From positions 17,422-81,421 of the forward strand of contig JBFMCL010000016.1 in NCBI GenBank assembly GCA_040754395.1: a DNA stretch of 64,000 bases, given 5' to 3'. This DNA is from Nitrospirota bacterium. Its GTDB lineage: Bacteria; Nitrospirota; Thermodesulfovibrionia; Thermodesulfovibrionales; SM23-35. Position numbers and translations under genes: made by a program. The notes under the pieces were generated by a model that saw nothing but the letters and a program-made list of their open reading frames with translations, ran no database searches and was not told the origin of the DNA. Below, one piece after another: positions 1 to 64,000 of this stretch. Position 1 is the first letter of the stretch, and every line of letters starts with the position of its first letter.

Positions 1-425
1 TCCAGATCGCTCCGTGCGATGATATTCTTCGAGAACAGTTCAGTATTTCTTTCCAGAGTCCGTTTTGCGTCTACCAGGGTTGCTCCGGCTTTTTCAAGAT
101 TTGCCTGAGCCGCGAGGAGGTTAGCGCTTGCCTGCTGCACCTGCGCCTGGAATGTTGCAGGATCTATCTGCGCGATGATCTGGCCTTTTTTTACCAGGGA
201 ATTGAAATCGACGGATATGCTCTTGATCGTGCCGGAAACCTGGGTGCCGACAAGGACCGTGGTGACTGCATTTACCGTGCCTGTCGCGGTAACCGACGTC
301 ACGATATCACCTTTGGAAACTTTTTCTGTTTTGAACTTAACGTCACCGCTCTTGTTTTTAAGCAGAAAGAACGTTACCGCAACTAGCACTGCCCCTATGA
401 TGACAATGAAGAGTGTCTTTTTCAT
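1..425 (-). CDS. Periplasmic adaptor (membrane fusion protein), MacA-like, N-terminal part
   Basis: The N-terminal ~141 codons of an efflux adaptor; the rest lies outside the window. Residues about 4-22 form one hydrophobic anchor (KKTLFIVIIGAVLVAV), followed by a first beta-barrel/lipoyl half (VSGTIKSISVDFNSLVKKGQ, IAQIDPATFQ) and the start of an alpha-helical hairpin rich in Ala and Gln, as in MacA/HlyD adaptors. The ATG overlaps the TolC-family stop codon (ATGA), so the gene is probably translated with it. MacA-like adaptors normally work with a MacB-type ABC transporter, which I would expect just left of this window. The exact substrate cannot be told. Confidence 0.85.
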   Translation of the reverse strand, partial: MKKTLFIVIIGAVLVAVTFFLLKNKSGDVKFKTEKVSKGDIVTSVTATGTVNAVTTVLVGTQVSGTIKSISVDFNSLVKKGQIIAQIDPATFQAQVQQASANLLAAQANLEKAGATLVDAKRTLERNTELFSKNIIARSDL

Positions 426-1735
426 TTCAGCCCCATGGCCTTTACAAGACTTGCCTGGGCGATCTTATCAGCATAAAGTGCCTGGATATAATAGGTTCTT
501 GCATTCGCCAGACCTACCTCCGCATCAGTCACCTCTATGGGGTTCCCGACACCTGCTGCGTATCTGCCGTTTGCTATTTCCAGATTCTCCTGTGCCTGTT
601 CTACACCGAGTTTTGCCGTGGGGATTGCTTCTTCGGCTGCCCTGAGGGTCAGGTATGCCTGCTGTACCTCAAGGAATATTATCTGTCTCAGTAACTCTTC
701 GTTCGCTTTCAGGATATTCAGGTTCGCCCTTGCTTCTTCCACCTGATGTTTCGTAAGGAAACCGTTGAACAAAGGGAACGACAGGGTTGCCCCTGCATTC
801 CATCCATGTTCAAGCGGGAACTGTTCCCCTGACCAACTGTATCCTGCGCTCCCGGTCAAGACGGGATAATACCCTGTCTTTGCAAGGCCGACCGCACTCT
901 CTGCCGCCTTCCTCTGTGTAACGATTGACTTCAAGTCAGGCCTGTTTTCGTATGCTTTTTTCATTGCTTCTTCCAGAGTGATATCATATTTCTCAAAAGT
1001 CATTGTTTCATTGAGTGTGTATTCAGGTGCATCAGGAACTCCCATAACATTGTTCAGGGTTACAACAGAGACCTTGAAAGCGTTCTCATTCCTGATCAGG
1101 TTCAGCTTCGCATTGCTCACGTCAACCTCTGCTTTTGTCACATCAAATTTCGGTTTTGTGCCTACTTCATAAAAACCCTTCGCCTGTTCCAGATGCTGTT
1201 GGGTTTGCTTCACAGTATCTTCAGCGACCATCACATTATATTTTGCCTGCACAACCCCATAGTATGCCTTCTTGACTGAAAGGATAATCTGATCGCTGGT
1301 ATTTCTCAGGTCTGAACGGGATGAATCGAGGGTTAAGTTCCGGATTCTTACCTGGGTTGGAGTTTTGCCGAAGTCATAGATCATCTGGCTGAGATTTAAC
1401 CCGGTGGAATATTCATCAAATGCATCTCCTGATGAACTGAATGAAGCCCCCTGAGTACCTGATAAACGGGATAAACCTCCTGACGCCGGCGATATTCTGC
1501 TATAGCTCGATGACCAGTTGACCTGTGGGAAATAATTTGACCTTGCCTGGCCAACCCTGCTCGCATTCACATCAACTGCCCCTTGTGCAGCGATGATGGA
1601 CGGCTGCATTTGCAGCGCTATTTCAATACACCTCTCCAGAGTGAGGGTTTCGCCTTTTTTTATAATCTCCTCTGCTTCTGCTTGCAAGGGTACAATCAAT
1701 ACAAAAAATGATATAAAAACAATCCATTGCCTCAT
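422..1735 (-). CDS. TolC-family outer membrane efflux protein
   Basis: Outer-membrane channel of a tripartite exporter, 437 residues, close to the usual TolC/OprM size. A signal peptide occupies about residues 1-21. Two duplicated OEP domains follow, with long helices typical of the family: ERCIEIALQMQPSIIAAQGA near residue 35 and LEEAMKKAYENRPDL near residue 255 mark the equivalent repeats. A good Shine-Dalgarno (AGGAGG) precedes the ATG. The gene sits 9 bases after the RND pump and overlaps the next adaptor by 4 bases, so one channel may serve both the RND pump and the downstream MacA-type system. No Cys lipobox is seen, which fits TolC more than OprM. Confidence 0.93.
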   Translation of the reverse strand: MRQWIVFISFFVLIVPLQAEAEEIIKKGETLTLERCIEIALQMQPSIIAAQGAVDVNASRVGQARSNYFPQVNWSSSYSRISPASGGLSRLSGTQGASFSSSGDAFDEYSTGLNLSQMIYDFGKTPTQVRIRNLTLDSSRSDLRNTSDQIILSVKKAYYGVVQAKYNVMVAEDTVKQTQQHLEQAKGFYEVGTKPKFDVTKAEVDVSNAKLNLIRNENAFKVSVVTLNNVMGVPDAPEYTLNETMTFEKYDITLEEAMKKAYENRPDLKSIVTQRKAAESAVGLAKTGYYPVLTGSAGYSWSGEQFPLEHGWNAGATLSFPLFNGFLTKHQVEEARANLNILKANEELLRQIIFLEVQQAYLTLRAAEEAIPTAKLGVEQAQENLEIANGRYAAGVGNPIEVTDAEVGLANARTYYIQALYADKIAQASLVKAMGLK

Positions 1736-1744
1736 CGCAACCTC

Positions 1745-4700
1745 CTATGGGTTCTCCGCCATCTCAGACTTTTTTCTTCCCGCATGCCTGCCGAACAAGG
1801 CTTTCGCTTTCGCCTGAAATATATCCATGTAATAGTACACAACAGGGGTGATATAAAGGGTCAGAAGCTGCGACACCGCGAGTCCCCCTACAACCGCAAG
1901 TCCCAGGGGACGGCGTGACTCTGCCCCTGCCCCGAAGCCGAGTGCAATCGGAAGTACTCCCATAAAGGCTGCCATGGTAGTCATCATGATAGGCCTGAAA
2001 CGTATGATGCAACCCTGGTAGATGGCTTCGAGGGGCGGCTTGCCTTCTTTCCTTTCTGCATCGAGCGCGAAGTCGATCATCATGATCGCATTCTTCTTCA
2101 CGATTCCCAGCAGCATGATGACGCCGACGAATGCGAAAACGTTCAGGTCTTTCTGGAAAATCATCAGGGTGATGAGCGCTCCAAACCCTGCCGCGGGAAG
2201 GCCTGAGAGGATGGTCAAGGGATGGATAAAGCTTTCATACAGGATACCGAGCACAATGTAAATGACGAATATGGCCATGATAAGGAGTATTGCCAATCCC
2301 TTTGTTGACGCCTGATATGCCTGTGCCGCTCCCTGAAATGTGTAGCTGACTGTCTGGGGAAGGGTTTCACGGGCGATTTTATCGATAATCGGCACTACGG
2401 TTCCCAAAGACACGCCGGGTTTCACGTTAAACGATATGGTTACCGCAGGGAGCTGCCCGAGATGGTTCACGCTCAGAGGTCCTATGCTCCGGGTGAGTTT
2501 TGCAACCGAATCCAGGGGAACAAGGCTCCCGTTTGATGACCTGACATAGAGCAGGGAAAGCGCAGAAGGATCCGTCTGATAGCGGGGTTCCAGTTCAAGG
2601 ATTACCTGGTATTGATTGTTCGGGGCATAGATAGTGGAAATCTGCCGGGACCCATAGGCATAATAAAGCGCATCTTCAATCTGCTGTGCCGTTAAACCGA
2701 CCGCAGATGCCTTGTCCCTGTCTATCTCGACGTTCACCTGAGGGTTTGTTATCTGGAGATCATTCGTGACATCCTGAAGTTCGGGAATCTTGCCCATCTT
2801 TTCCTGCATCTGGGGAACGACCATGTAGAGTTCGTCGGTATCAGGACTCTGGAGGGTGAACTGATACTGCGCCTTGGTAAGCTGCCCGCCGATCCTCACC
2901 GGAGGCGGGTTCTGGAGAAACATCATGATGCCGGGAACCTGCATGACCTTGGGCCGCATTTCCTGGATCACACCGTCTGCATCAAGACGCCGCTGGTCGC
3001 GCGGTTTCAGCCGGATAAACATGAAACCCGAATTCCCTCCAACCCGCGTCCCCCCCGGTCCGACAAACGACATGAACGATTCCACGTTTGGGTCCTTTGC
3101 AACGATATCGGCAAGGGCCTGCTGGTGGTGAACCATGTCATTGAATGAGATGCCCTGCTGCCCCTCGGTAAAACCGAATATCCCTCCGATATCATCGCTC
3201 GGCAGAAACCCCCAGGGAATGATCTTGAAAAGCGCCACAGTCACTATGGTAAGGATAAATGTGAATACCAGTGTGGCGAAGCGATATCTCAGTACTGTCC
3301 TGAGGGTCCGCTCATAGAGATTCAGCATGCCGGCGAAAAAGCGCTCCAGAAGGAGATAAAGCCTTCCGTGCTTCTCTTCTGCAGGAGGACGCAGGAAACG
3401 GCTGCAGAGCATCGGGGTCAGGGAGAGGGAAACAACACCGGATATGAGGATCGCAACGCTGATCGTTACCGCAAATTCATGGAGCAGACGTCCGAGGATG
3501 CCTCCCATAAAGAGCACGGGAATAAAGACCGCCACAAGGGAAAGAGTCATCGATAAGATAGTGAAGCCTATTTCTCTTGAACCGTTCAGGGCAGCTTCAA
3601 GCACGCCCTCTCCCTGCTCCATGTGACGGACTATGTTTTCGAGCATGACGATCGCATCATCGACAACGAATCCCACTGCGAGGATCAAAGCCATGAGAGA
3701 GATATTGTTCACCGTAAAACCCATGAGATACATGGCGGAGAATGTGCCGATGATCGAGAGGGGCAACGCGAGGCTCGGGATTATCGTTGCCGAGAGATTC
3801 CGGAGGAAAAGGAAGATAACCATGACCACGAGACAGACCGTGAGAAAAAGAGTAAATTGTACATCTCGTACCGAATCACGGATGGACGCCGAGCGGTCAA
3901 AGAGAATGTTGAGGTTCATCGAAGCAGGCATCTGTGACTGAAAAACCGGGAGGAGCTTTTTTATGCTGTCGACAACTTCAATGGTATTGGTGCCGGGCTG
4001 GCGCTGAATGGCGAGCACTATTGCACGGGTATTAGTATACCATCCGGCAATCTTGTCATTTTCGACACTGTCTATGACCCTCCCCACCTGTTCGAGGCGA
4101 ACCGGGGAGCCGTCACGATAGGTAACGATTACCGGGCGGTATGCGTTCGCATTATAGAGCTGGCCGGTCGCCTGAACCACAAAGGATTTCTTGTCACCAT
4201 AGAGTGTACCGGTAGGGAGGTTTACGTTTCCCTTCTGCACTGCTGCTGCCACTTCATCGATCCCGATCTTCCTGCTCGCAAGGATCAGGGGATCGACCTG
4301 TACTCTCACCGCATATTTCTGAGACCCGTAGATCAGGACCTGAGCAACACCGCTCAACATCGAAATTCTCTGGGCAATGAACGTATCCGCATATTCATTG
4401 ACTGTGGACAGAGGGAGGGTCGGAGAACTGAGCGCAATATACAAAACAGGCTGATCAGCAGGATTGACCTTCCGGTACGAAGGAGGAGTCGGCATATCCG
4501 GAGGGAGTTGCCGCGTTGCTTTTGCGATCGCTGCCTGCACATCCTGGGCTGCCGCATCAATGTCTCTCTCAAGCGCAAACTGCAGCGTAATCTGGGTAAT
4601 CCCGTTGCCGTTTGTAGAGGTCATGGAATCTATTCCGGCAATAGTGGAGAATTCTCGTTCAAGGGGTGTGGCAACGGCAGAGGCCATGGTCTCGGGAGTA

Positions 4701-4861
4701 GCACCCGGCAGATTGGCCGTCACCTGTATCGTCGGATAATCTACGTTCGGAAGATCACTGACCGGCAGAAGATGGTAGCCCATAAGTCCGAACACAATGA
4801 AGGCAAACATGACAAGAGACGTCATGACTGGCCTCCGGATGCACAATTCAGGGATGTTCAT
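1745..4861 (-). CDS. RND-family efflux pump inner membrane subunit (AcrB/MdtB-like)
   Basis: Proton-driven drug or metabolite exporter of the inner membrane, 1038 residues, the normal length for HAE-1 type RND pumps. The first transmembrane helix is near residues 12-30, and the proton-relay segment VGFVVDDAIVMLENI (near residue 400) keeps both Asp residues of TM4. The large periplasmic loops and second transmembrane bundle (YIVLGILYESFIHPLTILSG; VGVIMLLGIVKKNAIMMIDF) are intact. It follows its adaptor by 6 bases and precedes the TolC-family channel by 9, a standard operon. The ATPMERE-like region reads ATPLEREFS, as in MdtB/MdtC-type and related pumps. Substrate unknown. Confidence 0.95.
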   Translation of the reverse strand: MNIPELCIRRPVMTSLVMFAFIVFGLMGYHLLPVSDLPNVDYPTIQVTANLPGATPETMASAVATPLEREFSTIAGIDSMTSTNGNGITQITLQFALERDIDAAAQDVQAAIAKATRQLPPDMPTPPSYRKVNPADQPVLYIALSSPTLPLSTVNEYADTFIAQRISMLSGVAQVLIYGSQKYAVRVQVDPLILASRKIGIDEVAAAVQKGNVNLPTGTLYGDKKSFVVQATGQLYNANAYRPVIVTYRDGSPVRLEQVGRVIDSVENDKIAGWYTNTRAIVLAIQRQPGTNTIEVVDSIKKLLPVFQSQMPASMNLNILFDRSASIRDSVRDVQFTLFLTVCLVVMVIFLFLRNLSATIIPSLALPLSIIGTFSAMYLMGFTVNNISLMALILAVGFVVDDAIVMLENIVRHMEQGEGVLEAALNGSREIGFTILSMTLSLVAVFIPVLFMGGILGRLLHEFAVTISVAILISGVVSLSLTPMLCSRFLRPPAEEKHGRLYLLLERFFAGMLNLYERTLRTVLRYRFATLVFTFILTIVTVALFKIIPWGFLPSDDIGGIFGFTEGQQGISFNDMVHHQQALADIVAKDPNVESFMSFVGPGGTRVGGNSGFMFIRLKPRDQRRLDADGVIQEMRPKVMQVPGIMMFLQNPPPVRIGGQLTKAQYQFTLQSPDTDELYMVVPQMQEKMGKIPELQDVTNDLQITNPQVNVEIDRDKASAVGLTAQQIEDALYYAYGSRQISTIYAPNNQYQVILELEPRYQTDPSALSLLYVRSSNGSLVPLDSVAKLTRSIGPLSVNHLGQLPAVTISFNVKPGVSLGTVVPIIDKIARETLPQTVSYTFQGAAQAYQASTKGLAILLIMAIFVIYIVLGILYESFIHPLTILSGLPAAGFGALITLMIFQKDLNVFAFVGVIMLLGIVKKNAIMMIDFALDAERKEGKPPLEAIYQGCIIRFRPIMMTTMAAFMGVLPIALGFGAGAESRRPLGLAVVGGLAVSQLLTLYITPVVYYYMDIFQAKAKALFGRHAGRKKSEMAENP

Positions 4862-4867
4862 GCCTGA

Positions 4868-6016
4868 TTATTTCCGTTCCGCACCGACAGGGGGTTTCAC
4901 CTCGACAATGGCTCCGGGGAAAATCCTCATCTGACCGTCGGTGACGACCCGTTCGCCGGGTTGAAGCCCCTTCTCAATGACTGTTTCTTCTGCATGGGCC
5001 AGACTGACCTCAACAGGTCGCGACTCTACGGTAAGATCAGGTTTGATCACAAAGACATAGGAACCCTGTTGTCCGGTCTGGACAGCCTGAGAGGGAACCA
5101 CTGTCGCATCCTGCATTGCGGTGAGCGTCATCGATACAGCGACGAACTGGCCCGGCCAGAGCCGCCTGTCGTTATTGGCAAACGTTGCCTTGAGCTTTAT
5201 GGTTCCCGTGGCAACATCCACAGTATTGTCCACAAAAGTAACTACTCCCTGCTCCGGATATTTCTCATCCTTTCCGGTAACCACTGCCACATTCAGTCTT
5301 CCGGAAGACATATACTTCTTGATCTCCCCGAGGTATTGCTCGGGTACTGAAAAAGTTACATAAATCGGCTGGACCTGATTGATGGCAACCATTGCAGTAT
5401 CGGCATTTGCCTTAATAAGATTTCCCTGATTGGCCATGAGATTCCCGGTTCTTCCCGTGATGGGGGAATGGATAGAACAGTATTGCAACTGCAGTCGTGC
5501 ATATTCAACCAGCGCTTTGCCTGCGTTGACAACTGCTTCGAGGGTAGCAGCGCTGGTGCGGATCTGGTCGTACTGTTCCTGCGCCACATAGCCTTTCCTG
5601 ACGAGTTCCTCATAGCGGCGGACTTCAACCCGTGCGTTTTCCAACTGAGCGGCATCTTTTGCAAGGTTTGCTTCAGCTTGTTTTAGCGATGCCTCATAAG
5701 GCCGTGAATCAATCGAGAAAAGGAGGTCGTCTTTCCTTACATCTTGTCCTTCCCGGAAATGGACCCGGGTGAGAATGCCACCTACCTGAGATTTCACCGA
5801 GACTGTGGAATATGGCTCCACATTGCCGACTGCCCTGATCTGCACCGGCACTGTTTTTTTCACCGCCTCGGCAACAACAACCGGAACAGAAGGCGGTTTG
5901 GAGGATTGCGATTTATCTCCTGAGCATGCGGCAATGATAGTGAACACCAGTACCAGGGCAAATATGAAACAGGGCGTTCTTCCCCGCATTTCCGGATATC
6001 CATAATTGTAGCTCAT
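4868..6016 (-). CDS. RND efflux periplasmic adaptor, lipoprotein
   Basis: Membrane fusion protein linking the RND pump to the outer-membrane channel, 382 residues. The N-terminus carries a lipoprotein signal ending in a lipobox-like TIIAAC near residue 31, so the mature protein is probably lipidated at Cys. Lipoyl half-motifs (VSVKSQVGGILTRVHFREGQ and HSPITGRTGNLMANQGNLIK) flank an alpha-hairpin, then a beta-barrel and membrane-proximal domain follow, as in AcrA/MdtA. The start overlaps the tetR stop as ATGA and is preceded by GGGAGGG, so coupling to the regulator is likely. Confidence 0.93.
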   Translation of the reverse strand: MSYNYGYPEMRGRTPCFIFALVLVFTIIAACSGDKSQSSKPPSVPVVVAEAVKKTVPVQIRAVGNVEPYSTVSVKSQVGGILTRVHFREGQDVRKDDLLFSIDSRPYEASLKQAEANLAKDAAQLENARVEVRRYEELVRKGYVAQEQYDQIRTSAATLEAVVNAGKALVEYARLQLQYCSIHSPITGRTGNLMANQGNLIKANADTAMVAINQVQPIYVTFSVPEQYLGEIKKYMSSGRLNVAVVTGKDEKYPEQGVVTFVDNTVDVATGTIKLKATFANNDRRLWPGQFVAVSMTLTAMQDATVVPSQAVQTGQQGSYVFVIKPDLTVESRPVEVSLAHAEETVIEKGLQPGERVVTDGQMRIFPGAIVEVKPPVGAERK

Positions 6017-6654
6017 CCTTGACCCTCCCTCTGTGGATATTTCGCAGACCTGCCTGAATGCACGGACACATCCCTCCCCTTGCGGGAAGAAAGCAGCCCC
6101 TCCAGTACAAATTCATTCAGCATTATTGGCGTAACACGCACATCCGCATCCAGGGCCAGTGAAAGGACAACTCCTCTGAGTGCCCCGACGAGGATCGTGG
6201 CCATTGCCTCGGGATTGCATTCCCTGAACTCCCCGGACCGGATCCCGTGTGCGATAATATTTTCTATCAGTTCGCGCTGTTTTCTGAAAAAATTCCGTTT
6301 CTCACGAATCCCGAATGCAAACCCGTGCTCTCTGATGTGGAGAAGAATGAATTCCTTGTGCTTCAGAGCATATTCGAGATACAATTCCAGAAATTTTGAT
6401 AACGCCCCCGATGCAGACTCTGCCTCTGAAACGGTCCTTTCGATCATGGCGGCCATCTCACGACGCTTGTCATGAATAAGGTTCCGGTAAAGTTCCTCCT
6501 TGGTATTGAAATACAGGTATACCCCGCCGATACTGATCCCCGCAGTCTTCGCAATCTCCCTAATACTGGTTTTTGCATAGCCTTTCCGCGAGAATACATC
6601 CATTGCGGCCTGCATGATCTTCTTTTTTGATTCTATACCTGAACGTTTGTTCAT
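6013..6654 (-). CDS. TetR/AcrR-family transcriptional repressor
   Basis: Ligand-responsive repressor of the export operon, 213 residues. The N-terminal TetR DNA-binding domain covers about residues 8-55, with the recognition helix region TSIREIAKTAGISIGGVYLY. The C-terminal helical domain (about 60-200) is the effector pocket and is not conserved enough to predict the ligand. It is the first gene of the operon and its stop overlaps the adaptor start. Two palindromes (TGAAC-N4-GTTCA) cover its promoter and first codons, which strongly suggests autoregulation. The predicted transcript start lies only about 8 bases before the ATG, so the leader is very short and no Shine-Dalgarno is visible. Confidence 0.93.
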   Translation of the reverse strand: MNKRSGIESKKKIMQAAMDVFSRKGYAKTSIREIAKTAGISIGGVYLYFNTKEELYRNLIHDKRREMAAMIERTVSEAESASGALSKFLELYLEYALKHKEFILLHIREHGFAFGIREKRNFFRKQRELIENIIAHGIRSGEFRECNPEAMATILVGALRGVVLSLALDADVRVTPIMLNEFVLEGLLSSRKGRDVSVHSGRSAKYPQREGQG

Positions 6655-6669
6655 GTGAACCTGTGTTCA
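6640..6669 (-). promoter_or_regulatory. Tandem palindromic operators at the tetR start
   Basis: Two 14-bp palindromes of the same form lie head to tail. TGAAC-GTTT-GTTCA is at 6640-6653 and TGAAC-CTGT-GTTCA at 6656-6669, 16 bp apart. The half sites are identical. One overlaps the start codon and the other overlaps the -10 and start point of the predicted promoter. This is the expected layout for a TetR-family dimer pair blocking its own promoter. The binding protein is inferred from position, not shown. Confidence 0.7.
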
Positions 6670-6697
6670 GTATATGAAAATAAATGCGGAGTGTCAA
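6669..6697 (-). promoter_or_regulatory. Sigma70-type promoter of the tetR-RND-tolC operon
   Basis: On the minus strand a perfect -35 TTGACA (6697-6692) is followed by a 17-base spacer and -10 TATACT (6674-6669). The inferred start point is near 6662, inside the second operator and about 8 bases before the tetR ATG. Confidence 0.75.
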
Positions 6698-6930
6698 TAT
6701 GAATATTGTGCAGCGAAGTGGAATGCATTGGTGCGTACAGACTTCCTAAAAGAGTCGGAGCTGATCAGTTTTCCGTCCTGAAATCTTTTCTCAAAAAACC
6801 ACCCAGTTACTTAGGGGGGAGCACAACTCCACACGTGAAAAACTCTATTCCGCGGGAAAGCTGTTGATGGCTGCCTGAAAAGGTATTCTGTCAGGAGCAC
6901 CCGGTGCAATTTCCGATACCTGAAAGAATT

Positions 6931-7263
6931 TCAGAAATCAGGGAACATCTTGAGATAAAGTATGTTGCCATTTTCAGTTATTATATGGGCGGTGAGTATG
7001 CCGCCTTCAATATACTGCACACTGAATCCCTTATATCCGGCTGATTCAAGGTCTTTCGCATTTGCCGGACAGCCGCGTTCACATCCGGCGATGCCCCTGA
7101 TCATGTTGAGAATCAATCCTTTCACATCAAGGGTCTCTATCTCGGTTTCTTTTGACAAGGCAAATCGTTGAATCTGTGAATGTATCGCATCAATATCAGG
7201 CTTATGAGGCTTATCAATCTGAACTGATATGGACGCGTTATTGATAATGACATCAAGAACCAC
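6931..7263 (-). CDS. Conserved-looking small protein with a CxxxC motif, unknown function
   Basis: A 110-residue soluble protein I do not recognise. It starts at GTG (7263), chosen because GAGGAGG stands 4 bases upstream. No signal peptide or membrane helix is visible. A Cys pair in GIAGCERGCPANAK (near residues 75-90) could bind metal or form a disulfide. The C-terminal half (FSVQYIEGGILTAHIITENG) looks like beta strands. It stands alone: 276 bases separate it from tetR and 414 from panD. Nearby genes give no clue to its job. Confidence 0.7.
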   Translation of the reverse strand: MVLDVIINNASISVQIDKPHKPDIDAIHSQIQRFALSKETEIETLDVKGLILNMIRGIAGCERGCPANAKDLESAGYKGFSVQYIEGGILTAHIITENGNILYLKMFPDF

Positions 7264-7677
7264 AAGGCCTCCTCTTTTTTACGCTTTTCACTGAATATTC
7301 ATCCCATGCGGCAACAGAAGAATTACGTCTGTTTCACATCTCCGGCTTGATTACAGCAAAAATACCGATGTGGCATTCTGTCGCATCGATATTGATCAGC
7401 CGGTATTATTGTACAGGCATGTACCGCTTACCGCCCGAGTACAAGGGCCTTGTTATGCGTCATTGGTGTTCCTTAGCCTTCGTTTTATTACCGCCAGAAG
7501 CCGCAACTGCAGAATCACCTGGAGGGCTTCCGGGTTCTTTTATCCGGCTGCTGGATTCGTTCGTTTCTTTCTCTTGCATAATGCTCTCCCTAACCAGCGC
7601 GGGCAACGCGGCGGACGCATTTGAAGCACGCTATTCTGGGTGTGGGATGAACAAGGCAGAACTCCGGAAACCGGATA
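7264..7677. other. Intergenic gap of 414 bases
   Basis: Between panD and the small CxxxC protein. A 115-codon open frame on the plus strand (7347-7694) has no ribosome site and low-complexity, shadow-like composition, so I do not call it. Just after the panD stop there is a small hairpin TCCGG-TTT-CCGGA on the minus strand without a clear T run, at most a weak terminator. Nothing else is recognised. Confidence 0.6.
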
Positions 7678-8034
7678 TTATTTTACCCCGATGATCCTGT
7701 TCTTCTCGTCAAGAAGCACAATCGTCGGTTTGAATCCCCTGAGTTCCCTGTCCTGAAAATACCTGTAACAGAAGATGATTACCCGGTCTCCGACTACGCC
7801 TTTTCTTGCTGTGGGGCCGTTGAGACAGATCTCGCCGGAGCCTTTCCTGCCGGGGATAACATATGTCTCGAAGCGCTCCCCGTTATTGAGATTGCTTATC
7901 ATCACCTGCTCATAAGGAATAATTCCCGCCTTTTTCAGGAGTGATTCGTCTATGGTAATGCTGCCCTCATATGAAAGGTTGGAGTCTGTTACCGTTGCGG
8001 TATGTATTTTTGCCCTCAGGATGCACCTTAGCAT
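7678..8034 (-). CDS. panD: Aspartate 1-decarboxylase
   Basis: Makes beta-alanine from L-aspartate for pantothenate and coenzyme A synthesis. At 118 residues it matches the PanD family. The self-cleavage site is present as YEGSITID (Gly24-Ser25); cleavage there yields the pyruvoyl cofactor. The N-terminal LRCILRAKIHTATVTDSNL and the NGPTARKG segment are classic PanD. It lies 15 bases after gatC, so the two are probably cotranscribed, although their products have no shared pathway. Confidence 0.97.
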   Translation of the reverse strand: MLRCILRAKIHTATVTDSNLSYEGSITIDESLLKKAGIIPYEQVMISNLNNGERFETYVIPGRKGSGEICLNGPTARKGVVGDRVIIFCYRYFQDRELRGFKPTIVLLDEKNRIIGVK

Positions 8035-8049
8035 GCTGTAATTTTCTTC

Positions 8050-8337
8050 CTATTCTATTATTTTCGGGACCCTGTAGAACTTCTCGGTATGCGATGGTGC
8101 ATTCATGAGAGCGTCTTTACCGGGCAACGAAGGTTTCAGCACATCTTCGCGCATGACGTTATGCAGCGCAAGGACATGGGATGTGGGTTCAACATCCCCT
8201 GTGTCCAATTCATTCAGCTTCTCCATGTATCCGAGAATGCTGCTCATTTGGGAACTGAACAGTTCCTTCTCTTCCTCGGACAGGGAGAGCCTTGCAAGCA
8301 TGGCGATATGTTCAATTTCTGTTCTTGATATTTTCAC
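8050..8337 (-). CDS. gatC: Asp/Glu-tRNA(Asn/Gln) amidotransferase subunit C
   Basis: Small GatC subunit (95 residues) that holds together the GatAB amidotransferase converting Asp-tRNA(Asn) and Glu-tRNA(Gln). The start is taken as GTG at 8337, giving VKISRTEIEHIAMLARLSLS, the exact family N-terminus; the open frame runs further upstream but overlaps the helicase gene. The C-terminal signature is complete (HNVMREDV, NAPSHTEKFYRVPKII). gatA, the usual next gene, is absent here: panD follows instead, so gatA and gatB must be elsewhere. Confidence 0.93.
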   Translation of the reverse strand: MKISRTEIEHIAMLARLSLSEEEKELFSSQMSSILGYMEKLNELDTGDVEPTSHVLALHNVMREDVLKPSLPGKDALMNAPSHTEKFYRVPKIIE

Positions 8338-8345
8338 GGGAAAAT

Positions 8346-10439
8346 CTAGATTTTTTCCAGGTTGGCGAACCTTACCGCAAGTCTTTTTACCCCGAAGTTG
8401 GGGAAATTGACCATGACCTTCAGGTCGTCTCCATCCCCGTAGCAGTCCCGGACTACCCCGATACCCCATGACGGATGTTTCACCCTGCATCCGGCAGTGT
8501 ACAGGGTAAACGTATCTCTGGGCTTGACGCTTTTCTTGACAGGAGTAAGCTTTATCATCTGACGGCCTGTTATCTTTTCGATCCAGTTGCAGCACTCTCT
8601 GGGGATATCCCTCAGGAACCTCGACGGTTCCTGATCCTGCATTTTGGAATACAGTCTCCTCCTGCTGGCACCTGTGAGCCAGAGTACGTCCTTCGCACGG
8701 GTCATTCCCACATAAAAGAGCCTCCGCTCCTCGGCAATCTCATCCTCGTGATTCATCGCCTTGCAGTAAGGCAGAACACCTTCTTCAAGGCCTGTAATAA
8801 ACACCACCGGAAACTCGAGCCCTTTTGCGTTGTGCAGGGTCATGAGAGAGACAAACTCCCCTTCCTTCACCTCGTCCATGCCGGTTATCATCAGCACCTT
8901 GTCGAGGAAATCTTTTATGTCCCTTCCCTCAGCAGAACTGATCAGTTCCTCCACATTTTTCATTCTTTCCTCGTTAAGGGTATCTGCATAGCCGGATTTT
9001 ACTGCGATGCATCTCAGCATCTCTCCGGCGGACTTGAATTTTGACGGAGAGAACTTCTCGATTGTCTTTACGAATTGAGAAAGCTTTTCTTTCGCTGTAC
9101 TCGAAAACTGATCTCCGCGGAGCATCGTCTTCAGGGCATTGAATAAGGGAATGGTCTTCTTCTTTGCCTCGGTCTCGATTCTTGAAAGAAGGGACGCGCC
9201 TATTCCCCTTGACGGGGTGTTGACAACTCTCCGGAAACTTACATTGTCTCCGCTGTTTACGGACAGGCGCATGTATGCGATGATGTCCTTGATCTCCTTT
9301 CTCTGGTAAAAACTGACGCCCCCCATGATTTTATACGGGAGCCCTTCATTCCGGAGCGCATCTTCGAGCACCCGTGACTGGAGATTAACGCGGTAGAATA
9401 TCGCGAAGTCCCGGTAATTGTATATGCCTTTGAGATAGTATTCCTTTATGGCTTTTGCGATGTATTTTGCTTCGTCCTCATAGGTATTCAGCCAGCAATG
9501 GTGCACTTTTTCCCCGCTGCCCCTCTCTGTCCAGAGTTTCTTCGACTTCCTCTTCAGATTCTGCGCAATCACTGCTCCGGATACATCGAGGATATGCTGC
9601 GTCGAGCGGTAGTTCTGTTCAAGTTTGATGATCTTCACCTTGGGGAAATCATTTTCGAAACTGCTGATATTGCTGACATTGGCTCCCCTGAACTTGTAGA
9701 TGCTCTGGTCATCATCTCCGACAACACAGATCTTCTCATGCCCCGATGCAAGGAGTTTCAGGAGCTTGTACTGCGCAAAGTTGGTGTCCTGGAATTCGTC
9801 GACCAGGATATAGGAAAACTTGTCCTGGTATTTCTCGCAAATATTTTTTTTCGTTTCAAACAATCTGACTGACAGCATGATGAGATCATCGTAATCCAGC
9901 GCATTGCTCCTTTTTAGTTCATCCTGGTACCGCACATAGACCTTCGCAAGTTTCTCGTCAAAACCGAACCCGTCAGCTGAAGAGAGAAAATCCTCGGGGC
10001 TGACGAGGGATGATTTCAGGAAGCTGATCCGTGAGCTTATGCCTTTGTAAAGGGCTTCATAGATCTTGAACTCCTTCAGAATATGGCGTATGAGGCAGCA
10101 CTGGTCGTCTTCGTCGTAAATGGAAAAATTGGGATCGTACCCAATGGCCTTGCTTTCCTTTCTCAATATCCTGTTGCACTGTGAGTGAAATGTGCCTATC
10201 CATGACCCGTTGACGTCCTTATCGATGAGGCTGCTGATCCTGTGCTTCATTTCGTCGGCTGCCTTGTTCGTAAAGGTGACCGTCAGGATAGAATCTTTTG
10301 CATGCTTTTTTAACCTGGTCAGGTAAGAGAACTTGTGGGAAATGACCCGTGTTTTCCCGCTTCCCGCCCCCGCAAATACCATCAACGGGGTGTCATTGCA
10401 CAAAAGAGCTTCTTTCTGCTGGGGGTTTAAATCATGCAT
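8346..10439 (-). CDS. UvrD/PcrA/Rep-type superfamily 1 DNA helicase
   Basis: ATP-dependent 3'-5' helicase for repair and replication restart, 697 residues. I place the start at the second Met (10439) because AAGGAG lies six bases before it. The Q motif LNPQQKEALL is at residues 4-13 and Walker A is AGAGSGKT near 23-30. Walker B/motif II ILVDEFQDTN, motif III GDDDQSIYKFRGA, motif IV-V region (MTLHNAKGLEFPVVF) and VI (EERRLFYVGMTRAK) all follow. The C-terminal tail ends in a small beta domain (HPSWGIGVVRD) typical of PcrA. It lies 8 bases upstream of gatC. Confidence 0.94.
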   Translation of the reverse strand: MHDLNPQQKEALLCNDTPLMVFAGAGSGKTRVISHKFSYLTRLKKHAKDSILTVTFTNKAADEMKHRISSLIDKDVNGSWIGTFHSQCNRILRKESKAIGYDPNFSIYDEDDQCCLIRHILKEFKIYEALYKGISSRISFLKSSLVSPEDFLSSADGFGFDEKLAKVYVRYQDELKRSNALDYDDLIMLSVRLFETKKNICEKYQDKFSYILVDEFQDTNFAQYKLLKLLASGHEKICVVGDDDQSIYKFRGANVSNISSFENDFPKVKIIKLEQNYRSTQHILDVSGAVIAQNLKRKSKKLWTERGSGEKVHHCWLNTYEDEAKYIAKAIKEYYLKGIYNYRDFAIFYRVNLQSRVLEDALRNEGLPYKIMGGVSFYQRKEIKDIIAYMRLSVNSGDNVSFRRVVNTPSRGIGASLLSRIETEAKKKTIPLFNALKTMLRGDQFSSTAKEKLSQFVKTIEKFSPSKFKSAGEMLRCIAVKSGYADTLNEERMKNVEELISSAEGRDIKDFLDKVLMITGMDEVKEGEFVSLMTLHNAKGLEFPVVFITGLEEGVLPYCKAMNHEDEIAEERRLFYVGMTRAKDVLWLTGASRRRLYSKMQDQEPSRFLRDIPRECCNWIEKITGRQMIKLTPVKKSVKPRDTFTLYTAGCRVKHPSWGIGVVRDCYGDGDDLKVMVNFPNFGVKRLAVRFANLEKI

Positions 10440-10597
10440 TAATATCTCCTTTGACTTATTCATGTTAACAGATTCTCACCATTTTAATCTATGCTGCATC
10501 CCGGTTAACACGGTTTCTCGTGTCTTCCACGGTTCCTTAAAGGCAGGTCAACCCTGTTCCGCGAAAAACTCCGGAAACTCATAACTTCCCGACAGCC

Positions 10598-12424
10598 TTA
10601 TTCAACGGTCACGCTTTTGGCAAGATTTCGTGGCTGATCGACATCACATCCCCGCAGGACACCGATGTGATACGCAAGCAACTGCATGGGAACCGCCATC
10701 AGCACCGTTGACAGATACGGATTCGTTGTCGGCACAAAGATGCTCCTGTCAGCGGTCCTGCAGATATCATCATGAGCATCATTTGTGATTAAAATAATTT
10801 TCCCCCCTCTGCTTTTTACCTCCTGGATATTGGAGGCCATCTTCTCAAACAACTCGTCCCTGTGTGCAAGTACCACGACAGGCATCTCTTCATCTATCAG
10901 CGCGATAGGACCATGTTTCATTTCACCTGCTGGATACCCTTCGGCATGAATATAGGAGATCTCTTTGAGCTTCAGTGCTCCCTCGAGCCCTACAGGATGG
11001 TGAATGCCCCTTCCAAGATACAGAAAATCCTGTGCTTTGAAAAATTCTTTTGCTACAGATATGATGTCTTCATCTGTTTTCAGAGCCTGTTCGACTTTTC
11101 CCGGCAGCATGAGGAGTTCTTTCAGAAGCGTCTGCGATTCATCGGTTGTGATTACCTTTCTGACTGTGCCGAGCGCAACCGTGAAGAGGTACAGACCTAC
11201 AATCTGGGTGGTGAATGCCTTGGTCGAGGCGACCCCGATTTCAGGCCCCGAATGGGTATAGAATACGGCATCAGCCTCCCTTGAAGACGTGCTCCCGAGT
11301 ACATTGCATATGCTCATTACCCTTGCGCCAAGTTTTTTTGCCTCCCTCTGTGCAGCAAGAGTGTCAGCGGTTTCACCTGATTGTGTGATGACAATCATAA
11401 GATCTCCGGGCCGGATTATCGGCTTTCTGTAGCGAAATTCCGACGCGATGTCAACCTCAACAGGGATTCGTACAAGTCCCTCTATCATGTATTTGCCGAT
11501 GAGGGCTGCATGGTAGGATGTTCCGCAGGCCACAAGAAAAATACGCTCTGCCCTCGTAAGCGCCTCTTTGCTCATGCCGAATTCCTGAAGGTTCACTTCA
11601 GCATTTTCAAGACTGAACCTGCCTCTAAGGGTATCTGCGATTGCCCTGGGCTGTTCGTAGATTTCCTTGAGCATGAAATGCTTGTACCCGCCCTTTTCAG
11701 CCATTGAAGGGCTCCATGACACTGAGTTCACCTCTTTTCGGACGGTATTCCCTCCGGAATCGATGACACTGACTCCATTGCGGGTCAGCACAGCCATCTC
11801 TCCGTCATCAAGGAATATGACATCTCTCGAATAGCTCAGGAATGCCGGGATATCAGATGCGACAAAATATTCGCCTTCACTCAGTCCCACGACAAGGGGG
11901 CTGTCCTTTCTCACTGCCACTATCTTGTCCGGTTCATCCTGACTGATCACGGCTATCGCGTACGTGCCTTCAACCTCTTTCAGCGCTTTCCTGACCGCAT
12001 CCTCCAGCGTGCTTCCCCTTGTGTGTTCGTGAATAAGGTGGCAGAGCACCTCAGTATCAGTTTCCGAAGAGAAAACATATCCTTTCCCGGTCAGTGTCTT
12101 TTTTAGGGCAAGATAATTCTCAATAATGCCGTTATGCACGAGAACTATTCCGTCAGACCTGTGTGGATGTGCGTTTTCATCAGACGGTCTTCCATGCGTG
12201 GCCCATCGTGTATGGCCTATCGCGTTATGGCTGGACGGGCTCTCTGATTCAATGAGAGAAGAGAGTTCCTTTATCTTTCCGAGACATCTTCTGACCTCGA
12301 TCCCCTTATCCGAAAAAAATGCAACCCCCGCAGAATCATACCCCCGGTATTCAAGGCGCTTCAGTCCTTCCAGCACAACGGATACTGCATTTTTCGTTCC
12401 GACATAACCAATTATCCCGCACAT
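10598..12424 (-). CDS. glmS: Glutamine-fructose-6-phosphate aminotransferase (isomerizing)
   Basis: Makes glucosamine-6-phosphate from fructose-6-phosphate and glutamine, the entry to peptidoglycan and LPS amino sugars. 608 residues, full length. After Met removal the catalytic Cys is N-terminal (MCGIIGYVG). The glutaminase domain covers about 1-220 (HTRWATHGRPSDENAHPH), two SIS domains follow (LVACGTSYHAALIGKYMIEG; GRGIHHPVGLEGALKLKE), and the C-terminal tail ends DQPRNLAKSVTVE as usual. glmU lies 85 bases upstream on the same strand, so the two UDP-GlcNAc genes are adjacent. I see no glmS ribozyme in the short upstream gap. Confidence 0.98.
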   Translation of the reverse strand: MCGIIGYVGTKNAVSVVLEGLKRLEYRGYDSAGVAFFSDKGIEVRRCLGKIKELSSLIESESPSSHNAIGHTRWATHGRPSDENAHPHRSDGIVLVHNGIIENYLALKKTLTGKGYVFSSETDTEVLCHLIHEHTRGSTLEDAVRKALKEVEGTYAIAVISQDEPDKIVAVRKDSPLVVGLSEGEYFVASDIPAFLSYSRDVIFLDDGEMAVLTRNGVSVIDSGGNTVRKEVNSVSWSPSMAEKGGYKHFMLKEIYEQPRAIADTLRGRFSLENAEVNLQEFGMSKEALTRAERIFLVACGTSYHAALIGKYMIEGLVRIPVEVDIASEFRYRKPIIRPGDLMIVITQSGETADTLAAQREAKKLGARVMSICNVLGSTSSREADAVFYTHSGPEIGVASTKAFTTQIVGLYLFTVALGTVRKVITTDESQTLLKELLMLPGKVEQALKTDEDIISVAKEFFKAQDFLYLGRGIHHPVGLEGALKLKEISYIHAEGYPAGEMKHGPIALIDEEMPVVVLAHRDELFEKMASNIQEVKSRGGKIILITNDAHDDICRTADRSIFVPTTNPYLSTVLMAVPMQLLAYHIGVLRGCDVDQPRNLAKSVTVE

Positions 12425-12509
12425 ACGTTAATCAGCCGGGCAAAAAACACTTGGATGAGAGCCAACTGCAAGGAGTATAGTCGCCTGCTCCTGTCTATCA
12501 GATCTCCGC

Positions 12510-13910
12510 TTAATGTTTTCCGCTCCGGGCTCCTTTCAATTTTTTCCTTCTTTTCTGGACCCAGCCTTCGATAGTTTTCTGCTGCACCCTGGTTAGGGCC
12601 AGGGATCCCGAAGGCACATCCTTTGTGATCGTCGAACCCGCGCCCACATAGGCTCCCCTGCCTACCTTTACAGGCGCAACAAGCTGCGAATCACTTCCGA
12701 TAAAAACGCTGTCCTCAACCGTAGTTATATGTTTGTGATGGCCGTCATAGTTGCAGGTTATGGTTCCAGCCCCGATATTCACATTTCTGCCAATCTTTGC
12801 ATCACCCAGATACGCAAGGTGCGATGCCTTTGTATTGGGGCCTATGACTGACTTTTTCACCTCGACAAAATTCCCAATCCGGGCACCTTCTCCTATCTCT
12901 GATCCGGGTCGTATATGGGCAAAAGGTCCGACCGAGGCCCCCTTTTTCACCACAGACCCTTCGATCAGTGTAGAGTCTTTGATCGTTGCACCTTCTTCCA
13001 CAATACTGTCCAGAATTCTCACATTCGGGAATATCGTGCAATTTTTCCCTATCCTGGTGCTGCCTTCGAAATGGACATTCGGATACACCGTGGTCCCCTG
13101 CCCGAGGGAGGTATCTGCAGAAATGAACACCGATCCGGCATCAATAAACCTCACCCCGCGGGCCTGCCATCCCCTGACCATCCTCTGTTTCATCATCTGT
13201 TCCGCCTCGCGGAGTTCTGCAATGGTATTTATTCCGGTGAATTCCTCTTCCGATCCGATACAGAACGCACTGACCTTAAAGCCCCTGTCCTTTGCGAGAC
13301 GGACAATGTCGGTCAGATAGTACTCACCCTTCGATGCATTCAGCGGGATGTCCTTCAAAAGATGCAATGCGTCTGATTCAATTGCATATACCCCGCTGTT
13401 CACTTCACGGACCTTTTTCTGTATTTCGGTTGCGTCACGGTTTTCGATGATGGCGGTTATTCTTCCCCTGTCATCCTTTATGATTCTTCCGTACGAACCG
13501 GGGTCTTCTGCAACAAAAGAAAGCACAGATATCCTGTTTTTTCTCTTCCTGTGAAGTCCAACGAATTTTTTGAGACTGCCGGCGGTGATCAGGGGAGTGT
13601 CTCCATTCACAATCATGACTGTGCCCCTGAAACCCCTCAGGGAAGGCAATGCCACGGATACTGCGTTGCCTGTGCCTTTGGCTTCTCTCTGCAGTGCAAA
13701 GGTAACTGAATCTGCATTCCGCAGTGATGCCTTTATTTCTTTCGCGTGTTTTCCGATGACTACAATGGTCTTTTCCGGCCTGACCTGAAAAAGGCAGTTC
13801 AGCACATATTGCAGCATGGGAGTTCCGTGCAGCCTGTGGAGCACTTTGGGCAGAGATGAATTCATCCTTGTTCCGAGTCCGGCAGCCAGCACAACGACCG
13901 CCAGCCTCAT
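12510..13910 (-). CDS. glmU: Bifunctional GlmU (uridyltransferase / acetyltransferase)
   Basis: Acetylates glucosamine-1-phosphate and then attaches UMP to give UDP-GlcNAc. 466 residues. The N-terminal nucleotidyltransferase starts with LAAGLGTRMNSSLPKVLH (about 8-25), and GETYYLTD-like GEYYLTDIV binds substrate near 195. From about 255 a left-handed beta-helix of hexapeptide repeats is visible (IGKNCTIFPNVRIL, IGEGARIGNFVEVKK), with the acetyltransferase signature SHLAYLGDAKIGRNVNIGAG. It overlaps the DUF502 gene by 4 bases (ATGA), so translation is coupled. Confidence 0.97.
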   Translation of the reverse strand: MRLAVVVLAAGLGTRMNSSLPKVLHRLHGTPMLQYVLNCLFQVRPEKTIVVIGKHAKEIKASLRNADSVTFALQREAKGTGNAVSVALPSLRGFRGTVMIVNGDTPLITAGSLKKFVGLHRKRKNRISVLSFVAEDPGSYGRIIKDDRGRITAIIENRDATEIQKKVREVNSGVYAIESDALHLLKDIPLNASKGEYYLTDIVRLAKDRGFKVSAFCIGSEEEFTGINTIAELREAEQMMKQRMVRGWQARGVRFIDAGSVFISADTSLGQGTTVYPNVHFEGSTRIGKNCTIFPNVRILDSIVEEGATIKDSTLIEGSVVKKGASVGPFAHIRPGSEIGEGARIGNFVEVKKSVIGPNTKASHLAYLGDAKIGRNVNIGAGTITCNYDGHHKHITTVEDSVFIGSDSQLVAPVKVGRGAYVGAGSTITKDVPSGSLALTRVQQKTIEGWVQKRRKKLKGARSGKH

Positions 13911-14539
13911 CCCTTTACCTCGGAAATCTTGGCAGGAGTTGCTATCCCGCCGGAAAGGATAATTCTTATCCCCTCTTCAATCGAAATATTCGTAAAAAAG
14001 ATATGTTCGTCCTGGAAGAGTGCAATTTCACCGAAATATACAAGATTGGTTGGAATATAGACCGCCTTCAGCACGGTCTCTTTTCCGTCCCTTGCAGTTT
14101 CCATCACACATTCCTTGGTGAGGAATCCATATGCGTAAACCCCGGGCCTCGGATATTCGACAACCACGAATTTCTTGAAAGAGGTTTTCTGGCTCTCAGG
14201 GGAAAATGCATCGACAAGCTGTTTCACCGCGGTATAAATTCCCTTGAACCCGGGGATTTTCAGAAAAATGTTTTCGATCCACTCGATGATTCTTCTGCCA
14301 ATAACATTCGTCGAAATGATCCCGACTATGAATATAAGAAGCACGGCTGAAAAAAACCCGAGGCCGGGAACATGATAGCCCAGGACCTGAAAATAGAGGG
14401 GTTCAAGAAGGCCGTCAACAAAGTTGAAAAACCAGCCTACAACGAGAAAAGTGATGACGGTCGGAATGGAAATCAGCAGGCCTGCTAAAAATCTTCTGCG
14501 GAAGGTTGCCCTGATGGAAATACCCATCTTATTTCTCAA
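13907..14539 (-). CDS. DUF502-family inner membrane protein
   Basis: A 210-residue protein of the DUF502 family. Two hydrophobic segments are clear: about residues 15-38 ([20 protein letters not shown]) and 57-80 ([20 protein letters not shown]). The soluble part has the family signature [18 protein letters not shown] followed by a beta-rich stretch ending [20 protein letters not shown]. Family function is not established. It overlaps yebC by 11 bases upstream and glmU by 4 downstream, placing it in a tight translation-coupled run. Confidence 0.85.
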
Positions 14540-15284
14540 CCTTGGCGATCACCTCGTCAGGAACGTCAAAATTTGAATATACATTCTGGACATCATCATG
14601 ATCTTCCAGCGCTTCGATCAGCCGCATGATCTGTTCTGCCTGTTTTTCTTCGACGACTGCATACGTTTTCGGCAACATGGTAATTTCTGCAAGGGATACC
14701 GGGATTCCCGCTTTTTCAAGTGCGGTTTTTATCTGCTGCAGATTTTCAGGAGCAGTGATAATTTCGTAATTCTCCTCTTTCTGGTTATTCTTCATGTCTT
14801 CGGCGCCACCCTCAAGCGCAACCGCCATGAGGGTATCTTCATCGGTCCTGTCTTTTTCTATGAGGATGTATCCCTTTTTTTCGAAAAGCCATGCTACACA
14901 TCCTGCTTCACCCAAATTGCCGCCGTTTTTTGTCATGAGATGCCTTATATCAGAGCTTGTCCTGTTCTTGTTGTCTGTCATAATATCTATAAGAATCGCC
15001 GCACCTCCCGGACCATACCCCTCATACTGGAATTCTTCATACGATACTCCGGGAAGCTCACCGGTGCCCTTCATGATTGCCCTCTTGATATTGTCACCCG
15101 GCATGTTTACTTCTTTTGCCTTCTCGATCGCGGTCCTCAGCCTGGGGTTGCCTGAAAGGTCACCGCCTCCAAGCCGTGCAGATACGGAAATTTCCTTCAC
15201 GATCTTGGTGAAAACCTTCCCGCGTTTTGCGTCGGTACTCGCTTTTTTATGCTTGATTTGCGCCCATTTGGAATGTCCTGCCAC
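14529..15284 (-). CDS. yebC: YebC/PmpR-family regulatory or translation factor
   Basis: 251-residue YebC/PmpR protein. The start is GTG at 15284, giving [20 protein letters not shown], the hallmark N-terminus, with GGAGGGGGATA directly upstream. Further family blocks are visible ([22 protein letters not shown], shown here in part as [25 protein letters not shown]). Family members were described as transcriptional regulators and more recently as ribosome factors for proline stretches. In many bacteria yebC is next to ruvC; here it sits between an NtrC-type regulator and DUF502. Confidence 0.95.
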
Positions 15285-15349
15285 TATCCCCCTCCGGTAA
15301 GAACATGTGAATGTGTAATCTTTATGATAATGCCACAGAGATTGGCCTG

Positions 15350-16720
15350 TCAAGCCTCAAGCCCGTATTCCTTTATCTTCGTGAGGAGTGTCTTGTAGCT
15401 CACCTGCAGGATTTCAGCCGCCTTCGTCTTGTTCCCTTTTGTCTCTTTCAGGACATCAGAGATCCTCCGGGACTCAGCCTTTCTCTGCGCCTCCTTTGAC
15501 ACCGCTTCGAGCGGTCCTGTCATCGTGAACACCTCTTCGGGAGCACTGAATCCGGGTTGCCTGCTGAACATAAAAAGCTCCGGGGGCAGCGTGTCTCCGT
15601 CAGAAAGAATCACCGCTCTTTCGACGGCATTTTCGAGTTCTCTTACGTTGCCTTTCCAGTGATAATGCATAAGCAGATCCAGTACCTCCTTCGAAATACT
15701 CTTCAGCGGCGTCTTTATCTCACGGCAATACTGGTTGACGAAGTATTCCGCGAGCAGTGGGATATCCTCCCTTCTCTCCCGCAGGGGCGGTATTTTGACC
15801 GGAAATACATTCAGCCGGTAATAAAGGTCCTCCCGGAACTTTTTATCCTCGACCGCCTTTTCAAGGTCTTTGTTGCTTGCAGCAACAATCCTTACATCAA
15901 CCGTGATAGGCCTGACCGCACCGACCCGTTCAATTTCTCCCTCTTCGATCGCCCTCAGGAGTTTTGACTGTATCGTGAGATCCATATCTCCGATTTCATC
16001 GAGAAAAATGGTTCCTTTGTCCGCCATTTCAAACTTGCCCAGCTTTTTGGTCTCTGCACCAGTAAATGCACCTTTTTCGTGCCCGAAAAGCTCTGACTCA
16101 AGCAGGTCCCTCGGGATTGCAGCACAGTTGATCGGAACGAACGGGTAGCTTTTCCTGTTGCTCAGGTGATGAATTGCCCTCGCAAAAAGCTCCTTACCGG
16201 TACCGCTTTCACCAATCAGAAGCACCGTTGCGTTTGTAGGGGCAACCTTCTGAATAATCTGCGCAACAGAGACTATCGCCTCGCTCCTTCCGATAATCCT
16301 CGGCATCCCGAACTTTGATGCAAATTCTTCTTTTAAAAGAATATTTTCAGTGGTAATCCTCTGGTTCTCCAGTGCCCGCCTTATGAGCACAAGGAGGTGA
16401 TCGGTATCAAACGGTTTGGTGATAAAATCAAACGCACCCTGTTTCATCGCCTCTACCGCGGTCTCAACAGACCCAAAGGCGGTCATGATAATGACCGGCC
16501 GTATCTGGTTTTCTTCTTTCGATACCCTGAGAATTTCTATCCCGTTCTTTTGCGGCAGCTTCAGGTCTGTCAGAACAAGGTCAATCTTTCCCTCCTTCAG
16601 ACAATTGATCCCCTCCATCCCGTTTTTCGCAGAAATTACCCTGTATCCTTCAGCCTCAAGGGTCAGTTTCAGCATCTCTGCCATGGATTCCTTATCTTCT
16701 ATCACAAGAATCGTTTCCAT
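15350..16720 (-). CDS. NtrC-family sigma54-dependent response regulator
   Basis: 456-residue activator of sigma54 promoters. Receiver domain about 1-120 with the phospho-acceptor Asp in [15 protein letters not shown]+ domain about 140-375 with Walker A GESGTGKE, the sigma54-contact loop GAFTGA, and DEIGDMD; Fis-type helix-turn-helix at the C-terminus ([20 protein letters not shown]). No sensor kinase is adjacent, so its partner is unknown. mtnP lies 4 bases upstream. A sigma54-like promoter is seen 1 kb away in front of lpxC, a possible target but unproven. Confidence 0.96.
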
Positions 16721-16724
16721 GGAA

Positions 16725-17507
16725 TCAGACTTTCGCCTCTCTCAAGGCTTCTTTACAGGAACATTTCCGCGCTGAAGGAACCAGTCTGAGAGTCTCTTTC
16801 AAAAGTGTTCTCAGGCGCCCGGAAGCTTTCTGCATTGTTTCCACAACCTCTGTTGCGGTAAGCTTTTTTTCCCGCACTCCGGGGGCGAAGTTGGTAACAA
16901 CGGCGATGCCGGCATAGCACATCTCTGCTTCCCGGGCAAGGGCAGCTTCAGGCATTGCCGTCATCCCGACAACATCCGCACCCGCACGGGCAAAAAAGCG
17001 TATCTCAGCTCTCGTTTCAAGCCTTGGTCCGTTGGTACATACATAAGTTCCTGATTTTTTAACAGATATTTTTGTTTTTTTACCCGCAGTCAGAACGACC
17101 TTCCTCAGTGCGGCACAATACGGTTCCGTAAAATCCACATGATACACCCCTGTATCGCCCTCCCAGAATGTAGATTTCCTTCCATCTGTCATATCGATGA
17201 CCTGATCAAGCACTACCAGGTTCCCGGGAATCAGTGCCCTGTGAATCCCTCCTGTAGCACCAATCGATATGATCTTCGTGACCCCGAGCTCACGGAAACC
17301 CCATATGTTAGCCCTGTAATTAATCCTGTGCGGTGCGATAGAATGACGTTTGCCATGTCTTGGCAGGAATATGACATTTCGTTCTGAGAATTCTCCCATC
17401 AGATATGCATCAGAAGGTGAGCCAAAGGGCGTTTTGACCCTTTTCTCCCTTTTGATCGTGACTCCTTCAATCTGATAGAGACCGCTGCCCCCGATTATAC
17501 CTATCAT
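16725..17507 (-). CDS. mtnP: 5'-methylthioadenosine phosphorylase family protein
   Basis: Cleaves methylthioadenosine (or methylthioinosine) with phosphate, salvaging the by-product of polyamine and SAM chemistry. 260 residues, usual for the family. The N-terminal IGIIGGSGLYQIEGV binds phosphate; LPRHGKRHSIAPHRINYRAN and NGPRLETRAEIRFFARAGAD are conserved; GMTAMPEAALAREAEMCYAG is the base/ribose region. GAGAGGGG precedes the ATG. The exact nucleoside (adenosine or inosine form) cannot be decided from motifs alone. The gene heads the minus-strand directon. Confidence 0.92.
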   Translation of the reverse strand: MIGIIGGSGLYQIEGVTIKREKRVKTPFGSPSDAYLMGEFSERNVIFLPRHGKRHSIAPHRINYRANIWGFRELGVTKIISIGATGGIHRALIPGNLVVLDQVIDMTDGRKSTFWEGDTGVYHVDFTEPYCAALRKVVLTAGKKTKISVKKSGTYVCTNGPRLETRAEIRFFARAGADVVGMTAMPEAALAREAEMCYAGIAVVTNFAPGVREKKLTATEVVETMQKASGRLRTLLKETLRLVPSARKCSCKEALREAKV

Positions 17508-17833
17508 ATTGCCCCTCTCCCGTTACCGGACATTGTTTCGTGGGGTAATCATTCCTCAGTAGGAGTATTGTACCTCAGAAACCGGAATTTTGATATATTG
17601 GGACCGCTTTTTCACGGACTGTAGTAAATAATACACACATTATTGTCGTCAGACAACACACTTGATCCTCATATGAAACAAATAATATCAACAAAAACTT
17701 TAACTTATCGTTCAAGAGCCAGTTTGTACGCCATTCCCGGGAGCAATCAGAAAACAGTAAAAAAAAACGGGTTTTTTCAATTCCTCTGGCATCGTATTTG
17801 CAATCTATTCCCATGTTTTTATTGATTAACGCC
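17508..17833. other. Divergent intergenic region between mtnP and lpxC
   Basis: 326 AT-rich bases separating the two divergent genes. It holds an inverted repeat TTGTC-GTCA-GACAA near 17642-17655, an A9-CGGG-T6 tract near 17760-17777, and the sigma54-like site described separately. A long open frame on either strand here lacks a ribosome site and is not called. Confidence 0.6.
17787..17803 (+). promoter_or_regulatory. Candidate sigma54 (-24/-12) promoter of lpxC
   Basis: TGGCATCGTATTTGCAA fits TGGCAY-N5-TTGCW with the required 10 bases between GG and GC. The predicted start point is near 17813, about 20 bases before the chosen lpxC ATG. One position (C for R) departs from the consensus. No upstream activator site could be identified with confidence. 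Confidence 0.45.
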
Positions 17834-18712
17834 ATGCGATTACAGAGAACTTTAAAACAGGAAATAAAATTCGAGGGAATCGGGCTTCACACAGGCCGGT
17901 ATTCGAAGGTCTGCCTTAAACCGGCGCCGAGGGATACCGGGATCATTTTTGTACGGATAGACAAGGATCTGGCGATAAAGGCTTCTATCGGTTCCGTAAC
18001 CGATACCGCGTTTGCCACAACTCTCGGCCTCAACGGGACAAGGGTCAAGACGGTTGAACACGTCCTTGCTGCCCTGGCAGGCCTCGGAATAGACAATGTA
18101 TATATTGAACTGAATGGTACCGAGATCCCTATTCTGGACGGGAGTTCCCTGGAACTGACAAGCCTGATCCTCAACGCCGGCATCGCAAAACAGAGCAAAA
18201 AAAGACCGTATATACGAATCACACACCCTGTAGCTCTTACTGACGGCAATGCCGAGATTGCAGTGTTTCCGTATCATGGAAGACGGATCACCTACAGGAT
18301 CCACTTCAATCATCATCTTCTCGGTGAACAGCAGCTGAGCCTGGATCTCACCGAGGAAAGTTTCACCCTGGAAATTGCCCCTGCAAGGACATTCGGATTC
18401 CTCAAGGACGTTGAGTATCTGAAGGCAAACGGGTTTGCAAGGGGCGGCTCATTCGACAACGCAATTATCCTCGGAGAAACCGGCATCCTGAATGCAACAG
18501 GTCTCAGGTTTAAGGATGAATTCGTGCGTCATAAAATCCTTGACCTTATCGGCGACTTTTCCCTGATCGGCTACCCGATTTACGGGCATGTTATTGCGAA
18601 TAAGTCTGGCCATACGACAAATCTGAAGTTCCTGAAAAAGCTGCTCACCCATTCCGAATGCTGGGAGCTGGAGGCTGAAATCAGCCCGCAGCCTGTTCTC
18701 TCTTACTCATAA
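17834..18712 (+). CDS. lpxC: UDP-3-O-acyl-N-acetylglucosamine deacetylase
   Basis: Zinc deacetylase for the committed step of lipid A synthesis, 292 residues from the chosen Met. The reading frame is open 36 bases further upstream, but family alignment favours MRLQRTLKQEIKFEGIGLHT as the start; no clear Shine-Dalgarno precedes it. Zinc ligands are in TVEHVLAALAGLGIDN and HKILDLIGD, and the catalytic His is in KSGHTTNL near the C-terminus. LDGSS substrate-contact loop is intact. Unlike its neighbours it is on the plus strand and appears monocistronic. This gene is the main evidence for an LPS-bearing outer membrane. Confidence 0.96.
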   Translation: MRLQRTLKQEIKFEGIGLHTGRYSKVCLKPAPRDTGIIFVRIDKDLAIKASIGSVTDTAFATTLGLNGTRVKTVEHVLAALAGLGIDNVYIELNGTEIPILDGSSLELTSLILNAGIAKQSKKRPYIRITHPVALTDGNAEIAVFPYHGRRITYRIHFNHHLLGEQQLSLDLTEESFTLEIAPARTFGFLKDVEYLKANGFARGGSFDNAIILGETGILNATGLRFKDEFVRHKILDLIGDFSLIGYPIYGHVIANKSGHTTNLKFLKKLLTHSECWELEAEISPQPVLSYS

Positions 18713-18798
18713 TAATCATTTATTATCAATTATTTGCAATTTTTACTTGAATTTTTCCTCAGAATAGAGTTTCATATCTATGAAGACCGCAAAAAGAA

Positions 18799-18822
18799 GG
18801 CTGGAGAATTTCTCCTCCAGCC
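18799..18822 (-). terminator. Intrinsic terminator after the Ala/Lys micropeptide gene
   Basis: Minus-strand stem GGCTGGAG / CTCCAGCC (8 bp, 8-base loop) followed by TTCTTTTT. It lies 32 bases after the micropeptide stop codon. Confidence 0.8.
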
Positions 18823-18853
18823 ATAAAAATGTAAATACGCGTGTAAAGGAAAC

Positions 18854-18910
18854 TTATTTCTTCTTTGCGGTCTTCTTTGTTGCCTTCTTCGCTGCTTTCT
18901 TGGTTGCCAT
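18854..18910 (-). CDS. 18-residue Ala/Lys-rich basic micropeptide
   Basis: Encodes MATKKAAKKATKKTAKKK, 18 residues with 10 lysines and no acidic residue. Evidence that it is a real gene: a strong ribosome site (AAAGGGGGTGA) 7 bases before the ATG, an 11-bp hairpin just upstream, and its own intrinsic terminator downstream. The KKA/TKK repeats resemble the tails of histone-H1-like bacterial DNA-binding proteins, so nucleic-acid or ribosome binding is possible, but that is inference from composition. It lies 60 bases after the wHTH/nucleotidyltransferase gene on the same strand. It is short enough to escape standard annotation. Confidence 0.65.
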   Translation of the reverse strand: MATKKAAKKATKKTAKKK

Positions 18911-18930
18911 GTAAGTTCACCCCCTTTCTA

Positions 18931-18960
18931 CCCGCATTTTCCTGTGCAGAAAATGCCGGG
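18931..18960 (-). other. Stable hairpin directly before the micropeptide ribosome site
   Basis: Stem CCC-GCATTTTC / GAAAATGC-GGG with a 7-base loop and one bulged base, located between the upstream gene and the AAAGGGGG ribosome site. No T run follows, so it is not a normal terminator; it may mark a processed 5' end or control translation. Confidence 0.5.
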
Positions 18961-18970
18961 CGTGCTACAC

Positions 18971-19519
18971 TCAATGCCTCCCTATGAGAGTAATCCGCTT
19001 ACCTCTCAAAAATTTTTTAAGGCTTGCCTCTCCCTTCTTTTTCCTGTATCTGTACTCTTCTTCATCCATAACAGTGCAGTCGATTTTTTGATCAAACCTT
19101 TTTTCAAGGTCTTTCAGTTCTTTCGCGAGTGATGACGATGCGCCGATAACAAATAAATCCACCGTCTCCACATCATCTTCCCCTTCTGCATATGGACCAT
19201 AAAGGAAGGCGGCTTTTGCGCCGGAGGCCCTCAGGACAGCTTTTAAAGCTCCCGGCAGTCCGAGGGATTTTGTAATGAGGTTCTTGAGTTCGGAAAACAG
19301 GGGTGATTCCTTGTTTGCCTGGAAATACTTGAGGTTCACTATCTTTTCACTTGTTACGATACCCATCTTCTCGAGATTGTCGAGTTCCCGCTTGATGCCG
19401 GAAGGGTTTTTTCTGAGGAGCTTTGCTATTTCCCGGATGTAGAACTGCTCATCAGGGCTGTTCAGCAGCACGGAGAGAACATCTGCTCTGATTGATGACG
19501 AGAATAAACTTTTCAGCAT
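18971..19519 (-). CDS. Winged-helix protein with degenerate nucleotidyltransferase-like domain
   Basis: 182 residues. The N-terminal ~75 residues form an ArsR/MarR-like winged helix (FYIREIAKLLRKNPSGIKRE, then a wing LEKMGIVTSEKIVNLKYFQ). From about 100 there is a minimal nucleotidyltransferase-like fold: FLYGPYAEGEDDVETVDLFV resembles the GSxxxG...D/E-L pattern of MNT domains, but the expected Gly-Ser and paired Asp are replaced (YGPYAEG, VDLFV). It may therefore bind rather than transfer nucleotides. AAGGTGA precedes the ATG. No HEPN toxin partner lies next to it. Probably a regulator; target unknown. Confidence 0.7.
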   Translation of the reverse strand: MLKSLFSSSIRADVLSVLLNSPDEQFYIREIAKLLRKNPSGIKRELDNLEKMGIVTSEKIVNLKYFQANKESPLFSELKNLITKSLGLPGALKAVLRASGAKAAFLYGPYAEGEDDVETVDLFVIGASSSLAKELKDLEKRFDQKIDCTVMDEEEYRYRKKKGEASLKKFLRGKRITLIGRH

Positions 19520-19647
19520 ATATTCACCTTAAGAATTTATACACTATTAAATCCTATTTGTCAACAATAAAATTCTATTTGAGAACAGATAATGCATTTT
19601 TGTAAACGATCCATATTTTAGAACAATTGTTCTCAATTGTTAAACTG

Positions 19648-20304
19648 TTATTGCGATATTGTCATCTTCCTGACCTTTGCCAGATTTATCAGATCATCGG
19701 CTTCATTCTTTTTCGGGGTCTCGAGAATCAGGGGGATGTTCCTGAATGCCCGTCTGTTGATAAACCGGCTCAGTGCGCTGATGCCAATGTTTCCGAGGCC
19801 GATATGCTCATGCCTGTCAACACCTGCGCCCGCCTCGCCCTTCGAGTCATTGAGATGAATAAGCTTCAGACTGTCCAAGCCGATATATTTTTCCATTTCA
19901 CTCGATATCATGTCGGCCACGACTGTTTCCCTGATATCATAGCCGGCGGCAAACGCATGACAGGTATCCCAGCAAATGCCTGTATGAAGAATCACGTAAT
20001 CCGCCCCGATCTTGTCAGCCCTTTCCATTTCGGTAACCAGCATCCCGACCGACTTCCTGCGCAAGGCTCCGTCCCGTGACGCCAAATTGACAAGGTAGGA
20101 GGCGTGGATAAATACCGGGGAAATATCGCGTTCCGCCCTGAGGGACCGGAACCTGGAAGCCTCCCGATCAGACAGGATTTTCACATCCCATCCCCTGGGA
20201 TTATGAGAAAAAATTTGCAGGGTATTGCATCCGAGGGCATGGGCCCTTTCAAGGCTCAGATGCAGCCCGCCGGCTATGGAGGTATGGACGCCAATCCTGC
20301 GCAT
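19648..20304 (-). CDS. nfo: Endonuclease IV-like protein with an internal deletion
   Basis: AP endonuclease family TIM barrel, 218 residues from the Met preceded by AAGGAGCGCTG; the family norm is about 280. Metal ligand segments are present: FIHASYLVNLAS, VILHTG, WDTCHAFAAGYDI, LIHLNDSKG, VDRHEHIG and LILETPKK. Between VILHTG and ICWDTCHAF about 50-60 residues are missing, including the segment that carries the Glu ligand (Glu145 of E. coli Nfo). The frame stays open. Either the enzyme is a dead or altered variant, or the assembly lost bases here. It is immediately downstream of a cation antiporter gene. Confidence 0.85.
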   Translation of the reverse strand: MRRIGVHTSIAGGLHLSLERAHALGCNTLQIFSHNPRGWDVKILSDREASRFRSLRAERDISPVFIHASYLVNLASRDGALRRKSVGMLVTEMERADKIGADYVILHTGICWDTCHAFAAGYDIRETVVADMISSEMEKYIGLDSLKLIHLNDSKGEAGAGVDRHEHIGLGNIGISALSRFINRRAFRNIPLILETPKKNEADDLINLAKVRKMTISQ

Positions 20305-20351
20305 CAGCGCTCCTTCATCTGATTTGTGCACAGTATCATAACCCAGCCTTC

Positions 20352-21533
20352 CTATTCCTTTTCAAGCCACCGCTCCCCTGTGAGTTTCATGCCGATTGCT
20401 CCGAGGGGTGCAGTGAGAATTATGGAGAGAACAGAAACCGCAAGAATAACATCGCCGGACTTTATCCCCATTTCGAGCGGTACCGCGCCAATTGCTGCCT
20501 GAACTGTGGCTTTCGGGACATATGATATCACGCAGAAAAGACGCTCCCTGAAACTCATGTCGGTTCCCGTGACACTGAGATAGGTCCCAATGCTTCTGCC
20601 TGCCAATGCAACGAGTATGAGCACTACACCTCCAAGCCCGGAATCCCAGGCAACCTGGATATTGACCTGGGCGCCGACGAGCACAAACAGGAGGATCTCC
20701 GCGAAAATCCATATCTTGGAGAGCTTGCGGGAAATCTTGTGGGCCTTCGCCTCTGCTTTTTCGAGGAGAATAAAACCGATGGTCATAACACCTAACAGTG
20801 CAGACATCGATACCCTTGTTTTCAGTTCTTCTTCGAGCCACGTGAGAAGAACTGAAACAGCTACAACGACGATTGTCATCTTTGTCGCCCTGAGCCTGTA
20901 TTTGTCGAACAACCGGTAAAGTATATATCCCGCAATTGCGCCTGCCGCGATTCCGAGCAGAATGGACTCAGGTATCTCAAGCAACTTCATGCCGATATCC
21001 GTGCCGGCTCCGGAGTACATCCCGAGGAGTATTGAAAAGACCACGATAACAAAGACATCATCAACTGATGAGGCGCCAAGTATGAGGGTAGGAATCCCTT
21101 TTCGTACCCCTCTCTTTTTGTCAATCAGTTCTATCATATACGGGACAACCACTGCAGGGGAGACAGCAGCAAGGATGGAACCCAGGATTGCAGCTTCGAA
21201 ATAACTGATCCCGAGCAAAACCGGGGCAAGAAAAACAACAACAGCCCCCTCAAAAATGGCGGGGACACAGGACATAATGAGCGCGGTTCTGCCTACCCTG
21301 TTCAGGGTATCCTTCCTGAGTTCGAGCCCGGCCCGGAGGAGTATTACAATAAGAGCTACCATTCTGAGGTCAGCAGATACTTTCAGAAGTTCCGGCTGCA
21401 TGACATTGAAAATATGCGGACCGCAGAGTATCCCTATAATGAGCATGCCAAGCAGGCCCGGCAGTTTTGCCCTGGTCAGAAGATAATCAGCAATAAGGCC
21501 AAGGATAACAATCAGTGCGATACTGATAGCCAT
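20352..21533 (-). CDS. Cation/proton antiporter (Na+/H+ exchanger, CPA-type)
   Basis: 393-residue membrane transporter of the monovalent cation:proton antiporter superfamily with about 11-12 hydrophobic segments. The N-terminal half has LPGLLGMLIIGILCGPHIFN and the ion-binding region GASSVDDVFVIVVFS with paired Asp residues, as in CPA antiporters. No TrkA regulatory domain follows. GGAGGAGG stands 5 bases before the ATG. The leader upstream contains a large hairpin ending in seven T residues (see 21585-21645), suggesting premature-termination control. Ion (Na+, K+ or Li+) cannot be assigned from sequence. Confidence 0.9.
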   Translation of the reverse strand: MAISIALIVILGLIADYLLTRAKLPGLLGMLIIGILCGPHIFNVMQPELLKVSADLRMVALIVILLRAGLELRKDTLNRVGRTALIMSCVPAIFEGAVVVFLAPVLLGISYFEAAILGSILAAVSPAVVVPYMIELIDKKRGVRKGIPTLILGASSVDDVFVIVVFSILLGMYSGAGTDIGMKLLEIPESILLGIAAGAIAGYILYRLFDKYRLRATKMTIVVVAVSVLLTWLEEELKTRVSMSALLGVMTIGFILLEKAEAKAHKISRKLSKIWIFAEILLFVLVGAQVNIQVAWDSGLGGVVLILVALAGRSIGTYLSVTGTDMSFRERLFCVISYVPKATVQAAIGAVPLEMGIKSGDVILAVSVLSIILTAPLGAIGMKLTGERWLEKE

Positions 21534-21584
21534 GGAAACCTCCTCCGGTAGAGATTATCCGGCATCTTTACCTTCAACAAAAAA

Positions 21585-21645
21585 ACCCCTACGCCCTCGC
21601 CTGCCCCTCTCATGATCGGAGAGGAACAGAAAAAGGAGTAGGGGT
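21585..21645 (-). promoter_or_regulatory. Terminator-like hairpin in the antiporter leader (attenuator candidate)
   Basis: On the minus strand ACCCCTAC pairs with GTAGGGGT, which is followed directly by TTTTTT; inside, CCTCTC pairs with GAGAGG. The element lies about 50 bases before the antiporter ATG and within the gap to the divergent L,D-transpeptidase gene, so a transcript of the antiporter would have to pass through it. That is the arrangement of an attenuator or riboswitch expression platform. No known riboswitch consensus was recognised. Confidence 0.5.
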
Positions 21646-21797
21646 CATCAGTCCTTTGCAGGGACGGTTAAAGGCGAACCCCATCGCCTGTCTGAGTACA
21701 CTATACAATGATCAAAAGACGCCTGTCAATGCACTGCAACCTCACTTGTTGCCGCAGCGCTTGCTTTTCGACGCCTGCGTTGTTTACTATCATCTGT

Positions 21798-22694
21798 ATG
21801 AAAGTGCGAATCATTCCCGCCCTTATCCTGATGGTGCTGGCCACAGCGACCATATCACCGGCCGCTGATCAGATTTATCCTTTTTCACCAGACGAGATGG
21901 TAATCGGATCAATCCGGACCCATAAGATCGTGGGAGACGAATCTCTCATCGAGCTTGCAAGGACATTCGGGATCGGTTACAACGAAATCGTCGATGCAAA
22001 CCCCGGACTGGACCCATTTGTTCCCGGTGAAGGAGAGGAGATAACGATTCCGACAGCCTGGATATTGCCTGACATCCCTTCGTTTGGGGGATTAATCATT
22101 AATATTTCTGAAATGAGGCTCTATTTTTTTTCGAAACATAGCAGCAGCACTGTCAGGACATTCCCCATAGGGATCGGAAGCGAAGGCAATGAAACCCCTG
22201 TAGGAAGCTTCAAAATAATCAAAAAAATGGTCAATCCAAGCTGGAACGTCCCCGAGTCCATCAGGAAAGAGAGACCGGAACTTCCCAGGGTGGTGCCCCC
22301 GGGCCCTGAAAACCCTCTTGGCACACATGCATTGCGTCTTTCTCTGGGAAGCATCCTGATACATGGCACAAACAGGCCCTTCGCCGTGGGAAGACGGGCA
22401 AGCCATGGCTGCATCAGGATGTATCCCGAGGATATTCCAAAGCTCTTTCAGGCTGTGCCGAAGGGGACGGAAGTAAGCATTATTCAGCAGCCGGTAAAGG
22501 TAGGCTTGCTCGGCAACAGGATATATCTGGAAGTGCACGAAGATCAGGCTATGCGGATTAATTATTTCGATGAAGCGGTGACATTGTTAAGGAAGCTCAT
22601 GAAGAGACATGAAATCTACGACACCATTGACAAGGAAAAAATGCTGGCCGTCCTGAGGGAAAAAAGCGGCATGCCCGTTGATATTACCCGATAA
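21798..22694 (+). CDS. LysM / L,D-transpeptidase (YkuD) periplasmic protein
   Basis: Cell-wall cross-linking or lipoprotein-anchoring enzyme, 298 residues from the Met that opens the signal peptide (MKVRIIPALILMVLATATIS). The LysM-like segment HKIVGDESLIELARTFGIGY (about 40-90) binds glycan. The YkuD domain (about 100-240) has HGTNRPFAVGRRASHGCIRM with the catalytic Cys and His. A C-terminal helical tail of about 60 residues follows. It resembles ErfK/YbiS-type proteins, fitting with the Lpp-like lipoprotein gene convergent to it, a natural substrate candidate. Confidence 0.93.
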   Translation: MKVRIIPALILMVLATATISPAADQIYPFSPDEMVIGSIRTHKIVGDESLIELARTFGIGYNEIVDANPGLDPFVPGEGEEITIPTAWILPDIPSFGGLIINISEMRLYFFSKHSSSTVRTFPIGIGSEGNETPVGSFKIIKKMVNPSWNVPESIRKERPELPRVVPPGPENPLGTHALRLSLGSILIHGTNRPFAVGRRASHGCIRMYPEDIPKLFQAVPKGTEVSIIQQPVKVGLLGNRIYLEVHEDQAMRINYFDEAVTLLRKLMKRHEIYDTIDKEKMLAVLREKSGMPVDITR

Positions 22695-22701
22695 AATAAA
22701 A

Positions 22702-22728
22702 GGGCTAAGAACCTTATATTCTTAGCCC
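22702..22728. terminator. Bidirectional terminator between L,D-transpeptidase and lipoprotein genes
   Basis: Perfect 10-bp stem GGGCTAAGAA / TTCTTAGCCC with a 7-base loop. The minus strand continues TTTTATTTTATC, serving the lipoprotein gene; the plus side lies 7 bases after the L,D-transpeptidase stop but has a weaker T run. Confidence 0.8.
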
Positions 22729-22751
22729 CTGCAAAATTCAGGCGATGAGTC

Positions 22752-23135
22752 TTATTTCTTCTGCTGCAACTCAAACGATTTGGCGCACTTCTTTGCTGCT
22801 TCTTCGGCCCTTCGTGCAGAATCTTCAGCTTTTGCCGCAGCGGCTTCTGCCTTTCTGACAGCAGCATCTGCCTTATCGCAACATTCCTTTGCGGTCCTTA
22901 TTGCATCTTGAGCCAATGACTTCGCTTCACGGGCATCCTGCTTTGCTGCATCAATCTCTGCCATTTTGCCTTCAATCGCAGAGAGACGCGACTCAATGGA
23001 TGTAACTCTTGCTTCGAGTCTGCTGATTCTGTCAATCAAAGGATCAATCTGCTGTTTCACGTATTCTTTCGTCGCACAACCAAAAAGAGAGAGTAATAAT
23101 AAAGAAAGGACTACCAACAACGTTACCTTTTTCAT
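22752..23135 (-). CDS. Lpp-like outer membrane lipoprotein
   Basis: 127 residues. Signal peptide with lipobox LSLFGC ends at about residue 20. The rest is a long coiled coil (RISRLEARVTSIESRLSAIE and then Ala-rich heptads such as AEAAAAKAEDSARRAEEAAK), resembling Lpp/Braun-type and alanine-zipper lipoproteins. The C-terminus ends KSFELQQKK; terminal lysines could be attachment points to peptidoglycan. Expression should be high: TTGACA-N17-TAATAT promoter, ribosome site AAGGAGGTGT. The L,D-transpeptidase gene is convergent with it, which fits a functional link. Confidence 0.85.
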   Translation of the reverse strand: MKKVTLLVVLSLLLLSLFGCATKEYVKQQIDPLIDRISRLEARVTSIESRLSAIEGKMAEIDAAKQDAREAKSLAQDAIRTAKECCDKADAAVRKAEAAAAKAEDSARRAEEAAKKCAKSFELQQKK

Positions 23136-23171
23136 TTTACACCTCCTTTCTTATATATCATAGTTATCCCA

Positions 23172-23200
23172 ATATTAAAGTAAAATCTACTGAATGTCAA
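23172..23200 (-). promoter_or_regulatory. Strong sigma70 promoter of the lipoprotein gene
   Basis: Minus strand TTGACA (23200-23195), 17-base spacer, TAATAT (23177-23172). Predicted start near 23165, giving a 30-base leader with a near-perfect ribosome site. Confidence 0.75.
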
Positions 23201-23297
23201 CAAAATAATTGATTTTGATGATTAATTTTTATATTTTTGCATAACTTCTGGGTATACACTGAAAAAAGCCTTGTTTCTGTGTTAGTATTGAGCGGTC

Positions 23298-23915
23298 ATG
23301 GTCATAAAAGTAACTCGGCAGAATATCCGTGAGGTACTCCTTCATGCGGTTAATTTGCTTGAAAAGGGCGGCATCGTAGCGTTCCCGACTGAAACGTTTT
23401 ATGGTCTCGGTGTGAAATTTGATAATGAAGAAGCCCTGAAAAAACTCCATGATATCAAGCAGAGACCAAAGGATAAAGCAATTCCGCTTATTATCGGGGA
23501 TATGGCTCTTCTTGACACAATTGTAGCTTCCGCTAACCAGAAAGCGCATCTTCTCATGCAGAGACTGTGGCCCGGTCCTCTCACCTTCCTCCTGCCCGCC
23601 AGAAAAACTCTTTCCCAGCTCTTGACTGCGGGCACCGGGAAGATCGCGGTCAGGATGCCGGGAGAGTCGTTTGCTCTCCGTCTCGCAAAAGCCGCCGGGT
23701 TTGCGATAACCGCAACAAGTGCGAACCCGTCAGGCAGTTCTCCCGCATCTGATGCCTCCGCCGTACTCGGATATTTCGGCGATCGCATTGACCTCATCAT
23801 CGATGCCGGGCCTTCTCCGGGAGGTCTTCCCTCAACTATAACTGAGGTGACCGATACAGGAATAAAAGTGCTCAGGGAAGGAGTGATCAGGAAGGAGCTT
23901 CTGTACTCTCTCTGA
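23298..23915 (+). CDS. tsaC: L-threonylcarbamoyladenylate synthase (Sua5/YrdC/YciO)
   Basis: Makes threonylcarbamoyl-AMP for the t6A modification of ANN-decoding tRNAs. 205 residues, a YrdC-domain-only form. Conserved blocks: LEKGGIVAFPTETFYGLGVK, KQRPKDKAIPLI, LWPGPLTFLLPA, VRMPGESFALRL and TSANPSGSSPASDA. tsaB lies 28 kb away in the same window. It stands alone on the plus strand; the gap after it (23916-24159) contains the CRP-type site described below. Confidence 0.93.
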   Translation: MVIKVTRQNIREVLLHAVNLLEKGGIVAFPTETFYGLGVKFDNEEALKKLHDIKQRPKDKAIPLIIGDMALLDTIVASANQKAHLLMQRLWPGPLTFLLPARKTLSQLLTAGTGKIAVRMPGESFALRLAKAAGFAITATSANPSGSSPASDASAVLGYFGDRIDLIIDAGPSPGGLPSTITEVTDTGIKVLREGVIRKELLYSL

Positions 23916-23952
23916 CCTGTTTTTTCAGGCAATGCCTTTCAAATGAGGATGA

Positions 23953-23990
23953 TATGGCAGCCGGTTTATCCTGGGGGTCTGACTGCCATA
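23953..23990 (-). other. Hairpin possibly within a minus-strand small RNA
   Basis: TATGGCAG and CTGCCATA form a perfect 8-bp stem around a 22-base loop. It lies about 35 bases downstream of the predicted start of the CRP-class promoter at 24032-24074. A CCCCTCC segment just ahead of it on the minus strand is complementary to Shine-Dalgarno sequences. No open frame covers this stretch. Confidence 0.35.
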
Positions 23991-24031
23991 CCTTGGAGGG
24001 GAAGAAAAAGTAAACGTATTCTTTTACTATA

Positions 24032-24074
24032 ATAATAGTGGAATATTTTTTTACTTCCTGTGATCTGAATCACA
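24032..24074 (-). promoter_or_regulatory. CRP-type operator with class II promoter geometry
   Basis: A perfect palindrome TGTGA-TCTGAA-TCACA lies at 24059-24074 and equals the CRP consensus. On the minus strand a TATTAT -10 element (24037-24032) is spaced so that the site centres at about -41.5, the class II position. The site is inside a convergent gap, so it does not drive either neighbouring gene; it may drive a small RNA. Confidence 0.5.
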
Positions 24075-24159
24075 AAAAAGAGAACAATCCAAAAAAAATG
24101 GTGATTCAGCCACACTCAGGCCAGTAAGAAAAGAAGACTGCGTAAGCAGCAATTCTGAC

Positions 24160-24417
24160 TCAGAGGCCGGGCTCTGTTTTCCCGGTGTCCGGGTGCCCGG
24201 TATCCGGTGCCCCCTTCTTGCCTTTCGGTTTGAAGCGTATCATCGAAACGATAACCGCAGCAGCAATCATTCCAAAGAGTACGGAAAGAAAAATGACTAT
24301 CGCGAGAGACGCTTCAAACTTCCAGAAAAAAAAGGTAATGGCGACCGGCAGCGCATTCTGTACAGAAAATACCGCCACAACGGTTAACACAATAAATACG
24401 AGAATTATCGTTGCCAT
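24160..24417 (-). CDS. LapA-family (DUF1049) inner membrane protein
   Basis: 85 residues, two transmembrane helices: about 2-20 (TIILVFIVLTVVAVFSV) and 40-62 (IVIFLSVLFGMIAAAVIVSM), separated by QNALPVAITFFFWKFEASLA, the LapA/DUF1049 signature. In E. coli LapA works with LapB to control LpxC turnover and LPS assembly; whether this homologue does so is unknown, but lpxC is in the same window. The tail is charged and ends in Pro/Gly. It follows the coiled-coil gene by 24 bases. Confidence 0.8.
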   Translation of the reverse strand: MATIILVFIVLTVVAVFSVQNALPVAITFFFWKFEASLAIVIFLSVLFGMIAAAVIVSMIRFKPKGKKGAPDTGHPDTGKTEPGL

Positions 24418-24441
24418 AGATATCAGGAAAACCTGTTTGCC

Positions 24442-24801
24442 CTATCTGCTTTTTGGCTTTACGGAACGTTTCTTCGCCGGTTTCTTCACCGCTCCTTTCT
24501 GCGTGCCTTCCAGCTTCGTGATCTGGGCTTCGAGTTTTTTGACCCTAGTGAGGATTGCTTTCACCTTCTTGTCAAGCAAAGGGTTCTTCATCTTTGAACT
24601 CAGGTCATACACCTTTCCTCCGAGTTCTGCTATCTCACGCTGGACCTTGGTCTGAAGCTCAAAAATCTTCAATCTCCGCTTTCCTTCAACAGAAAGCTCT
24701 TCAGCCTTTTCCTTTACTACCGTTACCCCCTCCTTCACAATACCAACCCCTTCTTTCAATCCCTTCTGGATATCAGACTTTATTTTCTCCCAGAAATCCA
24801 T
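24442..24801 (-). CDS. Hypothetical coiled-coil protein with basic C-terminal tail
   Basis: 119 residues from the Met preceded by AAGGAGGGGAAA. No signal or membrane segment. The middle is predicted coiled coil (KVQREIAELGGKVYDLSSKM; LTRVKKLEAQITKLEGTQ), and the tail is Lys/Pro-rich (KKPAKKRSVKPKSR), suggesting contact with nucleic acid or membrane surface. The N-terminal repeat GLKEGVGIVKEGVTVVKE is unusual. Followed by the LapA-like gene on the same strand. I do not recognise a family with confidence. Confidence 0.7.
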   Translation of the reverse strand: MDFWEKIKSDIQKGLKEGVGIVKEGVTVVKEKAEELSVEGKRRLKIFELQTKVQREIAELGGKVYDLSSKMKNPLLDKKVKAILTRVKKLEAQITKLEGTQKGAVKKPAKKRSVKPKSR

Positions 24802-24993
24802 TTTCCCCTCCTTGTTCATGTTGAATGAGAGTTTAGCAGATTCTCAGAAAGACGTAAAGAGAGTTTCTCCCCTGTATTATGTTCAGGAAGTCAATGCTCA
24901 GCCGGGTCTTCTGACTGATCCTGCCAGTGTTGCAGAAGCCGCATATAGCCACCAAAACCAGCGAGTGCATGCAGCAAGTCTATTGCCTTCATC

Positions 24994-25977
24994 TCATGAC
25001 GTACAGGAGCATAATATTGGTAATGTACACCATTACGATCATGATGGTATCCCATGCCAGAAAAAGGGGTTTTTTCGTCGCACGGCACGTCAGGCCGATA
25101 ACCGCGATAGTCATCATGATGATCGCTGACTGGGCGGAAATAATATGATCCGGACTAGCGGCCCCTGGGTAAAGAAGATATCATCGATTGCCAGAATGAA
25201 AATATTGAAGATGTTGCTTCCGAAGAGATTGCCGATGGCAAGGCCTACTGCGTCAATTTTCATTGCAGAAAGGGACACGACCACCTCGGGGAGGGATGTA
25301 GCTATTGCGATAAAGATATTTCCCACAAAGGTCTGACCGAGACCCGTCTGTTCGGCAATGCCTTCTCCGATTGCCGGCAGGAACGTTGCGGCTACAATCA
25401 CAATAACAGCGTTGATGCTGTATTTGATGACCGCATCTCTTGTAGAAATGTCCTCGTATTTAAGTTCAGCAGCTTTCTCTTTCAGCGCCTCGGCAATAAG
25501 CCTTTTCTCATACTGATAGACAAACCGCATTGCAACCAGATAGATGATGATGAAGACGATGCTGTAAGGGCCGATCCATCCGAAAGGTGCTACTTCTTTC
25601 CCCATATAGATGCTTAAAGAAACAATCCCTATGAGGAGTATGCCAAAGGCTGCAGCAAGTATATTGCCCTAATGTGCCTTCGTTGATATGGGCATAACCC
25701 GGTAATTGGCATCCAGAATGGAAATGATCAGCATATTGAAGACACAGCTCCCGAGCACATCCCCGATCGCAATGTTCGGAACTCCCGCAAAGGTAACGGC
25801 GCTGATCCCTGTGACAAGTTCGGGGAGTGACGTAACTGATGCGATAAGCACCATTCCTATCCAGGCTCTGCCAAGTCCGGTCTTTTCCGCGATAATATCT
25901 CCATACCTCGAGAGCTTTGCCCCCGCGTAGATGATCAGTCCTGTGCAGATGAAAAAGCCTGTCCAGAGAAGTATCAT
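24994..25977 (-). pseudogene. Disrupted CaCA-family Na+/Ca2+ exchanger (YrbG-like)
   Basis: A complete exchanger of about 327 codons can be read only by accepting two lesions. The first alpha repeat ([14 protein letters not shown] ... [11 protein letters not shown]) is followed by an in-frame TAG at 25671-25669, after which the same frame continues through the second alpha repeat (ATSLPEVVVSLSAM ... NLFGSNIFNIF). Near 25150 a one-base frameshift moves the last membrane helices into another frame (HIISAQSAIIMMTIAVIGLT ... YITNIMLLYVMR). The ATG overlaps the KefB-type stop codon (ATGA). Both lesions make a functional protein unlikely. Confidence 0.85.
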
Positions 25978-27965
25978 GGTCCCCCCCTGAAATATGACAG
26001 CGCATTGTTGATGTTTTCCCTGTCCCCGGTGAAGAGCAAAAAATCTCCTTTTTTCAGCCTGAAATCAGGCTCGGGATTTGTATAAACCGTTTTCCCTCTT
26101 CTTACCGCGATTATAGTCACTCCGGTTTTTTTTCTGACCTGCAGATCTTTGATCGTCTTTTCATCGATATGGGATCCCTCTTCCACCCTGTATCCGTCGA
26201 TTTCTATTTCGGGAAGCCATTCATACTTATCGAACAGGTGTCTTCTCGGCACTTCAACACTTCGCAGTGCAGTGTAACTGTTGCTCCTTATTTTTTCAAC
26301 CATGGTGAGAATTGCGTTTCTCGGGAAACTGTACCGGTGCAGCACCCGTGAAAAAATCTCTATGGATGTTTCAAACTCTTCAGGGATAACCTCGTCAGCT
26401 CCCAGTGATTTGAGGTCATCCACTTCAATGAGATAACGGGTCCTTACGATGATATAAATATGCGGGTTCGCATGTCTTGCTATTGAAACGATCCTCCTCG
26501 TCGAGACCGGATCAGAAATCGCTATCACCAGAAGCCTTGCCTTTTCTACGCTCAGTTTATGGAGTATTTCCTGACTCGTCCCGTCTCCGTAATAAATCGG
26601 TTCACCCTTTTTCCTCATCTCCCGCACAGTATCACTGTTCATCTCAAGTACCGCATAGGGAATCTCCGCCTCTTTCAACACCCTTGCGAGATTTTTGCCG
26701 TTCAGACCGAATCCGATGATAATGACATGGTCGTGCTTTCGCCGCGGAGTTCCGTCAACGGCCTCTGAAAACCTTTTTCTGCTCAGTCTCCTGAGCATAG
26801 TTCTTGAGGACAACCATTCGGCTGCAGATGGAGCAACCTGCAATAAGAAAGGGGTAGCAATCATTGTGACGACTGAAGATGCAAGGAAAATCTGATAGAA
26901 TTCTTCCTCAACAAGTCCTGACGCCTTTCCCGCCACAGCAAGCACAAACGAAAACTCGCCTATCTGTGCAAGACCAAGCCCTACGAGTACGGAAGATCTC
27001 AGGGAAGACCCAATCATCATGGCAGCTGCGGTACCGGTGGTCACTTTCATGATGAATATCACTATGACAACCTGTCCAATCCGGAAGACATTCTCCAGCA
27101 CAAAGCCGGTATCCATCAGCATGCCGATGGATACGAAAAAAAGCCCCATGAAGCTGTCCTTGAACGGCAGTATGTCTGATATCGCCTGATGGGCGTATTC
27201 TGACTCTGATATGACAAGTCCTGCGAGAAAGGCCCCGAGGGCAAGGGAGAGTCCGAATTTTGATGTCAGGAGAGCGATACCGAGACAGAGAAGAATAATC
27301 GTGGTTAAGAAAAGCTCCCGGCTTTTGGTTCGAACAACCTGATGAAGCAGCGCAGGGACTATCCATCGTGCACTCAGCAATACCACCACTATTATCAGCG
27401 CTGCATTGCCCATCTTGATGCCCACATCGAGAATATCGATGCTGCTTCCGGACAATACCGGAACAAGAAGCATGAGCGGCACAATGCAGATGTCCTGGAA
27501 AATAAGGATACCGACCATGATGTGGCCATGAGGAGAGTCTATTTCACCCCGTTCGACAAGGAGTTTCAGGACAATCGCAGTGCTGCTCAGGGCATAAAGA
27601 AAACCGAAGAAAACTGACTTATTGACATTTCCTATCGCGATATACGTGGCAGAGGCCGATAGGATAATGGTAAGCAAAACCTGCGCTCCGCCTCCGCCGA
27701 TTACAGCTTTTTTGATCCTGATAAGCTTTGTTAAGGAGAATTCGATACCGATTGTGAAGAGCAGGAGAATCACGCCGATTTCCGCAAGTATTTGTATAAA
27801 GTGAACGTCCTTGATTAACCCGACACCATGGGGACCTATGATAATTCCTGCAACAATAAACCCGATAAGCGAGGGCATTTTGAGCCGGTAAAGCAGCAGG
27901 ATAACCGCTGCAGATGCAATAAAAATGACTTCAAGGGATTTGAGAAATTCAAATTCTATCGTCAT
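25974..27965 (-). CDS. KefB-type cation/proton antiporter with TrkA-N and TrkA-C domains
   Basis: 663-residue monovalent cation:proton antiporter-2 protein. Residues about 8-385 are a 12-helix transport domain ([56 protein letters not shown]). A Rossmann TrkA-N domain starts at [20 protein letters not shown] (about 417) and a TrkA-C domain covers the last ~90 residues. Such proteins exchange K+ or Na+ for H+ under nucleotide control. It is translationally coupled to the broken Ca2+ exchanger downstream, so loss of that partner left this gene intact. Confidence 0.93.
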
Positions 27966-28207
27966 TCTATAAAGGAAAAGTTATGGACTATTTCCCGGGA
28001 CGGTATTCGCCATGAGAAGGTACCCTGAAACAGGGCCTTAACCGCGTGAAACTCCGGCTTCTCGAGAGAAGCAAAACCGGATCTGTTACATGCACAAAAT
28101 GCCGTCATATTCCGATGCTGAAACGGTTTTTTTCTCACCCTTACCTGTAATATGGTGGATTTGTTATCTTTTCTTCAGATTCTTGGAGAATCCCTCAGCA
28201 ATGCACA

Positions 28208-28906
28208 TTACAGATGACTGATCTCATCCGTCTTTTCCTCACCTTTTATCTTTTTCTCAAGATAATCCTTTGCCACATCCCTGCCGCCAAGCCCGAATGC
28301 AAGAGAAATCGCAAAAACAACACCCCCGAAAATCACCGCAAAGGCAATGATTATTGTTTCCCTGCCGATTCCGAGCTGTTCCAGCGCCATGGTAACGGCG
28401 AGAAGAAAAATGGTCAGTTTGACAAATCTCGCCATCATGCCTGACAGCTTGAATCCGGCATTCACGGAGGCGATCAGCGCTGCACGTCCGAGAAAATTAC
28501 TGAGAAAATACCCGAGAAACAGGATCAGTGCGGCAACGAAAACATTCGGCAGATACAGGATGAACCTTTCGAGTATCCGCTCAATAACAGGGACATTCAG
28601 TGAACGCAGTGAGAGGATTATAAAACTTATGATGGTTATCCACCCGATAATTTTTGAGAGGATAACTGAAACGGGCTCCCTGACCCCTCCTTTCTGCATC
28701 ATTTCAACCATACCGGACTTCTCCGAAAATTTATCGAGTTTAATTGCTCTGAAAAGTCTCAGGAACACCGATTTGAGAATCACGCTGAGAACCAATCCCG
28801 CAACCAGAACAAGGACGGACGTCAGGACATCGGGAAGAAATTCCACTACCCTTTCAAGAAATCTATCAAATGGTTCGACAATCACTCTATCCAGAAAACC
28901 GTTCAT
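28208..28906 (-). CDS. Conserved TM-helix membrane protein, mechanosensitive-channel-like
   Basis: 232 residues, about 4-5 transmembrane helices, with two similar segments (FLPDVLTSVLVLVAGLVLSV near 23-42; YLPNVFVAALILFLGYFLSN near 118-137), the repeat known from the conserved TM helix family often found near MscS-like channels. The C-terminus has GLGGRDVAKDYLEKK, which resembles the first part of the MscS pore/beta junction but the large MscS cytoplasmic domain is missing. AAGGAGG precedes the ATG. Placed just after the osmolyte operon on the same strand, it may sense or relieve osmotic stress, by inference. Confidence 0.75.
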   Translation of the reverse strand: MNGFLDRVIVEPFDRFLERVVEFLPDVLTSVLVLVAGLVLSVILKSVFLRLFRAIKLDKFSEKSGMVEMMQKGGVREPVSVILSKIIGWITIISFIILSLRSLNVPVIERILERFILYLPNVFVAALILFLGYFLSNFLGRAALIASVNAGFKLSGMMARFVKLTIFLLAVTMALEQLGIGRETIIIAFAVIFGGVVFAISLAFGLGGRDVAKDYLEKKIKGEEKTDEISHL

Positions 28907-28921
28907 TCATGCCTCCTTTCA

Positions 28922-30181
28922 TTAACTCCACCTGTTCAATAAAAAGCTTTTATGTTCCTCGAAACTCAAACTCAATTTGTCGATCTTCTCCTCAACTTCT
29001 GCAGCGCTGCATTCCCATGTCTCAATGACAAATGAGGCGACTCTTCCTATATACAATGGGGTAAGTGACTTCAGCAGGTGTTCCCTGTTCAGCACCTTGC
29101 TGTGCGCTGCAAGTGCAAAGCTGTAAATAATCTCTACCCATATTTCATCCGGGATATGGAAATCAGTCTTCTGCATGACATCCGTCTTGTGCAGAAACCT
29201 CATGACCTCATCCGGCATAAAGCCCTTCCATATATCGTGCAATTCCCGTATACCAAGCCTGAACTTGTCAATCATTCTGTCGAGGTTTACCGCCACCGGT
29301 TCAAGTCCTACCGCGTACTGGAACCCGAAGGTTGGCACCCCCTCGGAACCTTTGACCGCCTTCCATGCATCAGCATATGTCTCCATCAGTTCAAAGGTTG
29401 CGCCGACGACCTGATAGAGCATAGCGCTGAGATCTGCTCCCGGATCCTTCGGATCATGGATCTTTGCGCCGAGGAATGCCTGGCATACCTTGAATTGGTT
29501 AGCAACTGCAGTTGTTGTCATCCATATGTCTATTCCGTACCTTGCCACATCAGTTTCCCAGACATCCTTTTCCAGATAATATTCTGCAAGCTTTCCGGAA
29601 AATCCGAAGTCTCCTCCGATAGGCTGTCGTATTCTCCTGCCATATAATGCCCTTGTCAGAGGGTAGATAATGCTGTTTGTTATTGTCCCGTCGTATTTAT
29701 GCCTGTGATAAAGGGGTGCAACGTAATCAAATCCCCCCTCGATCAGGGGCTTTATCAGAAGCTCGATCCATTCGGGCGTAATGCTTCTGAGGTCCGAATC
29801 GACCACTGCGCATGCCTTCACGTTCAGGTTGCTGGCAATCGCGAAGATCGTTCTGAACGCGCTCCCTTTTCCGGGAATCCCGTGGTACGGCGTGGCTATC
29901 TTGAATACCGGCCCGACTTTATGATGGAGAAGGATTGCCTGGAAATCCTCCACAGTGGTTTTCTCGACAACCTCAGTTGTGCCATCGCTCGATCCACCGT
30001 CTGAATTCACCAGCACAGACTTCCTGTTCGGGAAATATTTTGCCAGTCCCGCCTGCACTGCCTTCACCACATGGCCTATCGTAGATGCATTGTTGTAGCT
30101 TGGGATGCCGACCAGAATATCGGCTTCCTGTATTTTCTCAATCTCTTCCTGTATCTCTTTTTTTATCATGACTCCTTCCAT
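28922..30181 (-). CDS. Family 2-type glycosyltransferase, mannosylglycerate/glucosyl-3-phosphoglycerate synthase-like
   Basis: About 419 residues. GT-A fold: VGIPSYNNASTIGHVV near the N-terminus, NSDGGSSDGT, GIPGKGSAFRTIFA (sugar-nucleotide and glycerate region) and the metal-binding VVDSDLRSITPEWI. PIGGDFGFSGKLAEYYL and RYGIDIWMTTTAVA match the retaining GT78/GT81 relatives that make mannosylglycerate or glucosyl-3-phosphoglycerate. Several start codons are possible in the first ten codons; I use the ATG at 30181. It is the last sugar gene after treY, 107 bases on. The acceptor (glycerate or 3-phosphoglycerate) and donor are not decided; no partner phosphatase is next to it. Confidence 0.75.
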   Translation of the reverse strand: MEGVMIKKEIQEEIEKIQEADILVGIPSYNNASTIGHVVKAVQAGLAKYFPNRKSVLVNSDGGSSDGTTEVVEKTTVEDFQAILLHHKVGPVFKIATPYHGIPGKGSAFRTIFAIASNLNVKACAVVDSDLRSITPEWIELLIKPLIEGGFDYVAPLYHRHKYDGTITNSIIYPLTRALYGRRIRQPIGGDFGFSGKLAEYYLEKDVWETDVARYGIDIWMTTTAVANQFKVCQAFLGAKIHDPKDPGADLSAMLYQVVGATFELMETYADAWKAVKGSEGVPTFGFQYAVGLEPVAVNLDRMIDKFRLGIRELHDIWKGFMPDEVMRFLHKTDVMQKTDFHIPDEIWVEIIYSFALAAHSKVLNREHLLKSLTPLYIGRVASFVIETWECSAAEVEEKIDKLSLSFEEHKSFLLNRWS

Positions 30182-30288
30182 CTTCACCCTTTGTTTGTCC
30201 TGTTATGATTCCTTTCACTGATGCATCCGTGTTTTCCGCCATTTCCTAATTTATATCATAAAACCCACGGGTATGCGACATCTCCCCC

Positions 30289-33200
30289 TCATGCTGTTTC
30301 CTGCGAAGGGTAAATCCTCTCCAGCATGGCAACCGGGAAGTTGGCAAATACCTCCGAAAGATACAATGAGGTAGCATCCTTATGCGTATGAGCCTTTATC
30401 ACCTCATCGGTAAAAATATTGCGATACAGGGCGCCTGGCTCCGCAATAGGTACGATCACGAACGAATTGCCCCAGACCACTTCACCAAAGGGAAGGTCAT
30501 CCTGCCCGGAGATGAGTTGTGTCAGAAATCTCGGGGCAACCGCAATCAATCGTGCGTTTCCGAGTCTTCTGGCAAAGGCGCATACATTGTCAGCGCGGCT
30601 GCCCATTGCCTCAAGGGGGATATATTCCCCTTTCTCAAAAAGTTCCCGGTTTTCCCTCCGGTAATTCAGCGCCCTGATCGTGACAAACAACTTAACCTTT
30701 CCGTCTTCTTTATTCACCGTCAGATCCCTTGCAAGTTCATGCAGGGCACTTGCAGACTCTCGTGTCTTGAGCTCTTTGAGCGCCTCCATTCTCCTGGTGA
30801 AATCCACCGGTCTCCGGTTGTCAGGATCCACGAGGCTGAAATCCCAGAACTCCGTCCCCTGGTAAAAATCCGGAATGCCGGGAGAAGTTATTTTGAGAAG
30901 CACCTGGGACAGCGAATTGAACATGCCGAAACAGGAAATTCTCTTCTGGAAGGGAACAAAATCAGACAGGAACTGATTGTCGTCCGTACCGTCCAGAACC
31001 AAATCCACAAAGATCATGAAGGCTTCTTCATATATGGTATTGGGACTGATCCAGCTTGTATTGACCTTTGCCTCCCGTGCCGCCTTCAGCATGTATGCCC
31101 TGATCCTGCGTCTGAACATATCCTTTTCAGCACCGTCCATCTTGCCGGCCGGCCATGCCCCGATAAGCGTCTGATACAGAAGATATTCCTCGTTCAGGTC
31201 AGGAACCATTTGCCCCTCAACAACCGGCTTTTTCCTTTTATTCAACCGTCGCCAGTAAGCCAGATGTTTTTTCCACTCATCGGGAATCTCCGAGAGGACA
31301 TTAATTCTTGCCCTCACATCTTCGCCCCGTTTTGTGTCATGTGTTGCAGTCGTGATGAGGGCATGGGGCCAGAATTTCATCCGCTCGATGTTCTTTCCGT
31401 GAAACGTCTCGAGGGAAGTACCAAATCGTTCAGGACATCCTCCCACTTCATTGAGCGAAACCAGCCGGTTATAGACATAAAAGACCGTATCCTCAAAACC
31501 CTTTGCCATGACGGGTCCGGTAAGCTGCTGCAGCCTCATGACAAAATCAAGCCACTCTTTTTTGTCGATGTCAGCAAAATTATCAGGATAATTCAGCAAA
31601 AGTATGTTCTTCAGAAAATCAAAGACAGATTCGCTGATCGCAGGGTTTTTGCGTTTCGCTTTTGAAATCGCAAATTCTATGTATCTCCGGTCCCTGTCGT
31701 CAACACCTGCCTGGTCGATATACGTTCTGTACACCGGGAAAATAGCGATCACTTCCACGATTGCTGACGTGAGACTGTTGAGGGTAAAATCACGGGTATG
31801 CCTGTCCTTTTCGGAAAGCCTGTCCAGGTAATGTCCCAGGGTGTTGATTTCGCTTGACATCGCCACCTGCATGATCAGTTTCTTCTTCTCATAGACGATC
31901 TCCTGGAAATTCATCCTTGATTTCGTAAATCTTTCATAGATATCGTCGAACACCTTCGCGTTCCCTGTCCTGATGAATATTCCGTTCAGCGCATTCAGAA
32001 AGACGTACCCGGTGGTGCTGAAAATCGTCCAGTCATCCGGCATCCTCTCCTCTTTCATGAGGATCTTCTCCCCGACTATATAAAAGGGTTTAAACTGCAT
32101 ATCCGAAGCTGTCAGGTCGTGGTACTGCTTCAGGATCTCATTCCTGAGTTCACGTCTCCTGTAAGGCAGCGCATTCTCTTTTTTCACACGTTCCGAGTAA
32201 TGTAGCCGGGTCTGAAGAAAGCATTGTCGCTGCAGCTTCCGAAAGTACTCCGCAGGATTGTAAAGCCCGTCAGGATGATCAATCCTCAACCCGGTAACTT
32301 TTCCCTGTCCGATAAGCTTCATGACAAGACTGTGGCTTTTCTCGAACACATCGGGATTCTCCATCCGGATTGCCGCAAGACTGTTAATATCAAAGAACCT
32401 TCTGTAATTTATTTCCTCGGTTGCTACACGCCAGAAGGAAAGCCTGTATGCCTGGATCATGAGAAGCTCATCGAGAAGGTTAAAGCTTTCGGGATTACCC
32501 TTCGTGCCGTTGAACTCCCTGATATTGTTATCGATAAAGGATCTGATGTCCGGATTGTCCAGGTATATTTTTGCGATCCGCTTTTTTATAATCTCCTTCT
32601 CACGGTACCTTTCTGCAACTTTTTCGGGCTCGATTTCAGTGTAAAGGGGCAGATGCTCCAGTGCTGTAATTATGCTCAGCAACTCGACATACTCCGGATT
32701 ATCCGGAGTCAGGATACGTTCGAGCTGATCAATCCGGTGCTTCAGAATATAAATATAGGTTTCTGGAATCACCGGAAACCTGTGTTCATAATAATGAATG
32801 AAAAATGCGCCTGCCTCGTAAGCCAGCCTGATTTCCTGGGCTTCGAGAACGTCACCGTACTGGTTGCCCAGGATGGGAATAAGTACCCTGTGTGTTAGGT
32901 CTTTTTTCAGGGGCCCCCAGTCTATATCGAAAAAGTCCGCATACCGGGAGCTTGTACCATTCTCAAGGATATCCTGCCACCAGATGTTGTCTTTGCTGTC
33001 AATACACATATGGTTTGGGACAATGTCGAGTATCTGCCCCATCCCGTATTTGTGAAGTTCCCTGATAAGGGCATTATACTCCTGCTCAGTGCCGACCTCG
33101 GGGTTCAATGCAGTCGGGTCAACGATATCGTATCCGTGCAGGCTTCCTTCCTTCGCTCTGAAATAGGGTGATGCATACATGTCAGTAATGCCGAGATCAT

Positions 33201-33303
33201 GCAGATACTGGATGATCCTTTTCGCATTCCTGAATCTGAACTGCGTATTGAACTGCAGTCTGTAAGTCGAAACCGGGATCCTTGATACCAACAGCATTTC
33301 CAT
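30289..33303 (-). CDS. treY: Malto-oligosyltrehalose synthase
   Basis: Converts the reducing end of a malto-oligosaccharide into a trehalosyl unit. About 1004 residues, GH13 subfamily, longer than many TreY (about 750-950). The start at 33303 gives MEMLLVSRIPVSTYRLQFNT, the family N-terminus; the frame is open upstream but overlaps the GH57 gene. GH13 motifs: GLRIDHPDGLYN (nucleophile Asp), YIVGEKILMKEERMPDDW (Glu), ITTATHDTKRGEDVRARI (second Asp). Works with TreZ, encoded two genes upstream. Confidence 0.93.
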   Translation of the reverse strand: MEMLLVSRIPVSTYRLQFNTQFRFRNAKRIIQYLHDLGITDMYASPYFRAKEGSLHGYDIVDPTALNPEVGTEQEYNALIRELHKYGMGQILDIVPNHMCIDSKDNIWWQDILENGTSSRYADFFDIDWGPLKKDLTHRVLIPILGNQYGDVLEAQEIRLAYEAGAFFIHYYEHRFPVIPETYIYILKHRIDQLERILTPDNPEYVELLSIITALEHLPLYTEIEPEKVAERYREKEIIKKRIAKIYLDNPDIRSFIDNNIREFNGTKGNPESFNLLDELLMIQAYRLSFWRVATEEINYRRFFDINSLAAIRMENPDVFEKSHSLVMKLIGQGKVTGLRIDHPDGLYNPAEYFRKLQRQCFLQTRLHYSERVKKENALPYRRRELRNEILKQYHDLTASDMQFKPFYIVGEKILMKEERMPDDWTIFSTTGYVFLNALNGIFIRTGNAKVFDDIYERFTKSRMNFQEIVYEKKKLIMQVAMSSEINTLGHYLDRLSEKDRHTRDFTLNSLTSAIVEVIAIFPVYRTYIDQAGVDDRDRRYIEFAISKAKRKNPAISESVFDFLKNILLLNYPDNFADIDKKEWLDFVMRLQQLTGPVMAKGFEDTVFYVYNRLVSLNEVGGCPERFGTSLETFHGKNIERMKFWPHALITTATHDTKRGEDVRARINVLSEIPDEWKKHLAYWRRLNKRKKPVVEGQMVPDLNEEYLLYQTLIGAWPAGKMDGAEKDMFRRRIRAYMLKAAREAKVNTSWISPNTIYEEAFMIFVDLVLDGTDDNQFLSDFVPFQKRISCFGMFNSLSQVLLKITSPGIPDFYQGTEFWDFSLVDPDNRRPVDFTRRMEALKELKTRESASALHELARDLTVNKEDGKVKLFVTIRALNYRRENRELFEKGEYIPLEAMGSRADNVCAFARRLGNARLIAVAPRFLTQLISGQDDLPFGEVVWGNSFVIVPIAEPGALYRNIFTDEVIKAHTHKDATSLYLSEVFANFPVAMLERIYPSQETA

Positions 33304-33325
33304 ATTCTGAATGTTTTTTCCTCTT

Positions 33326-35770
33326 CTATTCCGACAGCACGGATGCGATGTTGAAAAAAAGCATCTCGCCCAGATATTTGAAATGATCAATCCACCGGAT
33401 GGCATTCTCATCACCAGCTTGTGCCTTGGCGAGAAATGCGCGGTACGTGGTGCCCGCAATCCTGTAGAAGACGTTCTGGGTCTGCCAGAAATTCATTTCG
33501 ACCGGCAGCAGTCTCACCAGCTCAAGCCCCTTCAGTATTTCCTGCATCAGACTGTCATCACTTGGGTTCTTCAGAAGGGCAGCTATCTGCTCCTCGAATT
33601 TTTTCCTTGCAGCGAACTCTATATCGACGGAATCCAGGACAACATGCCATTTTTTTATCTCACTGATCAGGTACTGTATCCTCTCTGCATCAAGATGCGG
33701 CTCCATAAACGCCTTCCTGATGTCGAAATTGAGGGTAACCTCGGCAGCGGCAAAAAAGGCTTTTTTCAGAGGTATCCCTGTCTCCTTCAGGAAACTCATC
33801 AGGATCCTGTTATTCTCATACATCTGACGATAGGCGTTTTCGAATTCCTCAAGCGTCTTCTGGATGAGCGTATTGATGATATTCCATTGCTCGTCCCTGA
33901 AAAGATTGGAGAGCGAGTAATTATGCATTCCAAAATGGTGATCCATGAGCCTCACGATATCCGCAAAGCTGCCCTTCTCAAACGTCGAGGATATTTCGTT
34001 CTTCATCGCACTGTAGGCAGCATGCCCGAGAAATGTCCTCACCCCGCCGCTGAGGGCATGCCCACCAAAATGCAGCACGCAGAAACTCACGGTCTCGGCT
34101 TCTCTGGTTATTGTAGACGATACCGATATCCTTCCTATCGCCAGCCTTGTCGCACCTGCCTCTATCCGGTAATAATCCTCCCTGCCGACACGATAACTGT
34201 TGATTACTGTTTCTTCTGCGTAGTCTTCGAAAAGCGAGCTGATCGCATAGTGTGCTCCCACTTTCTTGAGATCGATCATGGCAGGTTTGACATACTTTTC
34301 ATAAATCTGTGAACCGTTTTCGTGTTCGGGCATATTGCTCTTCGCCAAAGACAGCCTGACCTTAAAAGCTTCTTCAAGACTGTCAGGGAAAATCTCCTCA
34401 CAGAGCTGCACAGCCCTTCCCGCATACTGCATTACCTGAACGGTTTCGAGGCCGGAAAGCTCATCGAAAAACCAGCCGCAGCTGGTATACATAAGCATGG
34501 CATGCCTCTGAATCTCGAGGAGCTTCAGTACCGTAATCTCTTCCGAAGGGGTGAGTTCCCTTGTTGCATGCTCTGCAAAAAAGCGCTGCATCGAGTCCCG
34601 GGAACGGTCGAGAATCACCTCGATATATCTGTTGCGTGCCGCCCAGGGATATTGAAAATACTCCGAGGCAAGGTTTTCATAGATTGCCGCGAGTCTGTCT
34701 CTCAGCCAGTCAAGCGCAGCTCGCAGCGGACCTCTCCATTCCTGATTCCACGACGGATAGCCTCCTGAATTACATCCGCAGTTGCTCTTCCAGCGCTCGA
34801 CCCCGTGAATACAGCTCCATGACGAATTCTGGAATATTTCGACTTCATAGGTCGGAGGGTGTTTTTCGAGATATTCGCCATAATTGGTTATTTGCGCAAG
34901 CCCGTTTTCCTCCAGATAATTCAGGGCATATGCGAGAGCCATATCACCAAACCGCTGATGGTGTCCATAGGTTTCGCCATCCGTGGCGATGTTCAGCATC
35001 TGCGGCCATTGTCTGATATCGGAGAAACCGCTCAAAAGACGGTTTGCAAAACCTTCGCCCCGTTTCAGAAGACCTTCGAACGCTACTGCCTGGGATATCG
35101 GCCCGTCATAAAAAAAGAGTGTGATCGACCGTCCCGAGGGGAGTCTGCACAGATAGGGCATGGTGGGATCGACCCGTGCCCCGCTCACGTCCCTCCACTT
35201 TCCGGTATTGATCTTCCTGACCCTCGACGCCTGGTGTGGCGCGAGAATAGTATAGACAATGCCGAGTTCGGAGAGGATTTCCAGGGTTGCGGTATCGACC
35301 GCGGTTTCCGCGAGCCACATTCCTTCAGGAGACCTTTTGAACCGGTATTCAAAATCCCTTATTCCCCACAAAATCTGTGTGCGCTTGTCCCTCTGGTTTG
35401 CCAAAGGCATAATGATATGGTTGTAAACCTGTGCAATGGCATTACCATGGCCGGAGCGCCATTGCATACTCTGCCGGTCTGATTCAAGAATTGCAGCATA
35501 TAGTTCGGGAGAGTTCTTCTCGATCCATGAAAGCAGCGTCGGACCGATATTGAAGCTCGTTCTCGCGTAGTTGCTTACAATATTGAGGATCTTCCCGTCG
35601 CCGTCAAGGTTTCTGGATGCAGAATTCGGCGCATAACATTCAGCAGAAATTCTCTCATTCCAGTCATGATAGGGATGCGCGGAATCCTGTATCTCGATTG
35701 CCTCAAGCCAGGGGTTTTCTCTTGGCGGCTGGTAGTAATGCCCGTGGATGCATACATATCTTTTTGACAT
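33326..35770 (-). CDS. GH57-family glycoside hydrolase with DUF3536
   Basis: Alpha-glucan hydrolase or transferase, 814 residues. N-terminal GH57 barrel starts YVCIHGHYYQPPRENPWLEA; SPEGMWLAETAVDTATLEI carries the catalytic Glu and FATDGETYGHHQRF a conserved Asp/Glu segment. The C-terminal half matches the DUF3536 helical extension found in alpha-amylases near trehalose and glycogen genes. Its start overlaps the treZ stop by one base. It likely trims glucans to feed TreY/TreZ, inferred from position since no biochemical activity can be read from sequence. Confidence 0.88.
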   Translation of the reverse strand: MSKRYVCIHGHYYQPPRENPWLEAIEIQDSAHPYHDWNERISAECYAPNSASRNLDGDGKILNIVSNYARTSFNIGPTLLSWIEKNSPELYAAILESDRQSMQWRSGHGNAIAQVYNHIIMPLANQRDKRTQILWGIRDFEYRFKRSPEGMWLAETAVDTATLEILSELGIVYTILAPHQASRVRKINTGKWRDVSGARVDPTMPYLCRLPSGRSITLFFYDGPISQAVAFEGLLKRGEGFANRLLSGFSDIRQWPQMLNIATDGETYGHHQRFGDMALAYALNYLEENGLAQITNYGEYLEKHPPTYEVEIFQNSSWSCIHGVERWKSNCGCNSGGYPSWNQEWRGPLRAALDWLRDRLAAIYENLASEYFQYPWAARNRYIEVILDRSRDSMQRFFAEHATRELTPSEEITVLKLLEIQRHAMLMYTSCGWFFDELSGLETVQVMQYAGRAVQLCEEIFPDSLEEAFKVRLSLAKSNMPEHENGSQIYEKYVKPAMIDLKKVGAHYAISSLFEDYAEETVINSYRVGREDYYRIEAGATRLAIGRISVSSTITREAETVSFCVLHFGGHALSGGVRTFLGHAAYSAMKNEISSTFEKGSFADIVRLMDHHFGMHNYSLSNLFRDEQWNIINTLIQKTLEEFENAYRQMYENNRILMSFLKETGIPLKKAFFAAAEVTLNFDIRKAFMEPHLDAERIQYLISEIKKWHVVLDSVDIEFAARKKFEEQIAALLKNPSDDSLMQEILKGLELVRLLPVEMNFWQTQNVFYRIAGTTYRAFLAKAQAGDENAIRWIDHFKYLGEMLFFNIASVLSE

Positions 35771-37599
35771 CAGTGCATCTTTCTCCTGTAGATCATGAAA
35801 CTCCTTCCCCTCAGGGTTACTTTTTTGTTTCCTTTCAGCCTGTCAAGCAGCAAAGTACCCGGTCCTTTCCATTTCTTGTCGGAGGAATCAAGCACCTTGC
35901 TCCAGATACCCTGCGGAAGGTAGAGCTCGAATTTCCTGTCTTCCTCATTGAAATTGAAGCTGCAGAAGACATGGTCATCATCCTTCCACCGTCTCACGAA
36001 CAGTATCCTGTCGTTTTCGGACACAATCACATCAAGGCTCTTCTTGTCATGATTCGAGAGGGCAGGAATATCCCTCCTTAGTCTGATCAGATGCGTATAG
36101 AATTCGAGGAGATTTTTATGGTTTCCCGTTTTTCTCTTTTCCCAGTGAATCTTGGAATTCTTAAACGTCCCCGGGCTCTGGGGATCAGGCGGCTCGCCGG
36201 TCCACGCAAATGCCCTGAACTCTTCCTTTCTTCCCTTCCTGACAGCCTCTATCAGATCCGGGTCGGTATGGCTGACAAAATAAAGGAACGGCGCGTCCTC
36301 TCCATATTCTTCTCCCATAAAGAGCAGCGGCACATATGGTGAAAGCAGCACAACTCCTGCAGACAGCTTGAGGGATTCGAATGAAATAAGGCTGGAAAGA
36401 CGTTCGCCGAACATCCTGTTCCCGGTCTGATCGTGGTTCTGCGAAAAAACGATAAGCTGCGAGGCCGGGATATCCTTTGAGGAATTGCCATGGTTTCGTT
36501 TCCTGTACTCCGAATACTCACCCGAATAGACAAAGCCCTCTTTCATGGTCTTGACAAGATGCTCCATCTTCCCGAAATCTACATAGTATCCGCCTTTTTC
36601 TCCGGTGAGAAGAGTGTGGAGCGAATGGTGAAAATCGTCACACCATTGTGCATGAAGATTGAATCCCCCCGCTTTCCGCGGTCGTATCAGCCGCGTATCA
36701 TTCATGTCGCTCTCGGCTATCAGAGAGAACCGTCTTTTCTGATAGGCTGAAAACTGTTTTACCGCACGCGCAAGCTCCTGAAGAAACGTCTTTGCGCTCA
36801 GGTCCGTAATACCATGGACAGCGTCAAGCCTGAGTGCATCGATATGATAATTGCCAAACCAGTGAAGTGCATTTTCGATGAAGAAGTTTCTGACTTCGTT
36901 GCTGTAGGCATCATCGAAATTCATGGCCATTCCCCAGGGGGTTCTGTACTTATCGGTAAAATACGGCCCGTAATCCCAAAGGTAGTTGCCTTCAGGACCA
37001 AGGTGGTTGTATACGACATCAAGGATGACGGCGATATCATGCTTATGGCATTCGTTCACAAGTCTCTTGAGACGTTCAGGCCCTCCGTAAGAGTTCTGGA
37101 CCGCATAGGGAAACACACCGTCATATCCCCAGTTTCTCTCGCCAGGGAACTGGGCAACAGGCATAATCTCAATGGCATTTATCCCCATATCCCTGAGCCG
37201 GGAAAGCCGCGGTATCACCGCATCGAACGTGCCCCCGGGTGTAAAGGTTCCGACATGCAGTTCATACATGACCATCTCCGAGAGGGGGATTCCTTTCCAG
37301 TCGCTGTCAGTCCATCTGAAATTCCCGTGGTCAACAATCTGCGAGGGACCGTGAACACCTTCAGGCTGAAAATGCGATGCAGGGTCAGGCATGTCTGTTC
37401 CTTCCTTCAGACGATAGAAATACCGTGCATTTTCGGCTATGTCAGGCAGTGCAAGCTCCCAGTATCCTCCATGGGTTTTTTCCATGGGGACGATCTTCTC
37501 CACAGGGGAAACAAGTTTCAGTTCTACCGCCTCATGGAAAGGCGCCCACACCACAAATCTGCACTGTCCGCTGCCGGAGTGAAGAGCGCCGATTTTCAT
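35770..37599 (-). CDS. treZ: Malto-oligosyltrehalose trehalohydrolase
   Basis: Releases trehalose from the end made by TreY. 609 residues. An N-terminal CBM48-like beta domain (about 1-100: [20 protein letters not shown]) precedes the GH13 barrel: [12 protein letters not shown] (nucleophile), [14 protein letters not shown] (acid/base), [13 protein letters not shown]. The start overlaps the glgB stop as ATGA, so it is coupled to glgB. Family length is about 560-620, so it is complete. Confidence 0.95.
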
Positions 37600-39545
37600 C
37601 TGTGTGTACCCCTGTGCCTGAAAAACAGAATGCCAAGCGGAGGCAATGTCAGGGAGAGGGAAAAAAATTTCCCGTGCGACGGCACCGGCGAGGCTTCCAT
37701 GCCACCGATGTTTCCATGTCCGCTTCCCATATAGGTAACAGCATCGCTGTTCAGGATTTCCTGCCAGAACCCGCCCAGCGGCACACCGATCCTGTAATTG
37801 TAGCGGGGGACAGGGGTAAAATTGCAGACGATGAGAATCCGTTCATCAGAGATTCTTCCCTTCCTGAGAAAACTGATGACACTTTCCTCCCAGTTGTGGA
37901 AATCCACCCATTCGAACCCCTCTGTGCCGAAATCGACTTCATGAAGCGCCGGCTCTGACCTGTACAGATGATTCAGATCCCTTACCCAGGCCCGGACGCC
38001 CTGATGTAACGGATACTCAAGCACATGCCACTCGAGGCTTTCATCGTGATTCCATTCCTTCCATTGCGCGATCTCAGCCCCCATGAAGAGCAGCTTTTTG
38101 CCGGGGTGCGCATACATGTACCCGTAAAGCATTCGCAGATTTGCATATTTCTGCCACTCATCTCCTGACATCTTGCCAAAAAGCGACCCCTTGCCATGAA
38201 CAACTTCGTCGTGTGACAGCGGGAGGACAAAATTTTCGGAAAAGGCATACCATATGCTGAAGGTAAGCTGATTATGGCGATATTTTCTGAACACCGGGTC
38301 GTTCGAAAAATAATCAAGCGTGTCGTGCATCCAGCCCATGTTCCATTTCATACCGAAGCCAAGTCCGCCGACATATGAAGGCCGGGAGACCATGGGCCAG
38401 GCAGTCGACTCTTCCGCAATAGTCTGTACATCCGGGAATTTTTCATAGACCATCTCATTGAACCGTTTCAGGAAGCTGATGGCCTCGATATTCTCTTTCC
38501 CCCCGTATTCATTCGGTATCCATTCACCTTCCTTCCTGCCGTAGTCGAGGTAGAGCATTGATGCGACTGCGTCGACCCTGATGCCGTCGATATGATATTT
38601 TTCAAGCCAGAACAGGGCGCTGCTGATGAGGAAATTCCTCACCTCATGCCGTCCGTAATTGAAAATATAGCTCTTCCAGTCAGGATGAAACCCTTTTTTC
38701 GGCTCTTCATGCTCATACAGATGGGTTCCGTCAAAATAAATAAGTCCGTGTTCGTCATCCGGGAAGTGAGAAGGCACCCAGTCAAGGATTACCCCGATGC
38801 CGTTCTGGTGCAGATGATCGATCAGGTACATGAAATCCTGCGGAGGCCCGTATCTGCTCGTGGGAGCAAAAAATCCCGTTACCTGATACCCCCACGAACC
38901 GTAAAACGGATGCTCCATGACCGGAAGGAATTCGACATGCGTAAACCCCATATCCTTTACGTATTCCGCAAGATAACGAGCCATTTCCCGGTAGGTTAGC
39001 GGCCTGTTTCCTTCTTCAGGAACCCTTCTCCATGACCCCGGGTGCACCTCATAGATCGACCATGGTGCATTGAGAGAATTGCGGGGCCGCCTGCTGCTCA
39101 TCCATTCGCTGTCATTCCATTCGTAGTCCAGTCTCCGGACAATTGAAGCAGTTTTGGGCGGAACTTCACAATGATATGCAAACGGGTCGCATTTCTCGAC
39201 CTTGTATCTGTTGTGTCGTGAGGCGATATGGTATTTATATACGCTTCCGTGTCCGGCACCGGGAATAAAACCCTCCCATATGCCGGAACCATCCCATCGT
39301 GCAGTCAGGGGGTGTGTTTTCCTGTCCCAGTCATTAAAATCACCGATTACTGATACCTTCTCAGCATTCGGAGCCCAGACCGAAAAAAGAGTGCCCTCAA
39401 TACCGTCAACCGTCAGCGGATGTGATCCGAGCTTTTCATGCAGTGTAAAGTGGTTTCCCTCCTTAAAGAGATATATGTCATGATCAGTAAGGAGACTAAC
39501 GTCATGCCTGATCAAATCTTTTTTCCTTCTTTTTTTGTCTGCCAT
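37596..39545 (-). CDS. glgB: 1,4-alpha-glucan branching enzyme
   Basis: Forms alpha-1,6 branches in glycogen-like glucan. 649 residues from the Met six bases after GGAGG (an earlier in-frame ATG overlaps the treS stop). CBM48 domain about 25-130 ([20 protein letters not shown]), GH13 barrel with [37 protein letters not shown] (nucleophile), [11 protein letters not shown] (acid/base) and [15 protein letters not shown]. In the GlgE route it branches chains made by GlgE. Complete. Confidence 0.96.
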
Positions 39546-39547
39546 TG

Positions 39548-42500
39548 TCATTCCTCCAGTAACCGACTTATCCCCTTCAGCGGAATCATGATCCAGTCAG
39601 GACGGTTATTGAGTTCATATCCGACTTCATACACCGCTTTTTCAAAGAGGAATATGTTCAGCAATATCTCAATGTCTGCGGGATTATCCGGGATATGCGA
39701 ATTTCCTTTTGAGGCATCGAGATATGATCTGAGAAAAACCCCTCCGACACAGAGATACCAGCAATCAATCCACGGTTCAAGCGCCGGCATATCCTCCGAC
39801 TTTAACAGTATGTGCTTGAAAAGCGCGGTGTACGCTGCATAATGAAAGGAGCGTATCATTCCCGCAACGTCCACAAACGGCGATCTCTTGAGCCTTCTCT
39901 CACTCAGGGATCTTGCAGGTTCCCCTTCGAAGTCGATAATCACAAAATCATTCCCGGTAAAGAGCACCTGACCGAGATGATAATCTCCGTGAACCCTCAT
40001 TTTTGTTGCAGACATCTTCTGTCTGAGGAGCGCCTGATATCTCTGCACGATTTCCTTTTCAAACCTGAGAATCCTCGCCGATTCATTTCTCACTTCATCC
40101 GGGAGAGATGCCATGTTCTTCTTCAGGAGGTGAAAATTTCTCTTTGTGAGACTTTGCAGTGACTGGTAAAGTGACCTCTGGTAAAGGAGTGAAAAAGCCT
40201 CAGGTGCAAAGTCGGGCGATTCCCTGTCAGAGGTGAGCGAAAGGTGGAGTTCGGCCGTCCTCTTGCCAAGCAGCGATATCATCTCAAGAAAATCGCAGCC
40301 TATCAGTTCCCGGAAGAGCACGGGGACAGACTGGATGTCTCCGACACCTGTGAGAGCGGAAGGAACCTTGGGCATTTCCCTGATCTTCGGTCTTTTTGAA
40401 AGGACCCTTTCAAGATACCTTCCCGCAGCGTCAAGCGCATAGGTCCACGCATCTCCCTGGTTATGAACATATGCCTGAAGAATACCGATCACCACAGGCT
40501 CTGTACCGGCTACCCGGTATTCGATCGCTCCCGCAAAAGGCGACACATGAGGGAACAGCGCCTGTTCTGTCAGAAATCTGCCGACTTCGAGATCAGGGTT
40601 CATTCCCTCATCAAGTCTCCTGAAGAGCTTGAAAAACAGTTTCTTCCCATATAGGATTGCCGTATTGCTCTGTTCAGCTTTCAGCACCACCGACTTTTCC
40701 TCAAGCAGCTCCTTGCCCTTCAGAATCCTGAATAATCTTCCCGGATAGGAAGCAAGCTGACCGCGCATGCCTCTCACAACATGTCTGCCGGCAATCTGCA
40801 CCAGCATTTCCTTCCGGAATGCATCATTGTAGATTCCGTCAAATATAATGCCATCCGTCTTTCCGGTTTTGATGCGTGCGACGATGATGTAGGGTTTTTC
40901 TTCGATAATCTTTTCCGCCTCAACCCCGGATACAAAAGAGATCGGAATCAGATAGACATCCGCCAGTCCCTCTGTATAAAAGACCTTTACAAAAAGTAAC
41001 TGAGTTACAGAAGAATCTTTTCCGATGGGAATCTTTTCCATAATTCTGATCTGCCTGATCTTTCTTGCCTTTCCGCCAAACCACCTGCAGCCGGTAATAT
41101 ACTGCGGCAGTATTTCGTCTTCGAACTTCTCCCTGGTCTTTCCCCGGAATATTTCTTCCCAGCTGCCGCTCACCTGCAGTTCCGGCACAGGGGTGAACAG
41201 GTCGCTGAACCTCAGCACTTCTTCTTCCTTCTTGAGACAGAACCAGAAATAATCATAGAACCCCATGGTGAGCACATAAGGTGAATCCTTGATAATCGGG
41301 AATTTATTCCTGCTGAAGACCTCTTCCGGGGTATATCCGGAAAACCTTGAAAGATCCAGTTCAACCACCTGGGAATACCGGGAGATATTGACAACTACCA
41401 GGATTATTTCATCATTATACTTGCGGACAAAGGCAAGGACTTTCGGATTGTCTGAGAGAAGGAAATCGATCGTCCCGCGTCCGAACGCCTTGAACCGCTT
41501 TCTCATCGATATAATGCGCTTCATCCACCAGAGAAGCGATGATTGGTTGCTCTCCTGATTCTCCACATTCACAGACTCGTAGTGATATTCAGGGTCAATG
41601 ATGACAGGAAGATAGAGTTTCTGGGGATTTGCCCTTGAAAACCCTGCATTCCTGTCAGCGCTCCACTGCATCGGCGTCCTCACCCCGTCTCTGTCACCAA
41701 GGTAGTAGTTGTCTCCCATGCCGATCTCATCGCCGTAATAGATCACCGGGGTTCCGGGCAATGAGAACAGGAGGAAGTTCATAAGTTCTATCTTTCTCAC
41801 ATGGTTCCCGAGCAGTGGCGCCAGCCGCCTGCGGATGCCGAGGTTTATCCTTGCGCTGGGGTCCCTCGCATATACCTTGTACATGTAATCACGTTCTTCG
41901 TCGGTAACCATTTCAAGGGTCAGTTCATCATGATTCCTCAGGAAAAGCGCCCACTGGCATGTGTCAGGGATAGAGGGGGTCTGCTCAAAGATATCGATGA
42001 TCGGAAACCTATCCTCCATCCAGAGCGACATGAAGATTCGTGGCATGAGCGGGAAATGAAAGGCCATATGGCATGCATCAGCGTCCCCGAAATAGCTCAC
42101 GGCATCTTCAGGCCATTGATTGGCTTCTGCCAGAAGCATCCTGTTCTTGTATTTGCTGTCGACATACGCCCTCAGTTTCTTCAGAAACGCATAGGTCTCG
42201 GGGAGGTTCTCGCAGTTGGTTCCCTCACGCTCGTACAGATAGGGAACTGCGTCGAGCCTGAGGCCGTCGACCCCCATCGAAAACCAGTAGTCAATAACAC
42301 GGAACATCGCCTTCTGGACATGGGGATTGTCAAAGTTCAGGTCAGGCTGATGGGCGTAAAAACGGTGCCAGTAATATGCCTTCGCAACAGGGTCCCATGA
42401 CCAGTTCGACGTTTCAAAGTCCTTGAATATTATTCTCGTGTCGCTGTATTTTTCAGGGGTATCGCTCCAGACATAAAAGTTCCGCCACACAGAACCCGGC

Positions 42501-42880
42501 TTGGCTCTTCTTGATTTCTGAAACCATATATGCTGGTCGGAAGTATGGTTCAGAACAAGTTCAGTGATAACCCTTATACCCCTTCTGTGGGCCTGCCTCA
42601 GGAATTCCCTGAAGTCCTTCATAAGGCCGTATTTCTGATGGACACTCAGATAATCCGCAATGTCGTACCCGTCATCCCTCAGCGGCGACGGATAAAACGG
42701 CAGCAGCCACACCGCAGTTATTCCAAGGCTTTCGAGATAGTCCAGTTTCTTGGTGAGCCCCCTGAGATCTCCTGTTCCGTCACCACTGCTGTCATAAAAG
42801 GCCTTGATATGCAGCTCATATATGACTGCGTCCTTGTACCAGAACGGCTGGTCCTCAAAGTAGGATTCTGTTTTCCGCAT
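39548..42880 (-). CDS. treS: Trehalose synthase / maltokinase fusion
   Basis: Two-domain protein of 1110 residues. Residues about 1-560 are TreS (trehalose-maltose isomerase): [18 protein letters not shown] with the nucleophile, [12 protein letters not shown] with acid/base Glu, [13 protein letters not shown]. Residues about 580-1110 are a maltokinase (Pep2/Mak) with the kinase loop [14 protein letters not shown] and metal segment [10 protein letters not shown]. The fusion channels trehalose to maltose to maltose-1-phosphate, the GlgE substrate. Start at 42880 follows AAGGAG by 8 bases. Such fusions are known in GlgE-pathway bacteria. Confidence 0.95.
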
Positions 42881-42892
42881 CAACCGGTCTCC

Positions 42893-44878
42893 TTACATGA
42901 AGTAATCAAAATCCGTCTCCTTCTTCATCTGTCTTCTGAGGCTGAAGATATACGCGGGACAGATGAACGGGTTTATTTCGATATAGTTTCTCTCACCCTG
43001 CCATATGAACTTGTCGTTGCCGATGAGGTCATGGACCAGATACGGTTGGCCGGGATCGATGCCAAGTTCATCGAGAGGCACCTTCACCCAGCAGGAATGC
43101 TTATGGAACGGGTCAAGGTTAACCGCTATCAGCAGGATATTGGACAGGTCGCGCGTAACCTTCCCGTAAAACAGGATATTGTCATTATCGGCTTCATGGT
43201 GCCGGATATTAAATGTTTCATGAAGGGCCGCATTTTCCTTCCGTATCCTGTTGATCCGTGTGATGAAGTCCTTCAGGCTGCCCTCCCTCTGCCTGTCCCA
43301 TTTCTTAAGCTCATATTTCTCTGAATAACTGTATTCTTCCTTTCCGGGAACTGCTTCGTTGACCGCCAGCTCATATGCAGGTCCGTATATGCCGTAATTC
43401 GAGGAAAGCGTCGCGGCCAGCACAAGCCTCATCATAAAGGCGTTCCTGCCGCCGTACTGAAGGTGCTCAGGGAGGATGTCCGGGGTATTCGGCCAGAAAT
43501 TCGGCCTGAAATACTCCCTCACATCGGTTTTCGCAAGCTCATTGATATACTGCGCAAGCTCAAATTTTGTATTCCTCCAGGTGAAGTACGTGTAGGATTG
43601 GGTAAAACCGAGCTTTGCGAGACGAAACATCACCTTTGGTCGTGTAAACGCTTCGGAGAGGAAAATTACCTCTGGATAATCTTTTTTCACTTCGTGTATG
43701 AGCCATTCCCAGAAGGCAAATGGTTTGGTATGCGGGTTGTCAACCCTGAATATCCGGACTCCTTTTTCGATCCAGAAAAGTACCACATCTCTCAGCTCGT
43801 GCCACAGTTCCTGCCACTTCTCGGACTCGAAATTCAGGGGGATGATGTCTTCATATTTCTTGGGTGGATTCTCCGCATACTGCACGGTGCCGTCCGGACG
43901 CCAGCTGAACCACTCAGGGTGTTTCTTCACATACGGATGATCGGGAGAGCACTGGAACGCAAGGTCCATAGCGACATCGATGCCGTATTCCTTTGCCTTC
44001 TGTACAAACCGGCGAAAGTCTTCAATTGTCCCGAGTTCAGGGTGAACCGATTTGTGACCTCCCTCTCCTGAACCGATAGCCCATGGACTTCCGACATCAT
44101 CAGGTGCGATGTCGAGTGTGTTGTTCTTTCCCTTGCGTTTGGTCCTCCCTATGGGATGAATGGGCGGAAAATAGAGGACATCAAAACCCATATCCGCAAT
44201 TTCAGGGAGCAAGGATTCGCAATCACGAAACGTGCCGTGCGTTCCTTCTCCAGTGCCGCATGAACGCGGAAATATCTCGTACCAGGAACTGAAAAGGGCT
44301 TTCCCCGGTTCCACAACAACCGGCAGCTCTTTCTCATACATAACCGCAAAACGCCTGGGCAGGTAAGTGTCCATCAACTGCGCCAGTTCAGTCCCGGTTG
44401 CGTATGCAACGGCCTTTTCCCGCGTCTCGGTGTTGAAAAACTCGCGATACCCGGCGAGCCGCGCTACAATGTCATCAGACCCTGCGGCATTCTTCTCTGC
44501 ATCCCCGATCATGAGTGCTCCTGTGGCAAAATCCGACTGGATATCCTGACCAGCGTCATGCTTCTTCTTGATATCTTTCTGCCACGTCCTGAACCGGTCA
44601 ACCCATCCCAATATGCTATAGCGGTATTCCCCGATCTCCTCAACCGCAAACTCACCCCTCCAGCGGTCATTTTCAACATGCTGCATCGGGACTTCTTTCC
44701 AGCCACTTTCTTCCGCTCTCCTGTAAAGCAGGCGTGCAGAAACCGCATCGTGTCCGTCAGAAAAAATATCCGCCTCGACCGTCACATGCTCACCGACTGT
44801 TCTTTTCACGGAATATCTGCCGCAGTCGATTTCGGGTTTCACCCGTTCAATGATAATTCTTTTTCTTCCCTCTTTCAT
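42893..44878 (-). CDS. glgE: Alpha-1,4-glucan:maltose-1-phosphate maltosyltransferase
   Basis: Extends alpha-glucan chains with maltosyl units from maltose-1-phosphate. 661 residues starting at MKEGRKRIIIERVKPEIDCG, eleven bases after GAAGGGA. N-terminal domain about 1-190, then GH13_3 barrel: DVLYFPPIHPIGRTKRKGKN, IRIFRVDNPHTKPFAFW-like segment IFRVDNPHTKPFAFW (nucleophile Asp) and VIFLSEAFTRPKVM (Glu). First gene of the sugar operon; treS/maltokinase follows by 12 bases. A promoter with direct repeats is predicted 190 bases upstream. Confidence 0.96.
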   Translation of the reverse strand: MKEGRKRIIIERVKPEIDCGRYSVKRTVGEHVTVEADIFSDGHDAVSARLLYRRAEESGWKEVPMQHVENDRWRGEFAVEEIGEYRYSILGWVDRFRTWQKDIKKKHDAGQDIQSDFATGALMIGDAEKNAAGSDDIVARLAGYREFFNTETREKAVAYATGTELAQLMDTYLPRRFAVMYEKELPVVVEPGKALFSSWYEIFPRSCGTGEGTHGTFRDCESLLPEIADMGFDVLYFPPIHPIGRTKRKGKNNTLDIAPDDVGSPWAIGSGEGGHKSVHPELGTIEDFRRFVQKAKEYGIDVAMDLAFQCSPDHPYVKKHPEWFSWRPDGTVQYAENPPKKYEDIIPLNFESEKWQELWHELRDVVLFWIEKGVRIFRVDNPHTKPFAFWEWLIHEVKKDYPEVIFLSEAFTRPKVMFRLAKLGFTQSYTYFTWRNTKFELAQYINELAKTDVREYFRPNFWPNTPDILPEHLQYGGRNAFMMRLVLAATLSSNYGIYGPAYELAVNEAVPGKEEYSYSEKYELKKWDRQREGSLKDFITRINRIRKENAALHETFNIRHHEADNDNILFYGKVTRDLSNILLIAVNLDPFHKHSCWVKVPLDELGIDPGQPYLVHDLIGNDKFIWQGERNYIEINPFICPAYIFSLRRQMKKETDFDYFM

Positions 44879-45204
44879 CGCGTTTCCCTTCACAGACAAA
44901 TGTTATCCGATAGATTTGGTTCTTGCAACATGCACCAGGACAATGCTGGCAGATTTGGAACCGGCGATGGGGTCAGTCTCTTCTTCAACCGGTACAGATC
45001 ACCGGTCAGAAAACGCCTCCATATGCTGTCTGAATCTAAATTGTAACCCCATAGCAGATTAATTGTGGTTATAATATAGCATAATTGTAGTTATATTACA
45101 ACCCTATTATGCATGCGCTTTTTCGTTCACTGAAAAAATAATCCCGCCGTGGAAATCCGAAACCTTTTTATCCTGCTTGGGTAACGGAAAACTGTAAATC
45201 CAGG
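44879..45204. other. Upstream region of the sugar operon
   Basis: 326 bases between glgE and the transporter gene, both on the minus strand. It contains the predicted glgE promoter and direct repeats (45060-45100) and a leader of roughly 180 bases without recognised structure. Open frames on the plus strand here are shadows of glgE or lack ribosome sites. No clear terminator for the transporter gene was found. Confidence 0.6.
45060..45100 (-). promoter_or_regulatory. Predicted glgE operon promoter overlapping two direct repeats
   Basis: Minus strand TTGTAA (45100-45095), 17-base spacer, TATATT (45077-45072). Overlapping it on the plus strand are two near-identical 15-mers, TAATTGTGGTTATAA (45060-45074) and TAATTGTAGTTATAT (45081-45095), exactly 21 bp apart (two helical turns). 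This is the spacing of paired activator or repressor sites on one DNA face. Confidence 0.5.
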
Positions 45205-47400
45205 TTAGAGAGAGGTGAAGATTTTCTTGAATTCGAGATCTTCAGATGCCATAACATAGGAAATGAATGGAAAGTCCTGTGTCCTCTGGAAGATATTTTT
45301 CAGATACCGGCTGTAGTCCTCCGCATTTTCTTCCTGAGAAGGTGGACGGAGCCCCACAAAAACGCAATCAGAATCGTGTGAATGTTTCCTGATTGTGCCG
45401 AAAAGCCCGGATTCGTCCATAATCACTGCGTCAACGCCTGCTTCCAGTCGCACCTGTTCGATAAATGACATCAGACCTCTTTCAATCTCATGACGGTCAT
45501 CTGTCGGGGAAATGACAGTCCTCAGGCGAAGACCAGAATTCTTCCAGGACGGACTCGTGCTCAGAAGGTGTGCGAGTGCAAGCACAAGCCCTGCATTGTT
45601 CCCTTTCTGTCCCCACCAGATATCGATTTTTTTCTCTTTTGCGCCCTCTTCCCTCTTCTGCCCTTCTTTCACGATGATAATATTGCGCCTGTTTTCATGC
45701 ATCATCCTGATCATTTCGGCAAACGGAGTGATGTTTTCTTCCCCGGCAATTTCGCCTATCAGGACGGTATTGGGTTCAATCGGTCCGAATCCATAGCCTT
45801 TTATGAGTGCAGATATGCCATTGATGATGGTATCGGCAGGATATACTTTCACCATCGCCTTGACGTTTTTTTCCTCAAGATAGTTGCGTATTGTTGTCTC
45901 CATGCTCTCTTTTCTCTGAAAAGACACGTGCTTTTCGGGAAGGATAGCCGCAACAGTAAGCAGACCATACCCGTGGGAAAGGGCATTCGCCATCTCGATC
46001 AGATGCCATCGTGAAGTGGGGGAACCGCTCAGTACGAGGATATTCGGCCGCCAAGTCTCAATATTTGGGCGCTTTGCCGCAAGCTTGTACAGCCCGAACT
46101 GCACCATAAGCATAAGTATGCCGTATTTCAGATCCCCCCAGCGCGCTTTCATGCGCCTGCGTTTCATCAGCGCATATACCCCGATCGAGACAAAAATGGC
46201 GATAAAGGTCGCACCCGGATTGATCATAAACATTGCAGCAAAGCATCCAAAGGAACCCGCAAAGGAAATACCCCAGTGAACCCTGAACTTCGGGCGCCAG
46301 GAAGGGCTGTTGATCAGTTTCCCAAACCCTGCCGAGAGATTCAGCAGGCCATAGGTTGTCAGAAAAAACATGCTCAGGACAGGAGCGATCACATTCAAAT
46401 CACCTGCCAGAATACCTGCAAGGGCGATCAGAAAAGACAGAAAGACCGCAATCCTCGGCTCCTGGTTTTTGCCGAACCCGTGGCCGATGAATCTGAATAC
46501 AATGCCATCCCGTGCTATCGCCTGGAGCGTTCTCGGAGCTCCCAGAAGCGAACCCATCGCACTCGAGAGTGCAGCGCCCCAGAGTCCCGCAAGGATCAGC
46601 TCACCCCATCGTGCCGTTTTATACATTGCCATAGAATCAACGAGCAATATCCTGGAATCCTGAATGACTCTGGCAAAAAAGACGGGGATTGCCATATACA
46701 CAGCATAACTGAACGCAACTGCAGCCAGTGTGCCCCACGGGATCGATTTCTCCGGGTTCTTCAGATCACCCGACATGGAAAGACCGGAGAGAATTCCGGT
46801 GACAGCAGGGAAAAATACGGCAAACACCATCCAGAAGCTCTCTTTTTCGGGCACTATCGTATCCGGTGGCAGCGATGTCACATTCTGCCCAGTTCCCATG
46901 AAAAACGAAAAAAGAGAGAGCGCAATCAGCAGAAGGATAAAAAACTGGCTTTTCAGGGCAATGTCCGCTGATTTCAGTGCAAGCACTGACATCAGTATCA
47001 GCGTTGCTATCGCCACTTCTTTCATGGTCAGCAAAGGGTTTATTTGCACGACTGATTCGGCAAAACCGACAATATAAAAAGAGATGCCCAACGCCTGGGC
47101 AAGGTAAAGAGGAAGTCCAATCGCAGCACCTGTCTCAATGCCAAGAGTCCGGGAGATTATATAGTACGCACCCCCACCTTTGACCCTCATATTCGTTGAG
47201 AGCGCGGACACCGATAATGCGGTAAAAAACGTGATGGATGTCGAGATGGTGACGATAATCAGAGTAGAGACAAGTCCCACATTCCCGATCACCCATCCGA
47301 AGCGGAGGTACATGATAACGCCGAGGATCGTAAGAATACTTGGGGTAAAAACCCCCTTGAAGGTCCCGAACTGATATCCTGTTTTTTCCTTTTCAGGCAT
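45205..47400 (-). CDS. Amino acid/polyamine or cation-chloride cotransporter-like permease
   Basis: 731 residues. Residues about 15-430 form a 12-helix APC-superfamily transporter (FGTFKGVFTPSILTILGVIM at the start; MRVKGGGAYYIISRTLG; LSGLSMSGDLKNPEKSIPWG). The FKGVFTPSILTILGVIMYLR and KGGGAYYIISRTLG motifs are those of the cation-chloride cotransporter (SLC12-like) branch rather than amino-acid permeases. The C-terminal ~290 residues are soluble and resemble the SLC12 tail (RPNILVLSGSPTSRWHLIEM; TSPSWKNSGLRLRTVI). Ion selectivity in bacteria is unproven. Good ribosome site AGAAGGA. Osmotic role is inferred from neighbours. Confidence 0.8.
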   Translation of the reverse strand: MPEKEKTGYQFGTFKGVFTPSILTILGVIMYLRFGWVIGNVGLVSTLIIVTISTSITFFTALSVSALSTNMRVKGGGAYYIISRTLGIETGAAIGLPLYLAQALGISFYIVGFAESVVQINPLLTMKEVAIATLILMSVLALKSADIALKSQFFILLLIALSLFSFFMGTGQNVTSLPPDTIVPEKESFWMVFAVFFPAVTGILSGLSMSGDLKNPEKSIPWGTLAAVAFSYAVYMAIPVFFARVIQDSRILLVDSMAMYKTARWGELILAGLWGAALSSAMGSLLGAPRTLQAIARDGIVFRFIGHGFGKNQEPRIAVFLSFLIALAGILAGDLNVIAPVLSMFFLTTYGLLNLSAGFGKLINSPSWRPKFRVHWGISFAGSFGCFAAMFMINPGATFIAIFVSIGVYALMKRRRMKARWGDLKYGILMLMVQFGLYKLAAKRPNIETWRPNILVLSGSPTSRWHLIEMANALSHGYGLLTVAAILPEKHVSFQRKESMETTIRNYLEEKNVKAMVKVYPADTIINGISALIKGYGFGPIEPNTVLIGEIAGEENITPFAEMIRMMHENRRNIIIVKEGQKREEGAKEKKIDIWWGQKGNNAGLVLALAHLLSTSPSWKNSGLRLRTVISPTDDRHEIERGLMSFIEQVRLEAGVDAVIMDESGLFGTIRKHSHDSDCVFVGLRPPSQEENAEDYSRYLKNIFQRTQDFPFISYVMASEDLEFKKIFTSL

Positions 47401-47510
47401 TATGGTTCCTTCTGTATCATGGTGTTGTAGGATTGTGCAGAAAATACATCACAAAAGTCTATCATCCCGACTTACCCTAGCCCATATTATTCATGAATTT
47501 TTCTGATTAC

Positions 47511-47555
47511 CCTGTCCCCCTTCCGCGGAAGGAAAGGACAAGGGTAAGGGGGAAT
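47511..47555. repeat. REP-like imperfect inverted repeat
   Basis: ACCCTGTCC and GGACAAGGGT flank a perfect CCTTCCGCGGAAGG palindrome in a 205-base gap between two minus-strand genes. The pyrimidine-rich/purine-rich layout ending AAGGGGGA resembles the dispersed extragenic palindromes common in bacterial genomes. Only one clear copy is in the window; the element at 21585-21645 has a similar but not identical form. Confidence 0.35.
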
Positions 47556-47605
47556 GCAGTTTTGTTATGCATTTCTTACTACAAGGTCTGGACTTATGGA
47601 TACTT

Positions 47606-48142
47606 TTACTGCTCCTGCGTCACTTCAACAGGCATCTTTTCGGGTTCATATACCAAAAAAACAATGCCGAGTTTCCTGTTGAGGCCCATGATGGGAGATG
47701 CAATCAGAATATTGCCATGCTCATCGTCCGCAACAACAGTTTCCGTTGCCTCTTCATACCTGCTGGGATAGATCGTCGAGAACGCAACCCCTTCAAGTTT
47801 TTTGTCAGTCGCTACGGCAACCGTCCCGTCGGTTTTGACAACGAGAATCTGCTTTATATTGGGTTCTTTTACAAATTGGACAAGATATTCATTTATCTGC
47901 TCATAGTTTTCCCGCAGCATCTCTTTCCGGAGCGCCCAAACAAACGTTTTCGTGGTAAGACGGAGGAAATAGCGAGTTTTCTCCGTAATTTCCTGATGGG
48001 ACTTCTGGACCAGTTGTATCTGCCGTGATTCCATCTGTTTCTCAACATTATTAACTGCGATAACCTTCCAGAGATACGTCAAAAAAAGCAAGATAATCAA
48101 CACCCCGATAACGTAAAAATATTTCTTTCCGCTCTGCTTCAT
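47606..48142 (-). CDS. Membrane-anchored sensory protein, cache-like periplasmic domain
   Basis: 178 residues from the Met six bases after AGGAGG. One transmembrane helix near residues 8-27 (YFYVIGVLIILLFLTYLW), a helical linker, then a beta-rich domain (IKQILVVKTDGTVAVATDKK; NILIASPIMGLNRKLGIVFL) like the single-cache sensor fold. There is no kinase, GGDEF or chemoreceptor output domain, so it may signal through a partner. It lies 13 bases after the DHH-type gene, likely one transcript. Ligand unknown. Confidence 0.7.
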   Translation of the reverse strand: MKQSGKKYFYVIGVLIILLFLTYLWKVIAVNNVEKQMESRQIQLVQKSHQEITEKTRYFLRLTTKTFVWALRKEMLRENYEQINEYLVQFVKEPNIKQILVVKTDGTVAVATDKKLEGVAFSTIYPSRYEEATETVVADDEHGNILIASPIMGLNRKLGIVFLVYEPEKMPVEVTQEQ

Positions 48143-48155
48143 GGTCATCCTCCTG

Positions 48156-49085
48156 CTATTTTCTTAATGCAGCGTTAATGATTTCCTGCAGTTTTTCAGG
48201 AGACAGTCTGCTGCCCGTATTTCTCGGAGACCCTCCGACTGTATTGCTCCCGCCCCACCTGTTACTCTCCGTCACAATATCAGATTCCTCTTCGTTCAGT
48301 CTTGCATACAACCTGCCAAGATTAAATGGCGTCCATACAGATCTCCGCCCTAACGTGTACACAAAGGTCCCGTCCGGTTTTTCTGCTACCAACGCAGCAA
48401 AAGCCGTGATCCCGTCATCATACATGGCCATTCTCGAGGAAGGACCCGTCTCCTTTGTCAGAGTCCAGCCGTTCCCTCCTCCGATTGCTTCATAGTTGCC
48501 TTTCAGGGAAAGTTCTCTCCCTTCATCCAGAAAATAAAGGTGTATCCTGGCTTCGACAGATTCAATAATATGTCTCATATCCGCTTCTCCCATCTCCGCA
48601 ACCCTTCCATCAAAACGTGCTTCATGATATGGCTGGAAAATCCAGGCCATTTTCCTTCTCATCGAGGTATCGCCAAAAGGATACGCTCCCGCAGTACAAT
48701 CCAGCCGGTCTTCACAGTAAACAAGCCGGTTGATTCGCGGATCAGAAAATCTTCTCACCCGGTCGTTATTTTTCAACAACCACCATGCAAGAGAGGTATC
48801 CTCATCCGGATCGTTCACATACACATTGGCTTCCGCAACCCCGTCCCTGCTGAAGGTATCAAACAGCCCCAGCTTGATTTCCATGTGAACCTGCTCGGAG
48901 GTCGAACGAGTTGCCAGTCTGTCAGCCCTGACATGATGATCGAAATTGGCATAGGGCCCTTTTGGATCCCTCTTCGTTGCGGAATGCACAAACCCGTCAA
49001 GGGCGATCGAATACGGAGGTTTCAGTTTTTTGAAATCAGACCATTTGTAGACTCTGCGGGGCTCAATATATAATTCAACTGCCAC
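48156..49085 (-). CDS. Divergent DHH-type phosphoesterase-like protein
   Basis: 309 residues, start GTG. Motifs point to the DHH superfamily: SIALDGFVHS (Asp near 30) and NFDHH at 47-51, with a Gly-rich C-terminal segment WGGSNTVGGSPRNTGSR (about 276-293) recalling the DHHA1 substrate-binding end. Middle conserved-looking parts include SEQVHMEIKLGLFD and VYVNDPDEDTSLAWW. Spacing differs from RecJ, NrnA and GdpP, so substrate cannot be named; nucleotide or phosphoester hydrolysis is inferred. No membrane segment. Cotranscribed with the sensor-like gene downstream. Confidence 0.6.
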   Translation of the reverse strand: MAVELYIEPRRVYKWSDFKKLKPPYSIALDGFVHSATKRDPKGPYANFDHHVRADRLATRSTSEQVHMEIKLGLFDTFSRDGVAEANVYVNDPDEDTSLAWWLLKNNDRVRRFSDPRINRLVYCEDRLDCTAGAYPFGDTSMRRKMAWIFQPYHEARFDGRVAEMGEADMRHIIESVEARIHLYFLDEGRELSLKGNYEAIGGGNGWTLTKETGPSSRMAMYDDGITAFAALVAEKPDGTFVYTLGRRSVWTPFNLGRLYARLNEEESDIVTESNRWGGSNTVGGSPRNTGSRLSPEKLQEIINAALRK

Positions 49086-49339
49086 CAGAAAAACCTGTCA
49101 TAAGCTTTATTTCACACATGATATTCTGCCCCCCGCACCTGATCCTGCATGTCATAGACATCCCCCCAGGAAGAAGCACCGTTCAGACTTATTCAAAAAA
49201 TATCAAAGGCTATCTTTCTTGTCAACGGTTGTGGATCACAATGAAAGAAAAATCTTCTCGCCGTAACCCTGAAATATGGGAAAGAGGTCATCGCAAAACA
49301 GGGTAGACAAAAAGTTTCAGATGGGGCATGGGTGTATTT

Positions 49340-49732
49340 CTATATCGCACTGAGGATCAGGTCAGCAGCGATCGCAATGACAGACAACAGGAATATAATG
49401 GCATAATTGATATCTTCAAGCGAGTACTTCACGGAGGTGAGGAGATATAACACAACTTCCCTGTCATGATCCGTCAGACTGGCGTTGGATCTGACTTTCT
49501 CTATGAGCTGATATTCCTCAATCGCTTTTTTTCTCTTCTGGGTTATTCTGTACCGGTAAAGAAAAAACAGAAAATACCCGATCGTTCCCATATACCACAC
49601 CGGCCTTATCCATGAAGGCTCGAGCCGCTGGATAACGATTATTGTCCTGAAGGCAATCGCGGATATCAGTCCGAGTATAAAAAAACCATAAATGACGTAC
49701 CTGGGAGCAATATGTACTGTACCGTTTCCCAT
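49340..49732 (-). CDS. Hypothetical membrane protein
   Basis: 130 residues with about three transmembrane segments: residues 9-27 (RYVIYGFFILGLISAIAFRT), 43-60 (VWYMGTIGYFLFFLYRY) and 108-128 (NYAIIFLLSVIAIAADLILS). The loop between the last two is charged and helical (LIEKVRSNASLTDHDREVVL). No family recognised. It stands alone, 254 bases after the DHH-type gene and divergent from the radical SAM gene. Confidence 0.7.
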   Translation of the reverse strand: MGNGTVHIAPRYVIYGFFILGLISAIAFRTIIVIQRLEPSWIRPVWYMGTIGYFLFFLYRYRITQKRKKAIEEYQLIEKVRSNASLTDHDREVVLYLLTSVKYSLEDINYAIIFLLSVIAIAADLILSAI

Positions 49733-49874
49733 AACGCAAAATTATAGCACACCGCCATACAATTCCAGATGTGTCCATGCTGCTGTTTCGTTCCGCATTC
49801 CGTTCCTTCTCCGGTCCGTTTCAGGGCGGGTTACCGTGAATGCGAAAAAACGCGCTCCCTGATATAATGGGGTT

Positions 49875-50882
49875 ATGAAGGAAGCCCTGCTGTACGAAAA
49901 ACTTGAAGGAAAAAAGGTCAGGTGTTTTCTCTGCGCCCACCATTGCCAGATCAAAGAAGGAAAACGGGGTATCTGCGCTGTCCGGAAAAACATGGACGGC
50001 ACCCTGTACAGTCTTGTATATGGCAAAGTCATCTCAATGCATGTCGACCCTATCGAAAAGAAGCCCCTTTTTCATTTTCTTCCTTCATCCACGAGCTTCT
50101 CAATCTCAACAGTAGGCTGCAACTTCCACTGTGAACACTGCCAGAACTACGAGATTTCGCAGTATCCGAGAGAGCATGAAGACGTTGCGGGTCATTCTGT
50201 CACACCGGAGGATATTGTGGAAGCTGCTTTACGGAACGGCTGTGAGAGCATCTCCTACACCTATACGGAGCCTACCATATTCTTTGAATTCGCCTATGAC
50301 TGTGCAAAGCTTGCACATCAGAAAGGTATCAAGAATGTTTTCGTGAGTAACGGATACACAGGTCCTGAGGCGACAAGGATGATCGCTCCGTATCTGGGCG
50401 GAAACAATATCGACCTGAAGGGTAATGACGATTTTTATAAAAAGCTCTGCGGTGCGCGTCTTGAGCCGGTAAAAGATACCATCCGGCTGATGAAAGAACT
50501 CGGCGTCTGGATTGAGATAACGACCCTCATAATCCCTGACTATAATGATTCGGATGAAGACCTGCAGGATATCGCTGCATTCATCTCATCAGTTGACCCG
50601 GCAATCCCATGGCATGTAACCCAGTTCTACCCGACCTACAAACTTACCGACAAACCGAGGACGCCTGTCAGCACTTTGCGTCGGGCGAGAGAAATCGGGT
50701 TCAGAACCGGGCTGAAATATGTCTATGAAGGAAATATCCCCGGAGAAGGCGGAGAAAATACCTATTGCCCCTCCTGCAGGGAACTCCTTATCCGCCGTTT
50801 CGGATTCAGTATCGGCGAGAAGAAAATCAGGGATGGACGGTGCTTCAGCTGCGGATCAGCGATCGAGGGAGTATGGCAGTAA
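49875..50882 (+). CDS. amrS: Radical SAM enzyme of the AmmeMemoRadiSam group
   Basis: 335-residue radical SAM protein, related to pyruvate-formate-lyase activating enzymes. N-terminal CFLCAHHCQIKEGKRGIC is the AmrS/PflA-like pre-motif, and the cluster motif is STVGCNFHCEHCQNYEISQ (C-x3-C-x2-C, near 80-87). The C-terminus has Cys pairs (YCPSCRELLI; CFSCGSAI) like a small zinc ribbon. Its usual partners AmmeA (AMMECR1) and Memo are not in this window. The stop is directly followed by the rimI stop on the other strand with no gap. Confidence 0.9.
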   Translation: MKEALLYEKLEGKKVRCFLCAHHCQIKEGKRGICAVRKNMDGTLYSLVYGKVISMHVDPIEKKPLFHFLPSSTSFSISTVGCNFHCEHCQNYEISQYPREHEDVAGHSVTPEDIVEAALRNGCESISYTYTEPTIFFEFAYDCAKLAHQKGIKNVFVSNGYTGPEATRMIAPYLGGNNIDLKGNDDFYKKLCGARLEPVKDTIRLMKELGVWIEITTLIIPDYNDSDEDLQDIAAFISSVDPAIPWHVTQFYPTYKLTDKPRTPVSTLRRAREIGFRTGLKYVYEGNIPGEGGENTYCPSCRELLIRRFGFSIGEKKIRDGRCFSCGSAIEGVWQ

Positions 50883-51326
50883 TCATACTCTGCGCATCAT
50901 CATTACCGCATCCTCAACAGGTGAGGAGTAATATCTTTTCCGGTTTCCGGCAACCCTGAATCCCAGACGTCCATAGAACGTCTGTGCGCCTGTATTGGAT
51001 ATTCTTACCTCAAGATAAAAAAACCTGCAGTTTCTTTCACCCATTTTGCTGAACGCTTCCTGCATGAGGGTCGTGGCAATGCCCTTTCTTCTGAATCGGG
51101 GATGAACTGCAAGATTCAGGATATGACATTCATTCAGGATGTAATTCACACAGATATACCCTGCGACCGCATTGTCTGATACAGCGACCCTTGTGAAGGA
51201 ATACGATTTGTGTATCTCAATCAGAAATGCTTCCTCTGACCAGGGGCTGGTAAAGGAAAGCTGTTCAATGTGCAGGACTTCAGGGACGTCCTGTACGAAC
51301 ATCTCACGAATACGTATTCCGTGCAT
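50883..51326 (-). CDS. rimI: Ribosomal protein alanine N-acetyltransferase
   Basis: GNAT-fold acetyltransferase of 147 residues. IRIREMFVQDVPEVLHIEQL (N-terminus), SFTSPWSEEAFLIEI and the acetyl-CoA loop HPRFRRKGIATTLMQEAF identify RimI, which acetylates ribosomal protein S18 and relatives. It overlaps the end of tsaB by 23 bases, a common gene order in bacteria. Confidence 0.9.
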   Translation of the reverse strand: MHGIRIREMFVQDVPEVLHIEQLSFTSPWSEEAFLIEIHKSYSFTRVAVSDNAVAGYICVNYILNECHILNLAVHPRFRRKGIATTLMQEAFSKMGERNCRFFYLEVRISNTGAQTFYGRLGFRVAGNRKRYYSSPVEDAVMMMRRV

Positions 51327-52017
51327 CCGATTTTATCTCTGCTTCGGATTTTCTGATATACACCGGCACGAGACTGACAGGCTCAGAAAACTCTCCTCTG
51401 AGCGCCTTGCTGAGTCCCAGAAAGGCCACATTTGAAGGCAGGGGAACCGCCTTTCCGTGAGCTGCAAAAAGTGCCCTTTCACCCATCAGCCTCATGATTT
51501 CTTTCCTGTAGAGCAATGCTCCTTCCCCGGCAAATACTATCGCACCTCCCGTCAATCCGGATGCTTTTGCCAGAAAACCGTCTAATGACACCGACGCCTC
51601 CGGAATCAATTTTTCGAACCCTTTCTCCTTCCACTGAAAAAGAGCAGTATACACCTCTTTTTTCCTGGCATCGAGCATAGGACAGACAGGGTATCCCGAA
51701 TACGGGAAATTCCAAGCAAAAGCCTCAAGGGTTGGGACAGACACAACGGGTTTTCCGGTCGCAAAGGAAAACCCCTTTACCGTACTCAGGCCGATCCTCA
51801 GCCCTGTAAAAGATCCCGGACCTATCGCGACCCCGAAGACATCCATGTCATCAATGCGTTGCCCCGAAAGCTTCATTACGGAATCTATCGCCGTCATCAG
51901 TCTCTCCGAATGGGTCGACTTGATATTGAGCCTTACTTCGGCAATCAGTCCGGATGATGCCTCGGCAACTGCAACACCTCCCAGCAAGGTCGAAGTATCT
52001 ATTGCAAGTATTTTCAT
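51304..52017 (-). CDS. tsaB: tRNA t6A threonylcarbamoylation protein TsaB
   Basis: ASKHA-fold scaffold that pairs with TsaD and TsaE in t6A synthesis. 237 residues. LAIDTSTLLGGVAVAEASSG and HSERLMTAIDSVMKLSG begin the protein, with GPGSFTGLRIGLSTVKGFSF as the clear family signature. rimI follows with a 23-base overlap; tsaC is at 23.3-23.9 kb. Confidence 0.95.
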   Translation of the reverse strand: MKILAIDTSTLLGGVAVAEASSGLIAEVRLNIKSTHSERLMTAIDSVMKLSGQRIDDMDVFGVAIGPGSFTGLRIGLSTVKGFSFATGKPVVSVPTLEAFAWNFPYSGYPVCPMLDARKKEVYTALFQWKEKGFEKLIPEASVSLDGFLAKASGLTGGAIVFAGEGALLYRKEIMRLMGERALFAAHGKAVPLPSNVAFLGLSKALRGEFSEPVSLVPVYIRKSEAEIKSDARNTYS

Positions 52018-52103
52018 CTGTTAGAGCCTAATATATACCTGCCTCTTTTTCAAGTGCCTTTTCAAAAAAAGTATACGCGCCACAGGCTTCCCCATTGCCC
52101 CGG

Positions 52104-53333
52104 CTATAAAAAGTCAGAAGCTGTCTTTTCCGAGGCTTTTCTGCCGTGCATAAAGAACGCTGCAGATGCGGCCAGGCAGATTACCGATGCACACGTCACC
52201 GCCAGGGTAGTTCCTACAGAATCAGCCACAATGCCCATGAGGGAATTCCCGACCGGGGCTGTTCCGAGAAATACAAACGTATACACGCTCATTGCCCGAC
52301 CCCTCAGGTTATCAGGCACGGAAAGCTGTATATAGCTGTTTGCCGTTGCAAAAAAACTGACGAGGCTCCACCCGATAAAGACAAGCAGGACAATGGACAG
52401 GGGGAAAATGCCGGAGAGAGAGAAAACAAACAGCAGGAGTGAAAACACCAGTGCTGAAAGAGATAAAAACCTCCCCTTGTCCCTGATATCGCCTTTGAAT
52501 GCCAAGAACAACGCTGCCCCGAGGGCCCCGATACCAGTGGCGCCTACGAGAAAGCCGAATCCTACCGGCCCCTTATGAAACACTTCGGCGGCAAACACCG
52601 GCAGCAGCGTAATAAACGGCATTCCGATAAAACTGAAGACCGCGATCAGGATAATGATTCTGAACAGTTCGGGTTTTCTCTTTATATACAGAATACCTTC
52701 CACGAAATCCCTCATTATCCCGTTCGATCTCTGTTTTGTGCCTTCCTTCACACGTATTTTCGCCAGTGCAATAATGACTGCGACAAAACTTACCGCATTC
52801 AGATAGAAACACGCGGGAAGTCCGAGCCGGGCTATGGCTATTCCTGCAATTACCGGTCCGATCATTCGTGCACCGTGAAACGCGGCAGAATTCAGCGCGA
52901 TGGCATTCGTAAGGTTTTTCTTTCCCACCATTTCAATTATGAATGACTGCCGTGCCGGCATATCAAAGGCGTTGATCGTCCCGAGGGCAGCAGCAAGAAG
53001 GGCTACCTGCCATACAACAATAACGTTCATGTCTGTGAGAATACCGAGAAGAAGAGCAGGAATAATCGACAGCGCCTGGGTCATAAGGAGCAGATTTCTT
53101 TTCGTAAACCTGTCTGCTACTAAGCCTCCTGCCAGAGTAAACAGCAGTATCGGCAGAGAACCCGCAGCCGCGACAATACCGAGATAAAACGGGGATTGTG
53201 TCAGACTGTATACCAGCCATCCCTGTGCAACAGACTGCATCCAGGTTCCGGACAGAGAGATGATCTGACCGAACCAGAAGAGCCTGAATTCCCTGTTATG
53301 CAGCGCAGCAAACCTTTCCGTTATAGCCATCAT
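52104..53333 (-). CDS. MFS transporter, EntS/enterobactin-exporter-like
   Basis: About 409 residues (from the chosen Met) with 12 transmembrane helices. FRLFWFGQIISLSGTWMQSV, GWLVYSLTQSPFYLGIVAAA and MPARQSFIIEMVGKKNLTNA match the MFS_3 (EntS-type) family that exports siderophores or drugs. The upstream open frame of 20 codons is weak; the ATG-ATG pair at 53333/53330 is preferred. No siderophore genes are nearby, so substrate is open. Confidence 0.9.
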   Translation of the reverse strand: MMAITERFAALHNREFRLFWFGQIISLSGTWMQSVAQGWLVYSLTQSPFYLGIVAAAGSLPILLFTLAGGLVADRFTKRNLLLMTQALSIIPALLLGILTDMNVIVVWQVALLAAALGTINAFDMPARQSFIIEMVGKKNLTNAIALNSAAFHGARMIGPVIAGIAIARLGLPACFYLNAVSFVAVIIALAKIRVKEGTKQRSNGIMRDFVEGILYIKRKPELFRIIILIAVFSFIGMPFITLLPVFAAEVFHKGPVGFGFLVGATGIGALGAALFLAFKGDIRDKGRFLSLSALVFSLLLFVFSLSGIFPLSIVLLVFIGWSLVSFFATANSYIQLSVPDNLRGRAMSVYTFVFLGTAPVGNSLMGIVADSVGTTLAVTCASVICLAASAAFFMHGRKASEKTASDFL

Positions 53334-53402
53334 AGTATTGTAACCGAGCAAAAGCGTTTTTTCCGAAAAATAGCAGCAATAATAATTAGCCATTGCTTAT
53401 TT

Positions 53403-53430
53403 TTGAAATTATCAGTAGAATAGATAAAAT
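53403..53430 (+). promoter_or_regulatory. Possible promoter of the hybrid histidine kinase gene
   Basis: TTGAAA (53403-53408), 16-base spacer, TAAAAT (53425-53430), in an AT-rich gap that also serves the divergent MFS gene. Confidence 0.4.
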
Positions 53431-53525
53431 ATATCTTTTTTTATTGTATTTATTGGTAATATCACATAACCGGGATATGCACAGCAACAGATATCAGCGG
53501 GAATTTCGGGCATAACAAGAAGCAA

Positions 53526-55691
53526 ATGCATAAAAAAAGTACTATATACGAATCTCCGTTCCGTCTCATCCTGATAATTATTTTTTCAGTATTCACTGCA
53601 GAGCTGTCGATTATGTTCATTCTGTCCCTGTTCCCCCCTGTTACGTTGCTGCAATGGGCCGTTCTTGATGCAGTTCTTCTCACAATTGTGCTGTCACCGG
53701 TACTATTTTTCTTTGGATTCCGCCCCCTTATTCTGAATATTTCTGAACGCAGGAAAGCTGAGGCGATAACAAAACACGCATACAAGGAACTCAATCAGAT
53801 ATTTCAGACAGCGGCTGACGGCATGCGCCTGATTGATAAAAACTTTAGAATCCTGCGCACGAACGAGACATTTGCTTCCCTTGCAGGAATTGACAAGGAT
53901 GCATCAGTCGGGAAGAAGTGTTATGAAGTCTTTTTCGGACCGCAGTGCTTTACCCCGGATTGCTCCCTGAAACAGATACTGAACGGCAGGGAACGAATCG
54001 AAATCGAATCCATCCGAAAAACACGGGACGGCAGAACACTCCCGTGTATCCTCACCGCAACTCCGTTCAGGAGTGCAACGGGTGAACTGATCGGAATAGT
54101 CGAGGATTACAAGGACATAACAAAACGCAAAAATACTGAAGAAGCACTGCGCAGAAGCGAAGAAAAACTCAATGCCATGCTGAAGTCTATAGGTGACCAT
54201 ATCAGCATGATCGACAGGGATTTCAATATTATCTGGGCAAATGACGTTGCAAAAAACATCTTCGGGAATACTATTGTTGGACAGAAATGCTATGAAGCGT
54301 ATCACAGAAGAAGTGAGCCCTGTGAGCCCTGCCTCACCATCCAGGTTTTTAATGACGGGCTTATTCATGAGCATGAGACACAGGTCATCGACAAGGACAA
54401 CCGAACGATCTATTTCCACAGCACAGCCAACGTGGCCTTACGGAACAATTACGGATATCCCACAGCAGTGATAGAAATTTCAAGGGATATCACAGAGAGA
54501 AAGAAGCTTGAACAGCAGCTGCTTCAATCACAGAAGATGGAGGCTATCGGACAGCTTGCGGGAGGAATCGCGCATGACTTCAATAATATCCTAACGGCAG
54601 TCATTGGATACGGAAGCCTTCTACAAATGGAGATGAGCAAAGATGACCCCCTTCGCGCCTATGCTTCCAATATTTTGAATTCAGCCGAAAGGGCTGCGAA
54701 TCTCACCCAGGCGCTCCTCACCTTTAGCCGGAAGCAGATCATTAGTCCGAAGCCGGTAAATCTAAATGAGATCATTAAACTGCTCGAAAAACTTCTGACA
54801 AGAATCATCGGTGAGGATATCGAGCTCACGGTCTCTCTTGCGGACAGGGAATTAACGATCATGGCAGACCCGATCCAGATAGAACAGGTGCTCCTGAACT
54901 TCGCGACAAACGCGCGCGATGCCATGCCTGATGGGGGGAGCCTTGTCATCGCTACCGATCTCGTCCGCCTTGACTGCGAGTTCATCACTGCACACGGCCC
55001 CGGGAAACCCGGTTCGTATGCGGTGATAACTATCGAGGACACCGGCCAGGGAATCGATGAGAAGACGAAAGAAAAGATTTTCGAGCCGTTTTTTACCACA
55101 AAAGAGGTGGGCAAGGGAACAGGACTCGGGCTTTCCATGGTATACGGAATCATAAAGCAGCATGAAGGACATATCAATGTCTACAGTGAACCAGACAACG
55201 GAACAGTATTCAGGATATATCTCCCTGTTATTGATCTAAAGGTTGATAATATAAAACCTGTGGATATACCATTTCTAAAGGGAGAGGGAGACACCATACT
55301 GGTTGCAGAGGATGACGTCAAAGTGCGTGAACTGACCACAAAGGTATTGTCTGACTACGGATACAGGGTTCTTGAAGCGGCAAATGGTCTTGAAGCGATA
55401 CGGGTTTTTAAAGAAAACTATGACGCTGTTCAGCTGATCCTTCTCGATGTGATAATGCCCAAGTTAAACGGCAAGGAATGCTATGATGAACTGAAAAAAT
55501 TAAAACCTGATATCAAGGCCATCTTTATGAGCGGATACACCGCGGACATTGTCCACAGAAAAGGAATACTGGATCAGGGAGTGGAGTTTATTACGAAACC
55601 TGTCTCACCGCAGGAACTCCTGAAAAAAGTGTGGGAAGTGCTTCATAACTGGCGAGAACCTTACCTCCTCAAATCCCTTTCCCGGTTATAA
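53526..55691 (+). CDS. Membrane hybrid sensor histidine kinase (PAS-PAS-HK-REC)
   Basis: 721 residues. Two transmembrane helices in the first 70 residues (FRLILIIIFSVFTAELSIMF; LLTIVLSPVLFFFGF). Two PAS domains follow (about 85-200 and 215-325), each with paired Cys residues (CYEVFFGPQCFTPDC; CYEAYHRRSEPCEPC) that could hold haem or metal. HisKA phospho-acceptor is in GGIAHDFNNILTAVIGYG, HATPase in DPIQIEQVLLNFATNARDAM and GTGLGLSMVYGI. A C-terminal receiver carries the Asp in LLDVIMPKLNGKE. No DNA-binding output; partner unknown. Convergent with glyS. Confidence 0.94.
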   Translation: MHKKSTIYESPFRLILIIIFSVFTAELSIMFILSLFPPVTLLQWAVLDAVLLTIVLSPVLFFFGFRPLILNISERRKAEAITKHAYKELNQIFQTAADGMRLIDKNFRILRTNETFASLAGIDKDASVGKKCYEVFFGPQCFTPDCSLKQILNGRERIEIESIRKTRDGRTLPCILTATPFRSATGELIGIVEDYKDITKRKNTEEALRRSEEKLNAMLKSIGDHISMIDRDFNIIWANDVAKNIFGNTIVGQKCYEAYHRRSEPCEPCLTIQVFNDGLIHEHETQVIDKDNRTIYFHSTANVALRNNYGYPTAVIEISRDITERKKLEQQLLQSQKMEAIGQLAGGIAHDFNNILTAVIGYGSLLQMEMSKDDPLRAYASNILNSAERAANLTQALLTFSRKQIISPKPVNLNEIIKLLEKLLTRIIGEDIELTVSLADRELTIMADPIQIEQVLLNFATNARDAMPDGGSLVIATDLVRLDCEFITAHGPGKPGSYAVITIEDTGQGIDEKTKEKIFEPFFTTKEVGKGTGLGLSMVYGIIKQHEGHINVYSEPDNGTVFRIYLPVIDLKVDNIKPVDIPFLKGEGDTILVAEDDVKVRELTTKVLSDYGYRVLEAANGLEAIRVFKENYDAVQLILLDVIMPKLNGKECYDELKKLKPDIKAIFMSGYTADIVHRKGILDQGVEFITKPVSPQELLKKVWEVLHNWREPYLLKSLSRL

Positions 55692-55799
55692 TTATCAAGA
55701 GTCACCTGAAGGAGAAATTCCCTGGTCGCGCAGTGCAGCACTGTCATCGATTATCAGTGCTCACTTTTGCAGGAATTGGACTACTGTGAGCCGGAGATG

Positions 55800-57887
55800 C
55801 TAAACCGCTGCTGAAAGTTTCGAAAAATCCGCGACTGTGGAGGCCGTTTCCCAGAGCTCATTCAGCAATGCGAACCTGTTCAGCTTTATATCCTCACGCT
55901 TGTCCATTACGAGAACACTGTCAAAAAATGCGTTTACCGGCCCTGTCAGCGAAGAGAGAAGAAGGATCGCATCGTCATATCTCCTGTCTCTCAGACAATC
56001 TGAGAGTTCCTGCCTTACAGAATCAAGCTTTCCCATGAGATGTTTTTCCGCTTCCTCTCGCAGTCGATCAGCATTCAATGCCGGAATTGCAGTTTTCGGG
56101 AGGATATTGTTGACACGCTTTATCACAGCAAGAAAATCGTTGTATGCTTTCTCGTCCCTGAACCTCGTGAGTGCAGCGAGTCGTTCCTGAACATCTTTTA
56201 GTGCAATGCGGAGCGACAGGGGGAGAAGGGACTGAACAATGTCAGGAGCATATCCCTGGTCGGCAAATACAGCTTCTATGCGGTTTTCGAAAAACCGGAG
56301 AATCTTCTCCCTGGTCTCCCCACGGTCTTTCACATCCGCAAAGGCATCCAGTGCCCTGTCTGCCAGATTATTCAGAGGAAGGGGATACCCTTTATCCAGA
56401 AGGATCGCGACAATCCCGAGCGCCTGCCTCCGCAAGGCAAAGGGGTCTTCCGACCCTGTCGGGATAAGTCCTATCGAGAAAAAAGCCGCGATACTGTCAA
56501 GTTTGTCTGCGATGCTGAGAAGTGACCCTGCGTCAGTCTTCGGGAGCATCCCGCCGGAATGAGCGGGGAGGTACTGTTCTTCAAGAGCCATCGCCACTTC
56601 CTGCTCCTCGCCGTCGTGCACCGCATAATATCTTCCCATGACGCCCTGAAGCTCCGGGAATTCCCTGACGACCCCGGTAATGAGATCCGTTTTTGCAAGC
56701 TCTGCTGCTCTGATGATATTCTTTCGTGAACCGGGCAGGATCCTTTCTGCAAGGAATGCTGCGATTGAAGCAATCCGTTGTGTCTTGTCATAGAGACTCC
56801 CGAGACTTTCCTGAAACGTCACATGCCTGAGTTCCTCAATCCTGTCTGAAAGCGCTTTGTTTCTGTCATCATCGAAATAGAATCGGGCATCTTCGAACCT
56901 CGCCTTAATGACCCTTTCCGCACCTGTCCTGACAGTTTCCGCATTCACGTCACTGGTATTGCTGACGACAACAAAACGGTTTGTGATTCTTCCCTCATTA
57001 TTGAGTACCGCAAAATATTTCTGATGGCCCTTCATCACGGTTATCAGAAGTTCTTCAGGCAGTGTCAGATATTCTTCGGGAAAAGACGCGATCACAGGCA
57101 CGGGATATTCCACGAGGTTTACTACAGTCGCAAGGAGTTCTTCATCCCTTACCGGCTTCTCCCCGGATGAAGAGAGGAGGGTTTCCATCTTCTCGGTGAT
57201 GATCTTTTTTCTCTCTTCCGGGTCGATGATCACACAATTATTCCCGAGAAGTTTTTTGTAGCTCGGGATTTCCCTGACCTGAAAGGCCGCAGGCGACAAA
57301 AACCTGTGGCCTCTGGTAAGATTGCTGCTCTGTATCCCGTCGATTTCGAAGCTGACAACCTCAGTATCAAACAGCGTCATGAGCCACCGTATGGGCCTTA
57401 CGAATCTGGTGCTGCCGTTTCCCCATCTCATGGCCTTCGGGAGATGAACAGACAGTACAAGCTTCCTGAGCAATTCGGGCAGTATCTCCCGGACATGAAC
57501 ACCTTTTTCCTCTATTACTGCGACGATATATTCTCCCTTATCGGTACTTTTCACTGCAAGGTTTTCAATATGGATGCCCTGCGAACGGGCAAACCCGGCA
57601 GCAGCTTTTGTAGGGTTTCCGTTTTCATCGAATGCGACCTTCTTTGAAGGTCCGAATACTTCCTTTGTTCTGTCTTCCTGCATCTGGCGGACACCTTCGG
57701 CAATAACCGCAAGCCTCCGCGGAGTACCGTAGGTTTTCACATGTGAAAACCGAATATAGTTCTCTGTCAGCATTTTTTCCGCATTCTCCCGTAATTGCGT
57801 TAACGCAGGAGTGATAAACCGCGCAGGCAGATCTTCCGTCCCGATTTCGAGAAGAAATGATGACATGCCGGGTGCATTCTCGGCCAT
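55800..57887 (-). CDS. glyS: Glycyl-tRNA synthetase beta subunit
   Basis: 695 residues. FLLEIGTEDLPARFITPALT at the N-terminus, KRLRVQEARFYFDDD-like segment KARFEDARFYFDDDRNK and ADKLDSIAAFFSIGLIPTGS are GlyS hallmarks; the C-terminal DALR-like helical part (VLVMDKREDIKLNRFALLN) is complete. It charges tRNA(Gly) as alpha2beta2 with GlyQ. glyQ, usually just upstream, is not here, so the pair is split. Promoter TTGCCA-N18-TATAAT lies 53-82 bases before the start. Confidence 0.96.
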   Translation of the reverse strand: MAENAPGMSSFLLEIGTEDLPARFITPALTQLRENAEKMLTENYIRFSHVKTYGTPRRLAVIAEGVRQMQEDRTKEVFGPSKKVAFDENGNPTKAAAGFARSQGIHIENLAVKSTDKGEYIVAVIEEKGVHVREILPELLRKLVLSVHLPKAMRWGNGSTRFVRPIRWLMTLFDTEVVSFEIDGIQSSNLTRGHRFLSPAAFQVREIPSYKKLLGNNCVIIDPEERKKIITEKMETLLSSSGEKPVRDEELLATVVNLVEYPVPVIASFPEEYLTLPEELLITVMKGHQKYFAVLNNEGRITNRFVVVSNTSDVNAETVRTGAERVIKARFEDARFYFDDDRNKALSDRIEELRHVTFQESLGSLYDKTQRIASIAAFLAERILPGSRKNIIRAAELAKTDLITGVVREFPELQGVMGRYYAVHDGEEQEVAMALEEQYLPAHSGGMLPKTDAGSLLSIADKLDSIAAFFSIGLIPTGSEDPFALRRQALGIVAILLDKGYPLPLNNLADRALDAFADVKDRGETREKILRFFENRIEAVFADQGYAPDIVQSLLPLSLRIALKDVQERLAALTRFRDEKAYNDFLAVIKRVNNILPKTAIPALNADRLREEAEKHLMGKLDSVRQELSDCLRDRRYDDAILLLSSLTGPVNAFFDSVLVMDKREDIKLNRFALLNELWETASTVADFSKLSAAV

Positions 57888-57939
57888 TGAAATATACCTC
57901 TTTTCCCAGAAATTATGAAGTTCGGATTGATAACGTTGG

Positions 57940-57969
57940 ATTATACATCCATTAATTATTCCTTGGCAA
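57940..57969 (-). promoter_or_regulatory. Sigma70 promoter of glyS
   Basis: Minus strand TTGCCA (57969-57964), 18-base spacer, perfect TATAAT (57945-57940). Predicted start near 57933, leader about 46 bases. Confidence 0.65.
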
Positions 57970-58003
57970 GGAAAAGGTTGAAAAAGGATTTCTTATGCAC
58001 GTA

Positions 58004-58753
58004 TCAGTGCATGGCAATAATCGCGTTGATATGTTCTCTGGACTCGATTTCTTGGACAAGCTTCGCTGCTTCAGATCTTGAGCGGAACTTCCCAACCAGA
58101 ACTCTGAAGAGCGTGCCATTAACTGTGTGCTTCTCGGAAATGCGTGAAACATACCCTTTCTCCTGGAATTCCCTGGAGATGAAAAGAGCGTTTTCGACCT
58201 TCCTAAACGCGCCGATCTGCACCGAGTAGTTTTCCTGATCCTGGTTCTCCCCCTGAGCAGGTGCAGGAGAGCGAATTTCCGGCTTTGCATTGTCAGGAAA
58301 CAGTGGTTTCCGTTCTGCTGCTGAACTCTGCACTATTTCTCCCTGTTGCTGTTTACAAAGGGTCATATATAGACTTTCAATCATACTTTCCGGTTCTATG
58401 GCTTTCCATGCCTGATCGCCGTGATCACTGAATAATGCTGCTCCCTGTGCATCATACTCGGTAAACTTCGATATCCGGAACATCTTGGAAAAGCAGCTGA
58501 GCTGTATGAATATCAGTGTGTACTTCTTGTCTCCGTAATGAATTCCAAACCTTCGCACATCTTCAGCAACAGTCTCTTCGCTGCTGTTGATTTTTATTAA
58601 TAACTGCAGCACGGTGTTTTCCCTGTCAAAATACAGTTGATTTCCCGTTTCTGATGTACACAGATACTGCCATTCCCCTTGTGATGTTTCCGGAAAGGCA
58701 AATATCACCACAGGAAGAATACTCAGACTGAAGAACAGTAAAAGCCTTTTCAT
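58004..58753 (-). CDS. SPOR-domain periplasmic/exported protein
   Basis: 249 residues. Signal peptide about 1-27 (LLLFFSLSILPVVIFAFPET). A middle region of unknown fold (residues 30-125, beta-rich: LYFDRENTVLQLLIKINSSE). A Pro/Gln-rich linker, then a SPOR domain from about 172 (YSVQIGAFRKVENALFISRE; VNGTLFRVLVGKFRSRSEA). SPOR domains bind peptidoglycan stripped of peptide side chains at division septa, so a septal or wall role is likely. It is alone on its strand with glyS downstream by 116 bases. Confidence 0.85.
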   Translation of the reverse strand: MKRLLLFFSLSILPVVIFAFPETSQGEWQYLCTSETGNQLYFDRENTVLQLLIKINSSEETVAEDVRRFGIHYGDKKYTLIFIQLSCFSKMFRISKFTEYDAQGAALFSDHGDQAWKAIEPESMIESLYMTLCKQQQGEIVQSSAAERKPLFPDNAKPEIRSPAPAQGENQDQENYSVQIGAFRKVENALFISREFQEKGYVSRISEKHTVNGTLFRVLVGKFRSRSEAAKLVQEIESREHINAIIAMH

Positions 58754-59359
58754 CTCAGATATTTCAGAATTTGTGGTGCTGCAGAATATCCCGGAAGTGT
58801 GACGCTTGTTTACACATATCGTTTTCTTTCGGAATGAATTTTCTGCCGCTGTTCCCCCTTACGCAAGAAAATACCAGAAAGGATACAAAAAATCAATCGA
58901 AACAAGAAGATTCATGCTACACAGGGAAATATCTGGGTGAGCAATAAGTACGAAATCCGTATTTCTTTTGTTTTTCAGGTACAGAACCTGCAAATATTCT
59001 GAGAAAATATTCCTTGTTTCCGAAACATACCTCTCTGTCATGTAATCCACAGTTTTCCGACTGCGAAAGGCATCAGTCTGCTCAATACCTGGATAATGCT
59101 GCTCAACTTACAGATTTTTCTGCATTTTTAATATCTCTGCTACCAAAGAGTGAGTTTCATTTACAACCAAAGTTCTAATAATTATAGGTACTATTTATCT
59201 GCTAAATTCAAACCATTGAGGAATTGCATGTGTATATAGTTTTGAAGTATAAAATAAAAAAGGAAAAGAATTCTGTTCTTTTGGGGTTAGTTATCTCCTC
59301 ATGTTTTTGCATGCTTGCATGAGATTGAGAGCACCCTGACAAATGAAATGACATGAGAA
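58754..59359. other. AT-rich intergenic stretch with a plus-strand promoter candidate
   Basis: 606 bases. A 63-codon frame on the minus strand (58859-59050) has no ribosome site and is not called. On the plus strand TTGCAT-N18-TATAAA (59224-59253) is a plausible promoter for the small ORF and RNA unit that follow. An inverted repeat CTCATG...CATGAG (59298-59323) lies in the resulting leader. Nothing else is recognised. Confidence 0.5.
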
Positions 59360-59554
59360 ATGACTGAAAAGGAAGTCATAGAAATTGTCAAAGAATCCGG
59401 ATTGTGGGGATCGCTCACGCAGAAAGAGAAGCAGGATGCGATCAGGCATGCCCTGAACATCAGCCATCTCTCCCCGGCAGAGGACAACGCAGATTCTTCG
59501 GCAGAAAAGCAATCCCCGGACAGAACTTTGCGGACATTTGGCAGGCTGGAATAA
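59360..59554 (+). CDS. Small hypothetical acidic protein, first part of a self-contained unit
   Basis: 64 residues, MTEKEVIEIVKESGLWGSLT then KEKQDAIRHALNISHLSPAE. No signal, membrane segment or Cys. The first half looks helical and amphipathic; the tail is polar. Its ribosome site is weak (GAGAA). It is plausible because it lies between a promoter candidate and a structured RNA plus terminator on the same strand. It might also be a non-coding part of one RNA. No family recognised. Confidence 0.45.
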   Translation: MTEKEVIEIVKESGLWGSLTQKEKQDAIRHALNISHLSPAEDNADSSAEKQSPDRTLRTFGRLE

Positions 59555-59580
59555 CACAGGCATAACGGAATTTGACATAC

Positions 59581-59711
59581 TCCAGCAAAAAACACTCTAC
59601 CAGGTATGCCTTTGAGACACGGTTTGGGTGTCCAGGGAAAACGGTCTAAAGCCGGACATATAGAGTGTTGCTGGATTCAGGAGGGATGCAGAAAATATGC
59701 ATCCCTTTTTT
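59581..59711 (+). ncRNA. Branched structured RNA with its own terminator, unknown class
   Basis: TCCAGC-AAAA-AACACTCTA (59581-59599) pairs with TAGAGTGTT-GCTGGA (59661-59675): 15 base pairs with one four-A bulge. Inside the closed region are three small hairpins: AGG-TATG-CCT, GACAC-N7-GTGTC (59616-59632) and CGG-N7-CCG. An alternative pairing TGTCC/GGACA could switch the interior. A strong intrinsic terminator follows at 59683-59711. I compared it in mind with SRP, purine, glycine, c-di-GMP, THF, ZTP, T-box and other riboswitch consensuses and found no match. It could be a 3' UTR element or a processed small RNA. Confidence 0.55.
59683..59711 (+). terminator. Intrinsic terminator of the structured RNA unit
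   Basis: Perfect 8-bp stem GGGATGCA / TGCATCCC, 7-base loop, then six T on the plus strand. The minus strand lacks a T run, so it is directional. Confidence 0.85.
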
Positions 59712-59725
59712 CTGTATCCCGGATA

Positions 59726-60091
59726 TCAGACCATAAACTCTTTTTTCAGCCACTCCTTCAGCGTGTTATTCACAGGATACATCCGGCAATATTCACGGCT
59801 CTTGTTCTCCTGAATAGCCTCGGCAATCATGTCTTCCGGAACACCCTCAATCTTTGCAATGGTTTCTGCATAGCCCGCAAGGTTCTGTGCCATCAAAAAG
59901 AGGCCGGGTGTCTTATCCATAGCTTCTATGTACAGGATGTATCCGGCAGAATAGGGAACTTTTTCCACCCCTTTTTCTGTTACCCTGCATCGCGGCTGCA
60001 TTAGTTGTTTGGGTTCGAAGTCCCAGAGAATATGTTCGACAATATAGCGGTCTTTTTTCAGAAGATGGAGTGGGAAAACCTGAGCAAACAT
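59726..60091 (-). CDS. Hypothetical protein linked to the FTR/glutaredoxin cassette
   Basis: 121 soluble residues. Ribosome site AAAGAGGC precedes the ATG. Visible features: HILWDFEPKQLMQPRCRVTE, PYSAGYILYIEAMDKTPGLF and a C-terminal helical part ending NNTLKEWLKKEFMV. It has two Cys residues, not in a motif. It follows the FTR catalytic-subunit gene by 21 bases on the same strand, so it may be part of the same redox unit. No family recognised. Confidence 0.65.
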   Translation of the reverse strand: MFAQVFPLHLLKKDRYIVEHILWDFEPKQLMQPRCRVTEKGVEKVPYSAGYILYIEAMDKTPGLFLMAQNLAGYAETIAKIEGVPEDMIAEAIQENKSREYCRMYPVNNTLKEWLKKEFMV

Positions 60092-60112
60092 TGTATTCTG
60101 CCTCTTTCCGCC

Positions 60113-60436
60113 TTATTCCTTCACCGGCCTTCTCTCAGGAACCCGCTGGTGCGGAATTTTTTCCTCGTTCCATTCCCCGGATACGTATAACCTGCAATAG
60201 CAGCTTCCGTATTCCTTTATGTCCGGGTCACGGTACACACATGGGCAGATGATATCCGAATCCTTTTCCTTAACGCCGGCTGCAAGACGGCAGGGACAGG
60301 AACGGTACCCGTAGCGTGCTTCATTGGTGAGAAGCCCTTGCAGTATGTCAAGGACAAATTCCCTGTCCTTATTGAGCTGTATTCCCTGTGATGCTGCATA
60401 TTTGCTGAGGATATCGTAAAGCTTTTCTGCAGTCAT
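60113..60436 (-). CDS. Ferredoxin:thioredoxin reductase catalytic subunit-like protein
   Basis: 107 residues. Three Cys pairs in the FTR beta-chain pattern: RSCPCRLAAG, DIICPCVYRD and GSCYCRLYV. In the family these bind a [4Fe-4S] cluster next to a redox-active disulfide that passes electrons from ferredoxin to thioredoxin-like partners. The gene overlaps the glutaredoxin-like gene by 4 bases (ATGA), so the two proteins are probably partners. The plant-type variable alpha chain is absent, as usual in anaerobes. Confidence 0.9.
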   Translation of the reverse strand: MTAEKLYDILSKYAASQGIQLNKDREFVLDILQGLLTNEARYGYRSCPCRLAAGVKEKDSDIICPCVYRDPDIKEYGSCYCRLYVSGEWNEEKIPHQRVPERRPVKE

Positions 60437-60693
60437 TGCAAACCCAACGCCTCCTTTATCGCATTTTCATCAATCCCGAGGATTACTTCTTCAATTACAA
60501 GGGTCGGATACGTCGCCGCAGGGTTGTACTTCTTGACTTCCTTTGACATGAGCCATTGTTCACCGCTGTCGAGAAGGTCGATCTCCGTCATTTCGTAAGT
60601 AATACCGTGGTCGTCAAGAAATTTCTTCACCTGTTTGCATGTCGTACACGTGCTGAGTGAATATAACCGGACTTTCTTTTTCTGTTCAGGCAT
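60433..60693 (-). CDS. Glutaredoxin-like protein
   Basis: 86 residues with thioredoxin fold. Active site is STCTTCKQVKKFLDD (C-x2-C near 16-19) and the cis-Pro segment ATYPTLVIEEVILGIDENAI. It is shorter than usual thioredoxins and closest to NrdH/glutaredoxin-type proteins. Coupled to the FTR subunit gene downstream, so it is likely its electron acceptor. Confidence 0.9.
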   Translation of the reverse strand: MPEQKKKVRLYSLSTCTTCKQVKKFLDDHGITYEMTEIDLLDSGEQWLMSKEVKKYNPAATYPTLVIEEVILGIDENAIKEALGLQ

Positions 60694-60701
60694 ACCTTCT
60701 C

Positions 60702-61055
60702 CTATGCGTTTCCGATGGGTTTATCAGGATTCTCAAGTCTGAATATCTCCGAACTCGTTATTTCGATGTCTTGCAACATCTCTTCGTGGGCCTTATTAAT
60801 GATTTCCACAGAAAGCTGCAGGGTGTTCCCGATTTCCTCAAGCGAGGTCCCCTGCACAAAATGCATTTCTGCAATCACGATTTTCAGCGCGTCATCCTCT
60901 ATATACTGTCTCAGTTCCTCGTTATCAATACTGACCCCACTGCATGACTCATTGAAGCTGAGTCCCGAACGCAACCCTTCCATGATTCGGTTCATAGCCT
61001 CATAATAGATCCTGTTTTCTTCTTCAGTATAACTCTTGTAGGAAAACTCTTCCAA
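60702..61055 (-). CDS. Hypothetical acidic helical protein
   Basis: About 117 residues. I choose the TTG at 61055 because AGAGGGG stands 4 bases before it; an earlier TTG at 61076 is possible. No signal or membrane segment. The central segment HFVQGTSLEEIGNTLQLSVE resembles a helix-turn-helix. One Cys. Located 8 bases before the glutaredoxin-like gene on the same strand, possibly a regulator of the redox cassette. No family recognised. Confidence 0.6.
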   Translation of the reverse strand: MEEFSYKSYTEEENRIYYEAMNRIMEGLRSGLSFNESCSGVSIDNEELRQYIEDDALKIVIAEMHFVQGTSLEEIGNTLQLSVEIINKAHEEMLQDIEITSSEIFRLENPDKPIGNA

Positions 61056-61221
61056 ATTACCCCTCTTGCTTCTCAAAGATGCAATGCCAGTGAAAAAACC
61101 TTTTCTCCTGTAATATCAGCGGGAACAGCCCCTCAATTGAATTGTCAGAAATACTGCGCGTTTTATACATAGAATGTAACACATTGCGTGCTGTTTTATC
61201 CATGTATGATAGTATAAAGCA

Positions 61222-61821
61222 ATGGATCCGCTCGGGAAAAAAGAACTGCTGGATTTCTTCGACAGACATCTGAAAGACTTCGGCGATACCCCGCAGGCTG
61301 TGAGATGGACGCCGGAAGGACAACTGCGAAGATACGAGACCCTTTTACAGATCTCTGGCGATATTTCGCAGAAAACGATTCTTGATTTCGGCTGCGGCAA
61401 AGGCGATTTTTATGGCTTTCTGAAAGGCAGAGGAATCCAGACCGACTACTGCGGCATCGACATCAATAACAGGCTTATTGAGCTAGCAGTGCACAAATAC
61501 CCTGAAGCGGAATTTATCGCAACGGATATTGATGAGGTCCGTTTCGAGAGAGAGTTCGATGTTGTGTTCATATGCGGTGTTTTTAATCTGCGTGTCGCAG
61601 GGATTAAGGAATCGATGCAGGAGGAACTCAAGAAACTTTTCAGAATAAGCAGGGAAGCGCTTCATGTCAATCTCCTCACGTTTTACACTCCCTCCAGATC
61701 AGTAGAGCTTTTTTATGTAAAACCTGAAAAGATTCTGGAATTCGCTGTAAGAGAACTGTCTGCATCCGTTACGCTGATACACAGCTGCGAAGATATCTTC
61801 CTGTCAGTGTATCATTCATAG
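61222..61821 (+). CDS. Class I SAM-dependent methyltransferase
   Basis: 199 residues. SAM-binding motif I ILDFGCGKGDFYGFLKGRG near 53-71, motif II acidic end YCGIDINNRLIELAV, and IATDIDEVRF before VVFICGVFNLRV. The N-terminal helices (LDFFDRHLKDFGDTPQAVRW) are of the Methyltransf_25/31 type. Substrate not predictable. Convergent with the PilZ gene 37 bases on; no clear Shine-Dalgarno. Confidence 0.85.
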   Translation: MDPLGKKELLDFFDRHLKDFGDTPQAVRWTPEGQLRRYETLLQISGDISQKTILDFGCGKGDFYGFLKGRGIQTDYCGIDINNRLIELAVHKYPEAEFIATDIDEVRFEREFDVVFICGVFNLRVAGIKESMQEELKKLFRISREALHVNLLTFYTPSRSVELFYVKPEKILEFAVRELSASVTLIHSCEDIFLSVYHS

Positions 61822-61858
61822 AACTGGCGCTTATCCGGGAAGATTGAGGACAGACAGG

Positions 61859-62131
61859 CTATCTCTTAAATTCCACTCCGACTTTGTAAGAAGATTCATC
61901 GACGCTCTGAACCCAACGCACGACCGCGTTCTCGGAATACACTGGAAGTACGCTCTTGATGAGAATCTCCTGTCCCTCTTTCAGGCAGTTTCTTGTATAA
62001 AGACAAAGGCCGGAATTGCTGATATCAATTGTTACGCCGCTGCTGACTGTTTCCCTGTTCTCTTCGTTAAGAACATAATCGACCGAATAGACGAAACCGT
62101 AACGCAAATGTCTTCTGCCTTCAAGCGGCAT
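61859..62131 (-). CDS. PilZ-domain c-di-GMP receptor
   Basis: 90 residues, a single PilZ domain. The c-di-GMP loop is EGRRHLRYGFVY (RxxxR at about 6-10) and the second element is TIDISNSGLCLYT (D/NxSxxG near 38). No other domain is attached, so it must act through a partner. AGGAAGG precedes the ATG. No cyclase or phosphodiesterase gene is in the window. Confidence 0.92.
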   Translation of the reverse strand: MPLEGRRHLRYGFVYSVDYVLNEENRETVSSGVTIDISNSGLCLYTRNCLKEGQEILIKSVLPVYSENAVVRWVQSVDESSYKVGVEFKR

Positions 62132-62379
62132 GGTAACCTTCCTTTTCCAGATCTGGCCGGAGTATTAAGGATGATATTTTATAATTATCAAAACATCTTG
62201 TATTTGTCAATTTAAATTAATTTTTCTGAAAAAATATATAAATTCATGCGGGACAAGCAACAATTGCTTCCCTGTATATCCTCTGTCGCATGCAGGATTT
62301 CTGCAGTTCACAACACTTTAGCTGTACTCCCCGCCCCGTTCCCTCACTGCGTCAAATGCCGATTTCAACCCTTCAATTT

Positions 62380-62937
62380 TCATAGAGTGCTTTTGATAAG
62401 GATGTCTCCGGCATCCTGCAAAGGACCAAGTGGATTCTTAATTTCTGTCTCCTGATTCACCGAGGGATTACCTCCCCATAGTTTATACACAACAGTATCA
62501 TTCACGACAATAATAAATGCCTTGAACCTCCATCCTTTTTCATTTATTTTTCTTTTAAAGTTGAAGAAATCAAGCCAGAAATTTCCACTTCTTTTCTTAT
62601 TTATAAATTGGGGCTCAAACTCATATGCACGGCATGCTGCTTTGGCTTTAATACATTGCTGAATGCCTTCGTCCACATCTTCCTTTCCGATAAAAAGAGA
62701 ATCCCTCGCGATATCCAAGTAGTTCAGTATTTTTATATTAGGTGTTGAAAAAGGATCAAACCCCATTTTTTTAAGCTCCTCAGATGTGGTTATATGGGGT
62801 GTTATTTTATCGAAAGCTTCTTTGGCCTCGTTAAATGAATGCCACGGTGACGCCGTAGTCTGCTTTACCGTTGGCAAAAGCCTGCCACATCCTATCATCA
62901 GAAGGACAGCCAATAGAATACTTAATTTTTTTACCAT
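62380..62937 (-). CDS. Predicted lipoprotein, unknown function
   Basis: 185 residues from the Met that opens the signal MVKKLSILLAVLLMIGCGRL, with lipobox LMIGC near residue 17. The mature part has two notable stretches: EAKEAFDKITPHITTSEELK (reminiscent of the start of outer-membrane assembly lipoproteins of the SmpA/BamE type) and FKAFIIVVNDTVVYKLWGGN. Promoter TTAACA-N17-TATAAT lies just upstream. It resembles BamE-like folds only weakly, so function is open. Confidence 0.75.
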   Translation of the reverse strand: MVKKLSILLAVLLMIGCGRLLPTVKQTTASPWHSFNEAKEAFDKITPHITTSEELKKMGFDPFSTPNIKILNYLDIARDSLFIGKEDVDEGIQQCIKAKAACRAYEFEPQFINKKRSGNFWLDFFNFKRKINEKGWRFKAFIIVVNDTVVYKLWGGNPSVNQETEIKNPLGPLQDAGDILIKSTL

Positions 62938-62969
62938 TTTTTGATGGGTTGTGATTGACTTCTGCACTA

Positions 62970-62998
62970 ATTATATCAGTCTTTATCTCGTTTGTTAA
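62970..62998 (-). promoter_or_regulatory. Sigma70 promoter of the lipoprotein gene
   Basis: Minus strand TTAACA (62998-62993), 17-base spacer, perfect TATAAT (62975-62970). Predicted start near 62963, leader about 26 bases. Confidence 0.65.
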
Positions 62999-63372
62999 CA
63001 GAAAACAGAATCTGACCCGGGATTGATTTCCATGAGTTACAACCTGAACTTTTTTCATTCATCATTTTCAAAACAACAATTTATCTGAATTTTATATAAA
63101 CCTATAATTCAGGATTCAATTATTTATATTATCTATTTTATTTATAGCTTATTATTATGCAAATATAACAGGAGAATTATTCACATAAGAATCAATAGCA
63201 CAGGCAATCCATGATTCTATTGCAGGTAAAGTCATTTCAATGATCAATCGTATAGACGTTTATGGACAACATTGTTTTTTCCGGTAGATGTGCACGGAAT
63301 ATCTGTCTCAGGAATACCCTGAAGGTACGACTACAGAAAAAAACCATGTGTAGAATACCCGTTTCTGCATGG

Positions 63373-63399
63373 CTGCATACAGCGCCGCACTGTATGCAG
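63373..63399. other. Perfect 10-bp hairpin upstream of the tRNA gene
   Basis: CTGCATACAG and CTGTATGCAG around a CGCCGCA loop. No T run follows on either strand. It is 39 bases before the tRNA 5' end; it may be an operator, or part of a longer tRNA precursor. Confidence 0.45.
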
Positions 63400-63438
63400 T
63401 GAACTCTTCGTAAAACTCCGTCAAGATATGTATATCAT

Positions 63439-63542
63439 GAGGGGTAAAGGGGCTGGTGCCCCGACTGGTCTGCAAAACCAGATTTATAGTGAAAGCAGGA
63501 TGGCTATACTATAGTGGGTTCGATTCCCACTACCCCTCTCCA
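63439..63542 (+). tRNA. tRNA with GCA (Cys) anticodon and selenocysteine-tRNA-like architecture
   Basis: 104 nt with encoded CCA. Acceptor stem GAGGGGTA (63439-63446) pairs perfectly with TACCCCTC (63531-63538), 8 bp; discriminator T at 63539, CCA 63540-63542. D arm GGGGC-TGGT-GCCCC (63449-63462) has a four-base loop. Anticodon stem CTGGT/ACCAG with loop CTGCAAA; anticodon GCA at 63472-63474. Variable region 63482-63513 is 32 nt with stem TATAGT/ACTATA and an inner AGC/GCT pair. T arm GTGGG-TTCGATT-CCCAC, 5 bp. The 8+5 acceptor/T helix, tight D loop, non-T at position 8 (A) and long arm match bacterial tRNA(Sec); the GCA anticodon and U73 match cysteine identity. Confidence 0.85.
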
Positions 63543-63665
63543 GTAGTATACTTCATCGTTCTTGTTGTTTTCCATCTCTTACTGGGAAAGAACTGCGCCC
63601 CCTCATTTAGTCCGGCATAGCGCTTATTTTAAGAAGAAGAAGCATTGTTGCATACAATAAAAAAA

Positions 63666-63690
63666 GGCCCGGATAACTCCGGGCCTTTTT
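63666..63690. terminator. Bidirectional terminator between tRNA and 5S rRNA
   Basis: Perfect 8-bp stem GGCCCGGA / TCCGGGCC with a four-base loop, followed by T5 on the plus strand and T7 on the minus strand. It can end both the rRNA operon (minus) and the tRNA transcript (plus). Confidence 0.85.
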
Positions 63691-63699
63691 ATTTTCTAA

Positions 63700-63818
63700 T
63701 CCGGCAGCGACCTACTTTCCCATGACCTTATCAATCATAGTATCATCGGCCCTGAGGGTCTTAACTTCCGTGTTCGGAATGGGTACGGGTGTTACCCCCT
63801 CGGCATCGCCACCGGAAA
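63700..63818 (-). rRNA. rrf: 5S ribosomal RNA
   Basis: On the minus strand the sequence begins TTTCCGGTGGCGAT and holds the conserved CCCGTACCCATTCCGAAC and GGGAAAGTAGGTCGCTGCC segments of bacterial 5S rRNA; the two ends pair (TCCGG / CCGGA). About 119 nt; exact ends are estimated. It is downstream of 23S as normal. Confidence 0.95.
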
Positions 63819-63900
63819 CTTTAAATTCCAGCACCGTTATAATAACAGCAACTACTTGTTTATTGCAACCATTCTTTAACAACAGGAGGGAAAATAAAAA

Positions 63901-64000
63901 GGGTCAAGTCGCACGGTCTATTAGTACTGGTCAGCTCAATACATTACTGCACTTACACCTCCAGCCTATCGACGTGGTAGTCTACCACAGACCTTCAGGT
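63901..64000 (-). rRNA. rrl: 23S ribosomal RNA, 3' end (partial)
   Basis: About 100 nt of the 3' end of 23S rRNA. The minus strand contains GTCGATAGGCTGGAGGTGTA and ATTGAGCTGACCAGTACTAA, the domain VI signature that precedes the 3' terminus. The exact end is estimated near 63901. The gene continues beyond the window. Confidence 0.95.

Follow-up and report, generated by a model that had tools for sequence, protein, structure and literature searches.

What does the tRNA-shaped gene at positions 63439–63542, on the forward strand of the window (the 64-kb stretch of DNA analysed here), encode, and what would its host use it for? The preliminary description of this locus had listed an 8-bp acceptor stem, a 5-bp T stem, a 4-nt D loop, A8, a 32-nt variable region, a GCA anticodon, U73 and an encoded CCA, and each of these features was found in the sequence. 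The 5′ strand of the acceptor stem (63439–63446, 8 nt) pairs with 63531–63538, the D arm (63449–63462) has five pairs and a TGGT loop, and the anticodon arm (63465–63481) presents GCA at 63472–63474. The variable region (63482–63513) forms its own stem, the T arm (63514–63530) has five pairs and no bulge, and the 3′ acceptor strand continues into U73 (63539) and CCA (63540–63542), completing the element at 63531–63542; A9 accompanies A8. Positions 63439–63538 match the Rfam tRNA-Sec model over its full length at 58.5 bits (gathering threshold 47). The predicted minimum-free-energy structure of 63439–63542 is the described cloverleaf (−45.8 kcal/mol, z = −4.27), with 0/200 shuffles folding as well, in agreement with the earlier impression of a gene with perfect stems and no sign of decay. 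A canonical 7/5 fold, which had been raised as a possibility, was rejected, because the acceptor has an A-U pair as its eighth and all five pairs remain in the T stem. Sequence, Rfam match, fold and covariation (below) together identify an 8/5 selC*-like tRNACys(GCA). ARAGORN called no tRNA in the 64-kb window, so annotation that relies on this program is blind to the gene. Downstream, a terminator-like hairpin (63661–63690; T run on either strand, consensus match only) separates the tRNA from convergent 5S and 23S rRNA genes located by Rfam search. Elsewhere in the window, a fluoride riboswitch (21632–21697, reverse strand, 56 bits) precedes a frame that by eye looks like a cation/proton antiporter.

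The window corresponds to G000:C16:17422-81421 of a 2.98-Mb assembly in 75 contigs (G000), which allowed us to place the gene among the other tRNAs of its host. A normal tRNACys(GCA) with the same anticodon, 76 nt long and recognised by ARAGORN, lies at G000:C18, and a tRNASec(UCA) with G73 was also found (L001). Since both are present, the gene at 63439–63542 is an additional cysteine-type tRNA, and the idea that it might be the genome's sole tRNACys was rejected. The extra tRNA resembles bacterial tRNASec (selC) in its 8/5 branch, 4-nt D loop and long variable arm, and its T arm is identical to that of the host tRNASec at 17/17 bases. It differs from tRNASec in carrying GCA rather than UCA and U73 rather than G73, its acceptor and D arm sequences are unlike those of the host tRNASec, and a tRNASec is present besides it. 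The host tRNASec itself (L001 1501-1598) has a C-A mismatch at its eighth acceptor pair; among nine tRNASec genes of the order, this position is C-A in five and T-A in four.

Further selenium machinery in the host is incomplete as assembled. We scored all SelB candidates of G000 and found no match for either SelA or SelB in the assembly. The host tRNASec is 1.3 kb away from the end of its contig, next to frames that by eye look like a transposase. Two formate-dehydrogenase-like genes (L213 and L215; G000:C6:16970-19033 and G000:C4:114967), only one of which passes the formate dehydrogenase cut-off, each contain one in-frame TGA, at what we take to be the selenocysteine position of known enzymes. 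These two genes indicate that selenocysteine is probably still used in G000 and, together with the position of tRNASec near a contig end, they lead us to suspect an assembly gap hiding selA and selB, which is plausible. Loss of the selenocysteine trait in G000, at first taken to explain the missing SelA and SelB, was therefore provisionally dropped.

The preliminary description had left it to be checked whether tRNAs of the present kind are among the reported tRNASec variants. The kind is published: selC* tRNACys (Mukai 2017, as reviewed in PMC7609411) is reported from Nitrospirae among others, and the review gives as its most striking feature a modified 8/4 branch with a 4-bp T stem and a bulged A51a. 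By that account, the extra tRNA shares with selC* tRNACys a tRNASec-like body, an 8-bp acceptor, a long variable arm and U73 combined with GCA (or UCA). It likewise coexists, in our host genome, with a normal tRNACys as its isoacceptor, and a SelB duplicate adjoins selC* tRNACys in some lineages, although none does so in this window. The window's T stem, in contrast, has five pairs and lacks the A51a bulge, as do 60 of 62 distinct GCA relatives, and the extra tRNA is thus not a plain member of the selC* tRNACys class. Its relatives also differ in their neighbours (YedF, LysR and a double-cubane reductase), in having no CysRS-like gene in any of 63 GCA loci, and in having SelB duplicates that cluster apart from those of Desulfobacterales. 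Nor does the extra tRNA match the allo-tRNAs, which are serine-type molecules with an 8/4 or 9/3 arrangement, a 12-bp branch and SerRS identity, because its branch has 13 bp and its discriminator is U73. In the literature that we searched, which included few subscription papers, none paired YedF with tRNACys or Thermodesulfovibrio with tRNASec, and a term search of a 2026 selenoproteome review found no mention of tRNACys.

How widely the extra tRNA occurs was assessed by similarity and by pattern. BLAST searches that made no demand on the anticodon or position 73 gave matches in 33 of 61 genomes, and GCA together with U73-CCA was present in 26/26 other fetched loci whose match reached the 3′ end (24 confirmed by script, and L031 and L034, with a variable arm beyond the script's limit, read by eye). 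Scanning GTDB 220 with a sequence pattern, one genome for each species, returned 105 loci; since U73-CCA and portions of the anticodon and T arms are required by the pattern scans, conservation at those positions is built in. Sixty-three of these loci have GCA with 13 nt between the T loop and U73 (8/5), and 25 have UCA and 12 nt (8/4, carrying a single bulged base: A in 24 loci, T in the remaining one). The remaining 17 were left out (10 GCA loci with 11–12 nt and no 8-pair acceptor, and 7 UCA loci with 14 nt). Among the 105, GCA loci never have eight acceptor pairs together with 12 nt on the 3′ side, whereas the 25 UCA loci counted above all do. By record title, 51/63 GCA loci belong to Nitrospirota, eight to other groups (L098, L111, L128 and L165 in Chloroflexota and kin; L068, L108 and L126 in Actinomycetes or Thermoleophilia; L145 in Obscuribacterales) and four to further Bacteria. 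A record titled Thermodesulfovibrio sp. N1, a relative that may be available in culture, also holds such a tRNA (L139). The UCA loci are titled Desulfobacterales, Desulfobulbaceae, Deltaproteobacteria or Proteobacteria, with the exception of L143, assigned to Thermodesulfovibrionales. L143, a 4089-base contig bearing an opal 8/4 tRNA and SelB, shares a Thermodesulfovibrionales bin with L153, a GCA 8/5 locus, and is likely misbinned.

One of the 63 GCA loci is a duplicate sequence, leaving 62 distinct sequences, all of which have at least seven acceptor pairs (all eight in 54) and five anticodon-stem pairs; five T-stem pairs occur in 60. We added the window's own sequence to these 62 and evaluated covariation over 18 pairs of the acceptor, anticodon and T stems, three of which (30-40, 31-39 and 53-61) are fixed by the search pattern. 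Among the 63 sequences, 1123/1134 cells are paired, whereas none of 500 shuffles exceeded 1016; in 13 of the 18 pairs both positions have changed. Because relatives carry intact, covarying copies, a mutated copy confined to this genome was rejected, as was the related concern that relatives might hold the locus only in mutated form. Within the phylum, a strict-pattern search found the tRNA in 31 of 245 sampled genomes, comprising 31/92 in the window's class and 0/153 outside it; this distribution of the GCA 8/5 form in the sampled phylum is apparently new. Some genomes hold two copies with different variable arms (G003:C62 and C142; G048:C19 and C91; G086:C1 and C20), and in G003 a SelB duplicate lies beside each of the two. 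Carriage by phages was considered and rejected, since 29 of 33 viral hits to the pattern have a seven-pair acceptor and a 12-nt 3′ side and the remaining four lack a clean 8/5 cloverleaf. Those 29, among the viral contigs L217–L249, are 7/5 tRNAs with GCA, a long variable arm and U73.

Around the tRNA in relatives, the recurrent neighbours, with representatives identified by curated models, are YedF (TIGR03527), a selenium-metabolism LysR (NF040786), a double-cubane-cluster reductase (NF040772) accompanied by an acyl-CoA dehydratase activase, SelD and NifS, alongside a protein closest to split-Soret cytochrome c that falls below its model cut-off (145.5 of 400 bits). This set is much like one already linked to selenium use, in which, in the accessible part of that work, YedF, LysR_Se and DUF3343 are associated with 2-hydroxyglutaryl-CoA dehydratase, its activase and a transglutaminase-like protein (PMC5322559). 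A selenium gene lies within 1.5 kb of 32/63 GCA loci, as compared to 0/15 normal tRNACys loci (Fisher p = 2e-4), a figure that is descriptive because the gene families were chosen after viewing the target loci, with only 15 control loci and profiles mostly built from the target loci. Six other tRNAs of the host genome gave 0/6 at the same distance, and adding the activase, reductase and cytochrome raises the counts to 41/63 GCA loci against 2/15 normal tRNACys loci. The enrichment of selenium genes beside this tRNA is apparently new; 31 of the 63 GCA loci have no selenium gene within 1.5 kb. We also looked for SECIS-like folding after the Cys codons of the linked YedF, reductase and split-Soret genes and found none, with positive controls that were themselves weak (z = −1.47 and −0.77). 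YedF is split in L111, but an in-frame UGA as the cause was rejected, as the two halves lie in different frames and thus no UGA is involved.

In the window itself, none of the nine gene profiles used for this comparison matched. Immediately upstream of the tRNA, at 63183–63401 on the forward strand, the C-terminal part of an acyl-CoA dehydratase activase gene survives as a broken remnant (best E = 1.6e-7; when the last 4 kb were shuffled, 2/20 replicates also produced a hit at E ≤0.01). It is interrupted by stops and frame changes and ends 37 nt before the tRNA. Some relatives (L146, L151, L157 and L266) have the order reductase, activase, tRNA. Taken with the broken remnant, this order suggests that the tRNA outlived its operon here.

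A SelB gene begins about 26–45 nt downstream of the tRNA in 7/63 GCA loci and adjoins it at 27–119 nt in 19/25 UCA loci; SelB is absent within 1.5 kb of the other 56 GCA loci, and the window is among those without an adjoining one. Multiple SelB genes above the cut-off occur in 5/61 relatives (G003, G007, G011, G013 and G018), and each of the six extra copies in these genomes adjoins a tRNA of the extra kind. In a SelB tree from which pieces of ≤450 residues were excluded, and in which one sequence was entered twice (selB_L187 and sBc_L144), the GCA-locus copies, six of them long enough to be included, group as one clade (100/99) within the ordinary SelB of the order. The Desulfobacterales copies form a separate clade, and for these and the outgroup a long-branch warning applies. 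The seventh copy, from the Chloroflexota locus L128, is a short frame that remained outside the tree. Few residues separate the copies from ordinary SelB, and five of the six align with it to the end, the frame of L070 ending early. Ordinary selB lies about 5–10 kb from selC in G004, G008, G010, G019 and G036 rather than adjoining it, so the adjacency of the extra tRNA and SelB probably does not go back to an inherited selC-selB pair. As judged from the tree, SelB appears to have been recruited separately to the same kind of tRNA in two lineages, and this separate origin is apparently new.

Across the class, the relationship between the tRNA and the selenocysteine trait is mixed. SelB over the cut-off is absent from 7/92 class genomes (G000, G012, G069, G086, G095, G112 and G120), as determined from all candidates in G000 and G012 and from five scored candidates per genome in the other five. 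G069 and G095 lack SelA, SelB and tRNASec over the cut-off as well as the extra tRNA by the strict pattern, while G012 retains broken SelA and SelB, a recognisable tRNASec and a 38-nt remnant of the extra tRNA. G012 (C105, C97 and C94) thereby presents a genome caught during decay of the selenocysteine trait. The pattern in these three genomes fits a dependence of the extra tRNA on the selenium system. G000 and G086, without SelA and SelB, yet keep tRNASec and the extra tRNA, the latter in G086 as two copies that each lie beside YedF and LysR. G120 has SelA, tRNASec and the extra tRNA with no SelB among its five scored candidates, and G112 has SelA and tRNASec with neither the extra tRNA nor, again among five scored, SelB. 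If the absences in G000, G086 and G120 are real, SelB is not needed. Accounting for the whole class, we saw no association between the tRNA and SelB, the tRNA occurring in 28/85 genomes with SelB and 3/7 without it when five candidates per genome are scored.

Which enzyme would charge the extra tRNA is suggested by its identity elements. In the accessible part of PMC9976931, the main determinants for bacterial CysRS are U73 and GCA, and G73 is listed for bacterial SerRS, which makes charging with cysteine likely. The host has one complete CysRS, at G000:C34. Outside the window, at G000:C20:7478-8686 (L195:7472-8689, reverse strand), we noted a CysRS-like protein of 405 residues that ends before the anticodon-binding domain and is ~30% identical to the host CysRS. 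It has what we take to be HIGH- and KMSKS-like motifs and, at the presumed zinc positions of CysRS, altered residues. The paralogue reaches neither the CysRS nor the MshC cut-off of NCBIfam (174 of 485 bits against MshC) and has homologues in 12 further genomes of the 61. We set it aside as the charging enzyme on account of its low identity and altered presumptive zinc residues, and because it also occurs in G008, G009, G031 and G042, where BLAST gave no such tRNA. Beside the GCA loci, the search for a CysRS-like gene gave none in 63; the one beside the opal tRNA of L095 is 48% identical to normal CysRS and differs from the G000:C20 paralogue.

These observations lead us to a tentative reading, to which we give nearly even credence: the extra tRNA is loaded with cysteine by CysRS and delivered by a SelB-type route at cysteine codons of selenium-linked messages. 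The molecule would have descended from selC, consistent with its tRNASec-like body and shared T arm. The earlier suggestion of a former selC converted to charge cysteine thus fits, with the charging step resting on U73 and GCA. The ordinary CysRS would load it, and SelB or its duplicate, rather than EF-Tu alone, would hand the Cys-tRNA to the ribosome; it is the T arm held in common with the host tRNASec, together with the SelB copies beside the tRNA in relatives, that favours such delivery. The codons served would be cysteine codons in certain messages connected with selenium metabolism. In G000, delivery of this kind presupposes that selA and selB lie inside an assembly gap. A SelB-like factor of Methanosarcina mazei that is reported to bind Cys-tRNACys offers a precedent, but it is an archaeal protein (PMC4329189, accessible part). 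The preliminary description had instead considered poor EF-Tu binding, regulation or non-ribosomal use; no observation here bore these out, and the neighbourhoods of the relatives point to selenium and the SelB system.

The strongest competitor, a serious possibility if on balance a doubtful one, is that the gene encodes an auxiliary elongator tRNACys used by EF-Tu and kept in selenium islands for Cys-rich redox or Fe-S proteins, or for replacement of selenocysteine under selenium shortage. Such a role would suit the 56/63 loci without SelB within 1.5 kb and the three sampled genomes that carry the tRNA with no SelB in the assembly among the candidates scored; in addition, the double-cubane reductase, split-Soret cytochrome and YedF have several conserved cysteines. 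An EF-Tu substrate, however, would presumably have no need to keep a tRNASec body and the shared T arm, the genome already has a normal tRNACys, and the adjoining SelB duplicates of separate origin argue for delivery by SelB.

Considerably less probable is that the tRNA has become a functionless relic in this genome, its partners gone. The broken activase next to it, the failure of all nine profiles to match in the window and the missing SelA and SelB of the assembly are what one might expect of a relic. Against this, all stems, U73 and CCA are intact beside a visibly broken gene, the two formate-dehydrogenase-like genes keep an in-frame UGA as if selenocysteine were probably still in use, and the location of tRNASec 1.3 kb from a contig end makes a gap plausible.

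We consider it very unlikely that the gene is a tRNASec variant with a sense anticodon, loaded with selenocysteine by SerRS and SelA and inserting it at cysteine codons. Variants reading UGC/UGU are reported, in the accessible part of PMC8124441, and relatives keep the tRNA in selenium islands, but U73 replaces G73 and forms with GCA the pair of CysRS determinants (PMC9976931, accessible part), and a tRNASec(UCA, G73) coexists in the genome with formate-dehydrogenase-like genes bearing in-frame UGA. Least probable is a Cys-tRNA with a regulatory or non-ribosomal role, such as a SelB decoy or a cysteine donor to another enzyme. The tRNA does sit beside genes of selenium operons, and the normal tRNACys can handle translation, but 63/63 sequences keep a fully paired five-pair anticodon stem, in which two of the three pairs left free by the pattern have changed at both positions, and this suggests decoding.

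Should cysteine loading and SelB-type delivery apply to the extra tRNA, a more specific picture may be drawn for Thermodesulfovibrionia, one that we regard as rather doubtful. There, a dedicated SelB copy and a tRNASec body recoded to GCA would place cysteine at chosen UGC/UGU codons, a context-dependent use of sense codons that would be switched together with the selenium regulon and would have arisen separately from the opal version of Desulfobacterales. The known role of SelB is at a recoded stop codon; if the proposed delivery is true, the reach of special elongation factors extends to sense codons as well. The pairs of tRNA and SelB would then constitute a defined set for probing SelB's choice of amino acid and whether two parallel channels can read one sense codon.
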